From: Rhodobacteraceae bacterium DSL-40
GTDB taxonomy: Bacteria; Pseudomonadota; Alphaproteobacteria; Rhodobacterales; Rhodobacteraceae
NCBI GenBank assembly: GCA_003258405.1
Contig: QKPN01000003.1
Coordinates: 186,001 to 250,000, forward strand
DNA length: 64,000 bases
Direction: 5' to 3'
In this document: positions 1 to 64,000 of the stretch, piece after piece
Layout: each line of letters begins with the position of its first letter
How positions within the stretch are numbered: the first letter of the stretch is position 1
Notes under the pieces: generated by a model
Seen by the model: the letters and a program-made list of their open reading frames with translations, nothing else
What the model was told of the DNA's origin: nothing
Databases searched by the model: none
Position numbers and translations under genes: made by a program

Positions 1-555
1 GGGCACCGGCAAGCCCGGCGCGCCGCCCGCATCGATCTCCGCAATCACCTCATCGGTGATATTCAGCCTCTGGTCCGCGAGCAAGACACTGTTCTCGTCA
101 AAGATCGCCTGGGCCTGGTGGCGCTCCATGAGGCGGACGAGGACCGGGGCGACGGCGGCATAGAACTGGCGGCGGGTCTGGTCGAGCTCCTTGGCGAGCC
201 CATCGGAGCGCTCGTCCTGGCGCTTGCGGGCCGCGACCACGCGCTCGTCGAAGGCATCGGCGAGCTTGCGGAACTCCTGGGTCGGGATCGTGCCGCGTTT
301 TTCGGTGAGCTGGCGCTCCTCGTCCTCGAAGGCGGTATCGATCGCGCGGGCCTCGGCGACGAGCGCCTTGCGCTTCTCCTCCTCGGCGGCGAGCAGCGCC
401 CGGCCCGTCTCGGAATCGACGAGAATGCGTTCCTGGTTGATGAAGAGGAACGGGGCGCCCGCCGGCGGCTGCGCGACCTGCGCGCCGGCGGCGCCGGCAA
501 GACCGGCGATGAGGCCGCAGGCCAGGGCCACGGCACGGGGCCGGAGCCTGCGCAT
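1..555 (-). CDS. skp: Skp/OmpH-family periplasmic chaperone (3' end cut by window edge)
   Basis: Periplasmic holdase chaperone that carries unfolded outer-membrane proteins to the BAM complex. About 185 codons are present and the C-terminus runs off the window. Residues 1-25 form a signal peptide (RLRPRA basic stretch, hydrophobic core, AGAAGA cleavage region). The rest is charged and helical, with the OmpH pattern FLFINQERILVDSETG followed by long coiled-coil arms rich in E, K and R. I chose the ATG at 555 because AGAGG lies just upstream; an ATG at 579 would add eight residues but has no ribosome site. It directly follows bamA, the usual alphaproteobacterial order, and is probably co-transcribed with it. 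Confidence 0.88.
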   Translation of the reverse strand, partial: MRRLRPRAVALACGLIAGLAGAAGAQVAQPPAGAPFLFINQERILVDSETGRALLAAEEEKRKALVAEARAIDTAFEDEERQLTEKRGTIPTQEFRKLADAFDERVVAARKRQDERSDGLAKELDQTRRQFYAAVAPVLVRLMERHQAQAIFDENSVLLADQRLNITDEVIAEIDAGGAPGLPVP

Positions 556-579
556 CCGTCCTCTGCCGCGCCCGCCCAT

Positions 580-2919
580 CTAGAACCGCGTCTGGAGCGA
601 GAAGCGGAAGCGCTCGGTCTTGTCGTAGTCTTCCTTCTTCAGCGGGAAGGCGTAGTTGAACCGCAGCGGCGCGAAGGGCGTGTTGACGAAGAGGCTGACG
701 CCGGTCGAGGCGCGCAGGTGCATGTCGGCATCGACGGTGCCCATGGAGCCATCGACGTCGTCGAGACCCCAGAGCGAGCCCATGTCGGCAAAGACGCCGC
801 CGTAGATGCCGTATTCCTGCGGCAGGCCGAGCGGGAAGCTCGCGTCGAAGCGGAGGATGCCGTAGTAGTTGCCGCCGAGGGCTTCATCGACCTCCATGTT
901 CTGCTGCGGCGGAAGACACTCGCCGTAGTCGCAGTAGTCGCGCGGTCCGAGGCCGTTGCGCTCGAAGCCGCGGAAGGAGTCGCCGCCGGCGTTGAAGCGG
1001 TCGATGATGCGGGTGCCCTGCTTCGAGAAGATCGCGCCGCCCTCGAGGGCGGCGGAGAGGATCAGATCCTCGTCGAAGAAGCTCGTGTAGGCGCGCGCGG
1101 TGCCCTGGGTCTTCGAATGCGTCACGTCGCCGCCGAGGCCCGCGAACTCCTGGTTGAGGGTCAGGATGAAGCCCGCGCTCGGATCGACGACCGAGTTGCG
1201 CTTGTCGAAGGTGTAGGTGAAGCCGAGCGCCGAGGTGAGGAGCGCGCCCTCCTCGTTGATGATGATCTCCGAGGTGTCGTCGGCGACATCGCTGATGTCA
1301 TCCGACGAGATGCGGTACTTGATCGTCAGCCGGCCGTTCTCGCTGATCGGGAAGCCGACGCGCGGCTCGAAGCCGACATTGCTCTGGCGGAAGGTCTGCT
1401 CGCTGAGGTTTCGGGTGCGGTAGTAGATGTTGAAGCCCGCGAGAAGATCGCGGTCGAAGAGCTCGGGCTCGGCGAAGCCGAAGTCGAAGTTGCCGTATTC
1501 GGTGTTGGCCGAGATCGTCGCGGAGACGGTCTGGCCGCGGCCGAGGAAGTTGCGCTCGGTGATGCCGATCTGCGCGGTGACACCCTCGCTCGTGGAGAAG
1601 GCGCCGCCGATCGAAAGCGAGCCGGTGGGCTGTTCCTCGACCTGGACATCGACGATGGCGCGGCCGGAGCCGGAGCCGTCCCGCACGTTGACGGCGACGT
1701 TCTTGAAGTAGCCGAGGCCGCGGATGCGGTCTTCGGCGCTGCGGATCTCGCGGGTGTTGAAGGCATCGCCCTCCACGACCTGGAACTGGCGGCGGATGAC
1801 GCGGTCGAGCGTCCGGGTGTTGCCGGAGATGTCGATGCGTTCGATGAAGATGCGCTCGGCCGGCGAGAGCTCGAAGGTGATGTCGAGGATGCGGTTCGCC
1901 GCGTCCTTCGTCACCTTGGGCTGGATGTCGACGAAGGCATAGCCCTGCTGGCCGGCGATGTAGGAGATGCGCTCGACGACCTTGTCGACTTCCGAGCCGT
2001 TGTAGATGCCGCCCCCGAGCAGGGGCGCAAGCAGCGGCTGGAACTGTTCGGCCGGGAGGCCGGGGATCGCGGAGCTCACGCCGATCTTGCCGAAGCGGTA
2101 CTGCTGGCCCTCGGAGACGGTGAAGGCGAGGAAGAAGCCGCTGCGCTCGCGGGCAAGCTCGGAGGTGGCGGAGAGCACGCGGAAATCGTAGTAGCCGCGG
2201 TCGAGGTAGAACTGGCGCAGGAGCTGGCTGTCGACCTCGAGCCGGTCCTGGTCGTAGGTGTTGCCGCCGAGCAGGAAGCTCAGCCAGGTGGTCTGGTTCG
2301 TCTGGATGACGCGCAGCAGGCGGCGGTCGGAGTAGACGTTGTTGCCGATGAAGTTCACCCGCTGGACCTTGGTGTTCCGGCCCTCGTAGATCTCGAAGAC
2401 GAGGTCGACGCGGTTGTCGGGGCGGCGGATGATGACCGGGTTGACCTCCGCCGCATACCGGCCGGACTGGCGGTAGGCGTTGGTGATGCTCAGCGCATCG
2501 GCCTCGGCCGCCTCGACGGAATAGGCGAGCCGCGGCCGCAGCTGGATCGCGGCGAGGAGCGCCTCGTCGTCAAGGCCGTCATTGCCCTCGAAGGCGATCT
2601 GGTTGATGATCGGGTTCTCGGCGACGGTGATCACGAGGCGGCCCGCTTCGGGCGAGATGTCCACCTTCTCGAACAGCCCGGTATCGTAGAGCTTGCGGAC
2701 GGCGATGTTGATTTCCTGGGGCGTAAGCGGCTGGCCGGCCTCTATGCCCGCGAAGCTCCGCACCGTCTCGGCCTCGATGCGCTGGTTTCCCGCGACATCG
2801 ACGCGGCTGAACACCGCCGTGCCCTGCGCGTAGAGCGGGTTACCCGGCGGCGCGATCGAAACGACCGCCGCGATCAGGATTGCGCGATAAAGGTACTGTT
2901 TCCAGCGCCGCTGCCCCAT
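580..2919 (-). CDS. bamA: Outer membrane protein assembly factor BamA
   Basis: Core of the beta-barrel assembly machine; folds and inserts outer-membrane proteins. It has 779 residues, normal for the family. An N-terminal signal peptide (YRAILIAAVVSIAPP, ending near YAQG) is followed by five POTRA repeats over roughly residues 35-420 and a 16-strand Omp85 barrel. Visible hallmarks are the POTRA pattern IEAETVRSFAGIEAGQPL, the strand IGGAFSTSEG, and a C-terminus ending in F after alternating aromatic residues (FRFSLQTRF). An extracellular loop contains two cysteines (CDYGEC). It lies 43 bp after rseP and abuts skp, as in most proteobacteria. Confidence 0.96.
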   Translation of the reverse strand: MGQRRWKQYLYRAILIAAVVSIAPPGNPLYAQGTAVFSRVDVAGNQRIEAETVRSFAGIEAGQPLTPQEINIAVRKLYDTGLFEKVDISPEAGRLVITVAENPIINQIAFEGNDGLDDEALLAAIQLRPRLAYSVEAAEADALSITNAYRQSGRYAAEVNPVIIRRPDNRVDLVFEIYEGRNTKVQRVNFIGNNVYSDRRLLRVIQTNQTTWLSFLLGGNTYDQDRLEVDSQLLRQFYLDRGYYDFRVLSATSELARERSGFFLAFTVSEGQQYRFGKIGVSSAIPGLPAEQFQPLLAPLLGGGIYNGSEVDKVVERISYIAGQQGYAFVDIQPKVTKDAANRILDITFELSPAERIFIERIDISGNTRTLDRVIRRQFQVVEGDAFNTREIRSAEDRIRGLGYFKNVAVNVRDGSGSGRAIVDVQVEEQPTGSLSIGGAFSTSEGVTAQIGITERNFLGRGQTVSATISANTEYGNFDFGFAEPELFDRDLLAGFNIYYRTRNLSEQTFRQSNVGFEPRVGFPISENGRLTIKYRISSDDISDVADDTSEIIINEEGALLTSALGFTYTFDKRNSVVDPSAGFILTLNQEFAGLGGDVTHSKTQGTARAYTSFFDEDLILSAALEGGAIFSKQGTRIIDRFNAGGDSFRGFERNGLGPRDYCDYGECLPPQQNMEVDEALGGNYYGILRFDASFPLGLPQEYGIYGGVFADMGSLWGLDDVDGSMGTVDADMHLRASTGVSLFVNTPFAPLRFNYAFPLKKEDYDKTERFRFSLQTRF

Positions 2920-2962
2920 GGCGTCTGCCTCTCTGCTCGCGGGCGTTTGCCGCCCTTCCTGG

Positions 2963-4312
2963 TCAACTCACCAGCCGCATTATGTCGTTGTAGGTAGCGA
3001 ATACCATCAGGAGCAAGATCAAGCCAAGACCTATCGACATGGCGATCTGCATCACCGCCGGGCTCGGCGGGCGGCCCCGGATGGCCTCGATCAGAAAGGC
3101 GAGGAAATGGCCGCCGTCGAGCACCGGAATCGGGAAAAGGTTCAGCATTCCGATGGCGGTGGAAATCACGCCGATCAGGATGATGAAGCTCAGGAAGCCC
3201 TGCTGCGCCGTCTCGCCCGAAACCTGGGCGATGCCGAGCGGGCCCTGGAGATTGTCGGCGCCGATCGCGCCGGTGATGATGCTCTTCAGGCCGTGGAGCG
3301 ACTGGGTGATGACGCCGATCATGCGCTCGACACCGATCCCGATGGCGGTCCAGGGCGCGGGCGTTTCGGTGGCCGGCAGGTAGAGCGGGCCGCCGGCGAC
3401 GCCGATCATCACCCGGCGCTCGAAATTGCCGTCGTTGTTCTGGGTGTCGCGCTCGGCCGGCGCGATCTGGAGCGAGATCTGTTCGCCATCGCGCCAGACG
3501 GCGAGCGTGAGCGGCTGCTCCTCCGAGCCGAGCACGGCCTGGCGCAGATCCTCGAAGGAGGAAAGCGGCACGCCATCGGCGGAGAGGATGAGATCGCCGC
3601 GCCGGAGGCCCGCGCGGCTCGCAGGCGAAAGCGGCTCGACCCCCTGCACCAGCGGCGGGAAGGCATAGGTCGAGGTGACATCGAGCCGGTTGCCGTCACG
3701 CTCGATGCGGAAGTCCATCGGGCCCGGAGGCTGCATCCCGAGCGCGGCCTGGATGATGTCCTGGAAGCTGCTGACCGGATTGCCGTTGACCTCGAGCACG
3801 ATGTCGCCGGGCCGGAGCGTCTCGCCCGCTTCCGGCGGCAGCGTCGCGGCAAGCTCGCCGACGGTCGGGCGCTCGACGGCGACGCCCTGCCAGGTGACGA
3901 CGGAGGCGAAGACCGCGATGGTGAGCAGGAAGTTGGCAACGGGCCCCGCGAGCACCGTCAGCATGCGCTTCCAGACCGCGGCGCCATGGAAGCTCCGCTC
4001 GCGCTCCTGCGCCGACATGCCGGCAAGAACCGTGTCATCGGCACGGCTCGCCCCGTCGCTGTCGCCGAAAAAGCGCACGTAGCCGCCAAGCGGAATGGCG
4101 GCGAGCTGCCAGAGCGTGCCGCGCCGGTCGGTGCGCGACCAGAGCACCGGCCCGAAGCCGATCGAGAACACCTCGGAATGGATGCCGCACCAGCGGGCCA
4201 CGATGTAGTGGCCGTATTCGTGCACCGCGACGACGATGCCGAGCACCACCGCAAAGGGGATCACGGTGGAGAGGAAGCCGCCAATCAGGGGAATGTTCGC
4301 AATCAGGTCCAA
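2963..4312 (-). CDS. rseP: RIP metalloprotease RseP (site-2 protease, M50)
   Basis: Inner-membrane zinc protease that performs intramembrane cleavage, classically of anti-sigma factors in the envelope stress response. It has 449 residues. The zinc motif HEYGH is at residues 31-35 in the first membrane helix. Two PDZ-like segments follow (VNGNPVSSF near 150 and ADGVPLSSF near 240). The third zinc ligand lies in the C-terminal motif LNLFPIPVLDGGHF, before the last membrane helices. The start is 4 bp downstream of the dxr stop, so the two are probably translationally coupled. The anti-sigma substrate cannot be told from this window. Confidence 0.95.
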   Translation of the reverse strand: MDLIANIPLIGGFLSTVIPFAVVLGIVVAVHEYGHYIVARWCGIHSEVFSIGFGPVLWSRTDRRGTLWQLAAIPLGGYVRFFGDSDGASRADDTVLAGMSAQERERSFHGAAVWKRMLTVLAGPVANFLLTIAVFASVVTWQGVAVERPTVGELAATLPPEAGETLRPGDIVLEVNGNPVSSFQDIIQAALGMQPPGPMDFRIERDGNRLDVTSTYAFPPLVQGVEPLSPASRAGLRRGDLILSADGVPLSSFEDLRQAVLGSEEQPLTLAVWRDGEQISLQIAPAERDTQNNDGNFERRVMIGVAGGPLYLPATETPAPWTAIGIGVERMIGVITQSLHGLKSIITGAIGADNLQGPLGIAQVSGETAQQGFLSFIILIGVISTAIGMLNLFPIPVLDGGHFLAFLIEAIRGRPPSPAVMQIAMSIGLGLILLLMVFATYNDIMRLVS

Positions 4313-4316
4313 CAGG

Positions 4317-5501
4317 TCACGCTCCGACGCAAGTCTCTATCCAGGCCCGGCCGGCCACACGCGCCCGACGGTCGAGCTCAAGCACATCGGCCAGGGAATA
4401 TTCCGAACCGCAGCTTGCCGCCTCGCGGCCGAGGTCCCTAGTGACATGTTCAACCAGAACGCTCATGTCAAGAAAGCCGATCGCTCCGGCGAGGAAGCCG
4501 TCGAGCGCCGCTTCCTTCGCTGCGTTGAAGACGGCGCCCGCGAGCCCGCCCAGTTCCATCACCTCGTGGGCGAGGCGCAGCGCCGGAAACCGCTCGGGAT
4601 CGGCGGCGCAGAAGTCGAGGCGGGCCAGGGCGGCGAGGTCGAGCCGGTCGAGCGGCAGCGGTTCGCGCACCGGCCAGTTGAGGGCATAGCCGATGGCGCC
4701 GCGCATGTCCGAGGGGCCGAGATGGGCCATGATCGAGCCGTCGCGGAAGCCGACCAGCGAATGGATGATCGACTGCGGGTGGACCACGACCTCGATCCGC
4801 TCCGAGGGCACGCCGAAGAGCACATGCGCCTCGATGATCTCGAGCGCCTTGTTGAACATCGAGGCGCTGTCGATCGAGATGCGCTGGCCCATGTCCCAGT
4901 TGGGATGGGCCATGGCCTGTGCCGGCGTGACGCGGGCCATCGCCTCGCGCGGCCAGTCGCGGAACGGCCCGCCCGAGGCGGTGAGGATGATGCGCTCGAT
5001 CGCGTCGTGGCGCTCGCCGTTGAGCGCCTGGAAGATCGCGCTGTGCTCGCTGTCGACCGGCAGGAGCGTCGCGCCGTGGCGGGCGCAGGTGGCGAGGAAG
5101 AGCGCGCCGGCGCAGACGAGGCTTTCCTTGTTGGCCAGCGCGACGATGCCGCCGCTCTCGGCCGCCCGCAGCCCCGGCACGAGCCCGGCCGCGCCGACGA
5201 TGGCCGACATCGCCCAGTCCACCGGCTCGGACGCCGCATCGGCGATGGCCGCCGGTCCGGCCGCCGCCTCGATGCCGCTGCCCTCGAGCGCGGCCCGAAG
5301 CTCCGCGAGGCGCGTCGGGTCGGAGGTGACGGCGATCCGCGCCCGCAGCTTGCGGGCCTGGGCGGCGAGCAGGCGGATGTTGCGCGCCCCGGTGAGGGCC
5401 ACGACCTCATGGGTTTCGGCCCCGCCCTGATCCTCGATCAGGGAGACCGTGTTCTGTCCGATCGAGCCTGTCGATCCGAAGATGCTGATCCTGCGTCTCA
5501 T
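4317..5501 (-). CDS. dxr: 1-deoxy-D-xylulose 5-phosphate reductoisomerase
   Basis: Second step of the MEP isoprenoid pathway: converts DXP to 2-C-methylerythritol 4-phosphate with NADPH and a divalent metal. It has 394 residues, standard length. The NADPH loop GSTGSIGQNT is at residues 9-18. NKESLVCAG, the metal-binding DSEHSAIFQ, and the substrate-loop sequence ASGGPFRDWP are all present, followed by SIDSASMFNKALE. It sits between cdsA and rseP, and its product pathway supplies the isoprenyl chains used by UppS upstream in the same operon. Confidence 0.97.
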   Translation of the reverse strand: MRRRISIFGSTGSIGQNTVSLIEDQGGAETHEVVALTGARNIRLLAAQARKLRARIAVTSDPTRLAELRAALEGSGIEAAAGPAAIADAASEPVDWAMSAIVGAAGLVPGLRAAESGGIVALANKESLVCAGALFLATCARHGATLLPVDSEHSAIFQALNGERHDAIERIILTASGGPFRDWPREAMARVTPAQAMAHPNWDMGQRISIDSASMFNKALEIIEAHVLFGVPSERIEVVVHPQSIIHSLVGFRDGSIMAHLGPSDMRGAIGYALNWPVREPLPLDRLDLAALARLDFCAADPERFPALRLAHEVMELGGLAGAVFNAAKEAALDGFLAGAIGFLDMSVLVEHVTRDLGREAASCGSEYSLADVLELDRRARVAGRAWIETCVGA

Positions 5502-5507
5502 GCCAGT

Positions 5508-6326
5508 TCAGTAAAGCGCTGCGGCGACGCCGAGGGCGTCGAGTATCAGGAACGCCCAGGTGCCTCCCAGGATGCCGTCGAGCCGGTCGAGAAAGCCGCC
5601 ATGGCCGGGAAGGAGAACGCCCGAGTCCTTGACCCCCGCCCGGCGCTTCAGCCAGCTCTCGGCGAGATCGCCCGCCTGCGAGGCCATGGCGACAAGGAGG
5701 CCGGCGCCGGCGGCGACGAGGATCGGCCAGCCCAGAACTGCGGCAATCACCATGCTGAGCCCGCAGGCGCAGGCCAGGCCGCCGATGGCGCCGGAACAGG
5801 TCTTGCCGGGGCTGATGCGCGGGCAGAGCTTGCGGCCGCCGACCGAGCGGCCGGTGAAATAGGCGCCGACGTCGGAGGCGATGATGATGACCACGATCCA
5901 GATGAGGACGTCGACGCCCCGGGTCTCGGTCTCGAGAATGACGAGAAGCCCGCCGATGGCGACGCCGATGTAGAGCGCGCCGCCCGCCAGCTCCAGGAAG
6001 TGCCGCGGCGAGAGCAGCCCCGCGACCAGGGCCGCGATCATGAGGAACACGAACCCCAGTGCCGCGGCGCCAAGGCCCGCGGCGGCGATGCCGAGCACGC
6101 CCCCTGCGCTGAGCACGAGCAGCGGCAGCGTGGCGAAACGGGGGTTGCCGGTGATGATGCGGTGATACTCCCAGAAGAGCAGCACCAGCAGCACCGCGGC
6201 CAGCAGCATGGCGGGAATGCCGCCGATCATCACGCAGAAAAGGCACAAGGCACCGAGGACCACGCCGGACACCGCCCGGATACCGAGGTCGCCGAAGCGG
6301 CCCGGCTTTGGCCCTGTGCCCGTCAT
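5508..6326 (-). CDS. cdsA: Phosphatidate cytidylyltransferase
   Basis: Integral membrane enzyme making CDP-diacylglycerol from phosphatidate and CTP, the branch point for phospholipid synthesis. It has 272 residues with about eight hydrophobic segments. The family signature is seen near the C-terminus as SWLKRRAGVKD then PGHGGFLDRLDG. The start overlaps the uppS stop by 4 bp (ATGA type), and dxr begins 6 bp after its stop, so the three are one translational series. Confidence 0.95.
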   Translation of the reverse strand: MTGTGPKPGRFGDLGIRAVSGVVLGALCLFCVMIGGIPAMLLAAVLLVLLFWEYHRIITGNPRFATLPLLVLSAGGVLGIAAAGLGAAALGFVFLMIAALVAGLLSPRHFLELAGGALYIGVAIGGLLVILETETRGVDVLIWIVVIIIASDVGAYFTGRSVGGRKLCPRISPGKTCSGAIGGLACACGLSMVIAAVLGWPILVAAGAGLLVAMASQAGDLAESWLKRRAGVKDSGVLLPGHGGFLDRLDGILGGTWAFLILDALGVAAALY

Positions 6327-7069
6327 CCTGCCACGGCGCCGAACCGGCGTTCGCGAGATCCGAAACCCTGCACCTGCTGGGCGAACATCTCGGCCGTGAA
6401 GTCGGGCCAGCAGGCCTCGACAAAGGCGTATTCCGAATAGGCCGACTGCCAGGGCAGGAAGCCCGAGACGCGGTATTCGCCGGAGGTGCGCAGGATGAGA
6501 TCCGGGTCCGGCAGACCGGCGGTATCGAGATGGGCCTCGATCGTTGCGGGCGTGATCTCCTCGGCGGTCATCTCGCCGGCGCGGACCGCTTCGGCGATGC
6601 GCCGGGTCGCCCGCAGGATCTCGTCCCGCCCGCCGTAGTTCACCGCAACCGTGAGGTTGAAGCGGGTGTTCGTGCGGGTCTGGGCCTCGAGCCCGGCCAT
6701 CAGCGCCTGAAGGTCGGCGTCGAGCCGCTCGCGGCCGCCGATGAAGCGGACGCGGACGCCTTCGGCGACGAGCCGGGCGCCCTCCTTCTTGATGTAGCGC
6801 CGGAAGAGCCGCATGAGGCCGATGACCTCGGCCGCCGGGCGCTTCCAGTTCTCGGTCGAGAAGGCGAAGAGGGTCAGGTGGGTGATGCCGAGATCGGGGC
6901 TGGCCTCAACGATCTCGCGCACGCGATCGGCGCCGCGCCGGTGGCCCTGGAGCCGCGGCAGCCCCCGGCTCGACGCCCAGCGCCCGTTGCCATCCATGAT
7001 GATGGCGACATGGGCGGGCGCCCCGCCCGGCTGCGAGATGGCCAGCTTCGAACTCGTGCCTGAATGCAT
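6323..7069 (-). CDS. uppS: Isoprenyl transferase (undecaprenyl diphosphate synthase)
   Basis: Cis-prenyltransferase that builds undecaprenyl diphosphate, the lipid carrier for peptidoglycan and polysaccharides. It has 248 residues. The catalytic block IMDGNGRWASSRGLPRLQGH lies near residues 24-43. The C-terminal substrate motif RTSGEYRVSGFLPWQSAYSE is complete, as is AFSTENWKRP. It overlaps cdsA by 4 bp and follows frr by 38 bp. Confidence 0.96.
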   Translation of the reverse strand: MHSGTSSKLAISQPGGAPAHVAIIMDGNGRWASSRGLPRLQGHRRGADRVREIVEASPDLGITHLTLFAFSTENWKRPAAEVIGLMRLFRRYIKKEGARLVAEGVRVRFIGGRERLDADLQALMAGLEAQTRTNTRFNLTVAVNYGGRDEILRATRRIAEAVRAGEMTAEEITPATIEAHLDTAGLPDPDLILRTSGEYRVSGFLPWQSAYSEYAFVEACWPDFTAEMFAQQVQGFGSRERRFGAVAG

Positions 7070-7107
7070 GATCGGTGAACCTCTTACCCTTTTGCCGCCC
7101 GCCCGCG

Positions 7108-7674
7108 TCAGACCTGCATGATCTCTTCCTGCTTCGTCGCCAGCGCACTGTCGATCCGGCCGATCGCGGAATCCGTGAGCTGCTGGATCTCGTCGGACCA
7201 GAGCTTCTGGTCGTCCTCGGCCATGCCTGCGTTCTTGGCCTTCTTGATCTGGTCCATGCCGTCGCGGCGCACGTTGCGCACGGCGATGCGCGCGTGCTCG
7301 GCATACTGGCCCGCGACCTTGGCGAGATCGCGGCGGCGCTCCTCGTTGAGCTCGGGGATCGGCAGGCGCAGGATCGTGCCGTCCATCTGCGGGTTGATCC
7401 CGAGGCCCGAATTGCGGATCGCCTTGTCGACCGTGTTCACGAGGCTCTTGTCCCAGATGTTGATGAGCACCATCCGGGGCTCGGGCACGGTGATGGTGCC
7501 GAGCTGGTTGATCGGCGTCGGCGAGCCATAGGCCTCGACCGTGACCGGATCGAGCATGGACGCCGAGGCGCGGCCGGTGCGAAGCGATGCGAATTCGGTG
7601 CGGAGCGCGGCCAGCGCGCCGTCCATGCGCTTTTCGAGCGCGGCGATGTCAATCTCGATGTCGGTGTCCGACAT
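7108..7674 (-). CDS. frr: Ribosome recycling factor
   Basis: Splits post-termination 70S ribosomes together with EF-G. It has 188 residues, slightly longer than the usual 185. The family blocks are seen: [17 protein letters not shown] in the first helix, the central [17 protein letters not shown], and the C-terminal [14 protein letters not shown]-like helix. It is placed between pyrH and uppS as in most proteobacteria, with a 32-bp gap to pyrH containing AGGAGGC just before the ATG. Confidence 0.97.
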
Positions 7675-7706
7675 GGTTGCCTCCTAAGCCCGGCGCCGAG
7701 CGGCGC

Positions 7707-8459
7707 TCAGCCGGGTTCGACGATTGTGAACCGCCCCTCTCCCTTCACGATGCCCGCAAGGCCGCAGGGCTCGTCGAGGGAGAAGACAATGATCGGAAGA
7801 CCGTTGTCCCGCGCGAGCGCGATGGCGGATGCATCCATTACCTTGAGGTTCTTCTGGAGCACAATATCATAGCTCACCCGGTCGTAACGCTTTGCATCCG
7901 GGTTTTTCTTCGGGTCGCTGTCGTAGACGCCATCGACCTGTGTGCCCTTGAAGATCGCATCGCACGACATCTCGGATGCGCGAAGCGTCGCGGCGGTATC
8001 GGTGGTGAAATACGGGTTGCCGGTGCCGGCGGCGAAGATGCAGACGCGGCCCTTTTCGAGATGGCGCACCGCGCGGCGGCGGATGTAGGGCTCGCAGACC
8101 TCGTCCATCGGGATGGCGGAGATCACGCGGGTCGGCAGGCCGAGCGTCTCGACGGCGGACTGCATCGCGAGCGCATTCATCACGGTCGCAAGCATGCCCA
8201 TGTAGTCGGCGGTGGTCCGCTCCATGCCCTGGGCGCTGCCCTGCAGGCCGCGGAAGACGTTGCCGCCGCCGATCACGAGGCAGATCTCGACGCCGAGATC
8301 ATGCAGCGCGACGACCTGGCCGGCGATTCGCTCGACGGTGGGCGGATGAAGACCGAACTGCTGCGGCCCCATCAGCGCCTCGCCCGAAATCTTCAGGAGA
8401 ACGCGCTTATATGCCGGGCCAGCTGCAGGTGAAGCCTTTTCCGCCAAAACATCCGCCAT
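7707..8459 (-). CDS. pyrH: UMP kinase
   Basis: Phosphorylates UMP to UDP in pyrimidine nucleotide synthesis; a hexameric amino-acid-kinase-fold enzyme regulated by GTP and UTP in other bacteria. It has 250 residues. The N-terminal [13 protein letters not shown], the glycine loop [12 protein letters not shown], and [15 protein letters not shown] for substrate and ATP binding are present. It is the first gene after the tsf terminator, so a promoter is expected within 8460-8529. It starts the series pyrH-frr-uppS-cdsA-dxr-rseP-bamA-skp. Confidence 0.96.
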
Positions 8460-8529
8460 ACTCTACCCCCACTGCCGTCACCACTACGCTCGACAAACTG
8501 TCGGAAAACGCCGTCTTATTCAATGTGAA

Positions 8530-8554
8530 AACCGGGCTGCGCGGCAGCCCGGTT
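8530..8554 (-). terminator. Rho-independent terminator of rpsB-tsf
   Basis: An 11-bp perfect stem (AACCGGGCTGC with GCAGCCCGGTT) and a 3-base loop, lying 40 bp past the tsf stop. Read on the minus strand, the stem runs into TTTTCAC. The position between tsf and pyrH fits termination of the rpsB-tsf transcript. Confidence 0.8.
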
Positions 8555-8594
8555 CCGGTATCTTGCAAATCGGTCACGTCCCCCGGGAAGGGGA

Positions 8595-9470
8595 TCAGAG
8601 ACCGGCGGTCTTCGCGACTTCGGCTGCGAAGTCTTCCTCGACCTTCTCGATGCCTTCGCCGACGGCGAGACGGGCAAAGCCCAGGACCTCGACGCCCGCC
8701 TCGGCCGCGGCCTTGCCGACGGTCAGATCGGGATTGATGACGAACTTCTGCTTCAGAAGGGTCACTTCCTCGTAGAACTTGTTCATCCGGCCGACGATCA
8801 TCTTCTCGATGACCTGCTCGGGCTTGCCGGATTCACGGGCCTGCTCGGTCAGCACCGCCTTCTCGCGCTCGACCAGCGCCGGATCGAGATCGGCTTCGGA
8901 GAGCGAGGCCGGGTTCGTCGCGGCGATGTGCATCGCGATCTGCTTGCCGATGCCGTTGTCGGCACCCTTCAGCGCGACCAGCACGCCGATCTTGCCGAGA
9001 CCTTCGGAAACCGCGTTGTGCACGTAGGCCGCAACGGTTTCGCCCTCGATGCGCACCATGCGGCGCAGGGTCATGTTCTCGCCGACGGTGGCGATCTTGT
9101 CGGTCAGCACCGCCTCGACGGTGCGGCCGCCGAGATCGGCCGCCTTGAGCGCTTCCATGTCGGCGGCGCCGACCGCCGCCTTGGCGATGTCGGAGACCAT
9201 CGACTGGAATTCGGCATTGCGCGCGACGAAGTCGGTTTCCGAGTTCACCTCGATGGCAACACCGACGCCGCCCTCGACCGCGATGCCCACGAGGCCCTCG
9301 GCCGCGGTGCGGCCCGACTTCTTGGCAGCCTTCGCAAGGCCCTTGGTCCGCAGCCAGTCGATGGCCGCTTCCATGTCGCCGTTGGTCTCGGTCAGAGCCT
9401 TCTTGGCATCCATCATGCCAGCGCCCGACGCGTCGCGCAGTTCCTTGACCATAGTGGCGGTGATCGACAT
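8595..9470 (-). CDS. tsf: Translation elongation factor Ts
   Basis: Guanine nucleotide exchange factor for EF-Tu. It has 291 residues from the ATG at 9470, which begins [20 protein letters not shown]; the open frame extends 26 codons further upstream, but that part lacks family similarity. The N-terminal UBA-like domain holds the signature [14 protein letters not shown], followed by the EF-Tu-contact block [13 protein letters not shown]. It follows rpsB by 84 bp, the invariant bacterial order, and ends in front of a strong terminator. Confidence 0.96.
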
Positions 9471-9554
9471 CAACGCTCTCCTCAAATCGTCTCGTTGTAC
9501 ATCCGGAGCCCGCCGCGGAGGCTTACGCCCCGCGCGCGACGGTTCCATGACAGA

Positions 9555-10340
9555 TCAGGCAGCGCCTGCACCTTCGCTCTCGGCTTCCTCGGCGACGAGC
9601 TCCTCGACGGGGCCGTCCTCGAACTCGCCGATGTCGATGCCGGCCTGGCCGAGCTGGGCCGCCATGCCGTCGAGCGCCGCACGGGCGATGAGGTCGCAGT
9701 AGAGCGAGATGGCGCGGGCCGCGTCGTCATTGCCCGGGATCGGATAGTCGATGCCTTCGGGCGAGGAGTTGGTGTCGAGAACCGCGATCACCGGGATGCC
9801 GAGCTTCTTCGCCTCGAGGATCGCGAGATCCTCCTTGTTGGTGTCGACGACGAAGATGAGATCCGGGGTGCCGCCCATCTCGCGGATGCCGCCCAGCGAG
9901 AGCTGGAGCTTGGCCTGCTCGCGTTCGAGGCCGAGGCGCTCCTTCTTGGTCAGGCCTTCCGCACCCGAATCGAGCTTCTCGTCGATCGACTTCAGGCGCG
10001 CGATCGAGTTCGACACGGTCTTCCAGTTGGTGAGCGTGCCGCCGAGCCAGCGGTGGTTCATGTAGTACTGCGCCGAACGCTCGGCCGCGTCGGAGATCGC
10101 CTTCTGCGCCTGGCGCTTGGTGCCGACGAAGAGGATGCGGCCGCCCTTGGCGACGGTCTGCTGGACGGCCTGCAGGGCCTGGTCGAGCAGCGGCACGGTC
10201 TGCGTGAGGTCGAGAATGTGGATCCCGTTGCGCGCGCCGTAGATGTACGGGCCCATGCGGGGGTTCCAGCGATGCGTCTGGTGGCCGAAATGCACACCCG
10301 CTTCGAGCAGCTGGCGCAGAGTGAACTCGGGAAGAGCCAT
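9555..10340 (-). CDS. rpsB: 30S ribosomal protein S2
   Basis: Small-subunit protein needed for S1 binding. It has 261 residues including an acidic, Ala/Glu-rich C-terminal tail after about residue 230, common in alphaproteobacteria. Family hallmarks are [19 protein letters not shown] at 10-28, [14 protein letters not shown], and the C-terminal pattern [12 protein letters not shown]. It is the first gene of the rpsB-tsf unit. In other bacteria S2 represses its own mRNA through the leader; the 5' region here (10341-10460) is long enough for that but no structure was proven. Confidence 0.97.
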
Positions 10341-10460
10341 CTTGTCCGTTTCCTTTCCGGTTTCGCCTCAGCGGAGAGAAGAGCGTTTGCCCAACCGGTG
10401 GACGCTGGAGGATGTCTCCCTCGCGCGCCGCGACTCCGCCTGTGGATTTAGAGTGGCGAG

Positions 10461-10489
10461 CCGATAGCGGGATTCGCGCGGTTTGGCAA
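10461..10489 (-). promoter_or_regulatory. Probable sigma-70-type promoter of rpsB-tsf
   Basis: On the minus strand TTGCCA (10489-10484) and TATCGG (10466-10461) are separated by 17 bases, giving a leader of about 115 nt before the rpsB start. The match is good for an alphaproteobacterial housekeeping promoter; no transcription start evidence is available. Confidence 0.5.
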
Positions 10490-10512
10490 GCCTGCTCTTC
10501 GCGGCCGCGGGA

Positions 10513-11112
10513 TCAGCGCAGGAGCTGCCGCATCCGGCGCTGCACGCGGCGGAGATGGCGGGCGCGGCTTTCCGCCGTGGAGCTGTCCATCGCGTAATGC
10601 GCGGCGAAGGCGATGCGGGTGCGGCGGTTGCAGAGGAGGCGCACGCCGCGGGTCAGCACGCGCCGGCCCGGCGCGCCGATCAGGAAGGTGAGCCAGCGGC
10701 TGGCGCCGCAGGTGGTGAAGACGCCGAGCCGGGTGACGTGGGTGAGCCCGGGGCGGATGTCGCCGCCGGCGTGGCTCGGCATCCCGAAGGCGATCTCCGG
10801 CAGGAGCACCCGGTCGAGCCAGCCCTTGAGGCGCGCGGGATGGCTGTACCACCAGGTGGGATAGATGAAGATCAGCGTGTCGGCGGCCTTCAGGGCCGCG
10901 ACGTGATCCGCGACCGGTGCGACGGGAGGCGGCGGCGAGCCATAGGCGGCGAAGTCCTCCGGCGAGAGGACGGGATCGAACTCCGTGGCATAGAGGTCGA
11001 TGAGGGTGATGCGCGCGCCCTCTGCCGCAAGCTCCGCCAGCACCACGTCGCGCACGGCGGCGGTGAAGCTCTCCGACGACGGGTGGCAGTAGATCACGAG
11101 CGCCCGGGTCAT
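10513..11112 (-). CDS. NAD(P)H:quinone oxidoreductase family flavoprotein
   Basis: A 199-residue flavodoxin-fold protein of the NQO/MdaB type, expected to bind FAD or FMN and carry out two-electron reduction of quinones in the cytoplasm. The N-terminus ALVIYCHPSSESFTAAV is the characteristic strand plus cofactor loop. DTLIFIYPTWWYSHPARLKGWLDRVLLP in the middle is the second family block. It is monocistronic between the ABC importer and rpsB, all on the minus strand, with 37 bp to the permease gene. The physiological quinone is unknown, and a link to the neighbouring importer is not proven. Confidence 0.85.
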   Translation of the reverse strand: MTRALVIYCHPSSESFTAAVRDVVLAELAAEGARITLIDLYATEFDPVLSPEDFAAYGSPPPPVAPVADHVAALKAADTLIFIYPTWWYSHPARLKGWLDRVLLPEIAFGMPSHAGGDIRPGLTHVTRLGVFTTCGASRWLTFLIGAPGRRVLTRGVRLLCNRRTRIAFAAHYAMDSSTAESRARHLRRVQRRMRQLLR

Positions 11113-11149
11113 GCGGGCCCTCGGCGGCGCGCGGGCGCGGAGCGTTCCG

Positions 11150-12004
11150 TCATCTCTCCCGCCTCACGGCGCTTTCATGCCATTTGCGCAGGAGCATGTA
11201 GCTCAGAAGGTTCAGGGCGCCGTAGATCGCGACGCCGGTGAGGGCGATGAGCAGAAGCGCCGCGAACATGCGCGGAATGTTGAGCCGGTAGCTCGCCTCG
11301 AGGATGCGGAAGGCGAGCCCCGAACCGGTGCCGCCGGTTCCCGCGACGTATTCGGCGACCACGGCGCCGATCAGGCTGAGGCCGCCCGCGATCCGGAGCC
11401 CGCCGAGGAAATAGGGCAGTGCGGCGGGCGCCTGCAGGTAGCGCAGCCGCTGCCAGCGGGTGGCGCCGTAGATCCTGAAGAGGTCCTGGAGATTGTGATC
11501 GGCCGACCGGAGCCCGAGGGTCGTGTTCGAGAGCACCGGGAAGAAGGCGACGATCCAGGCGCAGAGCAGAAGGGCCGCGAGCTTCGAGCCCACATAGATG
11601 AAGATGAGCGGCGCGATGGCGACGAGCGGCGTCACCTGGAGGATGACCGCATACGGGTAGAAGGACATCTCGGCGAGGCGGGACTGGGTGAAGAGCACGG
11701 CGAGGCCGACGCCGCCCAGCACCGCGGCCAGGAGCGCGAGCAGCGTGATCTGGAGCGTGACGAGCAGCGCGGGAAGGAGCACCGGCCAGTCCGTCGCGAG
11801 CGTGCCGATCACCAGCCGCGGCGAGGGCAGGACATAGGGCGGAATGTCGTTCCAGACGACGATCCGGTCCCAGGCGGCAAGAAGCAGGAGCACGACCGCA
11901 AGCGGGAAGGCCCAGCGCCCGATGCGCTCGAAGCGGCCCGCGCGGCGCCGGCGGCGCTCCTCGGCATCCGGCGGCGCGAGCACCAGGGGGGCCGGGTCGG
12001 TCAT
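11150..12004 (-). CDS. ABC transporter permease (NitT/TauT/ThiX type)
   Basis: A 284-residue inner-membrane permease of the SsuC/TauC/ThiX class. A cytoplasmic Arg-rich N-terminus is followed by about six membrane helices. The EAA-loop region is recognisable as EASYRLNIPRMFAALLLIA, preceded by the typical GGLRIAGGLSLIGAVVAEYVAG. Its start overlaps the stop of the upstream ATPase gene by 4 bp (ATGA). With the ATPase and binding protein it forms a complete importer; by family the ligand could be a thiamine pyrimidine precursor, a sulfonate or a similar small molecule. Confidence 0.9.
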   Translation of the reverse strand: MTDPAPLVLAPPDAEERRRRRAGRFERIGRWAFPLAVVLLLLAAWDRIVVWNDIPPYVLPSPRLVIGTLATDWPVLLPALLVTLQITLLALLAAVLGGVGLAVLFTQSRLAEMSFYPYAVILQVTPLVAIAPLIFIYVGSKLAALLLCAWIVAFFPVLSNTTLGLRSADHNLQDLFRIYGATRWQRLRYLQAPAALPYFLGGLRIAGGLSLIGAVVAEYVAGTGGTGSGLAFRILEASYRLNIPRMFAALLLIALTGVAIYGALNLLSYMLLRKWHESAVRRER

Positions 12005-12768
12005 GCGGCCTCGCCCATGGCCTGCCGCAGCGTGCCCGACACCCGCTGGCAGAGCGCCGCGTAATCGGGGGCGCCCCGGAACGCATCGCCGCGCGGATAG
12101 GGGGCGGGAACCGGGATTTCAGCGGCCACCCTGCCCGGCCTGGCCGCCATCACGCAGATCCGGTTCGAGAGAAAGACGCTCTCGAAGACCGAATGCGTGA
12201 CGAAGATCACCGTGCAGCCCGTCGCCGCCCGGATCGCGAGCAGATCCTCGTTGAGCCGGAAGCGGGTGATCTCGTCGAGCGCGGCGAAGGGCTCGTCCAT
12301 CAGGATGAGATCCGGCCGCGTGAGGATCGCGCGGGCAATCGAGACGCGCATCTTCATGCCGTCCGAAAGCTCGCGCGGATAGGCGCGCGCGGCGGCTTCG
12401 AGGCCGACGAGGCGCAGCGCCGCGGCGATCTCGCCCCGCGCCGCGGCGAGGCTGCGCCCGGCGAGCCGCAGCGGCAGCCAGACATTGCGCTCGACCGTCG
12501 CCCAGGGCATCAGCGTCGGGCTCTGGAAGACGAACGACAGCCGGGGCTTCGGCTCGGCCCAGCGGATGCGGCCCTCGGTCGGCGCGATGAGCCCCGCAAT
12601 CAGCCGCAGCGCGGTGGTCTTGCCGCAGCCGGAGGGTCCGAGGAGCGACAGGAACTCGCCCCTGCCGAGGCTGAGGCTCAGGCCCTGCAGGGTCGCAGGC
12701 CCCCGGCCAAAGGTCTTGCCGATGCCCTGCATGTCCAGAAGAGGCTGCGCCGCACCGCTCTCGACCAT
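12001..12768 (-). CDS. ABC transporter ATP-binding protein (NitT/TauT type)
   Basis: A 255-residue ATPase subunit. Walker A GPSGCGKTT is at residues 44-52, the signature is ELSDGMKMRVSIARA (the LSxGM variant typical of the TauB/SsuB/ThiZ class), and Walker B is LILMDEPFAALD. The frame is open much further upstream, but the ATG at 12768 (MVESGAAQ) fits the domain start and the gap after the binding-protein gene (12825). Its stop overlaps the permease start. Confidence 0.93.
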   Translation of the reverse strand: MVESGAAQPLLDMQGIGKTFGRGPATLQGLSLSLGRGEFLSLLGPSGCGKTTALRLIAGLIAPTEGRIRWAEPKPRLSFVFQSPTLMPWATVERNVWLPLRLAGRSLAAARGEIAAALRLVGLEAAARAYPRELSDGMKMRVSIARAILTRPDLILMDEPFAALDEITRFRLNEDLLAIRAATGCTVIFVTHSVFESVFLSNRICVMAARPGRVAAEIPVPAPYPRGDAFRGAPDYAALCQRVSGTLRQAMGEAA

Positions 12769-12824
12769 CGCCGCCTGTCTCCCTGTGCCGCCCCTCTGCT
12801 CCCGGCCGGACCACCCTGTCCGCC

Positions 12825-13820
12825 TCAGCGCTTGAGGTCCAGCCCGACGCCGCGCCCGACGAACTCGGTGGTGAAGGCCGTCGAGATGTCGAGACCGGGC
12901 TTCACCACACCGGAGGCCACCATCGTGTCGTAGAACTGCCGCACCTTCTTCTCCGTGATGACCCCGATGCCGAGGCTCTCGGCGTCGCCGCTGTCCACGA
13001 TGCCATGCGCCTTCATCTGCGCGATGGCGTAGGCGATCTTGTCGTCCGTCATCTCCGGGTTCGCCGCCTTGATGAGCTCGTTCGCCGCAGAGGGGTCGCC
13101 GTAGAGATAGGCATACCAGCCCTTGATGGAGGCATTGACGAAACAGCTCACCGTCTCGGGCCGGGTCTCGACCGTCTCCTGCATCGTCTCGATCAGCGTG
13201 GCATAGGTCGAATAGCCGGCATCGGCGAGCAGGAAGACCCGCGGGGTGAAGCCGCCCTCCTTCTCGACGAGATAGGGTTCGGAGGTGAGGTAGCCCTGCA
13301 TGGCCATGCCGGGATCGACGAGGAAGGGCGCGGGATTGAAGGTGTAGGGCACGCGCTGTTCCTCGGTGAAGCCCCAGGCTGACATCATCCAGCGGTAGAA
13401 GTTCTCGAACGCCTTCATGCTGATCATGATCTTGAGCTTCTTGAGATCCTCCCAGGTCTCGGCGGCCTCCGGATGGGCGAGAATCACCTGCGGATGCTTC
13501 TGCATGATCGCGGCGAGCGCGACGATCGGCACCCCCTGCTCCACCGCCGAGAAGGACTGGAGCAGATCGCCGCCCATGTTGAAGTCGAGCTTGCCCGCGA
13601 GCAGCAGGGCACGGTTGTTGACCTGCGGGCCGCCGGGGACGATCGACACGTCGAGCCCGCAGTCGGCATAGGTGCCGTCGGCAAGCGCCTGATAGAAACC
13701 GCCATCCTCGGCCTGGGGAACCCAGTTCGTGCCGAAGGTGATCGGTTCGAGATCGCGCGCGGCCACGGGAGAGAGTGATCCGGTTGCGGCAAACAGGATC
13801 GCGAGAGCAAGACGTCGCAC
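12825..13820 (-). CDS. ABC transporter substrate-binding protein, NMT1/THI5-like
   Basis: Exported 331-residue binding protein. The signal peptide spans roughly residues 1-21 (MRRLALAILFAATG, ending near VAA). The mature start FGTNWVPQAEDGGFYQALADG and the motif IVPGGPQVNNRALLLAGKLDFNMGGD are characteristic of NMT1/THI5-like periplasmic proteins, which in other bacteria bind formyl-aminopyrimidine thiamine precursors or related heterocycles. It is first in the operon with the ATPase and permease. No THI-box (TPP) riboswitch was found upstream, which weakens a thiamine assignment, so the ligand is left open. Confidence 0.87.
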   Translation of the reverse strand: MRRLALAILFAATGSLSPVAARDLEPITFGTNWVPQAEDGGFYQALADGTYADCGLDVSIVPGGPQVNNRALLLAGKLDFNMGGDLLQSFSAVEQGVPIVALAAIMQKHPQVILAHPEAAETWEDLKKLKIMISMKAFENFYRWMMSAWGFTEEQRVPYTFNPAPFLVDPGMAMQGYLTSEPYLVEKEGGFTPRVFLLADAGYSTYATLIETMQETVETRPETVSCFVNASIKGWYAYLYGDPSAANELIKAANPEMTDDKIAYAIAQMKAHGIVDSGDAESLGIGVITEKKVRQFYDTMVASGVVKPGLDISTAFTTEFVGRGVGLDLKR

Positions 13821-14198
13821 GGGGGGCGGCCTCCGTTGGAAGATCTGCCGCGCCGCACCGAAGGCAAGCGCCGGCAGAGAAGGAACTGGCGGGAGAAATT
13901 TCCCGGATTACACCGCAACCATACACGCCCCTCGCGGGTGCTGGCCATGATTTGAGGGCCGGCCATCACAAAAGACTGCCTTATTCGAGGATCGCGCCGG
14001 CCGGTGACGCGCGCCCGATCAGGCGCCGCCGCGCGGAGGGGTGATGCAAGGCCCTGAGTCAGGGCCCCGCAGCCGCGCCGAAATGGGCCGAAGATCGCCC
14101 CGCGCGCCCATTTGCCCCGGGCCCGCAGCCTTACCGGGGTGCTTTCAACGCGCCCTCAAGGCCCGCCAGAAAACTATCTGAAAAATGCGGTTTTGCCC
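13821..14198. other. Intergenic region upstream of the ABC importer and tRNA-Arg
   Basis: About 380 bp without a supported gene. It should hold the promoter of the importer operon on the minus strand. The clearest structure is a palindrome at 14050-14066, two 8-base arms (GGCCCTGA and TCAGGGCC) around one base, which could be an operator or part of a terminator. A TPP riboswitch was looked for and not found. Confidence 0.4.
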
Positions 14199-14227
14199 TT
14201 GCAATGCCCCGAGCCTGCAGCTATTTC
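14199..14227 (+). promoter_or_regulatory. Promoter of tRNA-Arg
   Basis: TTGCAA (14199-14204) and TATTTC (14222-14227) with a 17-base spacer lie directly before the tRNA, leaving 10 bases to its first nucleotide. This spacing suits a stable-RNA promoter. Confidence 0.6.
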
Positions 14228-14237
14228 CCCGCTCCAC

Positions 14238-14314
14238 GGACTGGTAGCTCAGTTGGATAGAGTACTTGACTACGAATCAAGGGGTCGGGGGTTCGAATCC
14301 TCCCCAGTCCGCCA
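14238..14314 (+). tRNA. tRNA-Arg (anticodon ACG)
   Basis: A 77-nt cloverleaf with encoded CCA. Acceptor arms GGACTGG and CCAGTCC pair, the D arm contains AGCTCAGTTGGATAGAG, the anticodon stem CTTGA/TCAAG encloses the loop CTACGAA with anticodon ACG at 14272-14274, and the T arm has GTTCGAATC. A short hairpin (14344-14362) follows. The next 5.5 kb carry phage-like genes, so this tRNA is a likely integration target. Confidence 0.97.
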
Positions 14315-14343
14315 TTTCCCCCTAGAAATGAAAACAGATTTCT

Positions 14344-14362
14344 CCCACTGCATCGCAGTGGG
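14344..14362 (+). terminator. Hairpin after tRNA-Arg, possible terminator
   Basis: CCCACTGC and GCAGTGGG form a perfect 8-bp stem with an ATC loop, 30 nt after the tRNA. There is no long T run behind it, so its activity as a terminator is uncertain. Confidence 0.4.
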
Positions 14363-14418
14363 ATGGGCTTAGCCGCCCCCGGGGTAACGGCTGGGGTAAC
14401 ACCTGCAGCCAATCACTT

Positions 14419-14784
14419 TCAGTGCACCGAACCAGCAGCACGCGCCCAGCCCATGGCCTCGGCCGCCTCGCGGTTGGAGAGCTTGCGCTCGGGCCCGCAG
14501 CTTTCCGGGCAGGTCATGCGCGGATCGTCCACCGACTGGAAGAGGCGGCAGAGGCCGGGCCGGATATCGTAGGCCATGCAGCCAGAGGGTCGGCGCAGCG
14601 GGCAGGTGGAGTCCTCGAGCGCGCCCTGCAGCAACCAGCCATCCTCGCGCGGAACCCAGGCGAGCAGCGGGAACCTCTCCGCCATGGCGTCGCGCTCCGC
14701 ATCCGTGAAGGGCACCACCCCGCAACAGAGCGAGCAGCCGGGCTTGCACGCGAAGGCGGGGATTTTCGAGAGGTCACGCATCAT
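14419..14784 (-). CDS. YkgJ-family cysteine-cluster protein
   Basis: A 121-residue protein with the metal-binding Cys pattern of the YkgJ (zinc- or iron-chelating) family: CKPGCSLCCG at residues 14-23, then CPLRRPSGCMAYDIRPGLCRLF and CPESCG. In other members the cysteines bind Zn or an Fe-S centre; the biochemical role is unknown. It is the last of three minus-strand genes joined by ATGA overlaps, so it is co-translated with the two small proteins upstream. Such genes are frequent in alphaproteobacterial prophages, which fits the setting. Confidence 0.8.
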   Translation of the reverse strand: MMRDLSKIPAFACKPGCSLCCGVVPFTDAERDAMAERFPLLAWVPREDGWLLQGALEDSTCPLRRPSGCMAYDIRPGLCRLFQSVDDPRMTCPESCGPERKLSNREAAEAMGWARAAGSVH

Positions 14785-15083
14785 TCAGGCCTTTGCCGGG
14801 AAACCATGAGGAGCTCGGTGGAGTAGCACCGCGGACAGACACCGCGGCGGAGTGCAGCCCGCGCCGCGCGGGCAAGGGGGGCGGGCGTGAAGAACGCCGG
14901 CGAGGTCAGGCCGCAGTTCGAGCAGCGGCACATGACCGGCGTGCGCGCCTGCGCCTCTTCCGGATCGTCGCCCGCGTAGGGCTCGAAGAGCTCGAGAAAC
15001 TGCGCGATGGCCTCGATCTTGTCTGCCGGGAGCCAAGCGTCCGCATCCTTGAGCGCGGCCATCGCCTTCGCATAGTCCGTCAC
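14781..15083 (-). CDS. Small zinc-ribbon-like protein, phage-associated
   Basis: A 100-residue protein of unknown function. The C-terminal half contains two Cys pairs, CRCSNC near residue 52-57 and CPRC near 83-86, spaced as in a zinc ribbon. The N-terminal half is acidic and helical. Its start and stop overlap the neighbouring genes by 4 bp each. I do not recognise a named family; a DNA- or RNA-binding accessory role is only a guess from the ribbon pattern. Confidence 0.65.
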   Translation of the reverse strand: MTDYAKAMAALKDADAWLPADKIEAIAQFLELFEPYAGDDPEEAQARTPVMCRCSNCGLTSPAFFTPAPLARAARAALRRGVCPRCYSTELLMVSRQRPE

Positions 15084-15775
15084 GCCGGGGCCCTTTCGAG
15101 CCGGTGCGCGAGCGCCACGGGCGGATAGAGTTCGAGGAGGTCCGCGCGCTGCGCCGGCCAGTCACCCTCGAACCCTTCTTCCGCCTCGGAGACCGCAACG
15201 GCCTCGATCCGCGCGGCCGCCAGCGCCATCCGGTGCGCGGTGCAGGCGGCCGCCAGGGCGAGCGGCGCCAGATGCGCCGGCGGCGGGTCAGTGACCCCGG
15301 TGCGCACCGCCAGCTCCAGCGCCTCCTCCGCCCAGGCTGCCGCCCGCGTCCGGGCCCAATTTGCATGCGCCGCCGGCTCGAGGTGTGCGGCCCACACCGC
15401 CCAGGCCCGACCGACCGCGAGAGTGCGGGCAGTCCGGTTCGCCTCCGTGACCTCGCCCGCGATCTCGAGCCGCCCGCCGGCAAGCCAGGCCTCGACCGCG
15501 CCCGCCAGCTCGTGCGCCTGGGCATTGTCCGAGTGCTTGAGCGCGCGGCGCACCGCCCGCATGACGCCCGACACCCGGGCTCTGGGCGGCAGCAGGTGCA
15601 GGCAGAGCATGGCGGACATTTCGCCGCAGGCGAGCACCACGTCGCCGATGGAGACCACCCGCCCGCGGTCGAAGGCCTCCGCGTCCTCGGCCAGCGCCTC
15701 GAGGAGCTCCGCCCAGCGCATGTCGAGGGCGCGCACTGCCGCGATCCGGCCGAGGGTCAGGGCAGTTTCTGCCAT
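15080..15775 (-). CDS. Hypothetical protein, phage-type operon
   Basis: A 231-residue Ala-rich helical protein with no recognised domain. It reads as repeated amphipathic helices with conserved-looking segments such as GRAWAVWAAHLEPAAHANWARTR. I used the ATG at 15775 (MAETALTLG), which starts 7 bp after the GapR-family gene ends; a longer start at 15793 would overlap that gene. The tail overlaps the next gene by 4 bp. Regular Ala/Arg/Glu composition and tight packing support real coding, but function is unknown. Confidence 0.6.
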   Translation of the reverse strand: MAETALTLGRIAAVRALDMRWAELLEALAEDAEAFDRGRVVSIGDVVLACGEMSAMLCLHLLPPRARVSGVMRAVRRALKHSDNAQAHELAGAVEAWLAGGRLEIAGEVTEANRTARTLAVGRAWAVWAAHLEPAAHANWARTRAAAWAEEALELAVRTGVTDPPPAHLAPLALAAACTAHRMALAAARIEAVAVSEAEEGFEGDWPAQRADLLELYPPVALAHRLERAPA

Positions 15776-15782
15776 GGTCGGG

Positions 15783-16049
15783 TTACTGCCCAAGCGCCTG
15801 CTTGTAGAGCTCGAGGATTGCCTCCTCCTCGCTCAGCTCGTCCGGGTCGCGCCTTCGCAGCACGATAAGCTTGCGGAGCACCTTCACATCGTATCCGCGC
15901 CCCCTGGCCTCGGCCATCACTTCCTTCTCGTGGTCGGCGATGCCCCTCTTCTCCTGCTCGAGCCGCTCGTAGCGCTCCACGAACTGGCGCAGCTCGCCCG
16001 CGGTAACCCGGTACCGGGTCTGTGCCTCGTCCTTGATCGTCTCATCCAT
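15783..16049 (-). CDS. GapR-family DNA-binding protein (DUF2312)
   Basis: An 88-residue protein matching GapR, the nucleoid-associated protein of Caulobacter that clamps overtwisted DNA ahead of replication forks and is about 89 residues long. The body is a long coiled coil: ELRQFVERYERLEQEKRGIA, then the conserved basic stretch MAEARGRGYDVKVLRKLIVLRR and the acidic tail DPDELSEEE. The ATG at 16049 (MDETIKDEA) fits the family; the open frame runs upstream without similarity. It lies at the head of a phage-like minus-strand operon, so this is probably an extra, phage-borne copy and the chromosomal gapR is expected elsewhere. Confidence 0.88.
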   Translation of the reverse strand: MDETIKDEAQTRYRVTAGELRQFVERYERLEQEKRGIADHEKEVMAEARGRGYDVKVLRKLIVLRRRDPDELSEEEAILELYKQALGQ

Positions 16050-16256
16050 GGCTCTGCCTCCTGCCGCGTTCTCCTGCGCGCCGCGCGGCGTGGTGGCAGA
16101 ATGGCAGCGGGATTGGCGGGCGTGATGGCACAGGGTGGCGCGGGGTGGCGGCGCCTGTTCGCCACCCCGCGCCTTCTTCGGGAACCCGTCTCTGGTCATG
16201 ATTGTTGCCTATCTCGACAACCGGTGTTGGCGAGGGGTGAAAAACAGGAGACGCAC

Positions 16257-16565
16257 ATGACCACGGGAGCCGAGGCGATCGCCGAGGAGCGGCGGCGCCA
16301 GATCGAAGCCGAAGGTTTCACCGCCGAACATGACGACCACTATCTGAAGGGCGAACTGGCCCGGAGCGCCAACGCCCTCCTCCGCTGGGGTCGCTTCCCG
16401 CAGTGGCGTGCAGAGCCGCCGGGTGACTGGTGGCTTCCCGCCGCCTTCTGGAAGCCGCGCGATCGCCGCGCGAACCTCGTGCGGGCCGGCGCCCTGATCG
16501 CCGCCGAGATCGACCGGCTGGACCGACTCGCGGAGGTCGAAGCCGCGCAAAAGCTCGCGAGTTGA
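16257..16565 (+). CDS. Phage-type hypothetical protein
   Basis: A 102-residue protein beginning MTTGAEAIAEERRRQIEAEG. The block ERRRQIEAEGFTAEHDDHYLKGELA is common in uncharacterised phage proteins from early or nucleotide-metabolism regions. The middle has a Trp/Pro-rich segment (PGDWWLPAAFWKPRDRRANLVRAGALI). ACAGGAG precedes the ATG at good spacing. It is transcribed away from the GapR-family gene, so the space between 16050 and 16256 is a divergent control region of the element. Confidence 0.75.
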   Translation: MTTGAEAIAEERRRQIEAEGFTAEHDDHYLKGELARSANALLRWGRFPQWRAEPPGDWWLPAAFWKPRDRRANLVRAGALIAAEIDRLDRLAEVEAAQKLAS

Positions 16566-16819
16566 TAGACAAGACGATGACCGGTCGCGCGAGGAGCTCG
16601 CCCGGCCGGTCCTTCACCAGGCACTAACCAACCGATCTCTGCGGAATCGCAGAAACAGGCACTTGAGCGCACCTTCACGTTGGGGAACTGGGGGGCGCTT
16701 CAGTGCGTATCATCTCTGAGGCGGCCGCGATGATGGCCGAGATTGCGCTTTGTATGCATTACCGCGCGTGGGCGGTCGCGTGGTTTGGCGGATAGGGCGA
16801 AGCTCGAAACGGCACACGG

Positions 16820-17098
16820 TCACTCCTCGAGCGGAACCGCCAGGAGCATGCGCTCGCCCAAGGCGCAGTCCGAGCAAACCAGCGCCTTCCGCGATCTCAC
16901 TTCCACCGCCAGTTCCTCGTCCGGGTCGAGGGCGCCCGCGATCCGACCGCCGAACTCCATCTCAAGGCCCGCCTGCCGCTGCACCACCTTGAGGTCGACC
17001 ACCATTTGCCCGATCTCGCCCCGGCAGAAGAAAGACGCCCCGACATGCATCATGCCCTTGACGCACGGAGCGCAGGCTTGCAGATCCGCTTGCTTCAT
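16820..17098 (-). CDS. Small Cys-pair protein, phage-associated
   Basis: A 92-residue protein from MKQADLQACAPC. It has an N-terminal CAPC pair and a C-terminal CSDC pair framing a beta-rich middle (FFCRGEIGQMVVDLKVVQRQ). The layout suggests a small metal-binding fold; no family is recognised. The open frame continues upstream to 17272, but that part is low-complexity Arg/Pro/Ser and not supported. Confidence 0.5.
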   Translation of the reverse strand: MKQADLQACAPCVKGMMHVGASFFCRGEIGQMVVDLKVVQRQAGLEMEFGGRIAGALDPDEELAVEVRSRKALVCSDCALGERMLLAVPLEE

Positions 17099-17153
17099 TC
17101 GACGAGGCCCGGCTGGTCCGCGTTCTGATCCGGGCCGAGCTCTATCCCGGCCC

Positions 17154-17405
17154 TCACCGAGAGCGCCGAAAGGCGAGCGCGGTGGTGTGCGACGTGCGCT
17201 CGATGACCGTCTCCGCGAGCGACCAGGGCACATCATAGAGGCGATGGCCGTTGCTCCCGGAGGGCACGCCAAGCTGCAAGCCGCCGCGCAGCCGGCCGAA
17301 GGCGTCGCGAATGTCAGGCACGGCCTGCTCCTTACGCGCCTTTTTCAGCGTTTCCAGCATCTCGCCGGCCACCTCAATTTCACGCCAGGCCGTGGCGATA
17401 TCCAT
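17154..17405 (-). CDS. Small hypothetical protein, phage-associated
   Basis: An 83-residue protein from MDIATAWREIEVAGEMLETL, helical at the N-terminus, with a basic C-terminus ending FRRSR. Function unknown. GAGACGGCA lies before the ATG. It shares direction and setting with the other minus-strand small genes of the element. Confidence 0.5.
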   Translation of the reverse strand: MDIATAWREIEVAGEMLETLKKARKEQAVPDIRDAFGRLRGGLQLGVPSGSNGHRLYDVPWSLAETVIERTSHTTALAFRRSR

Positions 17406-17551
17406 TGCCGTCTCCTTACTCAAAGTTCTGCCCGCCATCTGCGGCACCTCCTCGGTAGATCGGCCCCCGAAGGGGCGGCATGCCGGGACGGGTGGCGGGG
17501 AGGCGTGGGGTGGCGCGCCGCGCCGCCGGCATTAATCACTCGCCATTTAAA

Positions 17552-17590
17552 ATACACACCTTTATTGCCCTCACGAATAAACGTGTGTAT
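17552..17590 (+). promoter_or_regulatory. 15-bp inverted repeat, probable operator of brnTA
   Basis: The arms 17552-17566 (ATACACACCTTTATT) and 17576-17590 (AATAAACGTGTGTAT) are complementary with one mismatch and a 9-base spacer. The dyad ends 10 bp before the brnT start. BrnA antitoxins in other bacteria repress their own operon by binding such palindromes, so this is the likely site. Confidence 0.65.
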
Positions 17591-17599
17591 GAATATTGC

Positions 17600-17854
17600 A
17601 TGACGAGCGCAGCGAAATACATCTGGGATGAAGCCAAACGGGCGGCAAACTTCGCGAACCACGGCTTCGACTGGACCGGCGCGGCCATCGTGGAAGACAC
17701 TCGGCACGATTACGGCGAGCGCCGCCAGATTGCCCTCGGCGTCATTGGCGACCGCCTGCACGTCTGTGTCTTCACCGACCGTGGCACATCCCGCCGCATC
17801 ATCAGCCTGCGCAAGGCGAACCGGCGCGAGGTCCGCGCCTTCAATGGAGACTGA
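17600..17854 (+). CDS. brnT: BrnT-family type II toxin
   Basis: An 84-residue RelE-like ribonuclease toxin of the BrnT (DUF497) family, which cleaves RNA and stops translation when not bound by BrnA. Family hallmarks are WDEAKRAANFANHGFDW at the N-terminus, the strand ALGVIGDRLHVCVFTDRG, and the C-terminal RIISLRKANRREVR, where conserved Arg residues contribute to catalysis. The ATG at 17600 is used because it aligns with the family start. It precedes brnA with at most a short overlap, the normal toxin-first order of this family. Confidence 0.88.
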   Translation: MTSAAKYIWDEAKRAANFANHGFDWTGAAIVEDTRHDYGERRQIALGVIGDRLHVCVFTDRGTSRRIISLRKANRREVRAFNGD

Positions 17855-17855
17855 C

Positions 17856-18125
17856 ATGGCACGGAAAGCGATCCTGCCCTCGGAAGAGGAAGACCGGAAG
17901 ATCACCAGGGCGGCCGAGGCCGATCCCGACAACCCGCCGCTCGATGACGAGACGCTGGGCCGGCTGGCCCACGCCCGCCGGGGCCGCCCTGCCCTGCCCG
18001 AGGCGCAGAAGCGCAAGCGGGTGAATGTGATGCTCGACGCGGATGTAGCCGCGGCGCTGCGCGCGGCCGGGGGCAACGCGAGCGCCCGCATCAACCGCCT
18101 TTTGCGGGATGACCTCGGACTGTGA
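17856..18125 (+). CDS. brnA: BrnA-family antitoxin
   Basis: An 89-residue antitoxin. The acidic N-terminal part (LPSEEEDRKITRAAEADPDN) is the toxin-binding region and the C-terminal RVNVMLDADVAAALRAAGGN followed by ARINRLLRDDL is a ribbon-helix-helix-like DNA-binding part. It starts 1 bp after the brnT stop; an ATG four codons upstream (17844) would overlap brnT and is an alternative. With brnT it forms an apparently intact toxin-antitoxin pair. Confidence 0.86.
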   Translation: MARKAILPSEEEDRKITRAAEADPDNPPLDDETLGRLAHARRGRPALPEAQKRKRVNVMLDADVAAALRAAGGNASARINRLLRDDLGL

Positions 18126-18318
18126 CCTGCGGGCGCGCGGATAAAGCGCTGCGCGCCACCTCCCGGTTCACCTGCAGGACCGCGTCCCGGGTCTCGTAGC
18201 AGAGGTCCGCTGCGGCGGCCGCCTGAAAATCCTCCGGATAGCCGCGAAGCTCGCGCATCACCCTGATTGCCGCCCGCAGGATCCGCTTCCGTGCGGCGGG
18301 TGAAATGTCCCGGCTCAC
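18091..18318 (-). CDS. Small hypothetical protein (GTG start)
   Basis: A 75-residue helical, Arg-rich protein beginning VSRDISPAARKRILRAAIRV. The GTG at 18318 overlaps the stop of the gene before it (GTGA type), which supports coupling and the choice of start. Its 3' end overlaps the end of brnA by 35 bp on the opposite strand. No family recognised. Confidence 0.45.
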   Translation of the reverse strand: MSRDISPAARKRILRAAIRVMRELRGYPEDFQAAAAADLCYETRDAVLQVNREVARSALSARPQVTVRGHPAKGG

Positions 18319-18692
18319 CAGAGCGCCCCCCGCGGCAGCGGCGAGGGAGGTCGCGGGCGCTTGCCGGAACTGCCCCTGTGCGGCGGCTCGGGCAGGTCGT
18401 TTTCCCAGCTCATGGTTCTGTTGGGCGAAACCGCCGTGAGGGACCGCGGTGGCACGGGCGGGTCGCCCTCCCAACCCGTGCCGTTCGCGACGGCCCACGC
18501 AGGCTGGGAGGAGCGCCGGAGCAGCGCATCCCGGAACACGTCCGCGGCGAGTGCGGGATGCAGTGCCGCGCCGTTCACCTGGTCGTTGACCGAACTGGAA
18601 AACTCCTGCAGCGCCTTGCGTATCGTTTCGCCGCTCATCCCGGCCGGCCGCACCCGGATCTCCTGGGCGCGCGCTTTCAGGGCCCCCGTCAC
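18315..18692 (-). CDS. Hypothetical protein, phage-type
   Basis: A 125-residue protein. The N-terminal half (EIRVRPAGMSGETIRKALQE, then NDQVNGAALHPALAADVFRDALL) looks folded and helical; the C-terminal third is Pro/Arg-rich and probably disordered. Function unknown. It is coupled by 4 bp to the 75-residue gene downstream. Confidence 0.5.
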   Translation of the reverse strand: MTGALKARAQEIRVRPAGMSGETIRKALQEFSSSVNDQVNGAALHPALAADVFRDALLRRSSQPAWAVANGTGWEGDPPVPPRSLTAVSPNRTMSWENDLPEPPHRGSSGKRPRPPSPLPRGALW

Positions 18693-18779
18693 ACCCGCGA
18701 CGACCTAACGTCCGTCCTGGACCAGCTCCGTGGCTCTTCGGCGGGGTGGATGAAAGGCATCGGACAGTATGTGCGCCTG

Positions 18780-19388
18780 TGACCTGCTCCCCTTTGAGTC
18801 CGCTTTTATGATTTAGTCCTGTTCAGGGTTTGGTCCTCTTCTGACCGTTGGTGATATTCCCGCGGGATGAGCCCGTCGAGGCTCAAGTGCGGGCGGTGGT
18901 GGTTGTAGTCGTCGCGCCATGCCGCAATCAGGTGACGGGCGTGGCACAGAGACGGGAACAGGCGCTCGTTGAGGCACTCATCCCGCAGGCAGCCGTTGGA
19001 GCTTTAGACGAAGCCGTTCTGCATCGGTTTTCCTGGCGCAATGTAATGCCATTCGACCTGGCGATCCTGTTGCCACTTGAGCATCGCGTTCGACATCAGT
19101 TCGGTGCCGTTGTCGCTGACCACCATGCAGGGGTAACCGCGCATCTCGGCGATCCGGTCGGGTTCCCTTGCAACCCGGATACCCGAGATCGACGTGTCCA
19201 CGACCGTCGCCAGACATTCCCGGCTGAAGTCGTCGATGATGCAGAGGATGCGGAACCGCCGACCATCGGCCAGAGCGTCGGACACGACGTCCAGCGACCA
19301 GCGCTGGTTCGGCCCCTGTGGTATCGCCATCGGCGCCCGCGTCCCGAGCGCACGCTTCCGGCCGCCGCGCGTGCGCACGGTGATCCGG
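18780..19388 (-). mobile_element. IS3-family insertion sequence remnant (orfB 3' part)
   Basis: Decayed transposase. On the minus strand, from about 19385 to 18806, the translation matches the DDE integrase core of IS3-group OrfB: GGRKRALGTRAP, PNQRWSLDVVSDAL, CIIDDFSRECLATVVD, MVVSDNGTELMSNAML and YIAPGKPMQNGFV. A premature TAA follows GFV (at 19003-19001, where the family normally has Glu), after which the frame continues with LRDECLNERLFPS, AAWRDDYNHHRPHLSLDG and a final TAA at 18806. TGACCTGCTCCCC at 18780 looks like the terminal inverted repeat. orfA and the 5' half of orfB are missing, so it cannot transpose. Confidence 0.85.
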
Positions 19389-19389
19389 C

Positions 19390-19840
19390 GTGGACGTCTG
19401 GCCTTCGTCGCCGAGGTCCGCTCGCCCGTCCATGTGCTGGGCCAGACGGTCGGGCGGACGTTCCAGACGACCTGTGACGCCGCTCTCGGCGACGCGCGCT
19501 GCGGAGCCGATCTGGAGGACCCCGCCTTCAAGGGCGCGGGTGGTGTCATCGATCTCCTGCGCGACCGGGCCTTCACCGCCTCGGGGCTCGGCGCGGTCAC
19601 CTCCGGCTGGTTCACCTTCGGCACGTTGGACTGGACGAGCGGCGCGAACACAGGACGGCGCACCGAGCTGCTGGGCCATGACGTCACGGACGGCGTGGCG
19701 ATCCTGACCCTGCTCGAAGCGCCGGTGCGTGCGATCACCGAGGGCAACGCCTTCACCAGCCGCGCTACGATCCTGCCGAGCGGCGGCGCGACGGTCGGGT
19801 CCGAGACGGGCCTCGTCGCCGTCTGTCCGACGTCAGGACG
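19390..19840 (+). pseudogene. Fragment of phage/GTA tail gene (DUF2163, baseplate-hub like)
   Basis: The plus-strand translation from about 19390 matches the middle of the DUF2163/TIGR02218 family, found as a late tail gene in Rhodobacter-type gene transfer agents and related phages. Seen are GQTVGRTFQTTCDAALGDARCGADL, a beta-rich body with FTASGLGAVTSGWFTFGTLDW, and ELLGHDVTDGVAILTLLEAP. The N-terminal part is absent, replaced abruptly by the IS3 remnant, and the expected C-terminal Cys-containing end is lost after about 19830. It is therefore a remnant, not a working tail protein. Confidence 0.75.
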
Positions 19841-19981
19841 GGGAGGTTCTGGCGGCGGCCAGGCCTGCCCCGGGTTTGGCGATCTGGTCGACTCGTGTAG
19901 AAAGGACGAGGAAACAGCCAGATCTGTCAAAGATCGGTTGAACCGTTCATCAGCGCCGTGATTGGGAGCGTGTGCGAGAGC

Positions 19982-20881
19982 ATGGCTGCAAGGGCCAAAC
20001 AGGCAAGAGTATCCTGGCGGGACCAGGTTCCGGTCGGCGAAGCCGTTCTTTCTGCCCCGTCTGACAGCTTCGTCTGGCGGCGGGATGACTATCCGTTGCC
20101 GCGCAGCGTTTGGAATGTGCATCCGGAATGTGAAATTCACCTCATCCGCAACGCCGAGGGCACTTGCTATATTGGCGATCATATCAGCCATTTCCGTCCG
20201 GGTGACCTGTTCCTGATCGGTCCGAACCTGCCGCACAACTGGGTGACGCCCCTCCCGAGTGGTGAGACGATCGAGGGGCGAGACATCCTTCTGCAATTCG
20301 ATGAACAGAAGATACGCGACGCAAGCTGCTTGCTGCCTGAGCTCGGTGAAATTGAACGGCTCCTTGCCGCGGCCCGCCGCGGTCTGCGGTTTCGAGACAA
20401 GGCCAGGGACACCGGCGCACGATTGCTTGAAGAAATTGGGGCACTTCGTGGCATCGAGCGTATCGCGCGATTCCTTGATCTTCTTGGCGTCCTGTCCGGG
20501 GCGCCGGAGAGCGAGTGTCTGTCTTCATTCGATTTTCACCCGGTTCTCGACGTAAATACGAGCAGAATCCTTGCGTCCGTCTCCCAGCACCTGGCCGAGA
20601 ACCTGTCGACAGGCGTTCGCCTGTCCGAGGTCGCGCAGATCGCCGGGATGACCGAGACTTCGTTCTCGAGGTTCTTCAAGGCAAAGACCGGCAACACATT
20701 CTCGCGCCATGTGAGCGCCCTGCGCACAGGCAAGGCGTGCGAACTGCTCGCACGGACGGACATGTCCGTAACCGAAATCTGCGGCGCGGTCGGCTATGAC
20801 AACCTGTCCAACTTCAACCGGACCTTCCGGATCGTGCATGGCATGACGCCCTCGGCGTATCGCAAGCTCGCCAGAGTGTAG
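19982..20881 (+). CDS. AraC-family transcriptional regulator (cupin N-terminus)
   Basis: A 299-residue activator-type regulator. The N-terminal cupin sensor includes HFRPGDLFLIGPNLPHNW. The C-terminal two-helix-turn-helix domain (about residues 200-297) carries LSEVAQIAGMTETSFSRFFKAKTG and VTEICGAVGYDNLSNFNRTFRIVHGMTPSAYR. The ATG at 19982 is preceded by GCGAGAG; a GTG at 19958 is possible. It precedes the unknown 225-aa gene and the SmoS-like dehydrogenase on the same strand, so it probably controls a sugar or polyol locus. Confidence 0.9.
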   Translation: MAARAKQARVSWRDQVPVGEAVLSAPSDSFVWRRDDYPLPRSVWNVHPECEIHLIRNAEGTCYIGDHISHFRPGDLFLIGPNLPHNWVTPLPSGETIEGRDILLQFDEQKIRDASCLLPELGEIERLLAAARRGLRFRDKARDTGARLLEEIGALRGIERIARFLDLLGVLSGAPESECLSSFDFHPVLDVNTSRILASVSQHLAENLSTGVRLSEVAQIAGMTETSFSRFFKAKTGNTFSRHVSALRTGKACELLARTDMSVTEICGAVGYDNLSNFNRTFRIVHGMTPSAYRKLARV

Positions 20882-21023
20882 GCGCGCCGCACTTCGTCGC
20901 CGGGCTAGGGCGCGAATGACAAGATATCATCAGTTCCGTGCATGGCCCGCGCTATGAATATGGCGCCGCGATTCTAGAACCAGGACCCAAGTAGCTGGGC
21001 GCTTACCGGTTCGAGGGGATGGT

Positions 21024-21701
21024 ATGAGCATGCAATTCCGCAACTGCGCTGTCGGCCAGGTTGTCGAACAGCGACCACCTGTTCTGCTTTTCAATGGTCG
21101 AAGCGGGCGCGGAGAAGCGAGCGCCTCCGCCGAACACATATGGTCCGAAGTCTGCGATCTGGTGCTTTCCGGATGCAGCCCGTGCGCCACAGGTTCGGCC
21201 GTGGACGACGCATGCACTGCCTTTTACCGCGCCTGGAGAGACCTTGAGTGCGAATACAATTCTTGCAGCATTGGCGTGATTGCAGTCACCGCGCCGGAGA
21301 CGGACGCCGTAGCCCGGATAATTTCCGAAGGGATTGCCGGCGGCCCGTTGCCGGGAGCAATCGCACTGGCGCGTTTCGATGGTGCTTTTTTCGACCTGTG
21401 CCGGCAGCTCTCGGCAGGCGTTCGGGAAGCAACCAGTGCCGCCGGAAAACCGTCGCGGACGTTCGCGAGCGCTACGCCGTTCGAATGGCCGCCTATGGTG
21501 GTATTCTTGCCGACGAACAATTCTGACGTCCTGGCATGCGCGAAGGCATGCCGCACGCTGCGGGCGGGCCACGTTCCCATCAACCTCGAAATGGTCCCAT
21601 CCGGGCAGGACGTCGATGAGGCGTCGCGCCGGGAGTTGCGCGACGAACTCGAGAATTTCTTTGCAGCAAACCTGACGCCGGTCTTCCCGAAGCTGGTTTG
21701 A
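21024..21701 (+). CDS. Unrecognised 225-residue protein upstream of SmoS-like SDR
   Basis: I do not recognise a family. The open frame has 225 codons, starts with MSMQFRNCAVGQVVEQRP after GAGGGG, and lies between the AraC regulator and the sorbitol-dehydrogenase-like gene on the same strand, 73 bp before the latter. It contains several Cys (CDLVLSGCSPC, CEYNSC, CAKAC) and a hydrophobic beta-like stretch MVVFLPTNN. A 277-codon frame lies antisense but reads as Arg/Pro-rich noise. The plus-strand frame is more likely real, perhaps a decayed metabolic gene. Confidence 0.45.
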   Translation: MSMQFRNCAVGQVVEQRPPVLLFNGRSGRGEASASAEHIWSEVCDLVLSGCSPCATGSAVDDACTAFYRAWRDLECEYNSCSIGVIAVTAPETDAVARIISEGIAGGPLPGAIALARFDGAFFDLCRQLSAGVREATSAAGKPSRTFASATPFEWPPMVVFLPTNNSDVLACAKACRTLRAGHVPINLEMVPSGQDVDEASRRELRDELENFFAANLTPVFPKLV

Positions 21702-21774
21702 ACCCGCCTTCCGGGCCGCGCGGCCCGGTCCTGAGGTGCGCCTGCACCATACCCGATCTCTAGGAGGAGACGAC

Positions 21775-22557
21775 ATGTCCCAGAAACTTCGCCTTGAAGG
21801 CAAGACCGCACTCATCACTGGCGCCGCCCGCGGCATCGGCTTCTCTTTTGCCGAGGCCTATGTGCGCGAAGGTGCCCGCGTCGCCATCGCCGATATCAAT
21901 ATCGAGCGCGCCCGCACAGCCGCATCCGGCCTCGGCGAGTCCTGCATCGCGGTCGAGATGGACGTGACGGATCAGGCCAGCATCGACAGCGGGGTCGCAT
22001 CCGCCATCAATGGACTCGGAAAAATCGATATCCTGGTCAACAATGCCGCGCTGTTCTCTGCCGCGCCGCTCGCGGAGATAACGCGCGCAGACTACGACAA
22101 GCTGTTCTCGGTCAATGTCTCCGGAACGCTGTTCACGATGCAGGCCGTGGCGAAACACATGATCGAACGTGGTCAGGGCGGCAAGATCATCAACATGGCC
22201 AGCCAGGCTGGTCGGCGTGGCGAACCGCTGGTCGCGGTCTATTGTGCCACCAAGGCGGCGGTGATCTCGCTGACACAATCGGCGGGGCTGAACCTGATCG
22301 CCCACGGCATCAACGTGAATGCAATCGCGCCGGGCGTGGTCGATGGCGAACATTGGGACGGTGTCGACGCCTTTTTCGCCAAATACGAGAACAAGGCCCC
22401 GGGCCAGAAGAAGAAGGAAGTCGGCGAGAGCGTTCCCTTCGGTCGCATGGGAACGGCCGAGGACCTGACCGGCATGGCGATCTTCCTGGCCACAGACGAG
22501 GCTGATTACATCGTCTCGCAATGCTTCAACGTCGACGGCGGACAGTGGATGAGTTGA
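21775..22557 (+). CDS. SDR-family sorbitol/L-iditol dehydrogenase (SmoS-like)
   Basis: A 260-residue short-chain dehydrogenase closely resembling the Rhodobacter SmoS/PolS polyol dehydrogenase, which oxidises sorbitol to fructose (and galactitol or L-iditol) with NAD. The cofactor loop TGAARGIG follows MSQKLRLEGKTALI, NAD preference is suggested by IADIN, and NNAA, the catalytic Ser (NMASQAG) and YCATK are present. The C-terminal VDGGQW is intact. AGGAGG precedes the ATG. A broken second SDR overlaps its 3' end. No polyol transporter lies nearby, so the substrate is inferred only from similarity. Confidence 0.87.
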   Translation: MSQKLRLEGKTALITGAARGIGFSFAEAYVREGARVAIADINIERARTAASGLGESCIAVEMDVTDQASIDSGVASAINGLGKIDILVNNAALFSAAPLAEITRADYDKLFSVNVSGTLFTMQAVAKHMIERGQGGKIINMASQAGRRGEPLVAVYCATKAAVISLTQSAGLNLIAHGINVNAIAPGVVDGEHWDGVDAFFAKYENKAPGQKKKEVGESVPFGRMGTAEDLTGMAIFLATDEADYIVSQCFNVDGGQWMS

Positions 22558-23106
22558 TTGGTCTCCAACGGACAGGAAAACGCGCAATCGTCATCGGGGC
22601 CAGCAACCGGATCGGGCTTGCCATGACGCGGGGGTTGGCCCGAGAAGGCGCCGACGTTATCGTCACCGCGCGAACGGAGTCCGCTGTCGACAAGGCGGCG
22701 GCAGACATCGTGTCGGAACTCGGCGTCAGGGCGCATGGCGTCGCCTCCGATGGAGCTACTGCCGCGGGATGCGACGCAATCGTGAGCGCAGCAGCCATGA
22801 TGGGCGGCGCCAATGATGTTCTCGAAATGCCTGTCGACAGAAATGATCGGCCGGAACATTCGTGTGAATACCGTCAACCCCGGACTCGTCCGTAAACCCG
22901 ACGGGGAGAATACGGCGAGAGAACTGAAAGGCGACGGATGGGCGGATTACCTTCAGGAAGCTGCCGACGAACACGCTCCGATCCAGCGGTTCGCAAGCGT
23001 CGACGACGTCGCCGACTTCTGCGTGTTTCTTTGCTCGGAGCGGGTCGGTTACGCTGTCGGTGACGCATTTCATGTGGATGGCGGGATGCTGAGGGCAGTC
23101 AAATAA
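22545..23106 (+). pseudogene. SDR-family dehydrogenase, internal deletion and frameshift
   Basis: The first frame (GTG at 22545, overlapping the SmoS-like stop) encodes a normal SDR start: GKRAIVIGASNRIGLAMTRG, then ADVIVTARTESAVDKAA. After about residue 85 it leaves the family. A second frame, from about 22813, holds the C-terminal part LSTEMIGRNIRVNTVNPGLV and then RFASVDDVADFCVFLCSERV and HVDGGML. The whole active-site stretch (NNAG, catalytic Ser, YxxxK), roughly 80 residues, is missing, so the gene is dead. Confidence 0.82.
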
Positions 23107-23626
23107 TACGGTAGCCCGGACGGATCCGCGCAATGGCGCCGTCTTGCTCCCCGTGCTTCTGTTCCTGCTTGTATTTCGGCACTCTGGCAACTGCCGGGGT
23201 GATCTGTGCTAACCTATTGAATTTAATGAGATGGGCAGTGATGCTGTTCGCCTGACGCTTTGGGCGGCGGTTCGCCATTCTCAAAATCCGACCAAGCCCC
23301 CGAATGTCGAGGGCGTCGACCATGACCCTGAACGCTGGCAGGTTTTGCCGCCGACTGGGATTGACCTGCCCGCCGGTCGTCCCCCGTTCATAACGAGAGT
23401 CCTTGGGGTTGATAGTTTTCGGTTTCGGATATCCTCGCGGTTCACCGCACCCTGCCGGGTGCGTCAGTGACCCGCTGAAGTCACGTCACCGAGCCCTGGC
23501 CATATCGGGAGTTGCGACGGCGGGTTCCGACCGCATTTCGGCCGTTCGAACTCTGCACTCCGGATGGAAGCTCCAAGCTTGCCGCTGCCGTTCAGGACAT
23601 CCGGCAGGATTCATTCCTGATCCATG
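23107..23626. other. 520-bp region without a supported gene
   Basis: Short open frames occur on both strands but none has a ribosome site, family similarity or regular codon use. It follows a broken SDR gene and ends at the 3' end of the LysR gene, so it is probably decayed sequence left from rearrangement. Confidence 0.5.
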
Positions 23627-24505
23627 CTATGATCGATCAGCGACATCGAGGAGCGCTCTGGCCGCGGGGTTCGGGTCTTGCACCGCGAGGCAGAGATCGA
23701 ATGCGGAGCCGGCATTCTCGATCGGCCGATACGCGATGCGATCTGCCCGAAAGCTTGCCATGCTCGCCGGCACGATGGAGACGCCCGCTCCGACGGCGAC
23801 CAGCGACAGCACGGCATGCATGCCATGCGCCTCCTGCGTGATCCGTGGCGAGAAACGGGCTTCGGTGCAGAGCCTCATGACCTGCAGGTGGAACCCGCGC
23901 CCTTCGATCATCGGCCAGAGGATAAACGGCTCCTCCGCGAGATCGCTCAACGTCAGCCCGGCCTGTCCTGCCAGAGGATGATCGACAGGCAGGGCCATGC
24001 AGAGGCGATCCTGGTCGAAGCCGTGCAATGCGATCCCCGATGCATCCGACAGCGGAGGGATCACAACCGCCACGTCGAGTGTGCCGTCCCTGAGGCTCGC
24101 GATCTGGCTTGCGGTGGTTGCCTCGCGCAGTTCAAGACGCACATCCGGCCGCGCCGCGCGGAAGGCCCGGATCGCATCCGGCAGCCGCCCGTAAAGCGCG
24201 CTTCCGACATAGCCAAGCCGGACAAGCCCCGTGCGGCCGGCAGCCGTCTCGCGCGCGATGAATATCGCGTGATGGGCCTGTCGCAGGGTATCGCGCGCCT
24301 CGCGGAGGAACACCCGGCCTGCCTCGGTCAGGCCGCTGATCCGGTTGCCGCCCCGCTCGATCAGGGTCACGCCGAGATCTTCTTCCAGCCGGCGTATCGC
24401 GACCGTCAGCGGCGGCTGCGACATTCCCAGGCGCTGTGCTGCGCGGTGGAAGTGCCCTTCCTCGGCAACCGCAACGAACTGCTCCAGCTTGCGCAGGTCG
24501 ATCAT
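23627..24505 (-). CDS. LysR-family transcriptional regulator
   Basis: A 292-residue regulator. The winged HTH is at residues 1-60: LRKLEQFVAVAEEGHFHRAAQRLGMSQPPLT, then IRRLEEDLGVTLIER. The effector domain follows, with VRLGYVGSALYGRLPDAIRAF and VAVGAGVSIVPASM. The ATG at 24505 is chosen from the domain start; the frame is open upstream. It diverges from an SDR gene (24623), and the gap holds two palindromic elements, the usual LysR arrangement, so that SDR is its likely target. Confidence 0.92.
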   Translation of the reverse strand: MIDLRKLEQFVAVAEEGHFHRAAQRLGMSQPPLTVAIRRLEEDLGVTLIERGGNRISGLTEAGRVFLREARDTLRQAHHAIFIARETAAGRTGLVRLGYVGSALYGRLPDAIRAFRAARPDVRLELREATTASQIASLRDGTLDVAVVIPPLSDASGIALHGFDQDRLCMALPVDHPLAGQAGLTLSDLAEEPFILWPMIEGRGFHLQVMRLCTEARFSPRITQEAHGMHAVLSLVAVGAGVSIVPASMASFRADRIAYRPIENAGSAFDLCLAVQDPNPAARALLDVADRS

Positions 24506-24530
24506 CCCGCGTGGGACATGACCCTCTTTT

Positions 24531-24578
24531 GATACATCAGGCATATCATGCACCGTTACCATCGGTATTGGATGTATC
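24531..24578. promoter_or_regulatory. Probable LysR operator in divergent promoter
   Basis: GATACATC (24531-24538) and GATGTATC (24571-24578) are an 8-bp inverted repeat. Between them TACC-ATC-GGTA (24557-24567) is a perfect small dyad of the T-N11-A kind bound by LysR proteins. All lie between the divergent lysR and SDR genes. Confidence 0.5.
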
Positions 24579-24622
24579 GTAAGGGACCTGCCATCTTCCG
24601 TGCAACGGAGGATGCCATCACC

Positions 24623-25495
24623 ATGACACAACCAGTCTTTACCGGGCGCACGGTGCTGATCACCGGCGCGGGTCGCGGCCTCGGCCTTGCCTACGCGCGG
24701 GAAATCGGCCGCCTCGGCGCCACTGTCTTGCTGCACGATGTGGGCGCGAATACGGACGGCGCCGGAACGGATCCGGCGATCGCCGAAAAGGCAGTTGCAA
24801 CGCTGCGCCGCGAGCAGATCGAGGCGCACCCGTTCCACCACAGTATCGATACACGTGATGGCTGCCATGGCCTGGTGGGTGACTGTCTGGCGCTGAATGG
24901 ACGTCTCGATGCGGTGATCCACAACGCCGGCTGGGTCGGCCATGAACGGATCGGTGAGGTGCGGGAGGCGTCCTTCGATCGCATGATGGCGGTCATGGCG
25001 AAAGCCCCGCTCTGGATTGCGCAGGCCGCGTGGCCCGCCATGCGCGATGCCGGATATGGCCGGATCGTGCTGACGACATCCTGCCGGGCGCTTTATCCGC
25101 AATATGTCCAGCGAGGGCTTGCGTCCTACGCCGCAGCCAAGATGGCCGCCGTGGGCATCGTCAACGTGCTGGCGGGCGAAGGCGCCGAACATGGCATCGT
25201 CGTGAATGCAGTCTCCCCGGTGGCCAGGACCCGGATGTGGGGCGTGGAGGGCGAGCCCGAGGATCTGAAGCCTGAAGCCGTCGCGCCGGGCGTTGCCTTC
25301 CTGGCCTCGGATGCCTGCACGGAGGGAGGCTGGATCTTGCGGGCCGCGAACGGGCAGTTTCACGCCACCCGCGCGGTCGAGGCCGAAGGGGTGAGCTATC
25401 CCCTTGACCTGCGTGCCGTTCCGGCCGGCACCTGTGCGGCGGTGGCCGAGGCCTGGGAGAGGATTGCCGTCCCCGCCCGTGAGCCCCGGCTCTGA
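24623..25495 (+). CDS. SDR-family oxidoreductase (hydroxyacyl-CoA dehydrogenase-like)
   Basis: A 290-residue short-chain dehydrogenase. Visible are TGAGRGLG with the downstream LLHDVGANTDGAG, HNAG at the middle strand, TTSCRALYP with a catalytic Ser, and SYAAAK. The N-terminal region after the glycine loop (DVGANTDGAGTDP) resembles the hydroxyacyl-CoA dehydrogenase part of peroxisomal-type multifunctional enzymes. The substrate is unknown; it could equally be a lipid or a cyclic alcohol. Control by the divergent LysR regulator is likely. A strong hairpin follows its stop. Confidence 0.85.
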   Translation: MTQPVFTGRTVLITGAGRGLGLAYAREIGRLGATVLLHDVGANTDGAGTDPAIAEKAVATLRREQIEAHPFHHSIDTRDGCHGLVGDCLALNGRLDAVIHNAGWVGHERIGEVREASFDRMMAVMAKAPLWIAQAAWPAMRDAGYGRIVLTTSCRALYPQYVQRGLASYAAAKMAAVGIVNVLAGEGAEHGIVVNAVSPVARTRMWGVEGEPEDLKPEAVAPGVAFLASDACTEGGWILRAANGQFHATRAVEAEGVSYPLDLRAVPAGTCAAVAEAWERIAVPAREPRL

Positions 25496-25503
25496 GCGTC
25501 CCT

Positions 25504-25538
25504 CCGGGGAGCGCCTCCGACCCGAAGGCGCTCCCCGG
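25504..25538. terminator. Strong 13-bp hairpin between convergent genes
   Basis: CCGGGGAGCGCCT (25504-25516) pairs perfectly with AGGCGCTCCCCGG (25526-25538) around a 9-base loop, just past the SDR stop and before the 3' end of tcuB from the other side. No T run on either strand, so it may act as a bidirectional block or RNA-stabilising stem. Confidence 0.5.
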
Positions 25539-25662
25539 CGAAAGCCCCGTCCGGAGCCGCCGCCGTCAGCGGCCGCTCCGGATCGACATCATGGAGAGCC
25601 TCATGCGCGGCCCTGACGCCGGACGCGTCGGTGCGCATCCGGCAAGGGGCTCCCGCCCGAAC

Positions 25663-26718
25663 TCACCGCTGGGCATCGGCCGCAAGGGCGGCGAGCCGGT
25701 AGAAGCCATGCGCCATCTTGGTGAACGGCGTGAGCAGGAAGAAGGCCAGCACCGAGCCCAGGTGAAGGGCGAGCAATCCCGGCATCATCGCGGTCTGGCC
25801 AAGGCCATAGAGCACCAGTCCGCTCAGGCCCACGAACCCCAGGAGACCGATAAACGCGATCTCGCCGCCAAAGGCCTTGCTCGCGCCGAGCTTCCTGTCG
25901 GACTTGAGCTTCAGCCGGATCATTTCGGCACACCCGGCCACCAGCAGCAGCCCGCCGGAGAGGCCGAGCAGTTTCGGGAGGGAAAGCAAGCCGTAGGGCG
26001 CGGACATGCCCAGCAGATAGTGCATCAGGGTGGCCACGCTGGTGGAGGCGAAGCAGAGCAGAAACCCGTACATCACCGCCTGGTGCGCGGCCCGGCGCGC
26101 GTGGGTGAAGCGATCCTCGTCCTCGAAGTTGCAGCCGTCGCCGTGGCCGCCTTTCAGGTTCTTCATGTTGGCGGCCTGCCGGAAGGCCTGCATGAGGTGC
26201 GCAAGCTTCAGCGGCTGCGCCCCGACGCTCTGCCAGTAGCGGCGCAGACTGATGCCGATGCTGAGCAGCGGGAACAGGAACGCCGGCAGGAATATGGCCA
26301 CCATGGCATTGTGCGACAGGACCGCATAGAAGCCCTCTCCGCTGGCCGGGGTCAGGCTCCGCGCCGCCAGGAAGAGCAGCGCAAAGCCGATCACCGCAGC
26401 GCCGGCGATCATCACGCCGTTCTTCTGGAACGCCTTGCCGGCCGCGCGTGGAAAGGCGAGGTCTTCCCAGCTCTCCTGCCGGACATTGGCCAGAGCCTGC
26501 GGCAGGTTCAGGTCGAATTCGTGCGGCGCGGTGTACTGGCAGGCGTAGTAGCAGCCCCGGCAATTGTGGCAGAGGTTGGCAAGCTGCGTCAGGTCTCCGT
26601 CGGAGAAGGCGCGCTCGGCGTGCAGTGCGGGGAAGACGGAGCAGTAGCCCTCGCAATAGCGGCAGGCGTTGCAGATCTCGGCCTGACGGCGGGCTTCGTT
26701 CAGGAAATCAGTTTGCAT
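25663..26718 (-). CDS. tcuB: Tricarballylate utilization 4Fe-4S membrane protein TcuB
   Basis: A 351-residue electron carrier that reoxidises the flavin of TcuA and passes electrons to the membrane. Two 4Fe-4S cysteine sets are intact: C16, C19, C22, C26 (CNACRYCEGYC) and C50, C53, C56, C60 (CHNCRGCYYAC). After residue 110 there are about six hydrophobic segments with several His residues placed to bind heme or quinone. The start overlaps the end of tcuA by 11 bp, so the pair is co-translated. In Salmonella a TcuA/TcuB pair turns tricarballylate into cis-aconitate. Confidence 0.93.
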   Translation of the reverse strand: MQTDFLNEARRQAEICNACRYCEGYCSVFPALHAERAFSDGDLTQLANLCHNCRGCYYACQYTAPHEFDLNLPQALANVRQESWEDLAFPRAAGKAFQKNGVMIAGAAVIGFALLFLAARSLTPASGEGFYAVLSHNAMVAIFLPAFLFPLLSIGISLRRYWQSVGAQPLKLAHLMQAFRQAANMKNLKGGHGDGCNFEDEDRFTHARRAAHQAVMYGFLLCFASTSVATLMHYLLGMSAPYGLLSLPKLLGLSGGLLLVAGCAEMIRLKLKSDRKLGASKAFGGEIAFIGLLGFVGLSGLVLYGLGQTAMMPGLLALHLGSVLAFFLLTPFTKMAHGFYRLAALAADAQR

Positions 26719-28102
26719 GGGCTGCGGCCTCCCTGCCCGCGATGCGTCCGAAGACGGTGCCGATGGTCATGCCGAATCCGGCAAGGTAGCCTTGCCCCAG
26801 GATGGAACCGGCCATGGTTTCCCCTGCGGCCCAGAGGTTCGAGACGGGGCGGTTTCCGATGGAGCACTGCGCGCGGTCGTCCACCTTCAGCCCGAGGTAG
26901 GTGAAGGTGACGCCGGTCCGGAGCGAGTATCCGTAGAAGGGCGGCTCGACGATGGGGCGCGCCCAGTTGGTCTTGGGCGGGGAAAGGCCCTGCGTCGACA
27001 CGCCGTCCAGCTCGGTCGGGTGGAACTTCGACGTGTCGCCGCAGGCGGCGTTGAACTCGGAAACCGTCTTCACCAGCGCGTCGGCGGGAAGCCCCATCTT
27101 CTCGGCGAGCTCCTCCAGCGTGTCGGCCTTGATCGGCGGGAAGACCGACGGCATGAACAGGTTCAGCGACTTGGCGTCGATGATGACATAGCCGACCTGG
27201 TCGGGCTGGGCGGCCACCAGCCTCCCCCAGATCGCGTAGCGTTTCGGCCAGACATCCTCGCCTTCGTCGTAGAACCGCTGGCCGTCCTTGTTCACCACGA
27301 TCGAGAACGGAACGCAGTCCAGCCGCGTCACGATGCCGCCGTCGAACTTCGGCGCGCGCCCGTCGATGGCCACCGCGTGGCATTGGGTGGGATCGCCCAC
27401 CTGTTCGATCCCCTGCTCGAGCAGGTCCGCCAGCACCACGCCGCGATTGTAGGGCGTGCCGCGGATGAGAAAGTTCTTCGCGGCCGGCCCCCAGGCGCGG
27501 GCGAGCCAGTCGACATCCGCCTGGAAGCCGCCCGAGGCCACCACGACGGACTTCGGCGCCACGCGGTGGCTCTCGCCGCCCTGCGTGTAATCCAGGAAGT
27601 CGATGCGATCTTCGGTCAGCTCGAGATGCGTCACCGCGGCCTCGTATTCGACCTGCACGCCGAGGCTCTCGGCGGTTCGGTAATAGGCGTTGACGAGGCT
27701 TTTGCCGCCGCCGAGGAAAAACGCGTTCGTCCGCGCCAGCGACAGCGTGCCGGAGAGTGACGGCTGGAACCGGACACCGTGCGCCTCCATCCAGGGCAGG
27801 CACTCTTCGGAGGTGCGGATCGCCAGGCGCGCCAGATCCTCGTCCGTCTTGCCCGCCGTGACCTTCATCAGATCGGCGAGGTATTCCTCTTCGGTGTAGC
27901 TTTCGACGAGCGGCCCCAGCGGCCCGTGGTGCATGCATCGAAAGTTGCGGGTGTGCCGGGAATTGCCCCCGCGGTACGCCTTGGGCGCGCCTTCGAGGAT
28001 CAGAACCCGCGCGCCGGCCTCGGCCGCGGTGATGGCGGCACAGAGCGCCGCGTTGCCGCCGCCGATGACGACGATATCAGGGGTATTCACAGGTCGGGTC
28101 AC
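26708..28102 (-). CDS. tcuA: FAD-dependent tricarballylate dehydrogenase TcuA
   Basis: A 464-residue flavoprotein of the succinate-dehydrogenase/fumarate-reductase superfamily that oxidises tricarballylate to cis-aconitate in the studied enzymes. The FAD fold is at the start (DIVVIGGGNAALCAAITAAE), followed by the family block YRGGNSRHTRNFRCMH. The C-terminus has LWAAGETMAGSILGQGYLAGFG, the second FAD contact. It overlaps the GntR gene by 4 bp upstream and tcuB downstream. The transporter TcuC of enteric bacteria is absent; a tripartite carrier 5 kb away may serve instead. Confidence 0.92.
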   Translation of the reverse strand: MTRPVNTPDIVVIGGGNAALCAAITAAEAGARVLILEGAPKAYRGGNSRHTRNFRCMHHGPLGPLVESYTEEEYLADLMKVTAGKTDEDLARLAIRTSEECLPWMEAHGVRFQPSLSGTLSLARTNAFFLGGGKSLVNAYYRTAESLGVQVEYEAAVTHLELTEDRIDFLDYTQGGESHRVAPKSVVVASGGFQADVDWLARAWGPAAKNFLIRGTPYNRGVVLADLLEQGIEQVGDPTQCHAVAIDGRAPKFDGGIVTRLDCVPFSIVVNKDGQRFYDEGEDVWPKRYAIWGRLVAAQPDQVGYVIIDAKSLNLFMPSVFPPIKADTLEELAEKMGLPADALVKTVSEFNAACGDTSKFHPTELDGVSTQGLSPPKTNWARPIVEPPFYGYSLRTGVTFTYLGLKVDDRAQCSIGNRPVSNLWAAGETMAGSILGQGYLAGFGMTIGTVFGRIAGREAAAHAN

Positions 28103-28782
28103 AGCAGGTCTCCATCGAAGCCGGACATCCGGCCGGGTTGGGCTCTCAGCGCACGCACCCGCACCCGCTGTGCGGCTTCGATATGCGCGCGCATGGCGGT
28201 CTCGGCGAATGCGCCGTCGCGCGCCTTGATTGCGTCGAGGATGCCGAAATGTTCTTCCACGGCCTTTTCGGCACGGTCGGGCTCGGTCAGGGTGGTCGGG
28301 CCGAGGATCATGAGCGCCTTCTGCAGCGCGTGGATCGAGCGCGCGAGAAACCGGTTCTTGGCCGCGTCCAGAAGGGCGGCATGGAACTGACGGTTCAGGA
28401 TGAAGGCCTCCGGCGCGCTCCCGAGCTTTGCCAGCTGCTGGTTCATGTTGACGAGCTCTTCGATCTCGATGTCCGACGCGGCCCGCGCCGCCAGCCGGGC
28501 GGCGGTGCCTTCGAGCACGGAGCGCATCTCGTAGAGCTCCATCACCTCGGCATAATCCAGCGTCCTGATGCAGGCGCCCTGGCGGGGAACATGCGTCACG
28601 ACGCCATCCGCTTCCAGCTGGCGGATCGCTTCGCGCACCGGCGTGCGGGACATGCCAAGCCGTTCTGCCAGTTCGGTTTCCCGCAAGCGATCACCGGGGT
28701 TCAACCGGCCTTCGCGCAGTTCGCTCAGCAGGCGGGCGTAGGCTCCGTCAGCCTGTGGGCCGCTGTCATCTTCGGTCGTCAT
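28099..28782 (-). CDS. GntR-family regulator (FCD/FadR subfamily)
   Basis: A 227-residue regulator. The winged HTH is near residues 15-80 (RLRETELAERLGMSRTPVREAIRQLEADGVV), followed by a helical FCD effector domain with the metal-binding Asp/His set (LNRQFHAALLDAAKNRFL, VEEHFGILDAIKARD, MRAHIEAAQ). The ATG at 28782 has GGAGAG in front. It is the first gene of the gntR-tcuA-tcuB unit. In enteric bacteria the tcu operon is under the LysR-type TcuR, so control by a GntR protein is different. A matching palindrome lies just upstream. Confidence 0.93.
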   Translation of the reverse strand: MTTEDDSGPQADGAYARLLSELREGRLNPGDRLRETELAERLGMSRTPVREAIRQLEADGVVTHVPRQGACIRTLDYAEVMELYEMRSVLEGTAARLAARAASDIEIEELVNMNQQLAKLGSAPEAFILNRQFHAALLDAAKNRFLARSIHALQKALMILGPTTLTEPDRAEKAVEEHFGILDAIKARDGAFAETAMRAHIEAAQRVRVRALRAQPGRMSGFDGDLL

Positions 28783-28802
28783 TGCACTCTCCGGGCAAAT
28801 CT

Positions 28803-28830
28803 TGTATGCACGTGTATACACGCATATACA
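28803..28830. promoter_or_regulatory. Palindromic operator between gntR-tcuAB and abrB-like gene
   Basis: CGTGTATACACG (28811-28822) is a perfect 12-bp palindrome set in the wider imperfect dyad from TGTATGCA to CATATACA. FCD-type GntR proteins bind TTGTATACAA-like sites, so this is a good candidate for autoregulation and for joint control of the divergent permease. Confidence 0.65.
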
Positions 28831-28860
28831 TTGCAGTGTCAAGAAAGACAGGAGGCCGAT

Positions 28861-29916
28861 CTGCGCAGACATTTCTTCGACAAGGCCAATCACCGGCGGA
28901 TGATGACCCTTGCGCTCGCGGCGCTCGGAACGGCGCTCTTCCGGCTCTGCGACCTGCCGCTGCCCTTCCTGTTCGGCCCGATGACCTTCTGCCTCGCCGG
29001 GGCGCTGGCGCATCTTCCCCTGAAGGGCTTCGGGCAGGTTTCCGTCGCGGCGCGCACGATTCTCGGCGTCGCGGTGGGCGCCTCGATCACCCCCGCCGTC
29101 ATTGCCGAGCTGCCGCGCATGGCGATTTCGGTGGCGCTGATTCCGCTCTTCATCGGGCTGATCGCGCTGGTTGGCGTGCCCTTCTTCCGAAAGCTCTGGG
29201 GCTTCGATGCCCCGACCGCCTATTACGCCGCGATGCCGGGCGGTCTTCAGGACATGGTGATCTTCGGCACGGAGGCCGGGGCCAATCCCCGCGTGCTGTC
29301 GCTGGTCCATGGCACCCGCGTGCTCATCATCGTGACGCTCGCGCCCTTCGTCCTCTCCCATTTCTACGGCGTGCCGCTGACCAACCCCATCGGGGCCCCG
29401 GCCGCCGACCTGCCGCTGCACGAACTGCTGATCATGGCGGCCGCCGCCTGGGTCGGCTGGAAGGGCGGCGAGCGCATCGGCCTGTTCGGCGCCTCGATCC
29501 TCGGGCCGATGATCGTCACGGCCATCCTGTCGCTCACCGGCGTGATCCATTTCCGCCCGCCCGCCGAAGCGATCCTCGTGGCGCAGTTCTTCATCGGCTG
29601 CGGCATCGGGGTGCAGTTTCTGGGCGTCACCTGGAAGGAACTGACCCGCGTGGTGGCCGCGGGCATCGCCTATGTCTTCGTGCTGGCGCTTCTGGCGGCG
29701 GCCTTTTCCGGCATCGTCACCGCGCTGGGAGTGGGCGCGCCGGTCGCGGCCTTCCTCGCCTTCGCCCCCGGAGGTCAGGCCGAGATGACGGTTCTGGCCA
29801 TCGTGACCGGCGCGGACCTCGGCTTCGTCATCACCCACCACCTGACGCGCATCGTCATCGTGATCGTCGGTGCGCCGGTCCTGGCCGCGCTCATCGCCCG
29901 AAGACGGAAGGGTTGA
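28861..29916 (+). CDS. AbrB-family membrane protein, probable permease
   Basis: A hydrophobic protein of about 350 residues with roughly ten membrane helices in two repeated halves, as in the AbrB family (also named putative ammonia monooxygenase regulators). Conserved features are LPLPFLFGPMTFCLAGALAH, AYYAAMPGGLQDMVIFG and FLAFAPGGQAEMTVLA. The best ribosome site, AGGAGG at 28850-28855, points to CTG at 28861 with 5-base spacing; the first ATG is 13 codons later (28900). Expression is divergent from gntR-tcuAB across the palindrome, suggesting that it exports or imports a related carboxylate. Confidence 0.82.
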   Translation: MRRHFFDKANHRRMMTLALAALGTALFRLCDLPLPFLFGPMTFCLAGALAHLPLKGFGQVSVAARTILGVAVGASITPAVIAELPRMAISVALIPLFIGLIALVGVPFFRKLWGFDAPTAYYAAMPGGLQDMVIFGTEAGANPRVLSLVHGTRVLIIVTLAPFVLSHFYGVPLTNPIGAPAADLPLHELLIMAAAAWVGWKGGERIGLFGASILGPMIVTAILSLTGVIHFRPPAEAILVAQFFIGCGIGVQFLGVTWKELTRVVAAGIAYVFVLALLAAAFSGIVTALGVGAPVAAFLAFAPGGQAEMTVLAIVTGADLGFVITHHLTRIVIVIVGAPVLAALIARRRKG

Positions 29917-30865
29917 CCATGTGGATCGGCGCGCCGGCGGCGTAGGCATTCACCTGCGCGAAGATGTCGGCGAACTGCCTGTCGAATTCGTCCTCGGTGA
30001 CGAAACCGATGTGCGGCGTGGCGATCAGGTTCGGGTGCGACAGGAGCGGGTCAGCGGCATCGGTCAGCGGCTCGCTGTCGAACACATCGACGGCCGCGAT
30101 GCCGGGCCGGCCCGCGTTCAGCCCGCGCAGCAGGGCGCCCGGCGCGATCAGCCCGGCGCGCGCGGTGTTCACGAGTACGGAGCGCGGCGCCATCTGCGCC
30201 AGGTCCTCCCCGGTGACGATGCCGCGGGTTTCGGGCGTCAGGCGCAGATGCAGCGACAGGACCTCGCTTTGCCCGAAGAAGGCGGCGCGGCTCGGGGCCA
30301 CGCGAAGGCCCGCGGCACGCGCCCGGGCTCTGCCGTTGTCCGAGGCCCACCACAGCACCTCCATGCCGAAGGCCCGGGCGTAGTCCGCCACCGCCCGGCC
30401 GATCCGCCCGTAGCCATAGAGCCCGAGCGTGCGGCCGCGCAGCGTGCGCCCCACGCCCACCTGCCAGGTCCCCGCCCTGGCGCTGGCCATCTGCTGCGGC
30501 AACTGGCGCATGGCGGCGAGGATCAGGGCAAAGGTCAGCTCGGCGGCCGCGTAGTTCACCCCGTCCGCCCCGGTGTTCGAGCAGAGCAGCACGCCCCTGT
30601 CGGTGCAGGCATCGACGTCGACATGCGGCCAGGCGCCGCGCTGGGAAATCAGCCGAAGCTTCGGCAGACGCTCGAGCAGGCTGCGCGCCACCGCCGTGCG
30701 CTCGCGGAAGAGCACCACGCATTCGGCCTCCGCGAGGCGGGCGGCCAACGCCGCCTCGTCGGGTTGATGGTCGGTCCAGACCGTGACGTCATGCCCGTCA
30801 AGCTGGCGAAAACAGGGCAGGCCCCGCAGCGTGTCGAACCAGTCGTCGAGGATATGGACCTTCAT
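29891..30865 (-). CDS. D-2-hydroxyacid dehydrogenase family protein
   Basis: A 324-residue NAD(P)-dependent dehydrogenase of the SerA/lactate-dehydrogenase group. The cofactor loop is GLYGYGRIGRAVADYARAFG. The catalytic Arg lies in NTARAGLI, the Glu in DVFDSEPL and the His in TPHIGFV. A likely reaction is reduction of a 2-oxoacid or oxidation of a D-2-hydroxyacid. It is the last gene of the minus-strand series tctC-tctAB-prpF-uspA and converges with the abrB-like gene, the two stops overlapping by 26 bp. The substrate is not known. Confidence 0.88.
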   Translation of the reverse strand: MKVHILDDWFDTLRGLPCFRQLDGHDVTVWTDHQPDEAALAARLAEAECVVLFRERTAVARSLLERLPKLRLISQRGAWPHVDVDACTDRGVLLCSNTGADGVNYAAAELTFALILAAMRQLPQQMASARAGTWQVGVGRTLRGRTLGLYGYGRIGRAVADYARAFGMEVLWWASDNGRARARAAGLRVAPSRAAFFGQSEVLSLHLRLTPETRGIVTGEDLAQMAPRSVLVNTARAGLIAPGALLRGLNAGRPGIAAVDVFDSEPLTDAADPLLSHPNLIATPHIGFVTEDEFDRQFADIFAQVNAYAAGAPIHMVNPSVFGR

Positions 30866-31006
30866 GCGCCCGCGCCCTTTCAGCCTTGGCGAGAAAGCGC
30901 CCTGCCCGGCGCCGGCTCCGGGCTGCGGCGCGAGCGGTCGCTCCGGATGTCCCCGGGGTCGCGGCGCACGCGACCCGGTTTCCCGGAAACGCCCCTGCCA
31001 TGCACC

Positions 31007-31822
31007 TCAATGCGACAGGAGCACGGGAATGTCGATCTGCGACAGGATCTCGGAGGTAACACCCCCCAGGAGATCCTCCCGGAACTTCGAATGCTCGTAG
31101 GCCCCGAGCACCAGCAGCGACGGCTGGTGCTTCCGGCACCAGTCGATCAGCGTGGCGGCCACCGGATAGGACTTGGGCCACTCCTCGCGCACGGCCTCGA
31201 CCCCGTGGCGGGAGAGGTGCGTCATCAGGTCCTCGACCGGCCAGCTGGCGCGCGGCCCGACGGTCAGCACGCTGACGCGCCCGTCGTCCTCGAGAATGCG
31301 CAGGCTGTCCGACAGGGCCCGGGCCGCGGCCCTGCCCCCATCCCAGGCCAGGGCCGAGTGGCTGAGCTGCGCCCCGCCATCATAGCCTGCGGGCACCACG
31401 ACAACCGGACGACCGGACATCAGCGCGATGCGATCCGGGTGCAGGGTGACATGTTCATCGTCGGTGTCCGAATGGCTGCCCACGATGAGCATGTCGTAAT
31501 GCCGCGCCGCCTCGGACAGCACGCTGTCGACGCGCCCCGTCACCTCCTTGAGCTGGAGCGCGCTGACCAGTCCGATGGCTTTCCGTTCCGCCTCGAACTT
31601 CTCCTCGATCTCGCGCAGGAGGCCGGCATTGGCCTCATCGAGCAGCGTGCGCGCCTCCTTCGGGATCCAGCGCGAGCGCTTGTCGATCACCACATGCGTG
31701 GTATGGGCCATCATCGCGGTGACATGCGCCCCCAGGCGCTCCGCCAGCGAGGCGGCATAGCGCAGGGCCGCAACCGAGCCCTCGGAGCCGTTGAAAGCCA
31801 CGAGCAGGTTCATCATCGGCAT
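31007..31822 (-). CDS. Universal stress protein (tandem UspA domains)
   Basis: A 271-residue cytoplasmic protein with two Usp domains. The first begins NLLVAFNGSEGSVAALRYAASLAERL and contains VGSHSD; the second, about residues 150-271, ends with LLVLGAYEHSKFREDLLGG, the ATP-loop form, and IPVLLSH. Such tandem Usp proteins occur near transporter operons. It starts 2 bp from the end of the PrpF/GalD gene, hence co-transcribed. Confidence 0.9.
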   Translation of the reverse strand: MPMMNLLVAFNGSEGSVAALRYAASLAERLGAHVTAMMAHTTHVVIDKRSRWIPKEARTLLDEANAGLLREIEEKFEAERKAIGLVSALQLKEVTGRVDSVLSEAARHYDMLIVGSHSDTDDEHVTLHPDRIALMSGRPVVVVPAGYDGGAQLSHSALAWDGGRAAARALSDSLRILEDDGRVSVLTVGPRASWPVEDLMTHLSRHGVEAVREEWPKSYPVAATLIDWCRKHQPSLLVLGAYEHSKFREDLLGGVTSEILSQIDIPVLLSH

Positions 31823-31823
31823 G

Positions 31824-32912
31824 TCAGTACCCCTTCCAGACAGACGCGGGCACGTAGATGTGCCCGTCCGCCAGCTTGCGCGCGGTGCGCAGCAGCCCGG
31901 CGGAGTTGAGGGTGAAGTGATTGTTGAACTCGAAATCCACCAGCACCTCGATGGTGCCGGAGGCGTGTTCCAGCACGACGTTTGCCGGGCTTCCCGTGGG
32001 CCGCTCCAGCAGGCCGTCCGCCACGGTGCCCGGTGTCAGCGCACAGGCCGCAAGGCACTGCGATCCCGTCACCGCCATCGCGGGGTGCGTCGTCCAGGGC
32101 ATGAAGTAGCGGGTGGAGATCGTCCCGCCGTCGCGGGCAGGTGCCAGCAGGCCGAACTTCGGGGTGACGGATTGCGACACGTCGCCCATCCCCATCGCCG
32201 CCCCGGCACGCCGCCGCACCGCCTCCATCCGGGCGAAGAAATCCGCGTTGGCGTTCAGATCCGCCACGGTTTCGTATCCGCTCAGGCCGAAATCGGCGGC
32301 GCGGGCAATGACCATGGGCATCGCCACGTCCATGCAGGTGACCTCGATGCCCTCGAAGGTGTCGCGCAGGTTCCCGGTGGGCAGGAAGGCGCCGGTCGAC
32401 GAGCCCACCACCCCCATGAAGTTCAGCACGATCGGCGCGGCGGTGCCCGGCACGCCGGCAATGGCCGTGTCGCCCTCGTAGCGCACCGCCCCGCCCGGGG
32501 TCTGCACCCGGGCGAGCACCCGCGCCCCGGTGTTGACGGCGCGAATGCGCACCTCGGTGTCGTCGCCGGAGGGGACGACCATCCCCATCTCGATGGCGGC
32601 CGGGCCGACGCCCGACAGGATGTTGCCGCAGGTGGGCTTGAAGTCCACGAGCCGGTCCTCGACCGAAACCTGGGCGAAGAAGTAGTCCACATCCGCCCAG
32701 TCGTCATCCGAGGGCGAGAGCATGGCGACCTTGGTGGTCACGGCGCTCCCGCCGCCGATGCCGTCGATGTTGATCGGATGGCCCGATCCGAGCGTGGCAA
32801 TCAGAACCTCGGCGAGGGTCTCTTGGTCCTCCGGCAGGTCGGCCCGGTTGAAGTAGGGCCCCCGCGACGTGCCGCCGCGCATGAAGACAAAGGGAATGCC
32901 TGTCTGTGTCAT
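31824..32912 (-). CDS. PrpF/GalD-type isomerase (4-oxalomesaconate tautomerase-like)
   Basis: A 362-residue protein of the PrpF superfamily, which moves C=C bonds in aconitate-like acids: PrpF acts on methylaconitate, GalD on 4-oxalomesaconate. The N-terminal signature FMRGGTSRGPYFNRADLP, the loop IDGIGGGSAVTTKVAM and the Cys-containing FKPTCGNILSGVGPAAIEMG are complete. Closest in pattern to the GalD branch. The ATG at 32912 is 20 bp after tctAB. Next to a tricarboxylate carrier and TcuAB, isomerisation of trans- or cis-aconitate or of an oxo-tricarboxylate is a reasonable inference. Confidence 0.85.
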   Translation of the reverse strand: MTQTGIPFVFMRGGTSRGPYFNRADLPEDQETLAEVLIATLGSGHPINIDGIGGGSAVTTKVAMLSPSDDDWADVDYFFAQVSVEDRLVDFKPTCGNILSGVGPAAIEMGMVVPSGDDTEVRIRAVNTGARVLARVQTPGGAVRYEGDTAIAGVPGTAAPIVLNFMGVVGSSTGAFLPTGNLRDTFEGIEVTCMDVAMPMVIARAADFGLSGYETVADLNANADFFARMEAVRRRAGAAMGMGDVSQSVTPKFGLLAPARDGGTISTRYFMPWTTHPAMAVTGSQCLAACALTPGTVADGLLERPTGSPANVVLEHASGTIEVLVDFEFNNHFTLNSAGLLRTARKLADGHIYVPASVWKGY

Positions 32913-32932
32913 GTGATCGTCTCCGGAAGGGG

Positions 32933-34963
32933 TCATTTCAGCGGCCAGGGCAGATGGACGGCGTGCTGCAGCAGGCCCGGCGGGAAGTCGCGGTTGAGCG
33001 CACCCGCCATCACGCACATCAGCGCGAGGCCAGAGACCGTCAGGATCAGCGTCTTCGGCCACGGGGCCTGCGCCCTGACCCGGAGGAAGGTCACGAGGAA
33101 GCCGGCCAGGGCGAGGATGAAGCCGACGAAATAGGTCGCCACGATCAGGCCGCCGAACCAGGCCAGCGTGCTCCAGAGCCCGTAGGGCGCATCCGCATCC
33201 TCGCCTGCCATCTCCTTGTCGGCAAAGACGCTGTCACCCTCGGGGCGCCGGATCATCTGCACCAGCAGGATGAGAAGCGCGGTCAGGGTGACGCCACCGA
33301 TCACGAGCGGCACGATCTTGTCCGTCATGTTGTAGTCGGGGATCGCGTTGGCGTTGAGGAGCGCGATCACGACATAGGCCATGATCACCAGGAGGAAGAC
33401 CACCGGCGCACGCTTGGAGCCGGACTGCACCTCACCCTCGGCCATGATGGATTTCGCCTGCCGCAGACCCAGCACCACCGAGACGACCGTGATGATCAGG
33501 AGCACGATCACGATGGGCGAGAAGATGTAGCCCATCCCGTCCTCGAACGAATTGCGGAAGCGGAAGGAGGCGATCTGGAACGCCTGGTTGGAGAACTTCT
33601 CGACCGGGTTCGAGAGCACGAAGCCGATCAGGAAGGCCGGGCGCGACCAGTCGAAGCGGCGCAGGAAGATGCCGATCAGGCCGATGGCGAAGAGCGCGAG
33701 AAGGTCCTCGAAGTTCTGCCCGGACTGGAAGGCCGCGAAGGCGATCAGCATGAACAGGAACGGTGCGAGATAGGTGAAGCGGATCGTCGTCATCCGCGCG
33801 ACGCCGCCCGAGACGGCGATGCAGAGCAGCGTGCCCACCACATTGGCCAGCGCCAGCAGCCAGACGATGGAATAGGTGATGTCGAGATTGTCGCGCAGCA
33901 TCGCCGGGCCGACCTCGATATCGCCCGATCCCAGCAGCGCGATGGCGCCGATGAAGATCGCCATGGAGCCCGAGCCGGGAATGCCGAACAGCAGGGTGGG
34001 AACGAGGCCGCCGCCTTCCTTGGCGTTGTTGGAGCTTTCCGGCCCGATCACGCCGCGGATCTCGCCCTTGCCGAACTGCGACTTGTCCTTGGTGGTCTGC
34101 ACCGCATGGCCATAGGCGATCCAGTCGACGACCGATCCGCCGAGGCCGGGGATGACGCCCACGATGACGCCGATCAGCGAGCAGCGCACCGAAAGCCACT
34201 TGTTGGCGAACCAGTCGCGCACGCCATCCATCCAGCCCGCGCCGAGCGTGGCGTCCTTGGCGATGGAGCGGTCCTGCCGCAGCAGCGAGACGATCTCGGG
34301 CACGGCGAAGATGCCGAGGCCGACGATCACCAGCTGCAGGCCGTCGGTCAGATAGGGGAAATCGTAGCTCGCCATGCGCAGCGACCCGCCGGCGTCCGCG
34401 ATGCCGATGGTGCCGATCAGCATGCCAAGGCCCGCCGCGGCGAGGCCCTTGAGGGCGACGCGCCCGGCGAGAACGGCAACCATGGAGAGGCCGAGGATCG
34501 AGATCATCAGCATTTCGGGCAGCCCGAACGCCAGGACCAGCGGCCGCGCCACGACGATGAAGAGCGTCAGGAAGCAGGCCCCGACCAGCCCGCCGAAGAG
34601 CGATGCGGTGAACGCCGCCGACAGCGCCCGCGCGGCCTGCCCCTTGCGCGCCAGCGGAAAGCCGTCGAGCACGGTGGCCTGGGACGCCGAGGAGCCGGGA
34701 ATGCCCATGAGGACCGAGGAAAAGGTGTCCGAGGTCGGAACCACGGCCACCATGCCGATCATCAGCGCGAGGCCGTAGACCGGTTCCATGCCGAACATGA
34801 AGGGCAGGAGCAGCGACAGCCCGGCGATGCCGCCGAGGCCGGGAAAGATGCCGACAGCGAGGCCCATGACCACGCCCAGGACCAGATAGCCCAGAACGAC
34901 TGGTTGCAAGATGAGAGCCCATGCGTCGGCAAGCGCCGGCAGGGCGGTCGCGAAGAGATCCAT
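32933..34963 (-). CDS. Tripartite tricarboxylate transporter, fused TctA-TctB
   Basis: A 676-residue membrane protein. Residues 1-500 are the large TctA subunit with its two repeats, each with the GIxPGLGG motif (VGIFPGLGGIAGLSLLLP and VGVIPGLGGSVVDWIAYG), plus GIPGSSASQATVLDG and FGIPGSGSMAIFIG. From about 515 to the end the sequence is four further helices with a polar linker (FADKEMAGEDADAP), the shape of the small TctB subunit. No separate tctB exists nearby, so this is a natural fusion. It lies between tctC and the prpF-type gene. Confidence 0.9.
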   Translation of the reverse strand: MDLFATALPALADAWALILQPVVLGYLVLGVVMGLAVGIFPGLGGIAGLSLLLPFMFGMEPVYGLALMIGMVAVVPTSDTFSSVLMGIPGSSASQATVLDGFPLARKGQAARALSAAFTASLFGGLVGACFLTLFIVVARPLVLAFGLPEMLMISILGLSMVAVLAGRVALKGLAAAGLGMLIGTIGIADAGGSLRMASYDFPYLTDGLQLVIVGLGIFAVPEIVSLLRQDRSIAKDATLGAGWMDGVRDWFANKWLSVRCSLIGVIVGVIPGLGGSVVDWIAYGHAVQTTKDKSQFGKGEIRGVIGPESSNNAKEGGGLVPTLLFGIPGSGSMAIFIGAIALLGSGDIEVGPAMLRDNLDITYSIVWLLALANVVGTLLCIAVSGGVARMTTIRFTYLAPFLFMLIAFAAFQSGQNFEDLLALFAIGLIGIFLRRFDWSRPAFLIGFVLSNPVEKFSNQAFQIASFRFRNSFEDGMGYIFSPIVIVLLIITVVSVVLGLRQAKSIMAEGEVQSGSKRAPVVFLLVIMAYVVIALLNANAIPDYNMTDKIVPLVIGGVTLTALLILLVQMIRRPEGDSVFADKEMAGEDADAPYGLWSTLAWFGGLIVATYFVGFILALAGFLVTFLRVRAQAPWPKTLILTVSGLALMCVMAGALNRDFPPGLLQHAVHLPWPLK

Positions 34964-35011
34964 CGCACCGTTCTTTCGGTTGAATTTTCAGAAGGGAGAG
35001 GGGCTGCGGGT

Positions 35012-35030
35012 GCCGGCCGGAAGGGCCGGC
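35012..35030 (-). other. Hairpin between tctC and tctAB
   Basis: GCCGGCC and GGCCGGC form a 7-bp stem with a 5-base loop in the 83-bp gap. Such stems after a binding-protein gene often protect its mRNA and give uneven expression; that role is inferred from position. Confidence 0.45.
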
Positions 35031-35046
35031 CCCGCGGGCGCTTCGC

Positions 35047-36123
35047 CTAGTTGATCGTCACGCCGTAGGAGTCCTTCAGCCAGTCGATGACATAGGCCTT
35101 GGCCTCGGGGCTCACGGAGGTCGCCTCGTTCGTGGCCTTCACGGCGCCTTCGCCGACGAACATCGGATACTCTCCGACCTCGTTCGAGGAAATCTCGGCG
35201 AAATCGGGGCGCGCACGCACCGCCTCGAAGGCGGCGACGTAGGTGTCGATGACCTCCTGCGGCGTGCCCTGGGGCAGGAACGCGATCTTCTGCGACGGAT
35301 ACCCGGCGATGAAGAAGGCCTTCCAGGCGTCCCAGGCGACGCCCTCGGTCTCGCAGCCTTCGGTGGCGGCGCAGACTTCCTTGAAGGAGGGAATGTCCGG
35401 GAAGGTGGGATCGCGCACGATCGCGCCGTCCTCGTCCAGCGCGCCCCAGGTCATCATCGGCACGGCGGTTCCGGCGGCGACCAGATCCGCGGCACCGGAG
35501 AGATAGCCGGAGGAGGTCTGGTAATCGATCGTGGCCTCACCGCGCTCGAACATCAGGCGGCCGTCACCGCGCCCCTTGATGCCGAAGACCGGCTCCACGT
35601 TCATGCCGAGCAGCTTCCATGCCAGCAGCGGCACGAGGTCGAGGCCGGTGGCGCCCTGCGAGCCGAAGATCAGGTTCACGTCCTGCAGCGCGTTGGCCGA
35701 GCCGTCGAACTTCTCTCCGTCGGCCGGGTTCAGGTAGGCCACACCGCCGGTGCCGGTCGCCATGACCGGGATCCAGTCCTTCAGCTCGTAGCGCACGCGC
35801 GGATCGCTCAGAAGGTAGGGAAACTGGGTCGAGCCCGAGGAGCCGAAGAGCAGCGTGCCGTCCTCGTATTCCTGCTCCTGGAACCAGTTCGCGCCCTTCG
35901 TCGATCCGGCACCGGGCATGAACTTGACAACCACGGTCGGTTTGCCCGGCAGTTCCTGGGCCAGCAGCGGCGCAAAGAAGTTGGCCCATTTGGCCGAGCC
36001 GCCGGTTTCCGAGAACGGGATCACCCATTCGATCGTCTTGCCGGAAAAGTCGACTTCGGCGAGTGCCGGGCCCGTCATGAGCGCAAGGGTGGCAACTGTG
36101 GATGCGAGATTCTTGATGGTCAT
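35047..36123 (-). CDS. tctC: TctC-family periplasmic tricarboxylate-binding protein
   Basis: A 358-residue exported solute receptor of the Bug/TctC family. Signal peptide MTIKNLASTVATLALMTG, cleaved near ALA. The mature protein starts with the typical strand IEWVIPFSETGGSAKWANFF and has PTVVVKFMPGAGSTKGANWF, the carboxylate-binding loop. The ATG at 36123 follows GGGAGGA. It is the first gene of the transport series and is divergent from the two-component genes, as in the Salmonella tctI locus. Confidence 0.9.
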   Translation of the reverse strand: MTIKNLASTVATLALMTGPALAEVDFSGKTIEWVIPFSETGGSAKWANFFAPLLAQELPGKPTVVVKFMPGAGSTKGANWFQEQEYEDGTLLFGSSGSTQFPYLLSDPRVRYELKDWIPVMATGTGGVAYLNPADGEKFDGSANALQDVNLIFGSQGATGLDLVPLLAWKLLGMNVEPVFGIKGRGDGRLMFERGEATIDYQTSSGYLSGAADLVAAGTAVPMMTWGALDEDGAIVRDPTFPDIPSFKEVCAATEGCETEGVAWDAWKAFFIAGYPSQKIAFLPQGTPQEVIDTYVAAFEAVRARPDFAEISSNEVGEYPMFVGEGAVKATNEATSVSPEAKAYVIDWLKDSYGVTIN

Positions 36124-36273
36124 TGGTATCCTCCCGGAGACCTTGTGCGCCGGCTCTGCCGTACGGCGCTTCAAGTGTTATTCTTTCAGGGGAAAACGAT
36201 TCCCTCTTCGAGTGCGGACACCATGCTGGTCCAAGCTTGCGGGAAACTTGCGCAACGGGACAAAGAATTAATC
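36124..36273. promoter_or_regulatory. Divergent promoter region of tctC and tctD
   Basis: A 150-bp gap between the start of tctC (minus) and of the response regulator (plus). In known tct loci the phosphorylated TctD acts here. AT-rich stretches (AAAGAATAACACTTGAAG on the minus strand, AAAGAATTAATC on the plus) are plausible core elements; no clear direct repeat was defined. Confidence 0.4.
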
Positions 36274-36954
36274 ATGCGTATCGCCGTCGTCGAAGACAAC
36301 GAGGCCCTGGCCCACGGAATTGCGTTCCGCCTGCGGGACCGGGGCCACTCGGTGGACCTGCTCCATGACGGCGCGGAGGCCGATACCTTCCTCGCCCAGG
36401 AAGGCGCGGATCTCGTCGTGCTGGACCTCAACCTTCCGCACATGGACGGGATCGAGGTGCTCCGGGCCCTGCGGCGCCGCGGCGACGGAACGCCGGTCAT
36501 CCTGCTGACCGCGCGCTCGGAGACGGCGGAGCGCGTGGCCGGTCTGGACGCCGGGGCGGATGATTACCTGACGAAACCCTTCGAGATGGACGAGCTCGAG
36601 GCGCGCCTGCGGGCGATGGCGCGGCGCAAGAACCTCGAGTTCGCCGCGCGCGATACGCTGGGCCCCCTGGTGTTCGACCGCTCCGGCCGGCAGCTCCTGC
36701 AGGACGACCAGCCGCTGGATATCCCGCGCAAGGAGATCGCCACGCTGGAATGCCTTCTGGAGCGGCGGGGCCGCCTCGTCTCCAAGTCGCAGCTCATCAG
36801 CCATGTCTACGGCATCGGCTCGGACGCCGACGACAGCGCGATCGAGCCGCATGTCTCCCGCCTGCGAAAGCGGCTCGAACCCTTCGGGATCCGGATAAAG
36901 ACCGCGCGCGGCCTGGGCTACATGCTGGAAGTCGATGGCGCATACACCGCGTAA
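36274..36954 (+). CDS. tctD: OmpR-family response regulator (TctD-like)
   Basis: A 226-residue DNA-binding response regulator. The receiver domain has the acidic pair E7/D8, the phosphoacceptor D51 (VVLDLNLPHMDG), T and K in LLTAR and LTKPFEMDEL. The winged-helix output domain (about 130-222) has PRKEIATLECLLERRGRLVSK and ends with RLRKRLEPFGIRIKTARGLGYML. Its partner kinase gene overlaps its end by 20 bp. Proximity to tctC and tctAB suggests control of tricarboxylate uptake. Confidence 0.93.
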   Translation: MRIAVVEDNEALAHGIAFRLRDRGHSVDLLHDGAEADTFLAQEGADLVVLDLNLPHMDGIEVLRALRRRGDGTPVILLTARSETAERVAGLDAGADDYLTKPFEMDELEARLRAMARRKNLEFAARDTLGPLVFDRSGRQLLQDDQPLDIPRKEIATLECLLERRGRLVSKSQLISHVYGIGSDADDSAIEPHVSRLRKRLEPFGIRIKTARGLGYMLEVDGAYTA

Positions 36955-38347
36955 GACCCTGCACCGCAGGGCCATGTCGCTCCGGCTGCGGCTGTTCCTG
37001 GTGATCTTGCCGCCGCTTCTGGTCGTGGCCGTTCTGCTTGGCCTGTGGCGGTTCCAGGCGGCGCAAAAGACCTCCGAAGAGCTGTTCGACCGCAGCCTCC
37101 TGGCCGCCGCGCTGGCGATTTCGCGCGATGTCGCCATTTCGGCGGGCGATGCCCTGTCGTCGAGCACCCGGAACTTCATTTCCGACGCGGGCGGCGGCGA
37201 GGTCTTCTACCATGTCACGGGGCCGGGTGGCTATTACGTGACGGGATACGCCTACCCCCCGCGCGCCGCCGAGCCCCTGAGCCGCGACCTGCCCAGCTAC
37301 TACATGGCCACCTACCGGGGCGAGGAAATGCGCGTCCTGCGCATGAGCGAGGACCGCACCATCGGCAACCTCTCGGGAGTGTCGGTCGTGACCGTCTGGC
37401 AGCGGGTCAGCGACCGGAATGCCTTTGCCCGGGAGCTGGCCTGGCGGGCGATCGCGCTCATGGCGGGCCTGATGAGCGCGCTGGCTCTGGTGATCTGGTT
37501 CGGCGTCCAGATCGGCCTCAGGCCGCTCAACGATCTGCAGGAAGCGATCCACAAGCGCTCCCCCGATGATCTCGGGCAGATCCGGCGCCCGGTGCCAAAG
37601 GAGGTCGCCGGGGTGGTCTCCACGCTCAACCGTCTGTTCGGGCAGGTCCAGGACAGCATCGAGGCGCATCAGGCCTTCATATCCGATGCGGCACACCAGT
37701 TGCGCAACCCCGCCGCAGCACTCCTCGCTCTCGCGGAGACCCTCCCCGATGTCCGGAACGAGGCCGAGCGCGCCGCCCGTCAGACCGAGCTCATCGCCGC
37801 CGCGCGCGCCTCGGCGCGGCTCGCGAACCAGTTGCTGCAACTCGAACGCCTGCGCTACGGCGACGGGGGGGCCGTGACGCGGTTCGACCTCAACACCGTC
37901 GTTGAGGAAGTCTGCCAGGGGCTCGCCCCTGCCGTGCTCTCCCGCGATCTCGAGTTTTCGCTGGACCGCTCCGCGCAGCCCCTGATGATGGACGGCGACC
38001 CGACGCTCCTCGGAGAGGCCTTCACCAACCTCGTCGAGAACGCCTTGCGGCATGGGGGCGAGACGATGACCCGAATTGTGGTGCGAACGGCCCTGGAGGG
38101 CGCGGTGATCTCCGTCACCGTGCAGGACGACGGCGTGGGCATTCCGCTCGACGAGGCCGAGACCGCGTTCCGCCGTTTCTCGCAGCTGCAGAGCGGCGAG
38201 GGTACCGGCCTCGGTCTCGCGATCGTCGAGCAGGTGATGCGCAAGCACCGGGGCAGCGTGCGGCTGGAGAGCGTCGCGCGGGGCACCAGCGTGCGCCTCG
38301 AAGTGCCGCGCGCCGAGGCCAGCCCGGCAATTCGGCGGCATTCATGA
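36935..38347 (+). CDS. tctE: Sensor histidine kinase (TctE-like)
   Basis: A 470-residue membrane kinase. TM1 is about 20-38 (FLVILPPLLVVAVLLGLW), a periplasmic sensor part follows to about 170, then TM2 (IALMAGLMSALALVIWFGV). The phosphoacceptor is H254 in SDAAHQLRNP; the ATPase domain has NLVENALRHGG, DDGVGI and GTGLGLAIV. The periplasmic loop is the size of the TctE sensor, which in other bacteria detects citrate-type acids together with TctC. Confidence 0.92.
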   Translation: MAHTPRKTLHRRAMSLRLRLFLVILPPLLVVAVLLGLWRFQAAQKTSEELFDRSLLAAALAISRDVAISAGDALSSSTRNFISDAGGGEVFYHVTGPGGYYVTGYAYPPRAAEPLSRDLPSYYMATYRGEEMRVLRMSEDRTIGNLSGVSVVTVWQRVSDRNAFARELAWRAIALMAGLMSALALVIWFGVQIGLRPLNDLQEAIHKRSPDDLGQIRRPVPKEVAGVVSTLNRLFGQVQDSIEAHQAFISDAAHQLRNPAAALLALAETLPDVRNEAERAARQTELIAAARASARLANQLLQLERLRYGDGGAVTRFDLNTVVEEVCQGLAPAVLSRDLEFSLDRSAQPLMMDGDPTLLGEAFTNLVENALRHGGETMTRIVVRTALEGAVISVTVQDDGVGIPLDEAETAFRRFSQLQSGEGTGLGLAIVEQVMRKHRGSVRLESVARGTSVRLEVPRAEASPAIRRHS

Positions 38348-38391
38348 TATATTAACTAGGAAAATTCAACGATTTCAATGCGATTTTTGAG

Positions 38392-38406
38392 TTTTCACGG
38401 TGAAAA
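38392..38406. promoter_or_regulatory. Palindrome upstream of AraC-family gene
   Basis: TTTTCAC-G-GTGAAAA is a perfect 7+1+7 dyad 144 bp before the next start codon, followed 10 bases later by another TTTCAC half. It may be an operator of the AraC gene or an end signal of tctDE; it lacks the T run of a standard terminator. Confidence 0.35.
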
Positions 38407-38549
38407 GCTCCGGTTTCACCGCCCGGGTCCCCCCCCGTTACGCTCGATCCGGCCCGGCTCGTTGTCGGTTCCGAATTGCCGAAGATCATTGTCGGTGGCG
38501 ATTCGCCCCACTAGACTTGGTCGGGCAAGCAACCAGCGGATATTCGGTG

Positions 38550-39623
38550 ATGGCGCAGACGGTTCCCCTGATCCGCACGGCAGCACTCGTGCCCTGGGTG
38601 CGCTGGCTGCGTGAGAACGGCCGGCCCGTCACGCAGCGGCTCGAGGCGGCGGGCCTCGCGTTCCTCGATCTCGAAGAGCCGAACTCCCCGGCCCCCCTGC
38701 TCCTCCTGCTCGACTTCATCCGCCAGCAGGCGGACACGGAAGGCATGGACATCGGCTGCCGGGTGGTGACCGAAACCAGCGTCGTGGAGCTCGCCAATCT
38801 CGGCCTTGTCGCCCTGACGGCGGAGACGCTCTACGATGCCTTCACGCGCGTGAGCCGGCACATGCCCCGGCACTGCTCGCATGAGGTGCTCACGGTCGAG
38901 GAGCACGCCGACTGGGTGACGGTCTGCGAGTTCTGGCATTTCGACTTCGATGCCACCACCCTGCATCTGATCGAGCAGTATGTGGCGGCCTTGCTTCACA
39001 GCATCTGCCGGCTGGCGCGGACCCCCGGACCTTGCGGCATCACCTATTCCCTGGTGCCGCATCCCGAAGCCGGGCTGGCGCATCTCCGGCCCTGGCTCGG
39101 AGACAGGCTGGAGGCCGCATCCGCACCGAGACTTTCCCTGCAGGTTCCGCGCGCGGTGGCCCAGGCCAGGCTCCCTGCCTTCGAGCTCTCCGACAGCGAC
39201 AAGATATCCCTCACGACCGATTGGGCAAGGTTGCGGGAACGCGGCATTCTTGCCGACTCGCTCGAGGTCACGATCATGAGCATGCTCCCGGAGGCGAGGA
39301 TCACCGCCGACCTTCTGGCGAAATGCGCCGGAATGACGACCAGAACGCTCCAGCGCCGCCTCGAGGATGAAGACACCAGCGTTTCCGACCTGATCGACAG
39401 AACCCGGCGCCGGATCGCGCTGGAGAGGCTTGAGGCAGGAGACTCCAACCTTTCGGAGCTGGCAGCCGCCTTGGGCTACACGAACCCGTCGGCCTTCACC
39501 CGTGCCGTCCGGCGCTGGACGGGCCAATCGCCGCGGACCTTTCGCATGACGGGCCAGCATGCCGCCTCGAGCCGGCCGCGCCAGGGCACGGCCGCTGAAT
39601 CTGCTACGGATTCGCTTGGGTAA
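38550..39623 (+). CDS. AraC-family regulator (OruR/ArgR-type)
   Basis: A 357-residue regulator with the larger N-terminal Arabinose_bd-like ligand domain (LVPWVRWLRENGRPVTQRLEAAGL at the start) rather than a cupin. The C-terminal HTH region has LLAKCAGMTTRTLQRRLEDEDTSVSDLIDRTRRRIAL and LSELAAALGYTNPSAFTRAVRRWTGQSP. The ATG at 38550 fits the family start. It is followed in the same direction by the sulfatase gene 243 bp later, and may control it. Confidence 0.88.
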   Translation: MAQTVPLIRTAALVPWVRWLRENGRPVTQRLEAAGLAFLDLEEPNSPAPLLLLLDFIRQQADTEGMDIGCRVVTETSVVELANLGLVALTAETLYDAFTRVSRHMPRHCSHEVLTVEEHADWVTVCEFWHFDFDATTLHLIEQYVAALLHSICRLARTPGPCGITYSLVPHPEAGLAHLRPWLGDRLEAASAPRLSLQVPRAVAQARLPAFELSDSDKISLTTDWARLRERGILADSLEVTIMSMLPEARITADLLAKCAGMTTRTLQRRLEDEDTSVSDLIDRTRRRIALERLEAGDSNLSELAAALGYTNPSAFTRAVRRWTGQSPRTFRMTGQHAASSRPRQGTAAESATDSLG

Positions 39624-39866
39624 GCCCCCGCACTTTTTGGCGCGGAAGGATAAGCATGAGCGAATTTCCGCTTCGGCGCTCACTCTGCCGTGACTACAAA
39701 GAGTTCGATTCTGAAGAAGATGAGCGGGCGCCCGGCGACTTTCCGGAGCGTGGTTATTGGGTCAATTCGTCTTGAATACAACGGAGCGCGGCTCTTTTGG
39801 CTTCGCCTGTCCTCCGGCCAACCCGCCTGTCTTCGCCGGAACACCACGGCTTGTGGAGGCTCTACT

Positions 39867-42368
39867 ATGCGCACTTTGAACGGGTTCGTCGCCCTGTTTG
39901 CCGGAGTTGTCCTGTTCGGGCAGATGCCCGTACCGGCTTCAGCCGAAGCAGCGGCGGGATCCCCCGATGCAACCCGAACCCTCGACGGGGCGCAGCTCCC
40001 GCCGCCGCCCTTGCCCTTCGGCGGCAAGATCGAGCGGGACGCCCTGCATTCGACACCCTGGTGGTCGCCGCGCGTCGTGCCACCGAAGGACGCCCCGAAC
40101 GTCCTTCTCATCATCACGGACGATGCGGGCTTTGCCGTGCCGAGCACCTTCGGCGGCGTCATTCCCACCGAGACGATGGATGCTCTGGCGCAGGAAGGCC
40201 TGAGCTACACCAACATTCACTCGACCGCGCTCTGCTCGCCCACCCGCGCCGCGCTGATCACCGGCCGGAACCACCATTCGGCCGGGTTCGGCGTCATTTC
40301 CGAACAGTCGACCGGATATCCCGGCTACAACAGCATCATTTCCGAGGACAAGGCGACGATCGGCCGCATCCTGCTCGACAACGGCTACAATACCGCCTGG
40401 TTCGGCAAGGATCACAACACGCCGGCCTTCCAGGCCAGCCAGTCCGGGCCCTTCAGCCAGTGGCCGACCGGCTTGGGCTTCGAGTATTTCTACGGCTTCG
40501 TCGGTGGGGACGCCAACCAGTGGCAGCCGAACCTCTTCCGCAACACGACCCAGATCTATCCGTTCGACGGGCAGGAAGGAGAGTGGAACCTCATCACCGG
40601 CATGGCGGATGATGCGATCGACTGGATCACCCGGATGCACCAGATCGATCCGAGCAAGCCTTTCCTCGTCAAATACGCCCCCGGCGCCACCCACGCCCCG
40701 CATCACCCGACCAAGGAATGGGTCGAGAAGATCGAGGCGATGCATCTCTTCGACGATGGCTACGAGGCGCTGCGCGCGACGATCTTCGAGAACCAGAAGA
40801 AGATGGGTCTGGTGCCCGAGGATGCGACCCTGACACCCTGGCCGAACGAAGTCCTCAAACCCTGGGATGAGCTCAGCGACACCGAGAAGAAGCTCTTCAT
40901 CCGCCAGGTCAACGTCTTCGCCGCCTATGCCGCCTATTCCGACCACGAGATCGGTCGCGTCATCCAGGCGGTCGACGACATCGGCGAACTCGACAACACG
41001 CTCGTCATCTACATCAACGGCGACAACGGCACGAGCGCCGAGGGTGGCCCGCTCGGCACACCGAACGAGGTCGCCTTCTTCAACGGCCTGAACGAGATCC
41101 CGGCCGACGTCCAGATGAAATGGTACGACGTCTGGGGCACCGAGGAGACCTACAACCACATGTCGGCGGGCTGGTCCTGGGCCTTCGACACGCCGTTCGA
41201 CTGGTTCAAGCAGAATGCCTCGCGTCTCGGCGGCATCCGGCAGAACATGGTCATCTCCTGGCCGAATGTCATCACCGACAAGGGGGGCCGGCGCGAGCAG
41301 TTCATGCACGTGATCGATGTCGTGCCGACGATCCTCGAGGTCTCCGGCATCCCGGCGCCGGAAGAGGTCGATGGGGTCAAGCAGGCGCCGATCGAGGGCA
41401 CGAGCTTTGCCTATACCTTCCCCAAGGAGAACGCCGAGGAGCCGTCGCATCACCACACCCAGTATTTCGAGATGATGGGTCAGTGGGCGCTCTACAATGA
41501 CGGCTGGCTGCTCAGCACCAAGGTCAACCGCGCGCCCTGGCAGGCATTCGGCCCGGCCAACCCCGACCCGCTGAACAATCAGGTGCTTCAGCTCTACGAT
41601 CTCAACACCAACATGAACCAGACGGACGACATCGCCGCAGAGCATCCCGAGAAGGTTGCGGAGATGAAGGAACTCTTCATCAAGGAAGCCGAGAAGTATC
41701 AGGTCTTCCCGCTCGATGCCTCGGTTGCGGCACGCATCGTCGCCCCGCGTCCGAACATCACCGCGGGCCGGACCGAGTTCGTCTACACCAGGCCGATGGT
41801 CGGGCTGCCGCAGGGCGACTCGCCCCTGCTGCTGAACACCTCCTACACCATCACGGCCGATATCGAGGTTCCCGAAGGCGGGGCCGAGGGCATGATCCTG
41901 ACCTCCGGCGGCCGGTTCGGCGGCTATGGCTTCTACCTGCTCGAAGGCAAGCCGGTGTTCCTGTGGAACATGGTCGACCTGAAGCGGATCAAGTGGGAAG
42001 GCACCGAGGCTCTGGCGCCGGGCAAGCATACCCTCGAGTTCGACTTCACCTATGACGGTCTGGGGGCCGGCACGCTGGCCTTCAACGACTTCGATGGCGT
42101 TGGACGCGGTGGCACCGGAACGCTCAAGGTGGACGGCAAGGAAGTGCAAAGCCAGAAGATGGACAAGACCCTGCCGATGATCCTGCAGTGGGACGAGTCC
42201 TTCGATATCGGCTCCGACACGCTGACCGGCGTCAACGATGCCGACTACAAGCCGCCCTTCGCACTGACGGCCAAGCTCGACAAGCTCACGATCAATGTCG
42301 ATCGGCCGCAGCTTTCCGACGCCGACAAGGCGAAGCTCGAGGCGGCCATGCAGAAGGCCAGCGACTGA
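39867..42368 (+). CDS. Exported arylsulfatase (type I, formylglycine)
   Basis: An 833-residue sulfate-ester hydrolase. Signal peptide 1-26 (MRTLNGFVALFAGVVLF, cleaved near ASA). The metal site DDAGF is near residue 88. C123 in CSPTRAALITGRN is the residue turned into formylglycine, with the expected C-x-P-x-R order. The second metal block is INGDNGTSAEGG, and a His-rich loop APGATHAPHHP is present. After about residue 570 a beta-rich C-terminal domain follows (FGGYGFYLLEGKPVFLWNM). GGAGG precedes the ATG at 39867. The maturing enzyme is not in the window; substrate unknown. Confidence 0.92.
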   Translation: MRTLNGFVALFAGVVLFGQMPVPASAEAAAGSPDATRTLDGAQLPPPPLPFGGKIERDALHSTPWWSPRVVPPKDAPNVLLIITDDAGFAVPSTFGGVIPTETMDALAQEGLSYTNIHSTALCSPTRAALITGRNHHSAGFGVISEQSTGYPGYNSIISEDKATIGRILLDNGYNTAWFGKDHNTPAFQASQSGPFSQWPTGLGFEYFYGFVGGDANQWQPNLFRNTTQIYPFDGQEGEWNLITGMADDAIDWITRMHQIDPSKPFLVKYAPGATHAPHHPTKEWVEKIEAMHLFDDGYEALRATIFENQKKMGLVPEDATLTPWPNEVLKPWDELSDTEKKLFIRQVNVFAAYAAYSDHEIGRVIQAVDDIGELDNTLVIYINGDNGTSAEGGPLGTPNEVAFFNGLNEIPADVQMKWYDVWGTEETYNHMSAGWSWAFDTPFDWFKQNASRLGGIRQNMVISWPNVITDKGGRREQFMHVIDVVPTILEVSGIPAPEEVDGVKQAPIEGTSFAYTFPKENAEEPSHHHTQYFEMMGQWALYNDGWLLSTKVNRAPWQAFGPANPDPLNNQVLQLYDLNTNMNQTDDIAAEHPEKVAEMKELFIKEAEKYQVFPLDASVAARIVAPRPNITAGRTEFVYTRPMVGLPQGDSPLLLNTSYTITADIEVPEGGAEGMILTSGGRFGGYGFYLLEGKPVFLWNMVDLKRIKWEGTEALAPGKHTLEFDFTYDGLGAGTLAFNDFDGVGRGGTGTLKVDGKEVQSQKMDKTLPMILQWDESFDIGSDTLTGVNDADYKPPFALTAKLDKLTINVDRPQLSDADKAKLEAAMQKASD

Positions 42369-42669
42369 GAGGATCTGCCGGGCGGGCGCTCATGATGGCG
42401 TCCGCCTGGGAGAGAAATTGATCCGGGTCGGAGTGGCTTCGGCCCGGATCGTCACGCAAGTGAACGGAGAGACCGGCTGCCGGTCGATCGCATCAGTGGC
42501 GGAACAGATAGGATCACGCCACCAGCCGCAAAACAGCGATGATAGTTCAGAGAGATCCGGCCGCGTGACGGGAGAGACCCGCTCTCAAGCCACGGATAGC
42601 TGTTCCCAAAAGCCCGCAAACCCCCGGCGGTCAACAGACCGCAAACTGCATTCAGCTCTTCCGCTGCAC
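42369..42669. other. 301-bp region after the sulfatase
   Basis: No supported gene. A stem GATCCGGG/CCCGGATC (42420-42450, 15-base loop) 50 bp past the sulfatase stop may end its transcript. Nothing else stands out. Confidence 0.35.
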
Positions 42670-42891
42670 TCAGGCGGCGGGTTCCATCCAGCTCTGAAGC
42701 TCCGTCATGATTTCAACCCGCACCCCGGTATCGAGGGCGTTGAGTTCCTGATGGGCTTCCCGCACCACTGAAACACTCGGATCGCGAGCGGCCTTCGCAA
42801 CGGCAGCAGAGCATGGATGCTCCGCTCCAAGCCTTGCAGAGACAATCGCATTGAGTGTCGTGAAAAAGCGGTCTTCGACTTCGATGTCCAT
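42670..42891 (-). CDS. Small hypothetical protein (73 aa)
   Basis: A 73-residue acidic, helical protein from MDIEVEDRFFTTLNAIVSARL. GGAGGAAGCT just before the ATG is a good ribosome site, which is the main support. There are no close neighbours in the same direction and no family recognised. Confidence 0.45.
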   Translation of the reverse strand: MDIEVEDRFFTTLNAIVSARLGAEHPCSAAVAKAARDPSVSVVREAHQELNALDTGVRVEIMTELQSWMEPAA

Positions 42892-43042
42892 AGCTTCCTC
42901 CACGCATCCGCCGAGTCTCAAATGGCCCGGTCTGTATTGCGGGAAAGGTTAAGCACGCTGACCTGATGGGTCAATCATGGATGCGCCTGCAACCCTGAAT
43001 ACGGGGTCACAAAGTATTGCTCTCCAATAAATGGAACCAAAT

Positions 43043-43513
43043 TCACGCCCGGTGATAGGGCGCGCCGGCGAGGATCGATACTGCACGGTAAAGTTGTTCA
43101 CTCACCATCACACGCACAAGCATGTGCGGCCAGACCATCGGCCCGAGAGACAGCCTGAAATCCGCTGCATCGCGAAATTCCCGCGTGAGGCCATCCGCGC
43201 CACCAATGACGAGCGCAAGATCGCGCACACCGGTATCCGCCCAGCGGCGCAGGGTGTCGGCGAAATCGGGAGAGGAGAGAGTGCGGCCGCGCTCGTCCAG
43301 CACCGCGGTAACGGCGCCCTTCGGAAGGGCCGATGCCAGAAGGCGCGCCTCTTCGGCCTGGCCACCGCCCTTTCTCGCCTCGACCTCTACCACCTGTACA
43401 GGCCCAATCCCGAGCGCACGCCCCGCCCGATCGAAGCGCGAAAGATAGTCTGAAATCATCTCGTTCTCCGGCCCGGCGCGAAGGCGCCCGACCGCGAGCA
43501 GTGTTATGCGCAA
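43043..43513 (-). CDS. rlmH: 23S rRNA (pseudouridine1915-N3)-methyltransferase RlmH
   Basis: SPOUT-fold methyltransferase that acts on position 1915 of 23S rRNA in the assembled 70S ribosome. It has 156 residues. The knot and SAM loop are LALVIGGADGLTREF, and the C-terminus has MLVRVMVSEQLYRAVSILAG then PYHRA, the RlmH hallmark. The start is the TTG at 43513 (LRITLLAVGRLRAGPE); no ATG or GTG fits. It follows rsfS by 13 bp, a common pair. Confidence 0.93.
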   Translation of the reverse strand: MRITLLAVGRLRAGPENEMISDYLSRFDRAGRALGIGPVQVVEVEARKGGGQAEEARLLASALPKGAVTAVLDERGRTLSSPDFADTLRRWADTGVRDLALVIGGADGLTREFRDAADFRLSLGPMVWPHMLVRVMVSEQLYRAVSILAGAPYHRA

Positions 43514-43526
43514 GGTCCCGTCCGGA

Positions 43527-43916
43527 TCAGCGAGCGTCTGCGGACTTGGGCGGCTGCCACATCTTCTCGAGCTGGTAGAAATCGCGCACTTCCGGCCGGA
43601 ACAGATGCACGATGACGTCGCCCGCATCGATGAGCACCCAGTCACCGGCTTCCTTGCCTTCAGTACGCACGGTCACACCATGCTCCTGCTTCAGGCGCTC
43701 GGCGAGCTTCTCGGCAATCGCGGAGACCTGACGCGACGAGCGGCCGGTAGCGATCACCATGTGATCGGCCATCTCGGATTTTCCTGCGAGGGGAATCGTC
43801 GTCACGTCTTCGGCCTTGTCGTCGTCGAGCGAGGCCTGGATCGTGGTCAGCAGCTCTGTGCTACTGGATTGTTCCGGAATCGGGTGAAACACCGCATCCG
43901 GGTTGGCGGTATCCAC
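43527..43916 (-). CDS. rsfS: Ribosomal silencing factor RsfS
   Basis: Binds ribosomal protein L14 and blocks subunit joining in starvation. It has 129 residues. Recognised by DHMVIATGRSSRQVSAIAEKL and GDWVLIDAGDVIVHLFRPEVRDFYQLEKMW. The N-terminus before about residue 22 is variable, so a later start is possible. It is coupled to rlmH downstream. Confidence 0.95.
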   Translation of the reverse strand: MDTANPDAVFHPIPEQSSSTELLTTIQASLDDDKAEDVTTIPLAGKSEMADHMVIATGRSSRQVSAIAEKLAERLKQEHGVTVRTEGKEAGDWVLIDAGDVIVHLFRPEVRDFYQLEKMWQPPKSADAR

Positions 43917-44081
43917 CGCCGTAGTATGCTGAGACAGCGCGGATTCCTCCGTTCATCGCGCCGCTCCTGCCCGGCGCCGGCCTATTCAATGTAGGACAGA
44001 ACGGTTAATTTCTCAAGTGGCGCAACCGATCATGGTGAAGACCGCCCTGGCGGCGGGCGGAACGGCACCCGCATTCACGGA

Positions 44082-44996
44082 TCACCCTGTCGTCGCCTGG
44101 TCGGCATCCGCCGCGCCGAGACGAACCGTCTCGACCTCCGCGGGCCGCTCATCCTGCTCCGGCCAATGCTTCATGTTGAAGACGGCACCCGTTTCACGGA
44201 CCTCCCGGATGGCGTCGAGGGACACGTCGGCATAGACCCACCCGGCCTCGCCGACCTTGCCCTGGGCAATCACGCCGTCATCGGGAAATCCGCCGTCGGG
44301 CGGACCGTAGATCGCCGCGGCGCCGACATTCACATCTGCCGCTGCGAGCCATTTGGCATCACCGATCGTCGGGGCCTGCACCACGACGCACTGGCCTTCG
44401 AGCGCCCGCGCCATGGCGCCTATGCGCACCCGCCAGTAGCCCTGCATCGTATCGGTGCAACTCGGCACCAGGAGGATCTCCGCGCCGGCCTCGACAAGCC
44501 TGCGCGCCAGCAACGGAAATTCGGAGTCGTAGCAGATGAGGATGCCGATCCGGCCGAGCTCGGTGTCGAAGATGCGCAGGGCATCGCCGTGACCGATCCC
44601 CCATTCCTCGCGCTCGAAGCGCGTCATGATCATCTTGTCCTGATGACCGACCGAACCGTCCGGCGCGAAGAGGCGCGCCCGGTTGGCAGGCAGACGATCG
44701 GGCCGCCGGGCCGGCGCGGACCCTGCGCAGATATGGACACCGAACTCGCGCGCGAGTGAGGCGTGAAGACTGTCCACGTCCGGCAGGCGCGCCTGCACAG
44801 CTTCGATGGATCGCGCGAGATCGCCCGCGATTTCCGCCTCGGCGAGGCTCGCAAGCTCCATGGAGGCATATTCGGGAAAGACAAGCAGTTCGGCGCCCTG
44901 ATCCCGTGCCGTCCGGGTCCAGACCCGCAGCTTGCCGACGTAATCGTTCCAACGGTTGTGCCAATCAATCGGATAGGCCGCGGCCGCAATCTTCAT
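44082..44996 (-). CDS. Carbon-nitrogen hydrolase (nitrilase superfamily)
   Basis: A 304-residue amidase-type enzyme with the Glu-Lys-Cys triad visible as E42 (VFPEYASMEL), K121 (QDKMIMTRFER) and C155 (ILICYDSEFP). This branch hydrolyses simple amides or nitriles of unknown identity; the pattern fits the group often fused or joined to GNAT acetyltransferases. Its start overlaps the stop of a GNAT gene by 4 bp, so the two are co-translated and probably act in one pathway. Confidence 0.88.
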   Translation of the reverse strand: MKIAAAAYPIDWHNRWNDYVGKLRVWTRTARDQGAELLVFPEYASMELASLAEAEIAGDLARSIEAVQARLPDVDSLHASLAREFGVHICAGSAPARRPDRLPANRARLFAPDGSVGHQDKMIMTRFEREEWGIGHGDALRIFDTELGRIGILICYDSEFPLLARRLVEAGAEILLVPSCTDTMQGYWRVRIGAMARALEGQCVVVQAPTIGDAKWLAAADVNVGAAAIYGPPDGGFPDDGVIAQGKVGEAGWVYADVSLDAIREVRETGAVFNMKHWPEQDERPAEVETVRLGAADADQATTG

Positions 44997-45595
44997 GGCT
45001 GATCCTCCCTCAGGCCGCGGATCCAGAACTGGAGCGGCTTTTCGGTTTCCACGGCATCGCCGTGATCCTTCCACCGGAAACTCGCGACAGCGCCGGGGAG
45101 CCTGGCATAGCCGCGATGGGTCCAGAATCCGTCGTGCGGCGTGTAGCCGGCCGGGCGTGCCGGATGGTCGTCGGCCCGGATCACCGCACAGAATGCCGAC
45201 CAGTCGCGGCCCAGCGCCCGGGCATGCGCCTCACGGTGGTCAAAGAAGCGGCCGCCGATTCCGCGGCCGCGATATTCGGGAAGCAGGACCGACTCCGCGC
45301 AATAGAAGATGGTTTCGATCGGCATCGGCTGGTCTGCAAAGGCCCCGGCAAAGTCGTCGGCATGATCCTCCATCGGCGTGCCCGTCGAGGCTCCGACAAG
45401 CTGCGTGCCATCCCACGCGCCGACGACGATCGCACCGGGGCTGTCGCGATAGGCCGCGAGATAGCGGCGCTCGTACTCCATGTCGCCGTCGTAGAGATAG
45501 GGAAATTCCGCAAAGACGCGGATCCGGAGCGTGGCTACATCATCCAGATAGGCCTCGATCTCGGCCCGGCTCATCGGCGCGACGCGCAGCGTCAT
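44993..45595 (-). CDS. GNAT-family N-acetyltransferase
   Basis: A 200-residue acetyltransferase. The acetyl-CoA loop is in SVLLPEYRGRGIGGRFFDHREAHA. The overall shape, with RIRVFAEFPYLYDGDMEYERRYL before it, matches acetyltransferases found beside carbon-nitrogen hydrolases. It overlaps the nitrilase gene by 4 bp and starts 59 bp after the CodA-like gene ends. The acceptor is unknown. Confidence 0.85.
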   Translation of the reverse strand: MTLRVAPMSRAEIEAYLDDVATLRIRVFAEFPYLYDGDMEYERRYLAAYRDSPGAIVVGAWDGTQLVGASTGTPMEDHADDFAGAFADQPMPIETIFYCAESVLLPEYRGRGIGGRFFDHREAHARALGRDWSAFCAVIRADDHPARPAGYTPHDGFWTHRGYARLPGAVASFRWKDHGDAVETEKPLQFWIRGLREDQP

Positions 45596-45654
45596 CGGTC
45601 ATCCTCCCTGCCGCCGGGCTATCGCCGCCCTGCGCGGGGCGGACTCTCTCCGCT

Positions 45655-46938
45655 TCAGCCGCCGGGTGCAAGCCTCAGATCAACCTCGGCGGGACGTCCG
45701 GGCAGCGAGAGCCGCGACGCCACTCGCGCCTTCCGCGCAACGACCCGGCCCTTCGAGATCACGAAGCGCCGTTCGGCCCGGAGCCGGATTGCCTCGATCG
45801 GATCGCCCGCATCGAGCACGACGAGGCTTGCAATGGCGCCCCTCTCGAGCCCGTAGCCCTCAAGGCCGAGGATCGCCGCGTTCTCTTCCGTTACCATGGC
45901 AAAACAGGCGCGCATCTCCGCCGGGCTTGTCATCTGGGCGACGTGGAGCCCCATGAAGGCCACATCGAGCATGTCGGCCTTGCCGAGCGAATACCAGGGA
46001 TCGAGGACACAGTCCTGCCCCCAGCCGACGCGGATGCCATGGGCGCGCATCTCCGGAACGCGCGTGAGGCCGCGCCGCTTCGGGTAGGTGTCGTGCCGTC
46101 CCTGCAGGACGATGTTGACGAGCGGGTTGGGAATGGCCGCGACACCGGCCTCGGCCATCAGCGGAAGGAGTTTCGAGACATAGTAGTTGTCCATCGAGTG
46201 CATCGAAGTCAGGTGGCTGCCCGACACCCTGCCCTCCAGGCCGAGCCGCGTTGTCTCGAAGATCAGCTGTTCGATATGTCGCGAGAGCGGATCATCGGTC
46301 TCGTCGCAATGCAGATCGACCGGAAGGCCGCGCGCATCGGCAATCTCGCAAAGCTCGGTGACGGAGGCGCGACCCTCCTCCATGGTCCGTTCGAAATGCG
46401 GAATGCCGCCAACGACGTCGACGCCGAGATCGAGCGCACGCAGAAGGTTCGCCCGCGCACGGGGATCGCGGTAGAAGCCATCCTGCGGAAAGGCGACGAG
46501 CTGAAGGTCGAGATAGGATCTCACGGTTTCCTTCACCGCGAGCAGCGCCTCAACGCCGACGAGGCGATCGTCGCAGACATCGACATGGCTCCGGATTGCG
46601 AGAAGGCCCTGGGACACGGCCCAGTCACAATAGGAAAGCGCCCGCTCCGCCACGGCCTCCGGCGTGAGCCGGGCCTTGAGTTCGCCCCAGAGCGCAATCC
46701 CTTCGAGCAGCGTCCCGGATGCGTTGATCCGCGGATTTCCCCAGGAGAGCGTCGCATCCATATGGAAATGAGGATCGACGAAAGGCGCGGAAACGAGACA
46801 GCCTGCCGCATCGAAGGTTTCTTGCGCCGGGGCGTCGATGGAGGGCGCGATCTCGGCAATCCGGCCATCCCGGATCGCGACGTCGGCCCGGCGCCCATCG
46901 GGCAGCACGCCCCCCTTCACGAGTATGTCGAGTTGCAT
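45655..46938 (-). CDS. Cytosine deaminase-like amidohydrolase
   Basis: A 427-residue metal-dependent deaminase with the length of E. coli CodA. Metal ligands appear as H57/H59 in DPHFHMDATL, HCDETDDP in the middle, SHLTSMHSMD, and the catalytic Asp in GWGQDCVLDPWYSLG. These match CodA-type cytosine/isoguanine or related N-heterocycle deaminases. The ATG at 46938 is used (MQLDILVKGG); the open frame goes on upstream without similarity. It precedes the GNAT-nitrilase pair on the same strand, suggesting a small salvage or degradation route for a nitrogen heterocycle. Confidence 0.87.
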   Translation of the reverse strand: MQLDILVKGGVLPDGRRADVAIRDGRIAEIAPSIDAPAQETFDAAGCLVSAPFVDPHFHMDATLSWGNPRINASGTLLEGIALWGELKARLTPEAVAERALSYCDWAVSQGLLAIRSHVDVCDDRLVGVEALLAVKETVRSYLDLQLVAFPQDGFYRDPRARANLLRALDLGVDVVGGIPHFERTMEEGRASVTELCEIADARGLPVDLHCDETDDPLSRHIEQLIFETTRLGLEGRVSGSHLTSMHSMDNYYVSKLLPLMAEAGVAAIPNPLVNIVLQGRHDTYPKRRGLTRVPEMRAHGIRVGWGQDCVLDPWYSLGKADMLDVAFMGLHVAQMTSPAEMRACFAMVTEENAAILGLEGYGLERGAIASLVVLDAGDPIEAIRLRAERRFVISKGRVVARKARVASRLSLPGRPAEVDLRLAPGG

Positions 46939-47014
46939 CTGGCGCTCATACGGCTGGCAGGTTTGGCCCGTACAATGCGGGCTTGCCGCCTCTTGCGCAA
47001 CGCTGCCGCCGGGC

Positions 47015-48844
47015 TCAGCCTTCGCCGGCCTCGCGCAGCGTCTCCAGCTCGAGCCATTCCTCCTCCGCCGCGGCGAGCGCTGTCTGTCGCTGAACAAGCG
47101 CTTCAGAGGCCTTGGCGAATTTCGCGGGCTCGCGGGTAAAAAGCGCGGGATCTGCCATGAGTTCCTCGAGCTTGGCGATCTCGGCTGCAAGCCGATCCAT
47201 TTCCGCGGGAAGGGCCGCGAGCCGGTGCGATTGGGTGAAACTCAGGCCTTGCGCGCGAGGGGCCTGCGGCTTGGGCCTGGGCGCGGCCGCTTTCGGCTTC
47301 GCGGCGGCGGGCGCGGCTCTTGCCTCCGTCGCCGTTTCACCCCGCTGCGCGCGATAATCGCTCCACCCCCCGGCATAGAGCGTGGCGCGGCCATCGCCTT
47401 CCATCGCGATGGTCATCGTCGCGATCTGATCGATGAAATCCCGATCGTGGCTCACGAGCAGAACCGTGCCTTCGTAATCGGCGATCAGTTCGACGAGCAG
47501 ATCGAGCGTCTCCACGTCGAGATCGTTGGTCGGTTCGTCGAGCACGAGCAGGTTCGTTTCCCGCGCCATGAGCCGCGCAAGCAGGATGCGCGCCTTCTCG
47601 CCGCCGGAAAGCGCCGAGACCGGGCCACGCGCCTGCGCCTCGTCAAAGAGAAAATCCTTCAGGTAGCCCACGACATGACGCGGCCGCCCGCGCACCATGA
47701 CCTGGTCGCCGCGCCCGGAAACACCGATTTCCGAATCGCCGTTGAGCGTCTCCCAGAGCGTCGCGTCCGGATCGAGCGCCGCACGGTTCTGATCGAAGAC
47801 GGCCATTGAGAGGTTCGTGCCGAGCCGCACCCGCCCGCTGTCAGGGGAGAGTTCGCCGGTGAGCATCTTGAGGAGCGTGGTCTTCCCGACCCCGTTCGGC
47901 CCCACAAGCGCCACGCGATCCCCGCGCTGCACCTTGATCGAGAAATCCTTCACGATCGTGCGGCCACCGAACGCCTTGGAGATGTCGTCCGCCTCGACGA
48001 CAAGCTTTCCGGATGGAGCCGAGCCTTCGAATTCCATCCGCGCCGTGCCCAGACGCTGGATCTGGGCCCTGCGCTCGGTCCGCATCTCCGCAAGCCGCCG
48101 CACCCTGCCCTGATTGCGCTTGCGGCGCGCGGAGATCCCCTCGACCGCCCAGCGCCCCTCGGACTTGATGAGCCTGTCGAGCTTGTGGCGCGCGACATCC
48201 TCTTCCTCATATGTCTTGTCGCGCCATTCCTCGAAGGCGGAAAACCCTCGATCGAGGCGACGCACCTCGCCCCGGTCAACCCAGAGGGTCCGGTCGGTGA
48301 GGTTGCGCAGGAACGCCCGGTCATGGCTCACGCAGACGAAGGCCGCACGGCTCTCGCGAAGATGCGCCTCGAGCCAGGCGATGGCCTCGATGTCGAGGTG
48401 GTTCGTCGGCTCGTCGAGCAGCATGAGATCCGGGGCGGAGGCAAGGATCTGCGCCAGTGCGGCCCGCCGCCGTTCGCCGCCCGATGCGCGCGCAGGATCG
48501 ATCGCGGCGTCGAGCTTCACGCCCTCCATGGCGATCTCCGCACGCCAGTGCTCGGCCGGATCGAGACCCGCGGAGGCAAAATCCCCGAGCGTCGCGAAAC
48601 CGGCGAAGTCGGGATCCTGCGCCATGTAGCCGACGGCGCGGCCCGGCTGAAGAAAGCGCTCGCCCGTGTCGGGCTGCACGCGGCCCGCCATCATCTTCAT
48701 CAAGGTCGACTTGCCAGACCCGTTCCGTCCCACGAGCGCAATGCGCTCACCGGGATGCACGGCAAGCGCGGCGCCGTTCAGCAGAGGCGTTCCGCCGAAG
48801 GTCAGGCTGATATCGTTCAGGGTCAGGATCGGGGGCTCGGCCAT
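47015..48844 (-). CDS. ABC-F family ATP-binding protein (Uup-like)
   Basis: A 609-residue soluble ATPase with two ABC domains and no membrane part; ABC-F proteins work at the ribosome E site. First domain: Walker A GRNGSGKST near 37-45, signature ASGGERRRAALAQIL, Walker B LMLLDEPTNHLDIE. Second: GPNGVGKTT, LSGGEKARILLARLM, LLVLDEPTNDLDVE. A C-terminal coiled coil (FTQSHRLAALPAEMDRLAAEIAKLEELM) suits the Uup subgroup. It is divergent from the hybrid kinase gene. Confidence 0.92.
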   Translation of the reverse strand: MAEPPILTLNDISLTFGGTPLLNGAALAVHPGERIALVGRNGSGKSTLMKMMAGRVQPDTGERFLQPGRAVGYMAQDPDFAGFATLGDFASAGLDPAEHWRAEIAMEGVKLDAAIDPARASGGERRRAALAQILASAPDLMLLDEPTNHLDIEAIAWLEAHLRESRAAFVCVSHDRAFLRNLTDRTLWVDRGEVRRLDRGFSAFEEWRDKTYEEEDVARHKLDRLIKSEGRWAVEGISARRKRNQGRVRRLAEMRTERRAQIQRLGTARMEFEGSAPSGKLVVEADDISKAFGGRTIVKDFSIKVQRGDRVALVGPNGVGKTTLLKMLTGELSPDSGRVRLGTNLSMAVFDQNRAALDPDATLWETLNGDSEIGVSGRGDQVMVRGRPRHVVGYLKDFLFDEAQARGPVSALSGGEKARILLARLMARETNLLVLDEPTNDLDVETLDLLVELIADYEGTVLLVSHDRDFIDQIATMTIAMEGDGRATLYAGGWSDYRAQRGETATEARAAPAAAKPKAAAPRPKPQAPRAQGLSFTQSHRLAALPAEMDRLAAEIAKLEELMADPALFTREPAKFAKASEALVQRQTALAAAEEEWLELETLREAGEG

Positions 48845-49034
48845 GTCGCGACGCCCTAGAACGCCGGCAGGCAGGCGTCAACATGCATCGCTTGCGGCGG
48901 CGATGCCGAAGCCATCTGGACATCGTTTATTCGTTACCGCTTTCTTAACTCGATGCCGCAAATTGTACCCGTCCAGACGACTCGGGCTTGCGCAAACCCG
49001 CAGGGCAGATCTTCTATGCGTTGCAAGAGGGCGC

Positions 49035-51305
49035 ATGTTCCAGGGACTGAGAGATTCAGAGGCGGTACGGAAACGCACGCATTTTCTGCGGCGCGGCCTG
49101 TTCGTGATCGGCATCATCTTTGCCGGCGGCTTTGTGGCCTTCTGGGTGCTCTTCGGTGATCTTCGGCGGCTGGAAACACGGCTCACGACGCAGAACACTG
49201 CGCTTCTCACCGAGATGCTCCACTTCGAGCGCGCGACCGGCTACGGCGGTTTCATCCATAATTTCAAGAACGCGGTCCTGAGGCCGCAGGAAACCGATTA
49301 TCTCGACGGAGCCACCCGGAATCTCGCGGATGCGCTCGACGCGCTTGCCGGCATCCAGGATCTCGCCCGGGCGACCGGAACGGACATCGACCTGACGCCA
49401 ACGCGGGAGACCCTTCTGCGCTATGGAAGCATGATCGAAATCCTCCGCAGCACTCCGCCCGGAACGCTGACCGCACGCGAGCTCGATGCGCTCGTCCGGG
49501 TCCCTGACATCGAAGCCATCCGAAACCTCTCCGAGTTGGTGGCGTCAGCGCGGCTCAGCGTCTATGCGCGCCTTGACCAGATCGAAACGCGGATCCTGCG
49601 ACTGAGCCTGTTCGCGGCCGCGGCGAGTTCGGCACTGCTTGCGGGCTGGATTGTCGTGCTTGCAATCCTGCGGCGGCGCGAGACGGATGCGCTCTTTGCC
49701 ATCGAGGCGGCAAGTGCCCGCGTTCAGATGGTGCTCGATACGACGACAAACGGCATTATTGCTCTCGACAACAACCGGCAGATCGTCACCGCAAACACCG
49801 TGGCCCGGCAGATGCTCGGTCTCGCGGACGGGCCATTCCCCTACCCATGGCCTGATACCATCACCTTCCTTCGCGCCGAGGATCTGCAGCCGCTTGATGC
49901 CTCCGCGGATCCGATCCGCCGGGCGCTCGCGGGAGAACGCCTGCGCGGAGAGATCAACCTGATAACCAGGGGCGACAGCACGACGATCCGTTACGTGCGC
50001 CTCTCGAGCGGGGAGACCACCACACCCCGCGGCAACGAACGGCCCGATGTTCCGATCCGCGTGGTGATCGTGCTCGACGATGTCACCGAACAGGAAACGA
50101 ACCGGCAGAAGTTCGAGCGCGCAAGTCGCCTCGATGCGCTCGGCCAGCTCACCGGCGGCATCGCGCATGATTTCAACAACATTCTTGCCGCGATCATGTA
50201 TTCGCTCGAGCTCTCGCTTGCCGACCCTCTTCCGGGCAAGACCCGCGAATGGCTGGAGCGGGCAAAGAACTCGGTCAAGCGCGGGGCCGATCTCTCCCGC
50301 CGGCTGCTTGCCTTCGCCAAGCGCAATCCTGCCCTGGCCAGCACCAAGCCCGTCGTGGAAGTCCTGCGCGAGATGAAGTTGCTCGTCCGGCCGACAATCG
50401 AGGAAGCCGTCGAGATCGTGATCGAATGCCCCGACGAGAGCCTCGCGGTCCATTGTGACCAGGGGCAGCTCGAGAACGCGCTGCTCAATCTCGTGCTCAA
50501 CAGCCGCGATGCCATCCTTCAGGGAGAAACCGGCGACCGCATCCTGATCTCTGCCCGCGCCGTGGAACGCCCGGACCAAAAGGGCATGACCGGGTATGAA
50601 ACCGGCACGGCCTTCGGCGACCTCGTCGGCGGGGCGCGCGCAGGCGGTAATCACCAGCGCTATGTCGAGATCTCGGTGACCGACAACGGGCGCGGCATGA
50701 CCGATGAGGTGAGGCGCCGTGCCATCGACCCGTTCTTCACCACCAAGGGCAGCACCTCCGGCAGCGGTCTCGGGCTCTCGATGGTCTACGGCTTCATCGA
50801 ACAGTCCGAAGGGGAGCTCCGCATCTATTCGGAGGTGGGCCACGGCACGACAATCCGGATGCTTCTGCCCCGCGGGCTCTACGAGGGCGATCGGGACAAC
50901 CCGGCGGAGCGCCTTCCGGTGCCGATGGGCCGGTCCGAGCGACTGCTGATCGTGGAAGATGATACGAGCCTCCTCGCGATCATGCAGGAGATGGTGACCG
51001 CGATCGGCTACCGTCATGTCTCGGCGACCTCAGGGCGCGCGGCGCTCGACCTGATCGACGCGGGCGAGGAGTTCGATCTCCTTCTTACCGACATCGTGAT
51101 GCCCGGCGGTATGGGGGGCTACGACCTTGCCCGCCGGGTCCGCGATCGGCGCCCGGATGTGCCGATTGTCTACATGTCGGGCTATGCCGGCCTCTCGCAG
51201 ACCAGCATGGGCGGTGTCGTCGCTCCCTCGATCCAGAAGCCTTGCTCCGCGGCTGATCTCGCCCGCGTACTGAGATCCGGCCTCAACGGTGCGCGCGGGA
51301 CCTGA
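49035..51305 (+). CDS. Hybrid sensor histidine kinase/response regulator
   Basis: A 756-residue membrane sensor. TM1 is about 20-40 (LFVIGIIFAGGFVAFWVLF), a periplasmic or outer domain to about 185, TM2 near 195-215 (LFAAAASSALLAGWIVVLAIL), then a PAS-like domain (VLDTTTNGIIALDNNRQIVTAN). The phosphoacceptor is H378 in LGQLTGGIAHDFNNIL; ATPase motifs are DNGRGM and GSGLGLSMVYGF. The C-terminal receiver has D686 in LLLTDIVMPGG. The ATG at 49035 fits the first helix. No partner regulator lies next to it. Confidence 0.92.
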   Translation: MFQGLRDSEAVRKRTHFLRRGLFVIGIIFAGGFVAFWVLFGDLRRLETRLTTQNTALLTEMLHFERATGYGGFIHNFKNAVLRPQETDYLDGATRNLADALDALAGIQDLARATGTDIDLTPTRETLLRYGSMIEILRSTPPGTLTARELDALVRVPDIEAIRNLSELVASARLSVYARLDQIETRILRLSLFAAAASSALLAGWIVVLAILRRRETDALFAIEAASARVQMVLDTTTNGIIALDNNRQIVTANTVARQMLGLADGPFPYPWPDTITFLRAEDLQPLDASADPIRRALAGERLRGEINLITRGDSTTIRYVRLSSGETTTPRGNERPDVPIRVVIVLDDVTEQETNRQKFERASRLDALGQLTGGIAHDFNNILAAIMYSLELSLADPLPGKTREWLERAKNSVKRGADLSRRLLAFAKRNPALASTKPVVEVLREMKLLVRPTIEEAVEIVIECPDESLAVHCDQGQLENALLNLVLNSRDAILQGETGDRILISARAVERPDQKGMTGYETGTAFGDLVGGARAGGNHQRYVEISVTDNGRGMTDEVRRRAIDPFFTTKGSTSGSGLGLSMVYGFIEQSEGELRIYSEVGHGTTIRMLLPRGLYEGDRDNPAERLPVPMGRSERLLIVEDDTSLLAIMQEMVTAIGYRHVSATSGRAALDLIDAGEEFDLLLTDIVMPGGMGGYDLARRVRDRRPDVPIVYMSGYAGLSQTSMGGVVAPSIQKPCSAADLARVLRSGLNGARGT

Positions 51306-51380
51306 GCCGCCCTTGTCACCCGCTCGGCCACGTCATAGAACCCTCCGGCACGTATCTTTCCGGGACCGATTGGCCGCCAG

Positions 51381-53246
51381 ATGCTCAGATCTTTTCGAAA
51401 CAAGCGCTCCAGCGTACTGGTCTGGATCCTCATGGTCCTGCTCGTGGTCGGCCTCGCCGGTTTCGGCATCGGTGTCGGGGGTGGCCTCACGACCCAGGAC
51501 GTCGCCCGCGTCGGCGACCAGAAGATCACGGCGGACCAGTACGGCCGGGCCGTCGATCAGCAGATTCGCCGTATCTCGGCACAGATCGACCGCAATCTCA
51601 CGATGTCCGAGGCGCGCCAATATGGCATCGACCGGCTCGCCCTCATCCAGCTCGTGAACGACGCGGCACTTGATGGCGAGGCCGAGCGGATCGGTCTCTC
51701 CGTCGGGGATGACGCCGTGCGTGATGAGCTTCGCCAGATCCCTGCCTTCCAGGGCAGCGACGGCTTCGACCGGGCCGCGTATCTCTACAGCCTCGAGCGG
51801 ATCGGCATGAATGCCGGTGAATTCGAGGAAGACATCCGCCGCGAACTCGCGCGCGGGCTGCTGGCAACGAGCGCCGCATCTGCGGCCGCCATGCCCGCCG
51901 CGGCCACGGATGTGATCCTCGAATATGTCGGAGAAATGCGCAGCTTCGGCTGGATCACACTCGACGAGAGCATGCTCGATACGTCGATCCCCGAGCCGGA
52001 CGAGGCCGCACTTGCCGCCTTCCATGACGCCCACGCCGAGACCTATACCCGTCCGGAGACGCAGAAGATCACCTATGCGATCGCGTCGCCGGAACGCATC
52101 GCCGCGAACATCGAGGTCCCCGAGGACGAGCTTCGCGCCGCCTACGACTCCGGCAAGGCTCGTTTCACCACGCCGGAGCGTCGGCTTCTCGACCGCATCG
52201 GCTTCCGCACGAACGCCGACGCCGCCGAAGCCAAGTCACGGATCGATGCCGGCACCGCGACCTTCGACGAGATCGCCGAGGAACGCGGGCTTTCTGCCGC
52301 CGACACCGATCAGGGGCTCGTGGAAGCAAGCGCCCTGCCAGCGGATGCGCGCGAGGCTGTCTTCGGCCCCGCCGAACCGGGCATCGTCGGTCCGGTTCCC
52401 TCGCCGCTCGGGCCGTCGCTCTATCGGATCAACGCGATCCTCGCCGCTCAGGTGACGCCCTTCGAGGACGCGCGCGAGACGCTCCGCCAGGAGCGCGCGC
52501 AAGCCGAGGCGCAGCGGCAGATCCACGACGATCTCACCCATATCGAGGATCTGATCGCGGGCGGCGCGACGCTCGAGGAAATCGCCGACGAGACGGTGAT
52601 GCAGCTCGACAAGATGGACTACACCGAGATCTCGACCGATCCGGTGGCCACGGACCCTGCCTTCGGCAAGGCGCTCCAGGATGCGCGCGAGGGCGAGGAG
52701 ACGGATCTTGTCGAACTCGCCGACGGCTCCTACCTGAGCCTGCGCGTGGATGCGGTCGAACCGCCTGCAGTGATCCCGCTCGACGAGATCCGTGATCAGA
52801 TTGCCGCCGACTGGCGCTCGGCGGAACTGACGGCCGCGCTCGGCCAGAAGGCTTCCGCGCTTCAGGACGAGATCGCCGGCGGCAGGAGCCTGAGCGATAT
52901 CGCAACCGAACTCGGCACCGAGCTGCACGACGCCGGCCCGATGGCACGGAGCGACACGCTTGCCGAAACGCCGCCGCGCCTTGTCGCCGACATTTTTGCC
53001 GCGGACGCCGACGGCACGGTCGTCGTCGATGACGTGAACCGTGTGATCCTCGCCCAGCTCACCGAAATCGCGCCGCCTGACCCGACGGACGAGCGCCTCG
53101 CAAACCTGCGCACCTCCGTGTCAGCCCAGTTCGCCCAGCAGGCACATGACGACCTGCGGGAGCTCTACACCACGGCGCTTCGTGACGAGGCCGGGGTGCG
53201 CCTCAATCAGAGCGTGATCGATTCCACCCTCGACCGTTTCCAGTGA
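51381..53246 (+). CDS. ppiD: Peptidylprolyl isomerase PpiD (SurA N-terminal-type)
   Basis: Inner-membrane-anchored periplasmic folding factor for outer-membrane and secreted proteins. It has 621 residues. One N-terminal anchor (VLVWILMVLLVVGLAGFGIG) follows the basic MLRSFRNKRSS, then the SurA-like chaperone domain (VGDQKITADQYGRAVDQQIR) and a parvulin-type region near 250-370 with GFRTNADAAEAKSRIDAG and PSPLGPSLYRI. It is followed at 8 bp by trpE, an order common in Rhodobacterales. Confidence 0.93.
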   Translation: MLRSFRNKRSSVLVWILMVLLVVGLAGFGIGVGGGLTTQDVARVGDQKITADQYGRAVDQQIRRISAQIDRNLTMSEARQYGIDRLALIQLVNDAALDGEAERIGLSVGDDAVRDELRQIPAFQGSDGFDRAAYLYSLERIGMNAGEFEEDIRRELARGLLATSAASAAAMPAAATDVILEYVGEMRSFGWITLDESMLDTSIPEPDEAALAAFHDAHAETYTRPETQKITYAIASPERIAANIEVPEDELRAAYDSGKARFTTPERRLLDRIGFRTNADAAEAKSRIDAGTATFDEIAEERGLSAADTDQGLVEASALPADAREAVFGPAEPGIVGPVPSPLGPSLYRINAILAAQVTPFEDARETLRQERAQAEAQRQIHDDLTHIEDLIAGGATLEEIADETVMQLDKMDYTEISTDPVATDPAFGKALQDAREGEETDLVELADGSYLSLRVDAVEPPAVIPLDEIRDQIAADWRSAELTAALGQKASALQDEIAGGRSLSDIATELGTELHDAGPMARSDTLAETPPRLVADIFAADADGTVVVDDVNRVILAQLTEIAPPDPTDERLANLRTSVSAQFAQQAHDDLRELYTTALRDEAGVRLNQSVIDSTLDRFQ

Positions 53247-53253
53247 CAGCCAG

Positions 53254-54768
53254 ATGAACCTCTTTCCCAGCGCAGACGCATTCGCCACAGGTTTCGAGGC
53301 CGGCCGGAATCAGGTCGTCTGGACCCGGCTCGTCGCTGATCTCGATACTCCCGTCTCCCTGATGCTGAAGCTCACCGAGGCGCGCGAGAACAGCTTTCTG
53401 CTCGAAAGCGTCACCGGCGGCGAGATCCGCGGCCGCTACTCGATCATGGGCATGAAGCCCGACCTGATCTGGCAGTGCCGGGGAGAGAGCGCCCGGATCA
53501 ACCGCTCGGCCCGCTTCGATGCCGATGCCTGGAGCGACGAGACGTCCGATCCCCTCGATAGCCTGCGCGGCCTCATCGCGGGATCCCGGATTGAACTTCC
53601 CGAAGAACTGCCGCCGATGGCCGCCGGCCTCTTCGGCTATCTCGGCTACGACATGATCCGCCTTGTCGAGCATCTGCCGAACATCAACCCCGATCCGCTC
53701 GGCCTGCCGGATGCGGTGATGATCCGCCCCTCCGTGATCCTGATCGTCGACGGTGTGAAGGGCGAGGTCACCATCGTGAGTCCGGCCTGGGCGAATTCCG
53801 GCCTCTCGGCGCGCGCAGCCTACGCGCAGGCCGCCGAGCGCGTGATGGACGCGGTGCGCGATCTCGATCGCACCCCGGTTTCGGCAGGCGACGCACGGAG
53901 CGTGCCGGCGGACGTCCAGCCAGTTTCGAACACGACGCCGGCCGAATACAGCGCCCTCGTCGAGAAGGCGAAGGAATACATCGTTGCCGGTGACATCTTC
54001 CAGGTTGTCCCGTCGCAGCGCTGGGCCCAGCCCTTCGCCCTGCCGCCCTTCTCGCTCTACCGGGCGTTGCGACGGACGAACCCCTCGCCCTACATGTTCT
54101 ACTTCAATTTCGGCGGATTCCAGGTGATCGGGGCCAGCCCCGAAATTCTCGTGCAGGTTCAGGGCAGCCGCGTGACCATCCGCCCGATTGCCGGCACGAG
54201 ACCGCGCGGCGCGACCCCCGCCGAGGATCTTGCCAACGAACAGGATCTTCTCGCCGATCCCAAGGAGCGCGCAGAGCACCTCATGCTGCTCGATCTCGGT
54301 CGCAACGATGTCGGCAGGGTCGCACGGATCGGCACGGTCGATCCCAACGAGCAGTTCATCATCGAGCGCTACAGCCACGTGATGCACATCGTCTCCAACG
54401 TGAACGGCGAGCTGGCCGAGGGTGAGGATGCGCTTTCCGCACTGCTTGCCGGGCTGCCGGCCGGAACCGTCTCCGGCGCGCCCAAGGTCCGCGCCATGGA
54501 GATCATCGACGAGCTCGAGACCGAGAAGCGCGGTGTCTATGGCGGTGGCGTGGGTTATTTCTCCGCCGGCGGCGACATGGACATCTGCATCGCGCTCCGC
54601 ACCGCGGTGGTGAAGGATGACACGCTCTATGTCCAGGCGGGCGGTGGCGTCGTCTATGACAGCGTGCCGGAGGCCGAGTTCCAGGAAACGGTCAACAAGT
54701 CGAAAGCGCTGTTTCAAGCCGCAAAGGATGCGGTGCTGTTTCTGGGCACACGCGCGGGCGGCAACTGA
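53254..54768 (+). CDS. trpE: Anthranilate synthase component I
   Basis: Converts chorismate with ammonia from TrpG to anthranilate, the first step of tryptophan synthesis. It has 504 residues. The N-terminal Trp-inhibition motif LLES is at SFLLESVTGGE. The chorismate-binding C-terminal half has IRPIAGTRPRG, LGRNDVGRVARIG, LPAGTVSGAPKVRAMEIIDELE and GVYGGGVGYFSAGGDMD. It is co-transcribed with ppiD and its end faces glmM with a 22-bp gap. trpG was not seen here. Confidence 0.96.
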   Translation: MNLFPSADAFATGFEAGRNQVVWTRLVADLDTPVSLMLKLTEARENSFLLESVTGGEIRGRYSIMGMKPDLIWQCRGESARINRSARFDADAWSDETSDPLDSLRGLIAGSRIELPEELPPMAAGLFGYLGYDMIRLVEHLPNINPDPLGLPDAVMIRPSVILIVDGVKGEVTIVSPAWANSGLSARAAYAQAAERVMDAVRDLDRTPVSAGDARSVPADVQPVSNTTPAEYSALVEKAKEYIVAGDIFQVVPSQRWAQPFALPPFSLYRALRRTNPSPYMFYFNFGGFQVIGASPEILVQVQGSRVTIRPIAGTRPRGATPAEDLANEQDLLADPKERAEHLMLLDLGRNDVGRVARIGTVDPNEQFIIERYSHVMHIVSNVNGELAEGEDALSALLAGLPAGTVSGAPKVRAMEIIDELETEKRGVYGGGVGYFSAGGDMDICIALRTAVVKDDTLYVQAGGGVVYDSVPEAEFQETVNKSKALFQAAKDAVLFLGTRAGGN

Positions 54769-54790
54769 AGCCGCCCGCCCTTCGCCAGCT

Positions 54791-56131
54791 TCAGGCGAAG
54801 CGCATCACTTCCGCCTCGATCTCGCCGATCACGCTGTCGAGCAGCGCAGGATCCTCGCATTCGCCCATGATCCGCACCAGCGGCTCCGTGCCCGACTTGC
54901 GGATCACCAGCCGCCCGCAGCCATTGAGCCGCGCCTCACCCGCCTTGATCGCGGCCTGAACGCTTGCAGCTTCGAGCGGCGCCGCCCCCTTGTGGTAGCG
55001 CACATTGGTCAGCACCTGCGGATAGGCGGTGAAGACGCGCGCGAGCTCGCTCGCAGGACGCCCGGTCTCGACCATGGCCGCCAGGAACTGCAGCCCCGCG
55101 ATCAGACCGTCACCCGTGGTGACATGATCGGTCATCACGATATGCCCCGACTGCTCGCCGCCGAGGTTGTAGCCGCCGCGGCGCATTGCCTCGACCACAT
55201 AGCGATCCCCGACAGCCGTTCGCAGCAGGCGGAGCCCCTTCCCGCTCAGGTGGCGCTCGAGGCCGAGGTTGGACATGACGGTCGCAACCAGCGTGTTCTG
55301 CGCAAGCTGCCCTGCCGCAGCCCAGCGCTCGGCAATCAGCGCCATGAACTGATCGCCATCGGCGAGCGTGCCGTTCTCGTCAATGATGAGGACACGGTCG
55401 GCATCTCCATCAAGACAGATGCCGAGATCGGCACCATGGGCACAGACCGCCTCCATCGCGGCCTGCGGGCGGGTCGATCCGCAATCCTTGTTGATGTTGT
55501 AGCCGTTGGGATTGACCCCGATCTTCACCACCTCGGCACCGAGCTCCCAGAGCACTTCCGGAGCCGTCCGGTAGGCCGCACCGTTGGCGCAATCCACCAC
55601 GATCTTCAGCCCGTCGAGCCGCAGCCCGCGGGGCACCGTGGTCTTCGCGTATTCCATGTATCGCCCGCGGCCATCGTCGATCCGGGTCGCCTTGCCGATC
55701 TCCGAAGGTTCGGCGAGCCCGGGCGCCTCCGCCATTGCAGCCTCGATCGCCTCCTCGGCGGCATCCGACAGCTTGAACCCGTCAGGCCCGAAGAACTTGA
55801 TGCCGTTATCCTCGTAGGGATTGTGCGAGGCGGAGATCATCACGCCGAGATCGGCGCGCATGGAGCGCGCGAGCAACCCGATTGCAGGCGTCGGCACCGG
55901 CCCGACGAGAAAGACATCCATGCCCACGGAGGTAAAACCCGCGGTCAGCGCGTTTTCAAGCATGTAGCCCGAACGGCGTGTGTCCTTCCCGATCAGCACC
56001 CGGTGTCCGTGATCGCCGGTGCGGAAATACCGCCCTGCCGCCTGCCCCAGCCGCAGTGCAAGATCCGCGGTCATGGGATGATCGTTGGCCCGCCCACGTA
56101 TACCGTCGGTGCCAAAAAACTGCCGTGCCAT
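54791..56131 (-). CDS. glmM: Phosphoglucosamine mutase
   Basis: Interconverts glucosamine 6- and 1-phosphate on the way to UDP-N-acetylglucosamine for peptidoglycan and LPS. It has 446 residues from the ATG at 56131 ([13 protein letters not shown]). The phosphoserine is in [17 protein letters not shown], the Mg loop is [14 protein letters not shown], the sugar loop GGEQSGHIV, and the phosphate-binding end is [12 protein letters not shown]. It lies 5 bp after folP, a usual alphaproteobacterial pairing. Confidence 0.96.
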
Positions 56132-56136
56132 GTGCC

Positions 56137-57159
56137 TCAAGCCTCCTGGGTGAACCCGTTCAGGGCCTCCCAGAGAGACACGGCCTGCCGGGTTTCTGTC
56201 ACATCATGAATACGTAGCACCTGCACGCCCTGCCGCAAAGCTTCGAGCGCCACGGCGATCGACCCCGGCATCCGCCGATCGGGCGCGGCCTCACCCGCAA
56301 TCGTACCGATGAAGCGCTTGCGCGACACCCCGAGCAGGATCGGGCAGCCGAGCCCGTGAAAGATCGAGAGATTGCGCAGCAGGACAAGGTTGTGCTCCAG
56401 CGTCTTGCCGAAGCCTATGCCCGGATCGACCAGGATCCGGGAGCGCGAAATGCCCGCAGCCTCGGCTGCCCGAACCATGCCCTCCAGGGCGTGATAGACC
56501 TCGAGCAGGACGTCATCGTATTCCGGCGCGTCCTGCATCGTCTTCGGATCGCCGCGGGCATGCATGAGACAGACAGGCATGCCACGCTCGGCTGCGAGAC
56601 CGAGACTGTGGGCGTCATGCGTGAGGGCCGACACATCGTTGAAGAGATCCGCCCCGACCTCGAAGGCCGCGCGCGCAACAGCGGCCTTGCGCGTATCGAC
56701 CGAAACCGGAGCGGCAATTCCACCGGCCCGAAGCGCACGGATCACCGGCACCACGCGGGCGATTTCTTCCGCTTCGGGAACCTCGTCCGCCCCGGGCCGG
56801 GTCGACTCCCCGCCGATGTCGATGATGTCCGCCCCACCCTCGACCACACGATGCGCCTGGGCGAGCGCATCCTCGAGCGCGAGATGCCGCCCGCCATCGG
56901 AAAAGCTGTCCGGCGTCACATTGAGAATGCCCATGAGGCGCGGCCGCTCGAAGCCAAGGCCACAGATCTGCGCGCGAGGCGCGGTAAGGCGCAGCCGCAC
57001 GGTTTCGGGAAGGACCGAAACCGGCGCGAACTTTGGTGCCTGACCGAATTCATGCAGCGCGACACTGTCGAACCAGAGCGGCCCTCCGGCCAAGGACAGC
57101 GCCTCGGGCGGCCTCGGTCCGTTGCTCCGGACCAGAGGGCGGAAGCAGATCGGCATCAT
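56137..57159 (-). CDS. folP: Dihydropteroate synthase
   Basis: Joins p-aminobenzoate and dihydropterin pyrophosphate in folate synthesis. It has 340 residues; about 75 N-terminal residues precede the core, as in many Rhodobacterales forms. The two signatures are [15 protein letters not shown] and [12 protein letters not shown]; the Lys/Arg loop is [10 protein letters not shown]. The start overlaps the stop of gph by 4 bp, so it is coupled to it. Confidence 0.95.
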
Positions 57160-57827
57160 GCGCGTTCCGGCTCCGCCCCCAGAACCTGCCGCACCAGCCC
57201 CGGCAACTCGTCGAAATGCTCGAAGATCGCCACGGCGGGCAGGCTGTCGAGCGGCACGTGGCAGTAGCCCCTGGCATGGAGCAGAAAGGGAACTCCGGCC
57301 GCCGCTGCGGTTGCGGCATCTGTCTCGCTGTCACCGACATAAACCACTGGCCCCTCCGGAAGCTGATCCGCGGCATGCCAGAGCATGGCCGGATCCGGCT
57401 TCAGGACATCGAGGCTGTCGCCACCGGTAAACCCATCGACGGGCGGTCGCAGATCGAGCGCGGTCAGGATCGCCTCGGCCGGTGCGTTGGATTTCTGCGT
57501 GCAGACGGCGAGCCCGTGGCCATCCGCCGCGAGGGCGGCAAGCGCATCGCGAACGCCCGCATAGGCCTCGGTACCGGTCACGGGATCGGCAAAGTAGATC
57601 TCGCGATATCGCGCAAGGCAAGCCTCATGACCCACGCCCGGCACGCCGCCCGTGGCCGCGAGCACCCGTTCGACAAGCTTGGAGATCCCGTTGCCGACAA
57701 ATCCCATCACCTGCGCTGGCGGCAACGGATCACGGCCGAGTTCCGCGAGCAGCGCATTCGCCGCGGCGGCGAGGCTCGGCACCGAGTCAACCAGCGTGCC
57801 GTCGAGGTCGAAAACGATCCGGGCCAT
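57156..57827 (-). CDS. gph: Phosphoglycolate phosphatase (HAD family)
   Basis: Removes phosphate from 2-phosphoglycolate, a product of RuBisCO oxygenation and DNA repair. It has 223 residues. HAD motif I is FDLDGTLVDS at 5-14, motif II is AVCTQKSN, and motif III/IV is PDPAMLWHAADQLPEGPVVYVGDSETD. A cap domain lies at about 16-80. It is first in gph-folP-glmM. Other HAD substrates are possible. Confidence 0.88.
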   Translation of the reverse strand: MARIVFDLDGTLVDSVPSLAAAANALLAELGRDPLPPAQVMGFVGNGISKLVERVLAATGGVPGVGHEACLARYREIYFADPVTGTEAYAGVRDALAALAADGHGLAVCTQKSNAPAEAILTALDLRPPVDGFTGGDSLDVLKPDPAMLWHAADQLPEGPVVYVGDSETDAATAAAAGVPFLLHARGYCHVPLDSLPAVAIFEHFDELPGLVRQVLGAEPERA

Positions 57828-58057
57828 TACCGGCCAACCTTGCTGAAACAGAACACGACTTCAGACTCCCCAAGCCATTTCACGGACAGAGTGCAAGAAG
57901 GGCTCTCGGCTTCCAGATAGATCGCAGTGCCTCAGCGCCCCTTCAGCCAAAGCACGTAGGCCCGGAGGGAGTTCGGGGCAATACCTCCTTTGGCCGCTAT
58001 CGCTTCTCGAGGTGCGCGCGTGTCACGACCCAGGGCAGTGGCATGACAGAAGGCAGG

Positions 58058-58609
58058 TCAAACCGCCTTCCACTTGATCGAGCAGCCGATCGATGCTGTC
58101 TGAGCCTCCGGGCCATGGCCGGTCTCAGCAACCTGGCGCATGGCCGGGTAGAGCTCCCGTCTTGCGTCCGGTTTGGCCCTGCGGCCGCTGTCATCGAGCT
58201 GGCCGCGATACTGCAACTCGAGATCCGCGTTGAAGCCGAAGAAATCCGGCGTGCACTCCGCGCGATAGGCGCGCGCCACGACCTGATCCGCATCGTGCAG
58301 ATAGGGAAAGGAGAAGCGATGCGCCCGCGCGAACTCGCCCATCTTCTCGAAGCTGTCCGCAGGATAGGCCGAGGCATCATTGGAGCAGATCGCCGCGACG
58401 CCAATACCGAGAGCCTTCAGATCCTCGGCTTCCGCCCTCAGCTTGTCGGCAATTGCCAGCACATAGGGACAATGGTTGCAGATGAACATCAGCAGGAGCC
58501 CCTTCGGCCCCTTCAGGTCCTCGAGACGCCAGAGCCGGCCTTCGGTATCCGGCAACGCGAACCCAACGGCCCTCCAGCCGAAATCGCAGACAGGTGGGAT
58601 GGCGGCCAT
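58058..58609 (-). CDS. Thioredoxin-like (AhpC/TSA-type) protein
   Basis: A 183-residue redoxin of the kind annotated as thioredoxin family protein. The active cysteines are C44 and C47 in FICNHCPYV. The following ICSNDASAYPADSFEKMGEFARAH and AECTPDFFGFNADLELQYRGQLDDS are typical of this group. No signal peptide is seen, so it is probably cytoplasmic. It is preceded by the first FolB-type gene at 9 bp. The 230 bp after it, to gph, hold no supported gene. Confidence 0.88.
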   Translation of the reverse strand: MAAIPPVCDFGWRAVGFALPDTEGRLWRLEDLKGPKGLLLMFICNHCPYVLAIADKLRAEAEDLKALGIGVAAICSNDASAYPADSFEKMGEFARAHRFSFPYLHDADQVVARAYRAECTPDFFGFNADLELQYRGQLDDSGRRAKPDARRELYPAMRQVAETGHGPEAQTASIGCSIKWKAV

Positions 58610-58618
58610 GGGAAGCTC

Positions 58619-59575
58619 CTATCCTGCGGCGGCAAGACGGACGAGCTCTTCCGGCGCTCGGGCGTGGCAATCAATCTCGTCTTCGTCATCACCGAACTCC
58701 GCTTCTCCAAGGAGAAGCAGTTCGCCACCGATTTCCTGTGCGAGCCACGCCGCAAGCCCGGCCGGATCGCTTGCATCGGGCAGATCCGCGGCCTTTGCCC
58801 CGGCCAGCATATCGTCGGGAGCCCAGATCGGCTTGATCCCGCTCGCAAGCGCCCATTCGATCTCGGCCCGTGTCGTGGCTACCTGGAACCGCGGATCATG
58901 GTCCGTAAGGGCCCACGCCGCCTGTTCCACCGCCAGCAGCCCGATCCTGAGCTGGGCATTGCTGGCCGGCGACGGCTGTGGGACCAGAGGAGCAACACAG
59001 ATCACGCAGGGATAGGTCCACTCCGCGAGCGCATTGCACCAGTCATTTCCCCGCAAACCCGATAGCGTCGAGGCAGGCAGGTAGGCAACGAAAGGTCTGG
59101 GTCCGGCGCGCAGTTCGAGCGGCGCCTGCCGGACATTCATCAGTCGTCGCGGCTCCGGGATCGCCCGGCGCCGCTTGATCTCGACACCGGCGGCGCCCAT
59201 CTCGCCACCCAGCTTTTCGACCTGAACGCGGACCTGCACGGCACGCGCATCCGCCAGACACGCCCTCGCCACGCCTTCGGCGAGCGCCTCGATCAGGGGA
59301 AACGGCCCCTTCTCCAACACACTGTCAATTGCATCGACGATCGTGCGGTAGGACAGCACGTGCTCCATCGCATCCGTCTCGGAAGCTGCGCTGTGCACCA
59401 CTTCCAGAACGATGTTGAAACGCACGGTAACGGCATCCGCCTCGCCCGACGTCGCATTGCCGATATGGGCCTCCCGGAGGAACTCGCGTACGGAAATGCG
59501 ATCCAGAGAGCCTTCCATCGGCAGAACTCGCGAACTCACGTCCGGAAGACCGAAACTGCTCAGGAATTCGTCCAT
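58619..59575 (-). CDS. FolB-type dihydroneopterin aldolase with extra C-terminal domain (copy A)
   Basis: A 318-residue protein. Residues about 20-140 have the dihydroneopterin aldolase/epimerase fold (DRISVREFLREAHIGN, VLSYRTIVDAID, LIEALAEGVARACL, VRVQVEKLGGEMGAAGVEI). Tyr and the catalytic Lys are kept, but the residue aligned with catalytic Glu22 of the S. aureus enzyme is Gly, with a Glu one place later. Residues about 150-318 form an additional domain with IKPIWAPDDML, shared with copy B. GGAGG precedes the ATG. This copy may have lost or changed aldolase activity. Confidence 0.78.
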   Translation of the reverse strand: MDEFLSSFGLPDVSSRVLPMEGSLDRISVREFLREAHIGNATSGEADAVTVRFNIVLEVVHSAASETDAMEHVLSYRTIVDAIDSVLEKGPFPLIEALAEGVARACLADARAVQVRVQVEKLGGEMGAAGVEIKRRRAIPEPRRLMNVRQAPLELRAGPRPFVAYLPASTLSGLRGNDWCNALAEWTYPCVICVAPLVPQPSPASNAQLRIGLLAVEQAAWALTDHDPRFQVATTRAEIEWALASGIKPIWAPDDMLAGAKAADLPDASDPAGLAAWLAQEIGGELLLLGEAEFGDDEDEIDCHARAPEELVRLAAAG

Positions 59576-59674
59576 GGATCCTCCGGGGTGCTGGCGCAGA
59601 CACGAGAACACATCATCACGAAATGTGAACGTATTGCAACTCTCGCAGGCATCCCGCCAGCTCCGGATCCCACC

Positions 59675-60619
59675 TCAGGGCAACGGAAGCCCGGGACGGG
59701 CCGGATCGAGGCGAAGAGCACCGGCGTCTTCAGGCAGATCCGCAGCCGCTTCGGCTGAAGCGATCAGCAGCCGCCCGTCCAGTCGCCGAGACAACCAGTC
59801 CGCAAGCGCAACCGGGCGCGATGCGTCCGGTGCCGCGGGATCCCGTGCCGCCTCGATCATCCGCGCGGGCGCCCATATCGGATGCAGCCCGGCCTCTATC
59901 GCCCAGTCGAGCTCGGTCCGCGATGCAACCACCTCGAAGCGCGCATCCCGGTCCGCCAGGGCCAGCGCCGCCTGTTCGATCTCGAGATAGCCGATGCGCC
60001 GCGACTTGTTGCTGCGCGCCGCCGCGACAGGCTGGTCCGCCCCGATGCAGATGATCACTGGCCGGCTGCAGGTCACCACGGCATCGAGCCACGCCGCCGC
60101 CCGCGGGCCATCGAGAGCATCCCGGCCAAGAAACAGTACATCGGCATGGCTCGGCGGCGCATCGGGCTCCGGCGCGCGCGCATGCAGACGCGGCGTCTCG
60201 GCCCCGATCTGGCTGCGGACGATTTCCACCCCGAGCGCCCCGGGAATCCGGTCGAGCTTCTCGACACGGACAAACGCGCGGAGCACCCGAATATCTGCAA
60301 GGCAGCCGCGCGCGATGCGCTCCGCGAGCGTTTCCAGAAGGTCGAGGCGCTCGGCGTCGAGAATGCGATCGATCGCAGAGGTGATCGTGTCGTAGGAAAC
60401 CACCTGATCGACATCGTCGGCCACGGCCGCAGCGTGCTGCATGACCTCGAGCACCACGTTGAACCGCAACCGCTGCTCGACGCCACGCTCGCTGGCAAAG
60501 GCTCCGATCTCGGCAAGACGCACATAGTCCCGCACGGAGATCCGGTCGGTCAGCACTCCGGAATGCGTAGCAGACGCACGCAGATGCAGTGCGCCGAAGA
60601 CAGTCTCGGTATCATCCAT
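59675..60619 (-). CDS. folB: FolB-type dihydroneopterin aldolase with extra C-terminal domain (copy B)
   Basis: A 314-residue paralogue of the next gene, similar along its whole length. It keeps the full FolB catalytic set: the Glu in GAFASERGVEQ, Tyr in VVSYDTITSAID, and Lys in VRVEKLDRIPGALGVEI. It is thus the more likely true dihydroneopterin aldolase for folate synthesis, with folP 2.5 kb further along. The C-terminal part (HPIWAPARM, then VALADWLSRRLDGRLLIA) has a pattern weakly like amino-acid-kinase-fold proteins; its role is unknown. The ATG at 60619 is preceded by a weak ribosome site. Confidence 0.85.
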   Translation of the reverse strand: MDDTETVFGALHLRASATHSGVLTDRISVRDYVRLAEIGAFASERGVEQRLRFNVVLEVMQHAAAVADDVDQVVSYDTITSAIDRILDAERLDLLETLAERIARGCLADIRVLRAFVRVEKLDRIPGALGVEIVRSQIGAETPRLHARAPEPDAPPSHADVLFLGRDALDGPRAAAWLDAVVTCSRPVIICIGADQPVAAARSNKSRRIGYLEIEQAALALADRDARFEVVASRTELDWAIEAGLHPIWAPARMIEAARDPAAPDASRPVALADWLSRRLDGRLLIASAEAAADLPEDAGALRLDPARPGLPLP

Positions 60620-60809
60620 GGCAGGTCCACCCTTCAACCAGGCCCCATTGGAGCGAAGGGGGTGCTGGCGTCAACCCTGCCCGGCTGCAATCGCGCTGAA
60701 TTCTGGCCGCATTAACGGGGAAAGAACCTTCCCCGAGCAGACTGCGCCCACGAAACCCGGCCCCTTGCCCTCCTGGGCGTTTGCAGGGCCGATATCGGGA
60801 GGGAGCACC

Positions 60810-61439
60810 ATGCGCAATCAACACGCCTGGATCCTGAGTCTGGCGATAGCTCTCATGGGGGTGCTGCCGGGCCTCGCCTCCGCAGGAGATCCGGTTCCGA
60901 AGCGCCTCGATCAGCCGATATCCACCGCAACGCCGGACCAGAAACTCTTCAACGAGGCCGTCCTGCTCTTCTCCAACGCGGCGCGGAAGCAGCATGGCCG
61001 GCCGCCGCTCGAAGCGGACCCGCGCCTCGCAAAGGCCGCAAGCGACCATGCCCGCAACATGGCGCGCCTCAAGACACACAGCCATGTCCTGCCGGTGCGC
61101 GGGCAAAAGGACCTGAAGCAGCGGATGAAGCGGCAGGACGTCGACTTTCGGCTTGCCGCAGAAAACATCGCCATGGACAAGGTCTACCGCCTGCTCGGCC
61201 GACCGATTTCGGTCAACCACTCCGGCTGCGCCTTCACCTATGGGGACACGCGGGAAAACGTCCCCATCCACACCTACGCGAGCCTCGCCCAGCAGGTCGT
61301 GGACCGCTGGCTCAAATCGCCGAAGCACCGGAAATCGCTGCTATCGAGCAAGTTCGTGCGCCTCGGGGCCGGGATCGGTGTGGATCCCAACGGCCCGGCC
61401 TGCGGCGATTTCTACCTTGTGCAGGATTTCGCCGACTGA
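60810..61439 (+). CDS. CAP-domain (SCP-like) exported protein
   Basis: A 209-residue secreted or periplasmic protein. The signal peptide is residues 1-24 (WILSLAIALMGVLPGLASA). The CAP/SCP fold is seen as FNEAVLLFSNAARKQHGRPPLEADPRLAKAASDHARNMA, THSH, and VVDRWLKSPKHRKSLLS then FYLVQDFAD at the end. Two Cys (GCAF, ACGD) may bridge. GGGAGGG lies before the ATG at 60810. Function in bacteria is poorly known; extracellular adhesion or peptidase-like roles are proposed. Confidence 0.88.
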   Translation: MRNQHAWILSLAIALMGVLPGLASAGDPVPKRLDQPISTATPDQKLFNEAVLLFSNAARKQHGRPPLEADPRLAKAASDHARNMARLKTHSHVLPVRGQKDLKQRMKRQDVDFRLAAENIAMDKVYRLLGRPISVNHSGCAFTYGDTRENVPIHTYASLAQQVVDRWLKSPKHRKSLLSSKFVRLGAGIGVDPNGPACGDFYLVQDFAD

Positions 61440-61443
61440 AGAC

Positions 61444-62166
61444 CTAGCGGGAGGCGGTCTGCGTCGGCAGGCGATAGAAGAGGTGGTGACCGATCGCGGC
61501 GGTCTTGGTCATCTGGCGGGCCCAGCCGGGGCGGACATGCAGCGCGTGGAAATGCGTGGCGCCATCCGTGACCGTGCGCGGCCGACCCGCGATCATCGCC
61601 GCGGCGAGCTTGCCAGCCCGCTCGCGCGCTTCCCCGTCGCGCATCATGTCGCTGCGGCCGTCGCAGGCGTAGGAGAACTGGCAATCCCTGCGACCCTTCA
61701 CCACCCCCTGGTGCGTGACACCACAGATCGTGTCGGGATAGCGCGGCGAATCGACGCGATTGAGAATGACCTCGGCAACCGCGACCTGCCCGGGAACGGG
61801 TTCGCCACGGGATTCGAAATAGATCGCCTGCGCTAGGCAGTTCCACTGCTGATCGCCCTTCACGCTCGGCAGCGCGTCGATCGCCGAAGCGGTCTTCAGC
61901 GGCCGAAGGGACAGGAGATCGGTGGCAACGCTGCGGCTCGCCATCGTCACGTGAGCCGTGTTCTGCGCACGCGGACGCGGACGGAGCACCGCGACATCCT
62001 CATCATGGTTCCGCGCGAGCGCGGCGAGAATGCCGGAATAGGGCATCGCCCCTGAAATCGCTTCAGCTTGGGCCGGACGCGTGACGGACATCTGGGGAAG
62101 GAGGGAAAGCGCCACCGCACAACAGCCGATCAGCGCCGAACAACGTAAAAACCGAGTAAACCGCAA
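61444..62166 (-). CDS. SleB/CwlJ-type cell wall hydrolase
   Basis: A 240-residue exported peptidoglycan hydrolase of the SleB family (lytic-transglycosylase-like). N-terminal hydrophobic signal (LIGCCAVALSLLPQMSV). The catalytic domain is at about 105-240: NCLAQAIYFESRGEPVPGQVAVAEVILNRV with the catalytic Glu in YFESRGE, then YPDTICGVTHQG. Convergent with the CAP-domain gene, 4 bp between the stops. Confidence 0.9.
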   Translation of the reverse strand: MRFTRFLRCSALIGCCAVALSLLPQMSVTRPAQAEAISGAMPYSGILAALARNHDEDVAVLRPRPRAQNTAHVTMASRSVATDLLSLRPLKTASAIDALPSVKGDQQWNCLAQAIYFESRGEPVPGQVAVAEVILNRVDSPRYPDTICGVTHQGVVKGRRDCQFSYACDGRSDMMRDGEARERAGKLAAAMIAGRPRTVTDGATHFHALHVRPGWARQMTKTAAIGHHLFYRLPTQTASR

Positions 62167-62360
62167 TATTATGTCCCCACTCCATCATCGGCCCCCATAT
62201 AGGGCCGCATCCCAGCCTTGCTGCACCGCAGCATGATTTTCGTTCACGCTGGAATTGGCAGATGGAGAGGGTGTGAGTCCACGTTTGCGGCACGGACAAG
62301 CGGATTCTCGCGCATTTTACGCGTTTACCAACTTTATCCTCGACCCGGAACTATGTCTAT

Positions 62361-63308
62361 TTACAGATTTTTTACGATTCTCTGTATCGCCTCCCGCGCG
62401 GGCGTCGCAAGACGCGCGATCGCGGTGAACGACTCGTCGATACAAGTCAGTTGCGATTGAATCGCAGCAAGACCGACTATTCCATATGATTCGACCAGAC
62501 GTGACTCGGCCCAGCTCCGGGCTTGTGCCTGCCGCTTGCGGTTGAAATCACCACTTGCAGCGCGCGTATTGGCGAGATCCGAGATCAGATCGAGCGCGGC
62601 ATCGAGCCCCTCGCCCGTCTGCGACGACACGATGGCCACGGACGGCAGCACACCGTCCTCGACCGAGAGCGACAGCGCCCCCCGGACATCCGCCGCCGCG
62701 CGCCGCGCGACCGGCCCCATGTCGCCCTTCGTCACGAGCACGACGTCGGGCACCTCCATGACACCGGCCTTCATGAACTGAAGCGCATCACCGGAGCCCG
62801 GCTGCGCACAGAAGACAACGAGATCGGCACAATCGGCAATTTCTGTCTCGGACTGCCCCACCCCGACCGTTTCGACAATCACCCGGTCAAACAACGCCCG
62901 CATGAGAACCGCGGCAGGGAAGGTCAGATCGGCAAGACCTCCGAGCCGCCGCCGCGCCGCCATGGAGCGCACGAAGACGCCCGTATCCTCCGGGTCGGTC
63001 TCGATGCGCGTCCGATCCCCGAGCAGAGCGCCGCCGGATCGCCGGGAAGACGGATCCACCGCGATCACCGCGACCGTCTCGCCGCGCACGCGCATGCGGG
63101 CAATGAAGGCATTGGTCAGCGTCGATTTTCCGACGCCAGGCGGGCCGGTAAGCCCCAGGACCACCCCTTTCGGTGCCGCCGCCGCCGCATCGAGCAACGC
63201 CGCAAGCGTCGGATCCTCGGGTGCGGATTCAAGCGCCGAAAGCACACGGGCAAGCGCCGCCTTGCCGCCCGCAGCGAGCGCGGAAAGATCGCCGGGAAGT
63301 GGTTTCAT
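62361..63308 (-). CDS. meaB: MeaB/ArgK methylmalonyl-CoA mutase-associated GTPase
   Basis: A 315-residue G3E-type GTPase that guards and loads cobalamin on methylmalonyl-CoA mutase. Walker A is GLTGPPGVGKSTL near 52-64, followed by AVDPSSRRSGGALLGDRTRIE and FDRVIVETVGVGQSE. The ATG at 63308 overlaps the stop of the ppdK gene by 4 bp. The mutase itself is not in the window. Confidence 0.93.
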   Translation of the reverse strand: MKPLPGDLSALAAGGKAALARVLSALESAPEDPTLAALLDAAAAAPKGVVLGLTGPPGVGKSTLTNAFIARMRVRGETVAVIAVDPSSRRSGGALLGDRTRIETDPEDTGVFVRSMAARRRLGGLADLTFPAAVLMRALFDRVIVETVGVGQSETEIADCADLVVFCAQPGSGDALQFMKAGVMEVPDVVLVTKGDMGPVARRAAADVRGALSLSVEDGVLPSVAIVSSQTGEGLDAALDLISDLANTRAASGDFNRKRQAQARSWAESRLVESYGIVGLAAIQSQLTCIDESFTAIARLATPAREAIQRIVKNL

Positions 63309-64000
63309 CGTCTTGTTTCGCCGGACTCCATGGATGAGCGCGACAGAAGCGTCGCCTGAGCCGCCGCCAGCCGTGCAATCGGCACACGGAAGGGCGAGCA
63401 GGAGACATAGTCGAAGCCCGCCACTTTGCAGAACCGCACAGAGGACGGATCGCCACCATGTTCGCCACAAAGCCCGAGCGTCAGACCCGGGTTTGTCGCC
63501 CGTCCGCGTCTCGCCGCGATCAGCATGAGCTCGCCCACACCCTCCACGTCGAGCGTATGGAACGGATCCTCGGGAAAGACCCCCTGGTTGACGTAGTCGC
63601 GCATGAAGCGCCCGGCATCGTCGCGCGACAGCCCGTAGGTCATCTGCGTCAGGTCGTTGGTGCCGAAGGACAGGAAGGCGGATGTCGCTGCGAGATCGCC
63701 CGCGCGGAGTGCCGCGCGCGGCGTCTCCACCATGACCCCGAGCTTGTAGGTCAGTTCCGCCCCCTGCTCGCGCTGGACATCCTCCGCAATCGCATCGATC
63801 CGGCGCTTCACGAGTTCCACTTCACGATTGGCGGAAACCAGAGGGATCATCACTTCAGGCACCACCGGTGCGCGCGAATCGCGGTTGACCTCGATGGCGG
63901 CCTCGAAGATCGCACGTGCCTGCATGTCGTAGATCGCGGGCATGGTGATCCCGAGCCGCACGCCCCGCATGCCAAGCATCGGGTTCACCTCCGAAAGTTC
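63305..64000 (-). CDS. ppdK: Pyruvate phosphate dikinase, C-terminal part (cut by window edge)
   Basis: The last 231 residues of PPDK, which interconverts pyruvate and phosphoenolpyruvate using ATP and phosphate. The PEP-binding barrel is visible: NPMLGMRGVRLGITMP, VMVETPRAA, FLSFGTNDLTQMTYGLSRDD with the substrate loop, and the catalytic Cys in GLCGEHGGDP. The N-terminal nucleotide and phospho-His domains lie beyond position 64000. Its stop overlaps the meaB start. Confidence 0.94.
   Translation of the reverse strand, partial: ELSEVNPMLGMRGVRLGITMPAIYDMQARAIFEAAIEVNRDSRAPVVPEVMIPLVSANREVELVKRRIDAIAEDVQREQGAELTYKLGVMVETPRAALRAGDLAATSAFLSFGTNDLTQMTYGLSRDDAGRFMRDYVNQGVFPEDPFHTLDVEGVGELMLIAARRGRATNPGLTLGLCGEHGGDPSSVRFCKVAGFDYVSCSPFRVPIARLAAAQATLLSRSSMESGETRR

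Follow-up and report, generated by a model that had tools for sequence, protein, structure and literature searches.

Analysis of the window, the whole 64,000-nucleotide stretch of Rhodobacteraceae bacterium DSL-40 (contig C114 of genome G000 in our sample), revealed two adjacent minus-strand genes that each encode a FolB domain followed by a second domain, hereafter the C-domain. Copy B (59675..60619) encodes 314 residues with the ordinary active-site residues of FolB; its FolB domain covers residues 25–136 (60212..60547) and its C-domain residues 157–314 (59678..60151). After 99 bases it is followed by copy A (58619..59575), a protein of 318 residues in which a FolB-fold domain with an altered active site (residues 25–136, 59168..59503) precedes a C-domain at residues 159–318 (58622..59101). 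The frame of copy A consists of 318 open codons with coding-type base composition by codon position, and a GGAGGA sequence ahead of its ATG (59579..59584) may serve as a Shine–Dalgarno element; no promoter or terminator match was found between positions 58000 and 61000. On the same strand there follow genes for an AhpC/TSA-family protein, directly downstream of copy A (58058..58609), a HAD-family phosphatase (57156..57827), FolP (Pterin_bind; 56137..57159) and a GlmM-type phosphoglucosamine mutase (54791..56140).

The two proteins align with 40% identity over 291 positions (E 2e-52), so their likeness is not due to chance, and both exceed the Pfam FolB (PF02152) cut-off of 31.8 bits, copy A with 58.1 and copy B with 70.6. 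Neither reaches the TIGR00525 equivalog cut-off of 72.15 (copy B 66.2, copy A 42.1). An earlier note, made from the letters of the window and their open reading frames, had described tandem FolB paralogues of 318 and 314 residues that share the motif PIWAP-x2-M; both open reading frames are in place, and the motif occurs as PIWAPDDM in one copy and PIWAPARM in the other. Two related loci (L050 and L051) carry the row MeaB, cell-wall hydrolase, CAP protein, folB, AhpC/TSA, folP, glmM, with AhpC/TSA in the same place after folB. Each has a single folB, which indicates that the extra copy in the window is a gene added to a conserved row.

Distribution of the Fused Gene

The length of these proteins, which the earlier note had found unusual, is real and is not special to the pair: it is the rule in the family. 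FolB was matched in 130 of 149 family genomes, and in 123 of these 130 the best match lies in a frame of at least 277 codons; one of these long frames (G127) is a FolB–FolK fusion. Of 196 genomes sampled from the order, 192 gave a match to a profile of the C-domain, all of one family (Rhodobacteraceae), and only the genome of the window gave two. Within the genus of the window a match was obtained in 8 of 11 genomes, and again only this one has two. Across the family, two FolB matches occur in 6 of 149 genomes including this one, and in the other five the second match lies on a separate contig and scores 36–49 bits. These weak second FolB-like genes are L199–L202 and G098:C132:1005-1331; the one in G105 is about 1.4 kb from FolK.

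The folP gene lies within 3.5 kb downstream of folB in 72 of the 75 loci with enough sequence, and the order folB–folP–glmM in Rhodobacterales is already in print in a passage of PMC6335563. The long fused gene is therefore the folate FolB of this family. FolK was found in 137 of 149 family genomes, that of the window included, and the C-domain was for this reason rejected as a substitute for FolK (HPPK).

Departures from the fused form were also observed. Single-domain FolB proteins with no C-domain nearby are encoded in G101 (L196, 1598-2020, 141 residues) and in G090 (L198, 1476-1865, 130 residues), the latter in the same gene row, between the cell-wall hydrolase and pgp–folP–glmM; the C-domain is thus not always needed. 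In three family genomes FolB adjoins FolK or is fused to it (L003 in G127, fused; L004 and L034 in G083; L033 in G017), an arrangement that differs from the other family genomes and looks like replacement of the native gene. The C-domain is shortened and divergent in one genus group (g24; L188 in G023, 880-1710), where E is about 1e-16 to 1e-21, most genomes having 1e-40 to 1e-73.

Identity of the C-Domain

Pfam had no match over the C-domain of either copy, the Pfam AA_kinase model touched 1 of 41 C-domain members (E 0.15), and a PDB sequence search with the C-domain profile returned no match. A search of the open-licence literature by title and start of abstract found no paper on the domain. 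In AlphaFold models of the two copies (pLDDT 87.6 for copy B and 86.0 for copy A) the best solved-structure match was MfnE (7qrh) in both cases, with Z 16.1, rmsd 2.9 and 154 aligned residues for copy B and Z 16.6, rmsd 2.8 and 154 aligned residues for copy A. The next matches, from Z 12.7 and 13.8 downward, were UMP kinases, aspartate kinase and the molybdenum storage protein, all of the amino-acid-kinase fold.

A profile–profile comparison (hhalign) agrees with this result: the C-domain matched a set of 11 standalone MfnE-like kinases with a probability of 98.7% and E 2.5e-16 over 142 columns. The standalone kinases came from a class-wide profile search and all lie outside the family. One of them matches the NCBIfam MfnE-like model with 74.4 bits, below the cut-off of 300 for that model, and is located amid methylofuran genes (a flavoprotein, a dihydropteroate-synthase-like protein, 4-HFC-P synthase and an ATP-grasp protein). 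Orf21 is given as the bacterial homologue of MfnE in a section of PMC8141765. On fold and profile match, the C-domain is a homologue of MfnE/Orf21, the methylofuran-synthesis enzyme with the amino-acid-kinase fold. The earlier note had proposed a comparison of the second half with this fold, a hint that these results support; the half that it had called unknown is indeed shared by both copies and now has an identity.

Homology does not extend to the catalytic apparatus. None of the four kinase motifs tested is kept in any of 79 fused domains, and the glycine loop K-x-GG, GGG-x-F/Y-A/S and TSD-S/T are gone from all 79; in the standalone kinases three of the motifs are present in 11 of 11 and the fourth in 9 of 11. 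The C-domain is also about 55 residues shorter (median 163 vs 217) and has conserved motifs of its own, WAP and RTExDW. Because no tested kinase motif survives in the 79 fused domains, the C-domain is by its sequence a pseudokinase, and it probably lacks kinase activity. The methanopterin marker Mch was found in none of the 149 family genomes, that of the window included, and an MfnE-like query gave no match in the latter. Relative to MfnE/Orf21, [5-(aminomethyl)furan-3-yl]methyl phosphate kinase (7qrh; NF040622), the C-domain thus shares the fold and profile homology but is without the kinase motifs and the C-terminal part, is fused to FolB, and occurs in a family sample that has no methanopterin marker. 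Evidence for a pterin-linked job of the extra domain, as the earlier note had suggested, was not found; its ancestry lies in a family of furan-phosphate kinases, whose motifs it no longer carries. The arrangement recalls bifunctional FolB–FolK (Streptococcus pneumoniae 2cg8, and L003), in which a FolB domain likewise precedes a second domain. There, however, the second domain is the working folate enzyme HPPK, whereas here it has an unrelated fold.

The Active Site of Copy A

Copy B has all the tested active-site residues: Glu44, Tyr76, Glu96 and Lys121 correspond to Glu21, Tyr53, Glu73 and Lys98 of the E. coli enzyme, whose contact list was taken from a section of PMC4176595. Copy B also resembles FolB (PF02152) in fold, sequence and the neighbours folP and glmM, and is most likely, judged from these residues, a working FolB. 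Both copies differ from that enzyme in the extra C-domain of about 158 residues, and copy A also in the loss of its substrate loop.

In copy A, Tyr76, the pterin-anchoring Glu96 and Lys121 are kept. Gly44 stands at the position of the glutamate, a replacement that the earlier note had read from the sequence. The change is far wider than this one glutamate. The loop at residues 39–50 (59426..59461, minus strand) reads GNATSGEADAVT vs GAFASERGVEQR in copy B, and the two align without gaps, Glu45 of copy A being paired with Arg45 of copy B and not with the glutamate. At the positions of E. coli Val17, Tyr18, Glu21 and Gln26 copy A has N, A, G and V, where the family has A, F, E and Q, and its substrate-contact set is incomplete, with Gly and Val for Glu21 and Gln26. 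The substrate-contact Glu and Gln and residues 123–126 near the catalytic Lys, all lost in copy A, show no variation among 31 unbiased family sequences. Copy A does keep the positions of Glu73 and Lys98 and the residues donated by the neighbouring subunit, Ser52 and Tyr53 in E. coli numbers (Ser75 and Tyr76 in copy A). Parts of PMC4176595 and PMC9937910 describe FolB active sites as formed by two adjacent subunits; in the former, Lys and Tyr are the catalytic residues and Glu73 has a role in binding, and the latter names Tyr, Glu and Lys as strictly conserved in DHNA.

The divergence is confined to one domain. Against 31 single-copy family sequences, 25 of the 59 conserved FolB columns are changed in copy A and 1 in copy B; in the C-domain the changes are 6 of 27 and 8 of 27, respectively. 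The leave-one-out maxima among the 31 sequences themselves are 3 FolB and 10 C-domain columns. A second count used ancestral columns, defined as those in which L042, L043 and L044 agree. Here copy A has changed 38 of 83 FolB columns, copy B 8 and four other genus members 9–13; of the C-domain columns copy A has changed 12 of 50, copy B 15 and the four genus members 12–17 of 49–50. With seven outgroups, FolB changes restricted to copy A outnumber those restricted to copy B by 32–37 to 2–8, and the corresponding C-domain counts show no significant difference (binomial p 0.24–1). Branch lengths gave the same picture for FolB: end branches in the FolB-only tree are 6.89 for copy A and 0.36 for copy B. 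In the C-only tree they are 1.04 and 1.22, longer than those of the nearest relatives, L042 (0.33) and L043 (0.36), so some relaxation of the C-domain may have occurred in both copies.

By column counts, then, only the FolB domain has been rewritten in copy A, and its C-domain has changed no more than those of its relatives. The genome itself is not fast-evolving, as its neighbour genes show: folP gives 0.66 and 0.67 to L050 and L051, which give 0.63 to one another, a normal neighbour-gene distance. Complementary degeneration, in which copy A would keep the C-domain and copy B the FolB domain, was considered and rejected. Raw C-domain identity to L042 and L043 pointed towards it, with 0.53 and 0.50 for copy A and 0.46 and 0.45 for copy B, but since the difference between the copies in this domain is not significant (p 0.24–1) we claim only the loss in copy A.

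Origin of the Pair and of the Fusion

In the full-length tree copy A stands weakly beside L042 and not beside copy B (support 94/47), and sisterhood of the two copies is not rejected (AU p 0.393). Given this weak placement and the AU result, a duplication within the species and a slightly older one followed by losses are not separable, and either is compatible with the tree.

The source of the C-domain was approached through the standalone kinases. In 8 of the 11 kinase loci the MfnE-like kinase gene is immediately preceded by a FolB gene of the same strand; the frames overlap or are 4 bases apart in seven of the eight, and are 306 bases apart in the other. Methylofuran genes were present in the one folB–kinase cluster checked. 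FolB was observed within the methylofuran gene cluster of several Alphaproteobacteria outside the family (L205:2668-8549). No MfnE-like kinase was found near the FolB loci with the 30 highest scores in the class sample (one query, 1.5 kb flanks). Descent of the fused FolBs from the cluster FolBs finds no support in the FolB tree: a tree constrained to unite the 24 fused with the 8 cluster FolBs is worse by 44 log units (AU p 0.0625). Grouping the nearest cluster FolB alone with the fused FolBs gives AU p 0.235. Fusion of neighbours and acquisition of an mfnE copy by a resident folate FolB fit equally well.

Interpretation

We propose, with about an even chance of being right, that copy B is the aldolase and that copy A, a FolB-fold pseudo-aldolase, has been kept because of its C-domain and may join copy B in mixed rings. 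The family ancestor would have had one folB beside folP, whose product joined dihydroneopterin aldolase to a pseudokinase of MfnE/Orf21-type descent, and in the lineage of the window this gene would have become the tandem pair. In copy A the loop around the substrate side chain (Glu44, Gln49 and the residues beside them) would then have been lost, while the FolB fold (Z 15.9 to 1sql), the hydrophobic core and the half-site lent to the adjacent subunit (Ser75, Tyr76) were kept, with a C-domain about as constrained as in relatives. Because active sites span two subunits and the donated half is kept, copy A could still sit in a ring. Mixed FolB rings of this kind may adjust how many active sites are present, or how many C-domains there are and how they are arranged; the C-domain would then serve for binding or docking and not as a kinase. 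Since the C-domain is under ordinary constraint, copy A, which is known from this single genome, is most simply explained as serving copy B in a structural or regulatory capacity.

The main rival, which we consider unlikely though far from negligible, is decay: copy A would be a duplicate that is becoming a pseudogene, in which constraint on the FolB domain has been lost and the rest is intact because the duplication is recent. Strong acceleration in one copy alone is what decay predicts, and among the 8 genus members with a match copy A occurs only here, so no shared orthologue attests to long retention. A neutral copy would, however, be expected to be broken by the time its FolB domain has fallen to 48% identity with its paralogue, and copy A retains an open, coding-type frame behind its GGAGGA sequence. 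Its C-domain is no more altered than those of four genus members, and the changes in its FolB domain are selective, with 34 of 37 hydrophobic columns kept and 14 of 30 conserved polar ones. Because Tyr, Glu and Lys are all kept, copy A may still be active, and an aldolase with altered preference for another pterin side chain would account for rewriting confined to the side-chain-gripping loop, Lys and Tyr being credited with catalysis and Glu73 with binding. We regard this as quite improbable in view of the loss of the contact Glu and Gln and of residues 123–126, invariant in the family.

The earlier note had inferred a duplication followed by a new role, perhaps as an epimerase. Duplication with asymmetric divergence in the FolB domain of copy A is borne out; a FolX-like epimerase is very improbable. 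Pseudomonas aeruginosa FolX is the second PDB match of copy A (E 5.4e-4; E. coli FolB, 1.2e-4), and the two have the stretch EHxLxYRTI in common. The FolX model NF008418, however, gives copy A 29.3 bits and copy B 31.3 against a cut-off of 152, so copy A is not the more FolX-like of the two, and FolX keeps the Glu and Gln-type loop residues that copy A has lost. That the C-domain is still a kinase, acting on a pterin or furan phosphate, is hardly credible: the amino-acid-kinase fold and well-conserved motifs such as WAP and RTExDW would suit an enzyme, but the three kinase motifs are missing throughout the 79 domains, the domain is short by about 55 residues, and FolK is encoded separately in this genome.

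If copy A is, as we favour, a pseudo-aldolase partner of copy B, a wider history can be put forward tentatively, and we think it somewhat doubtful as a whole: the folate FolB of Rhodobacteraceae would have captured a pseudokinase of methylofuran-pathway ancestry, which then took on regulation or docking, and in this lineage duplication would have made copy A a dedicated non-catalytic carrier of this module, in what would be the first indication that it functions independently of aldolase activity. That copy A has lost its active-site loop and yet keeps the extra half hints that this half has a job of its own. For annotation, a Pfam match by itself is poor ground for calling copy A an aldolase. 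The analysis gives an identity to a domain without a Pfam match that is carried by an essential-type folate enzyme across a large bacterial family. If the C-domain is regulatory, copy A would be a natural separation-of-function variant, and the family would control folate at a point different from those used in model bacteria.
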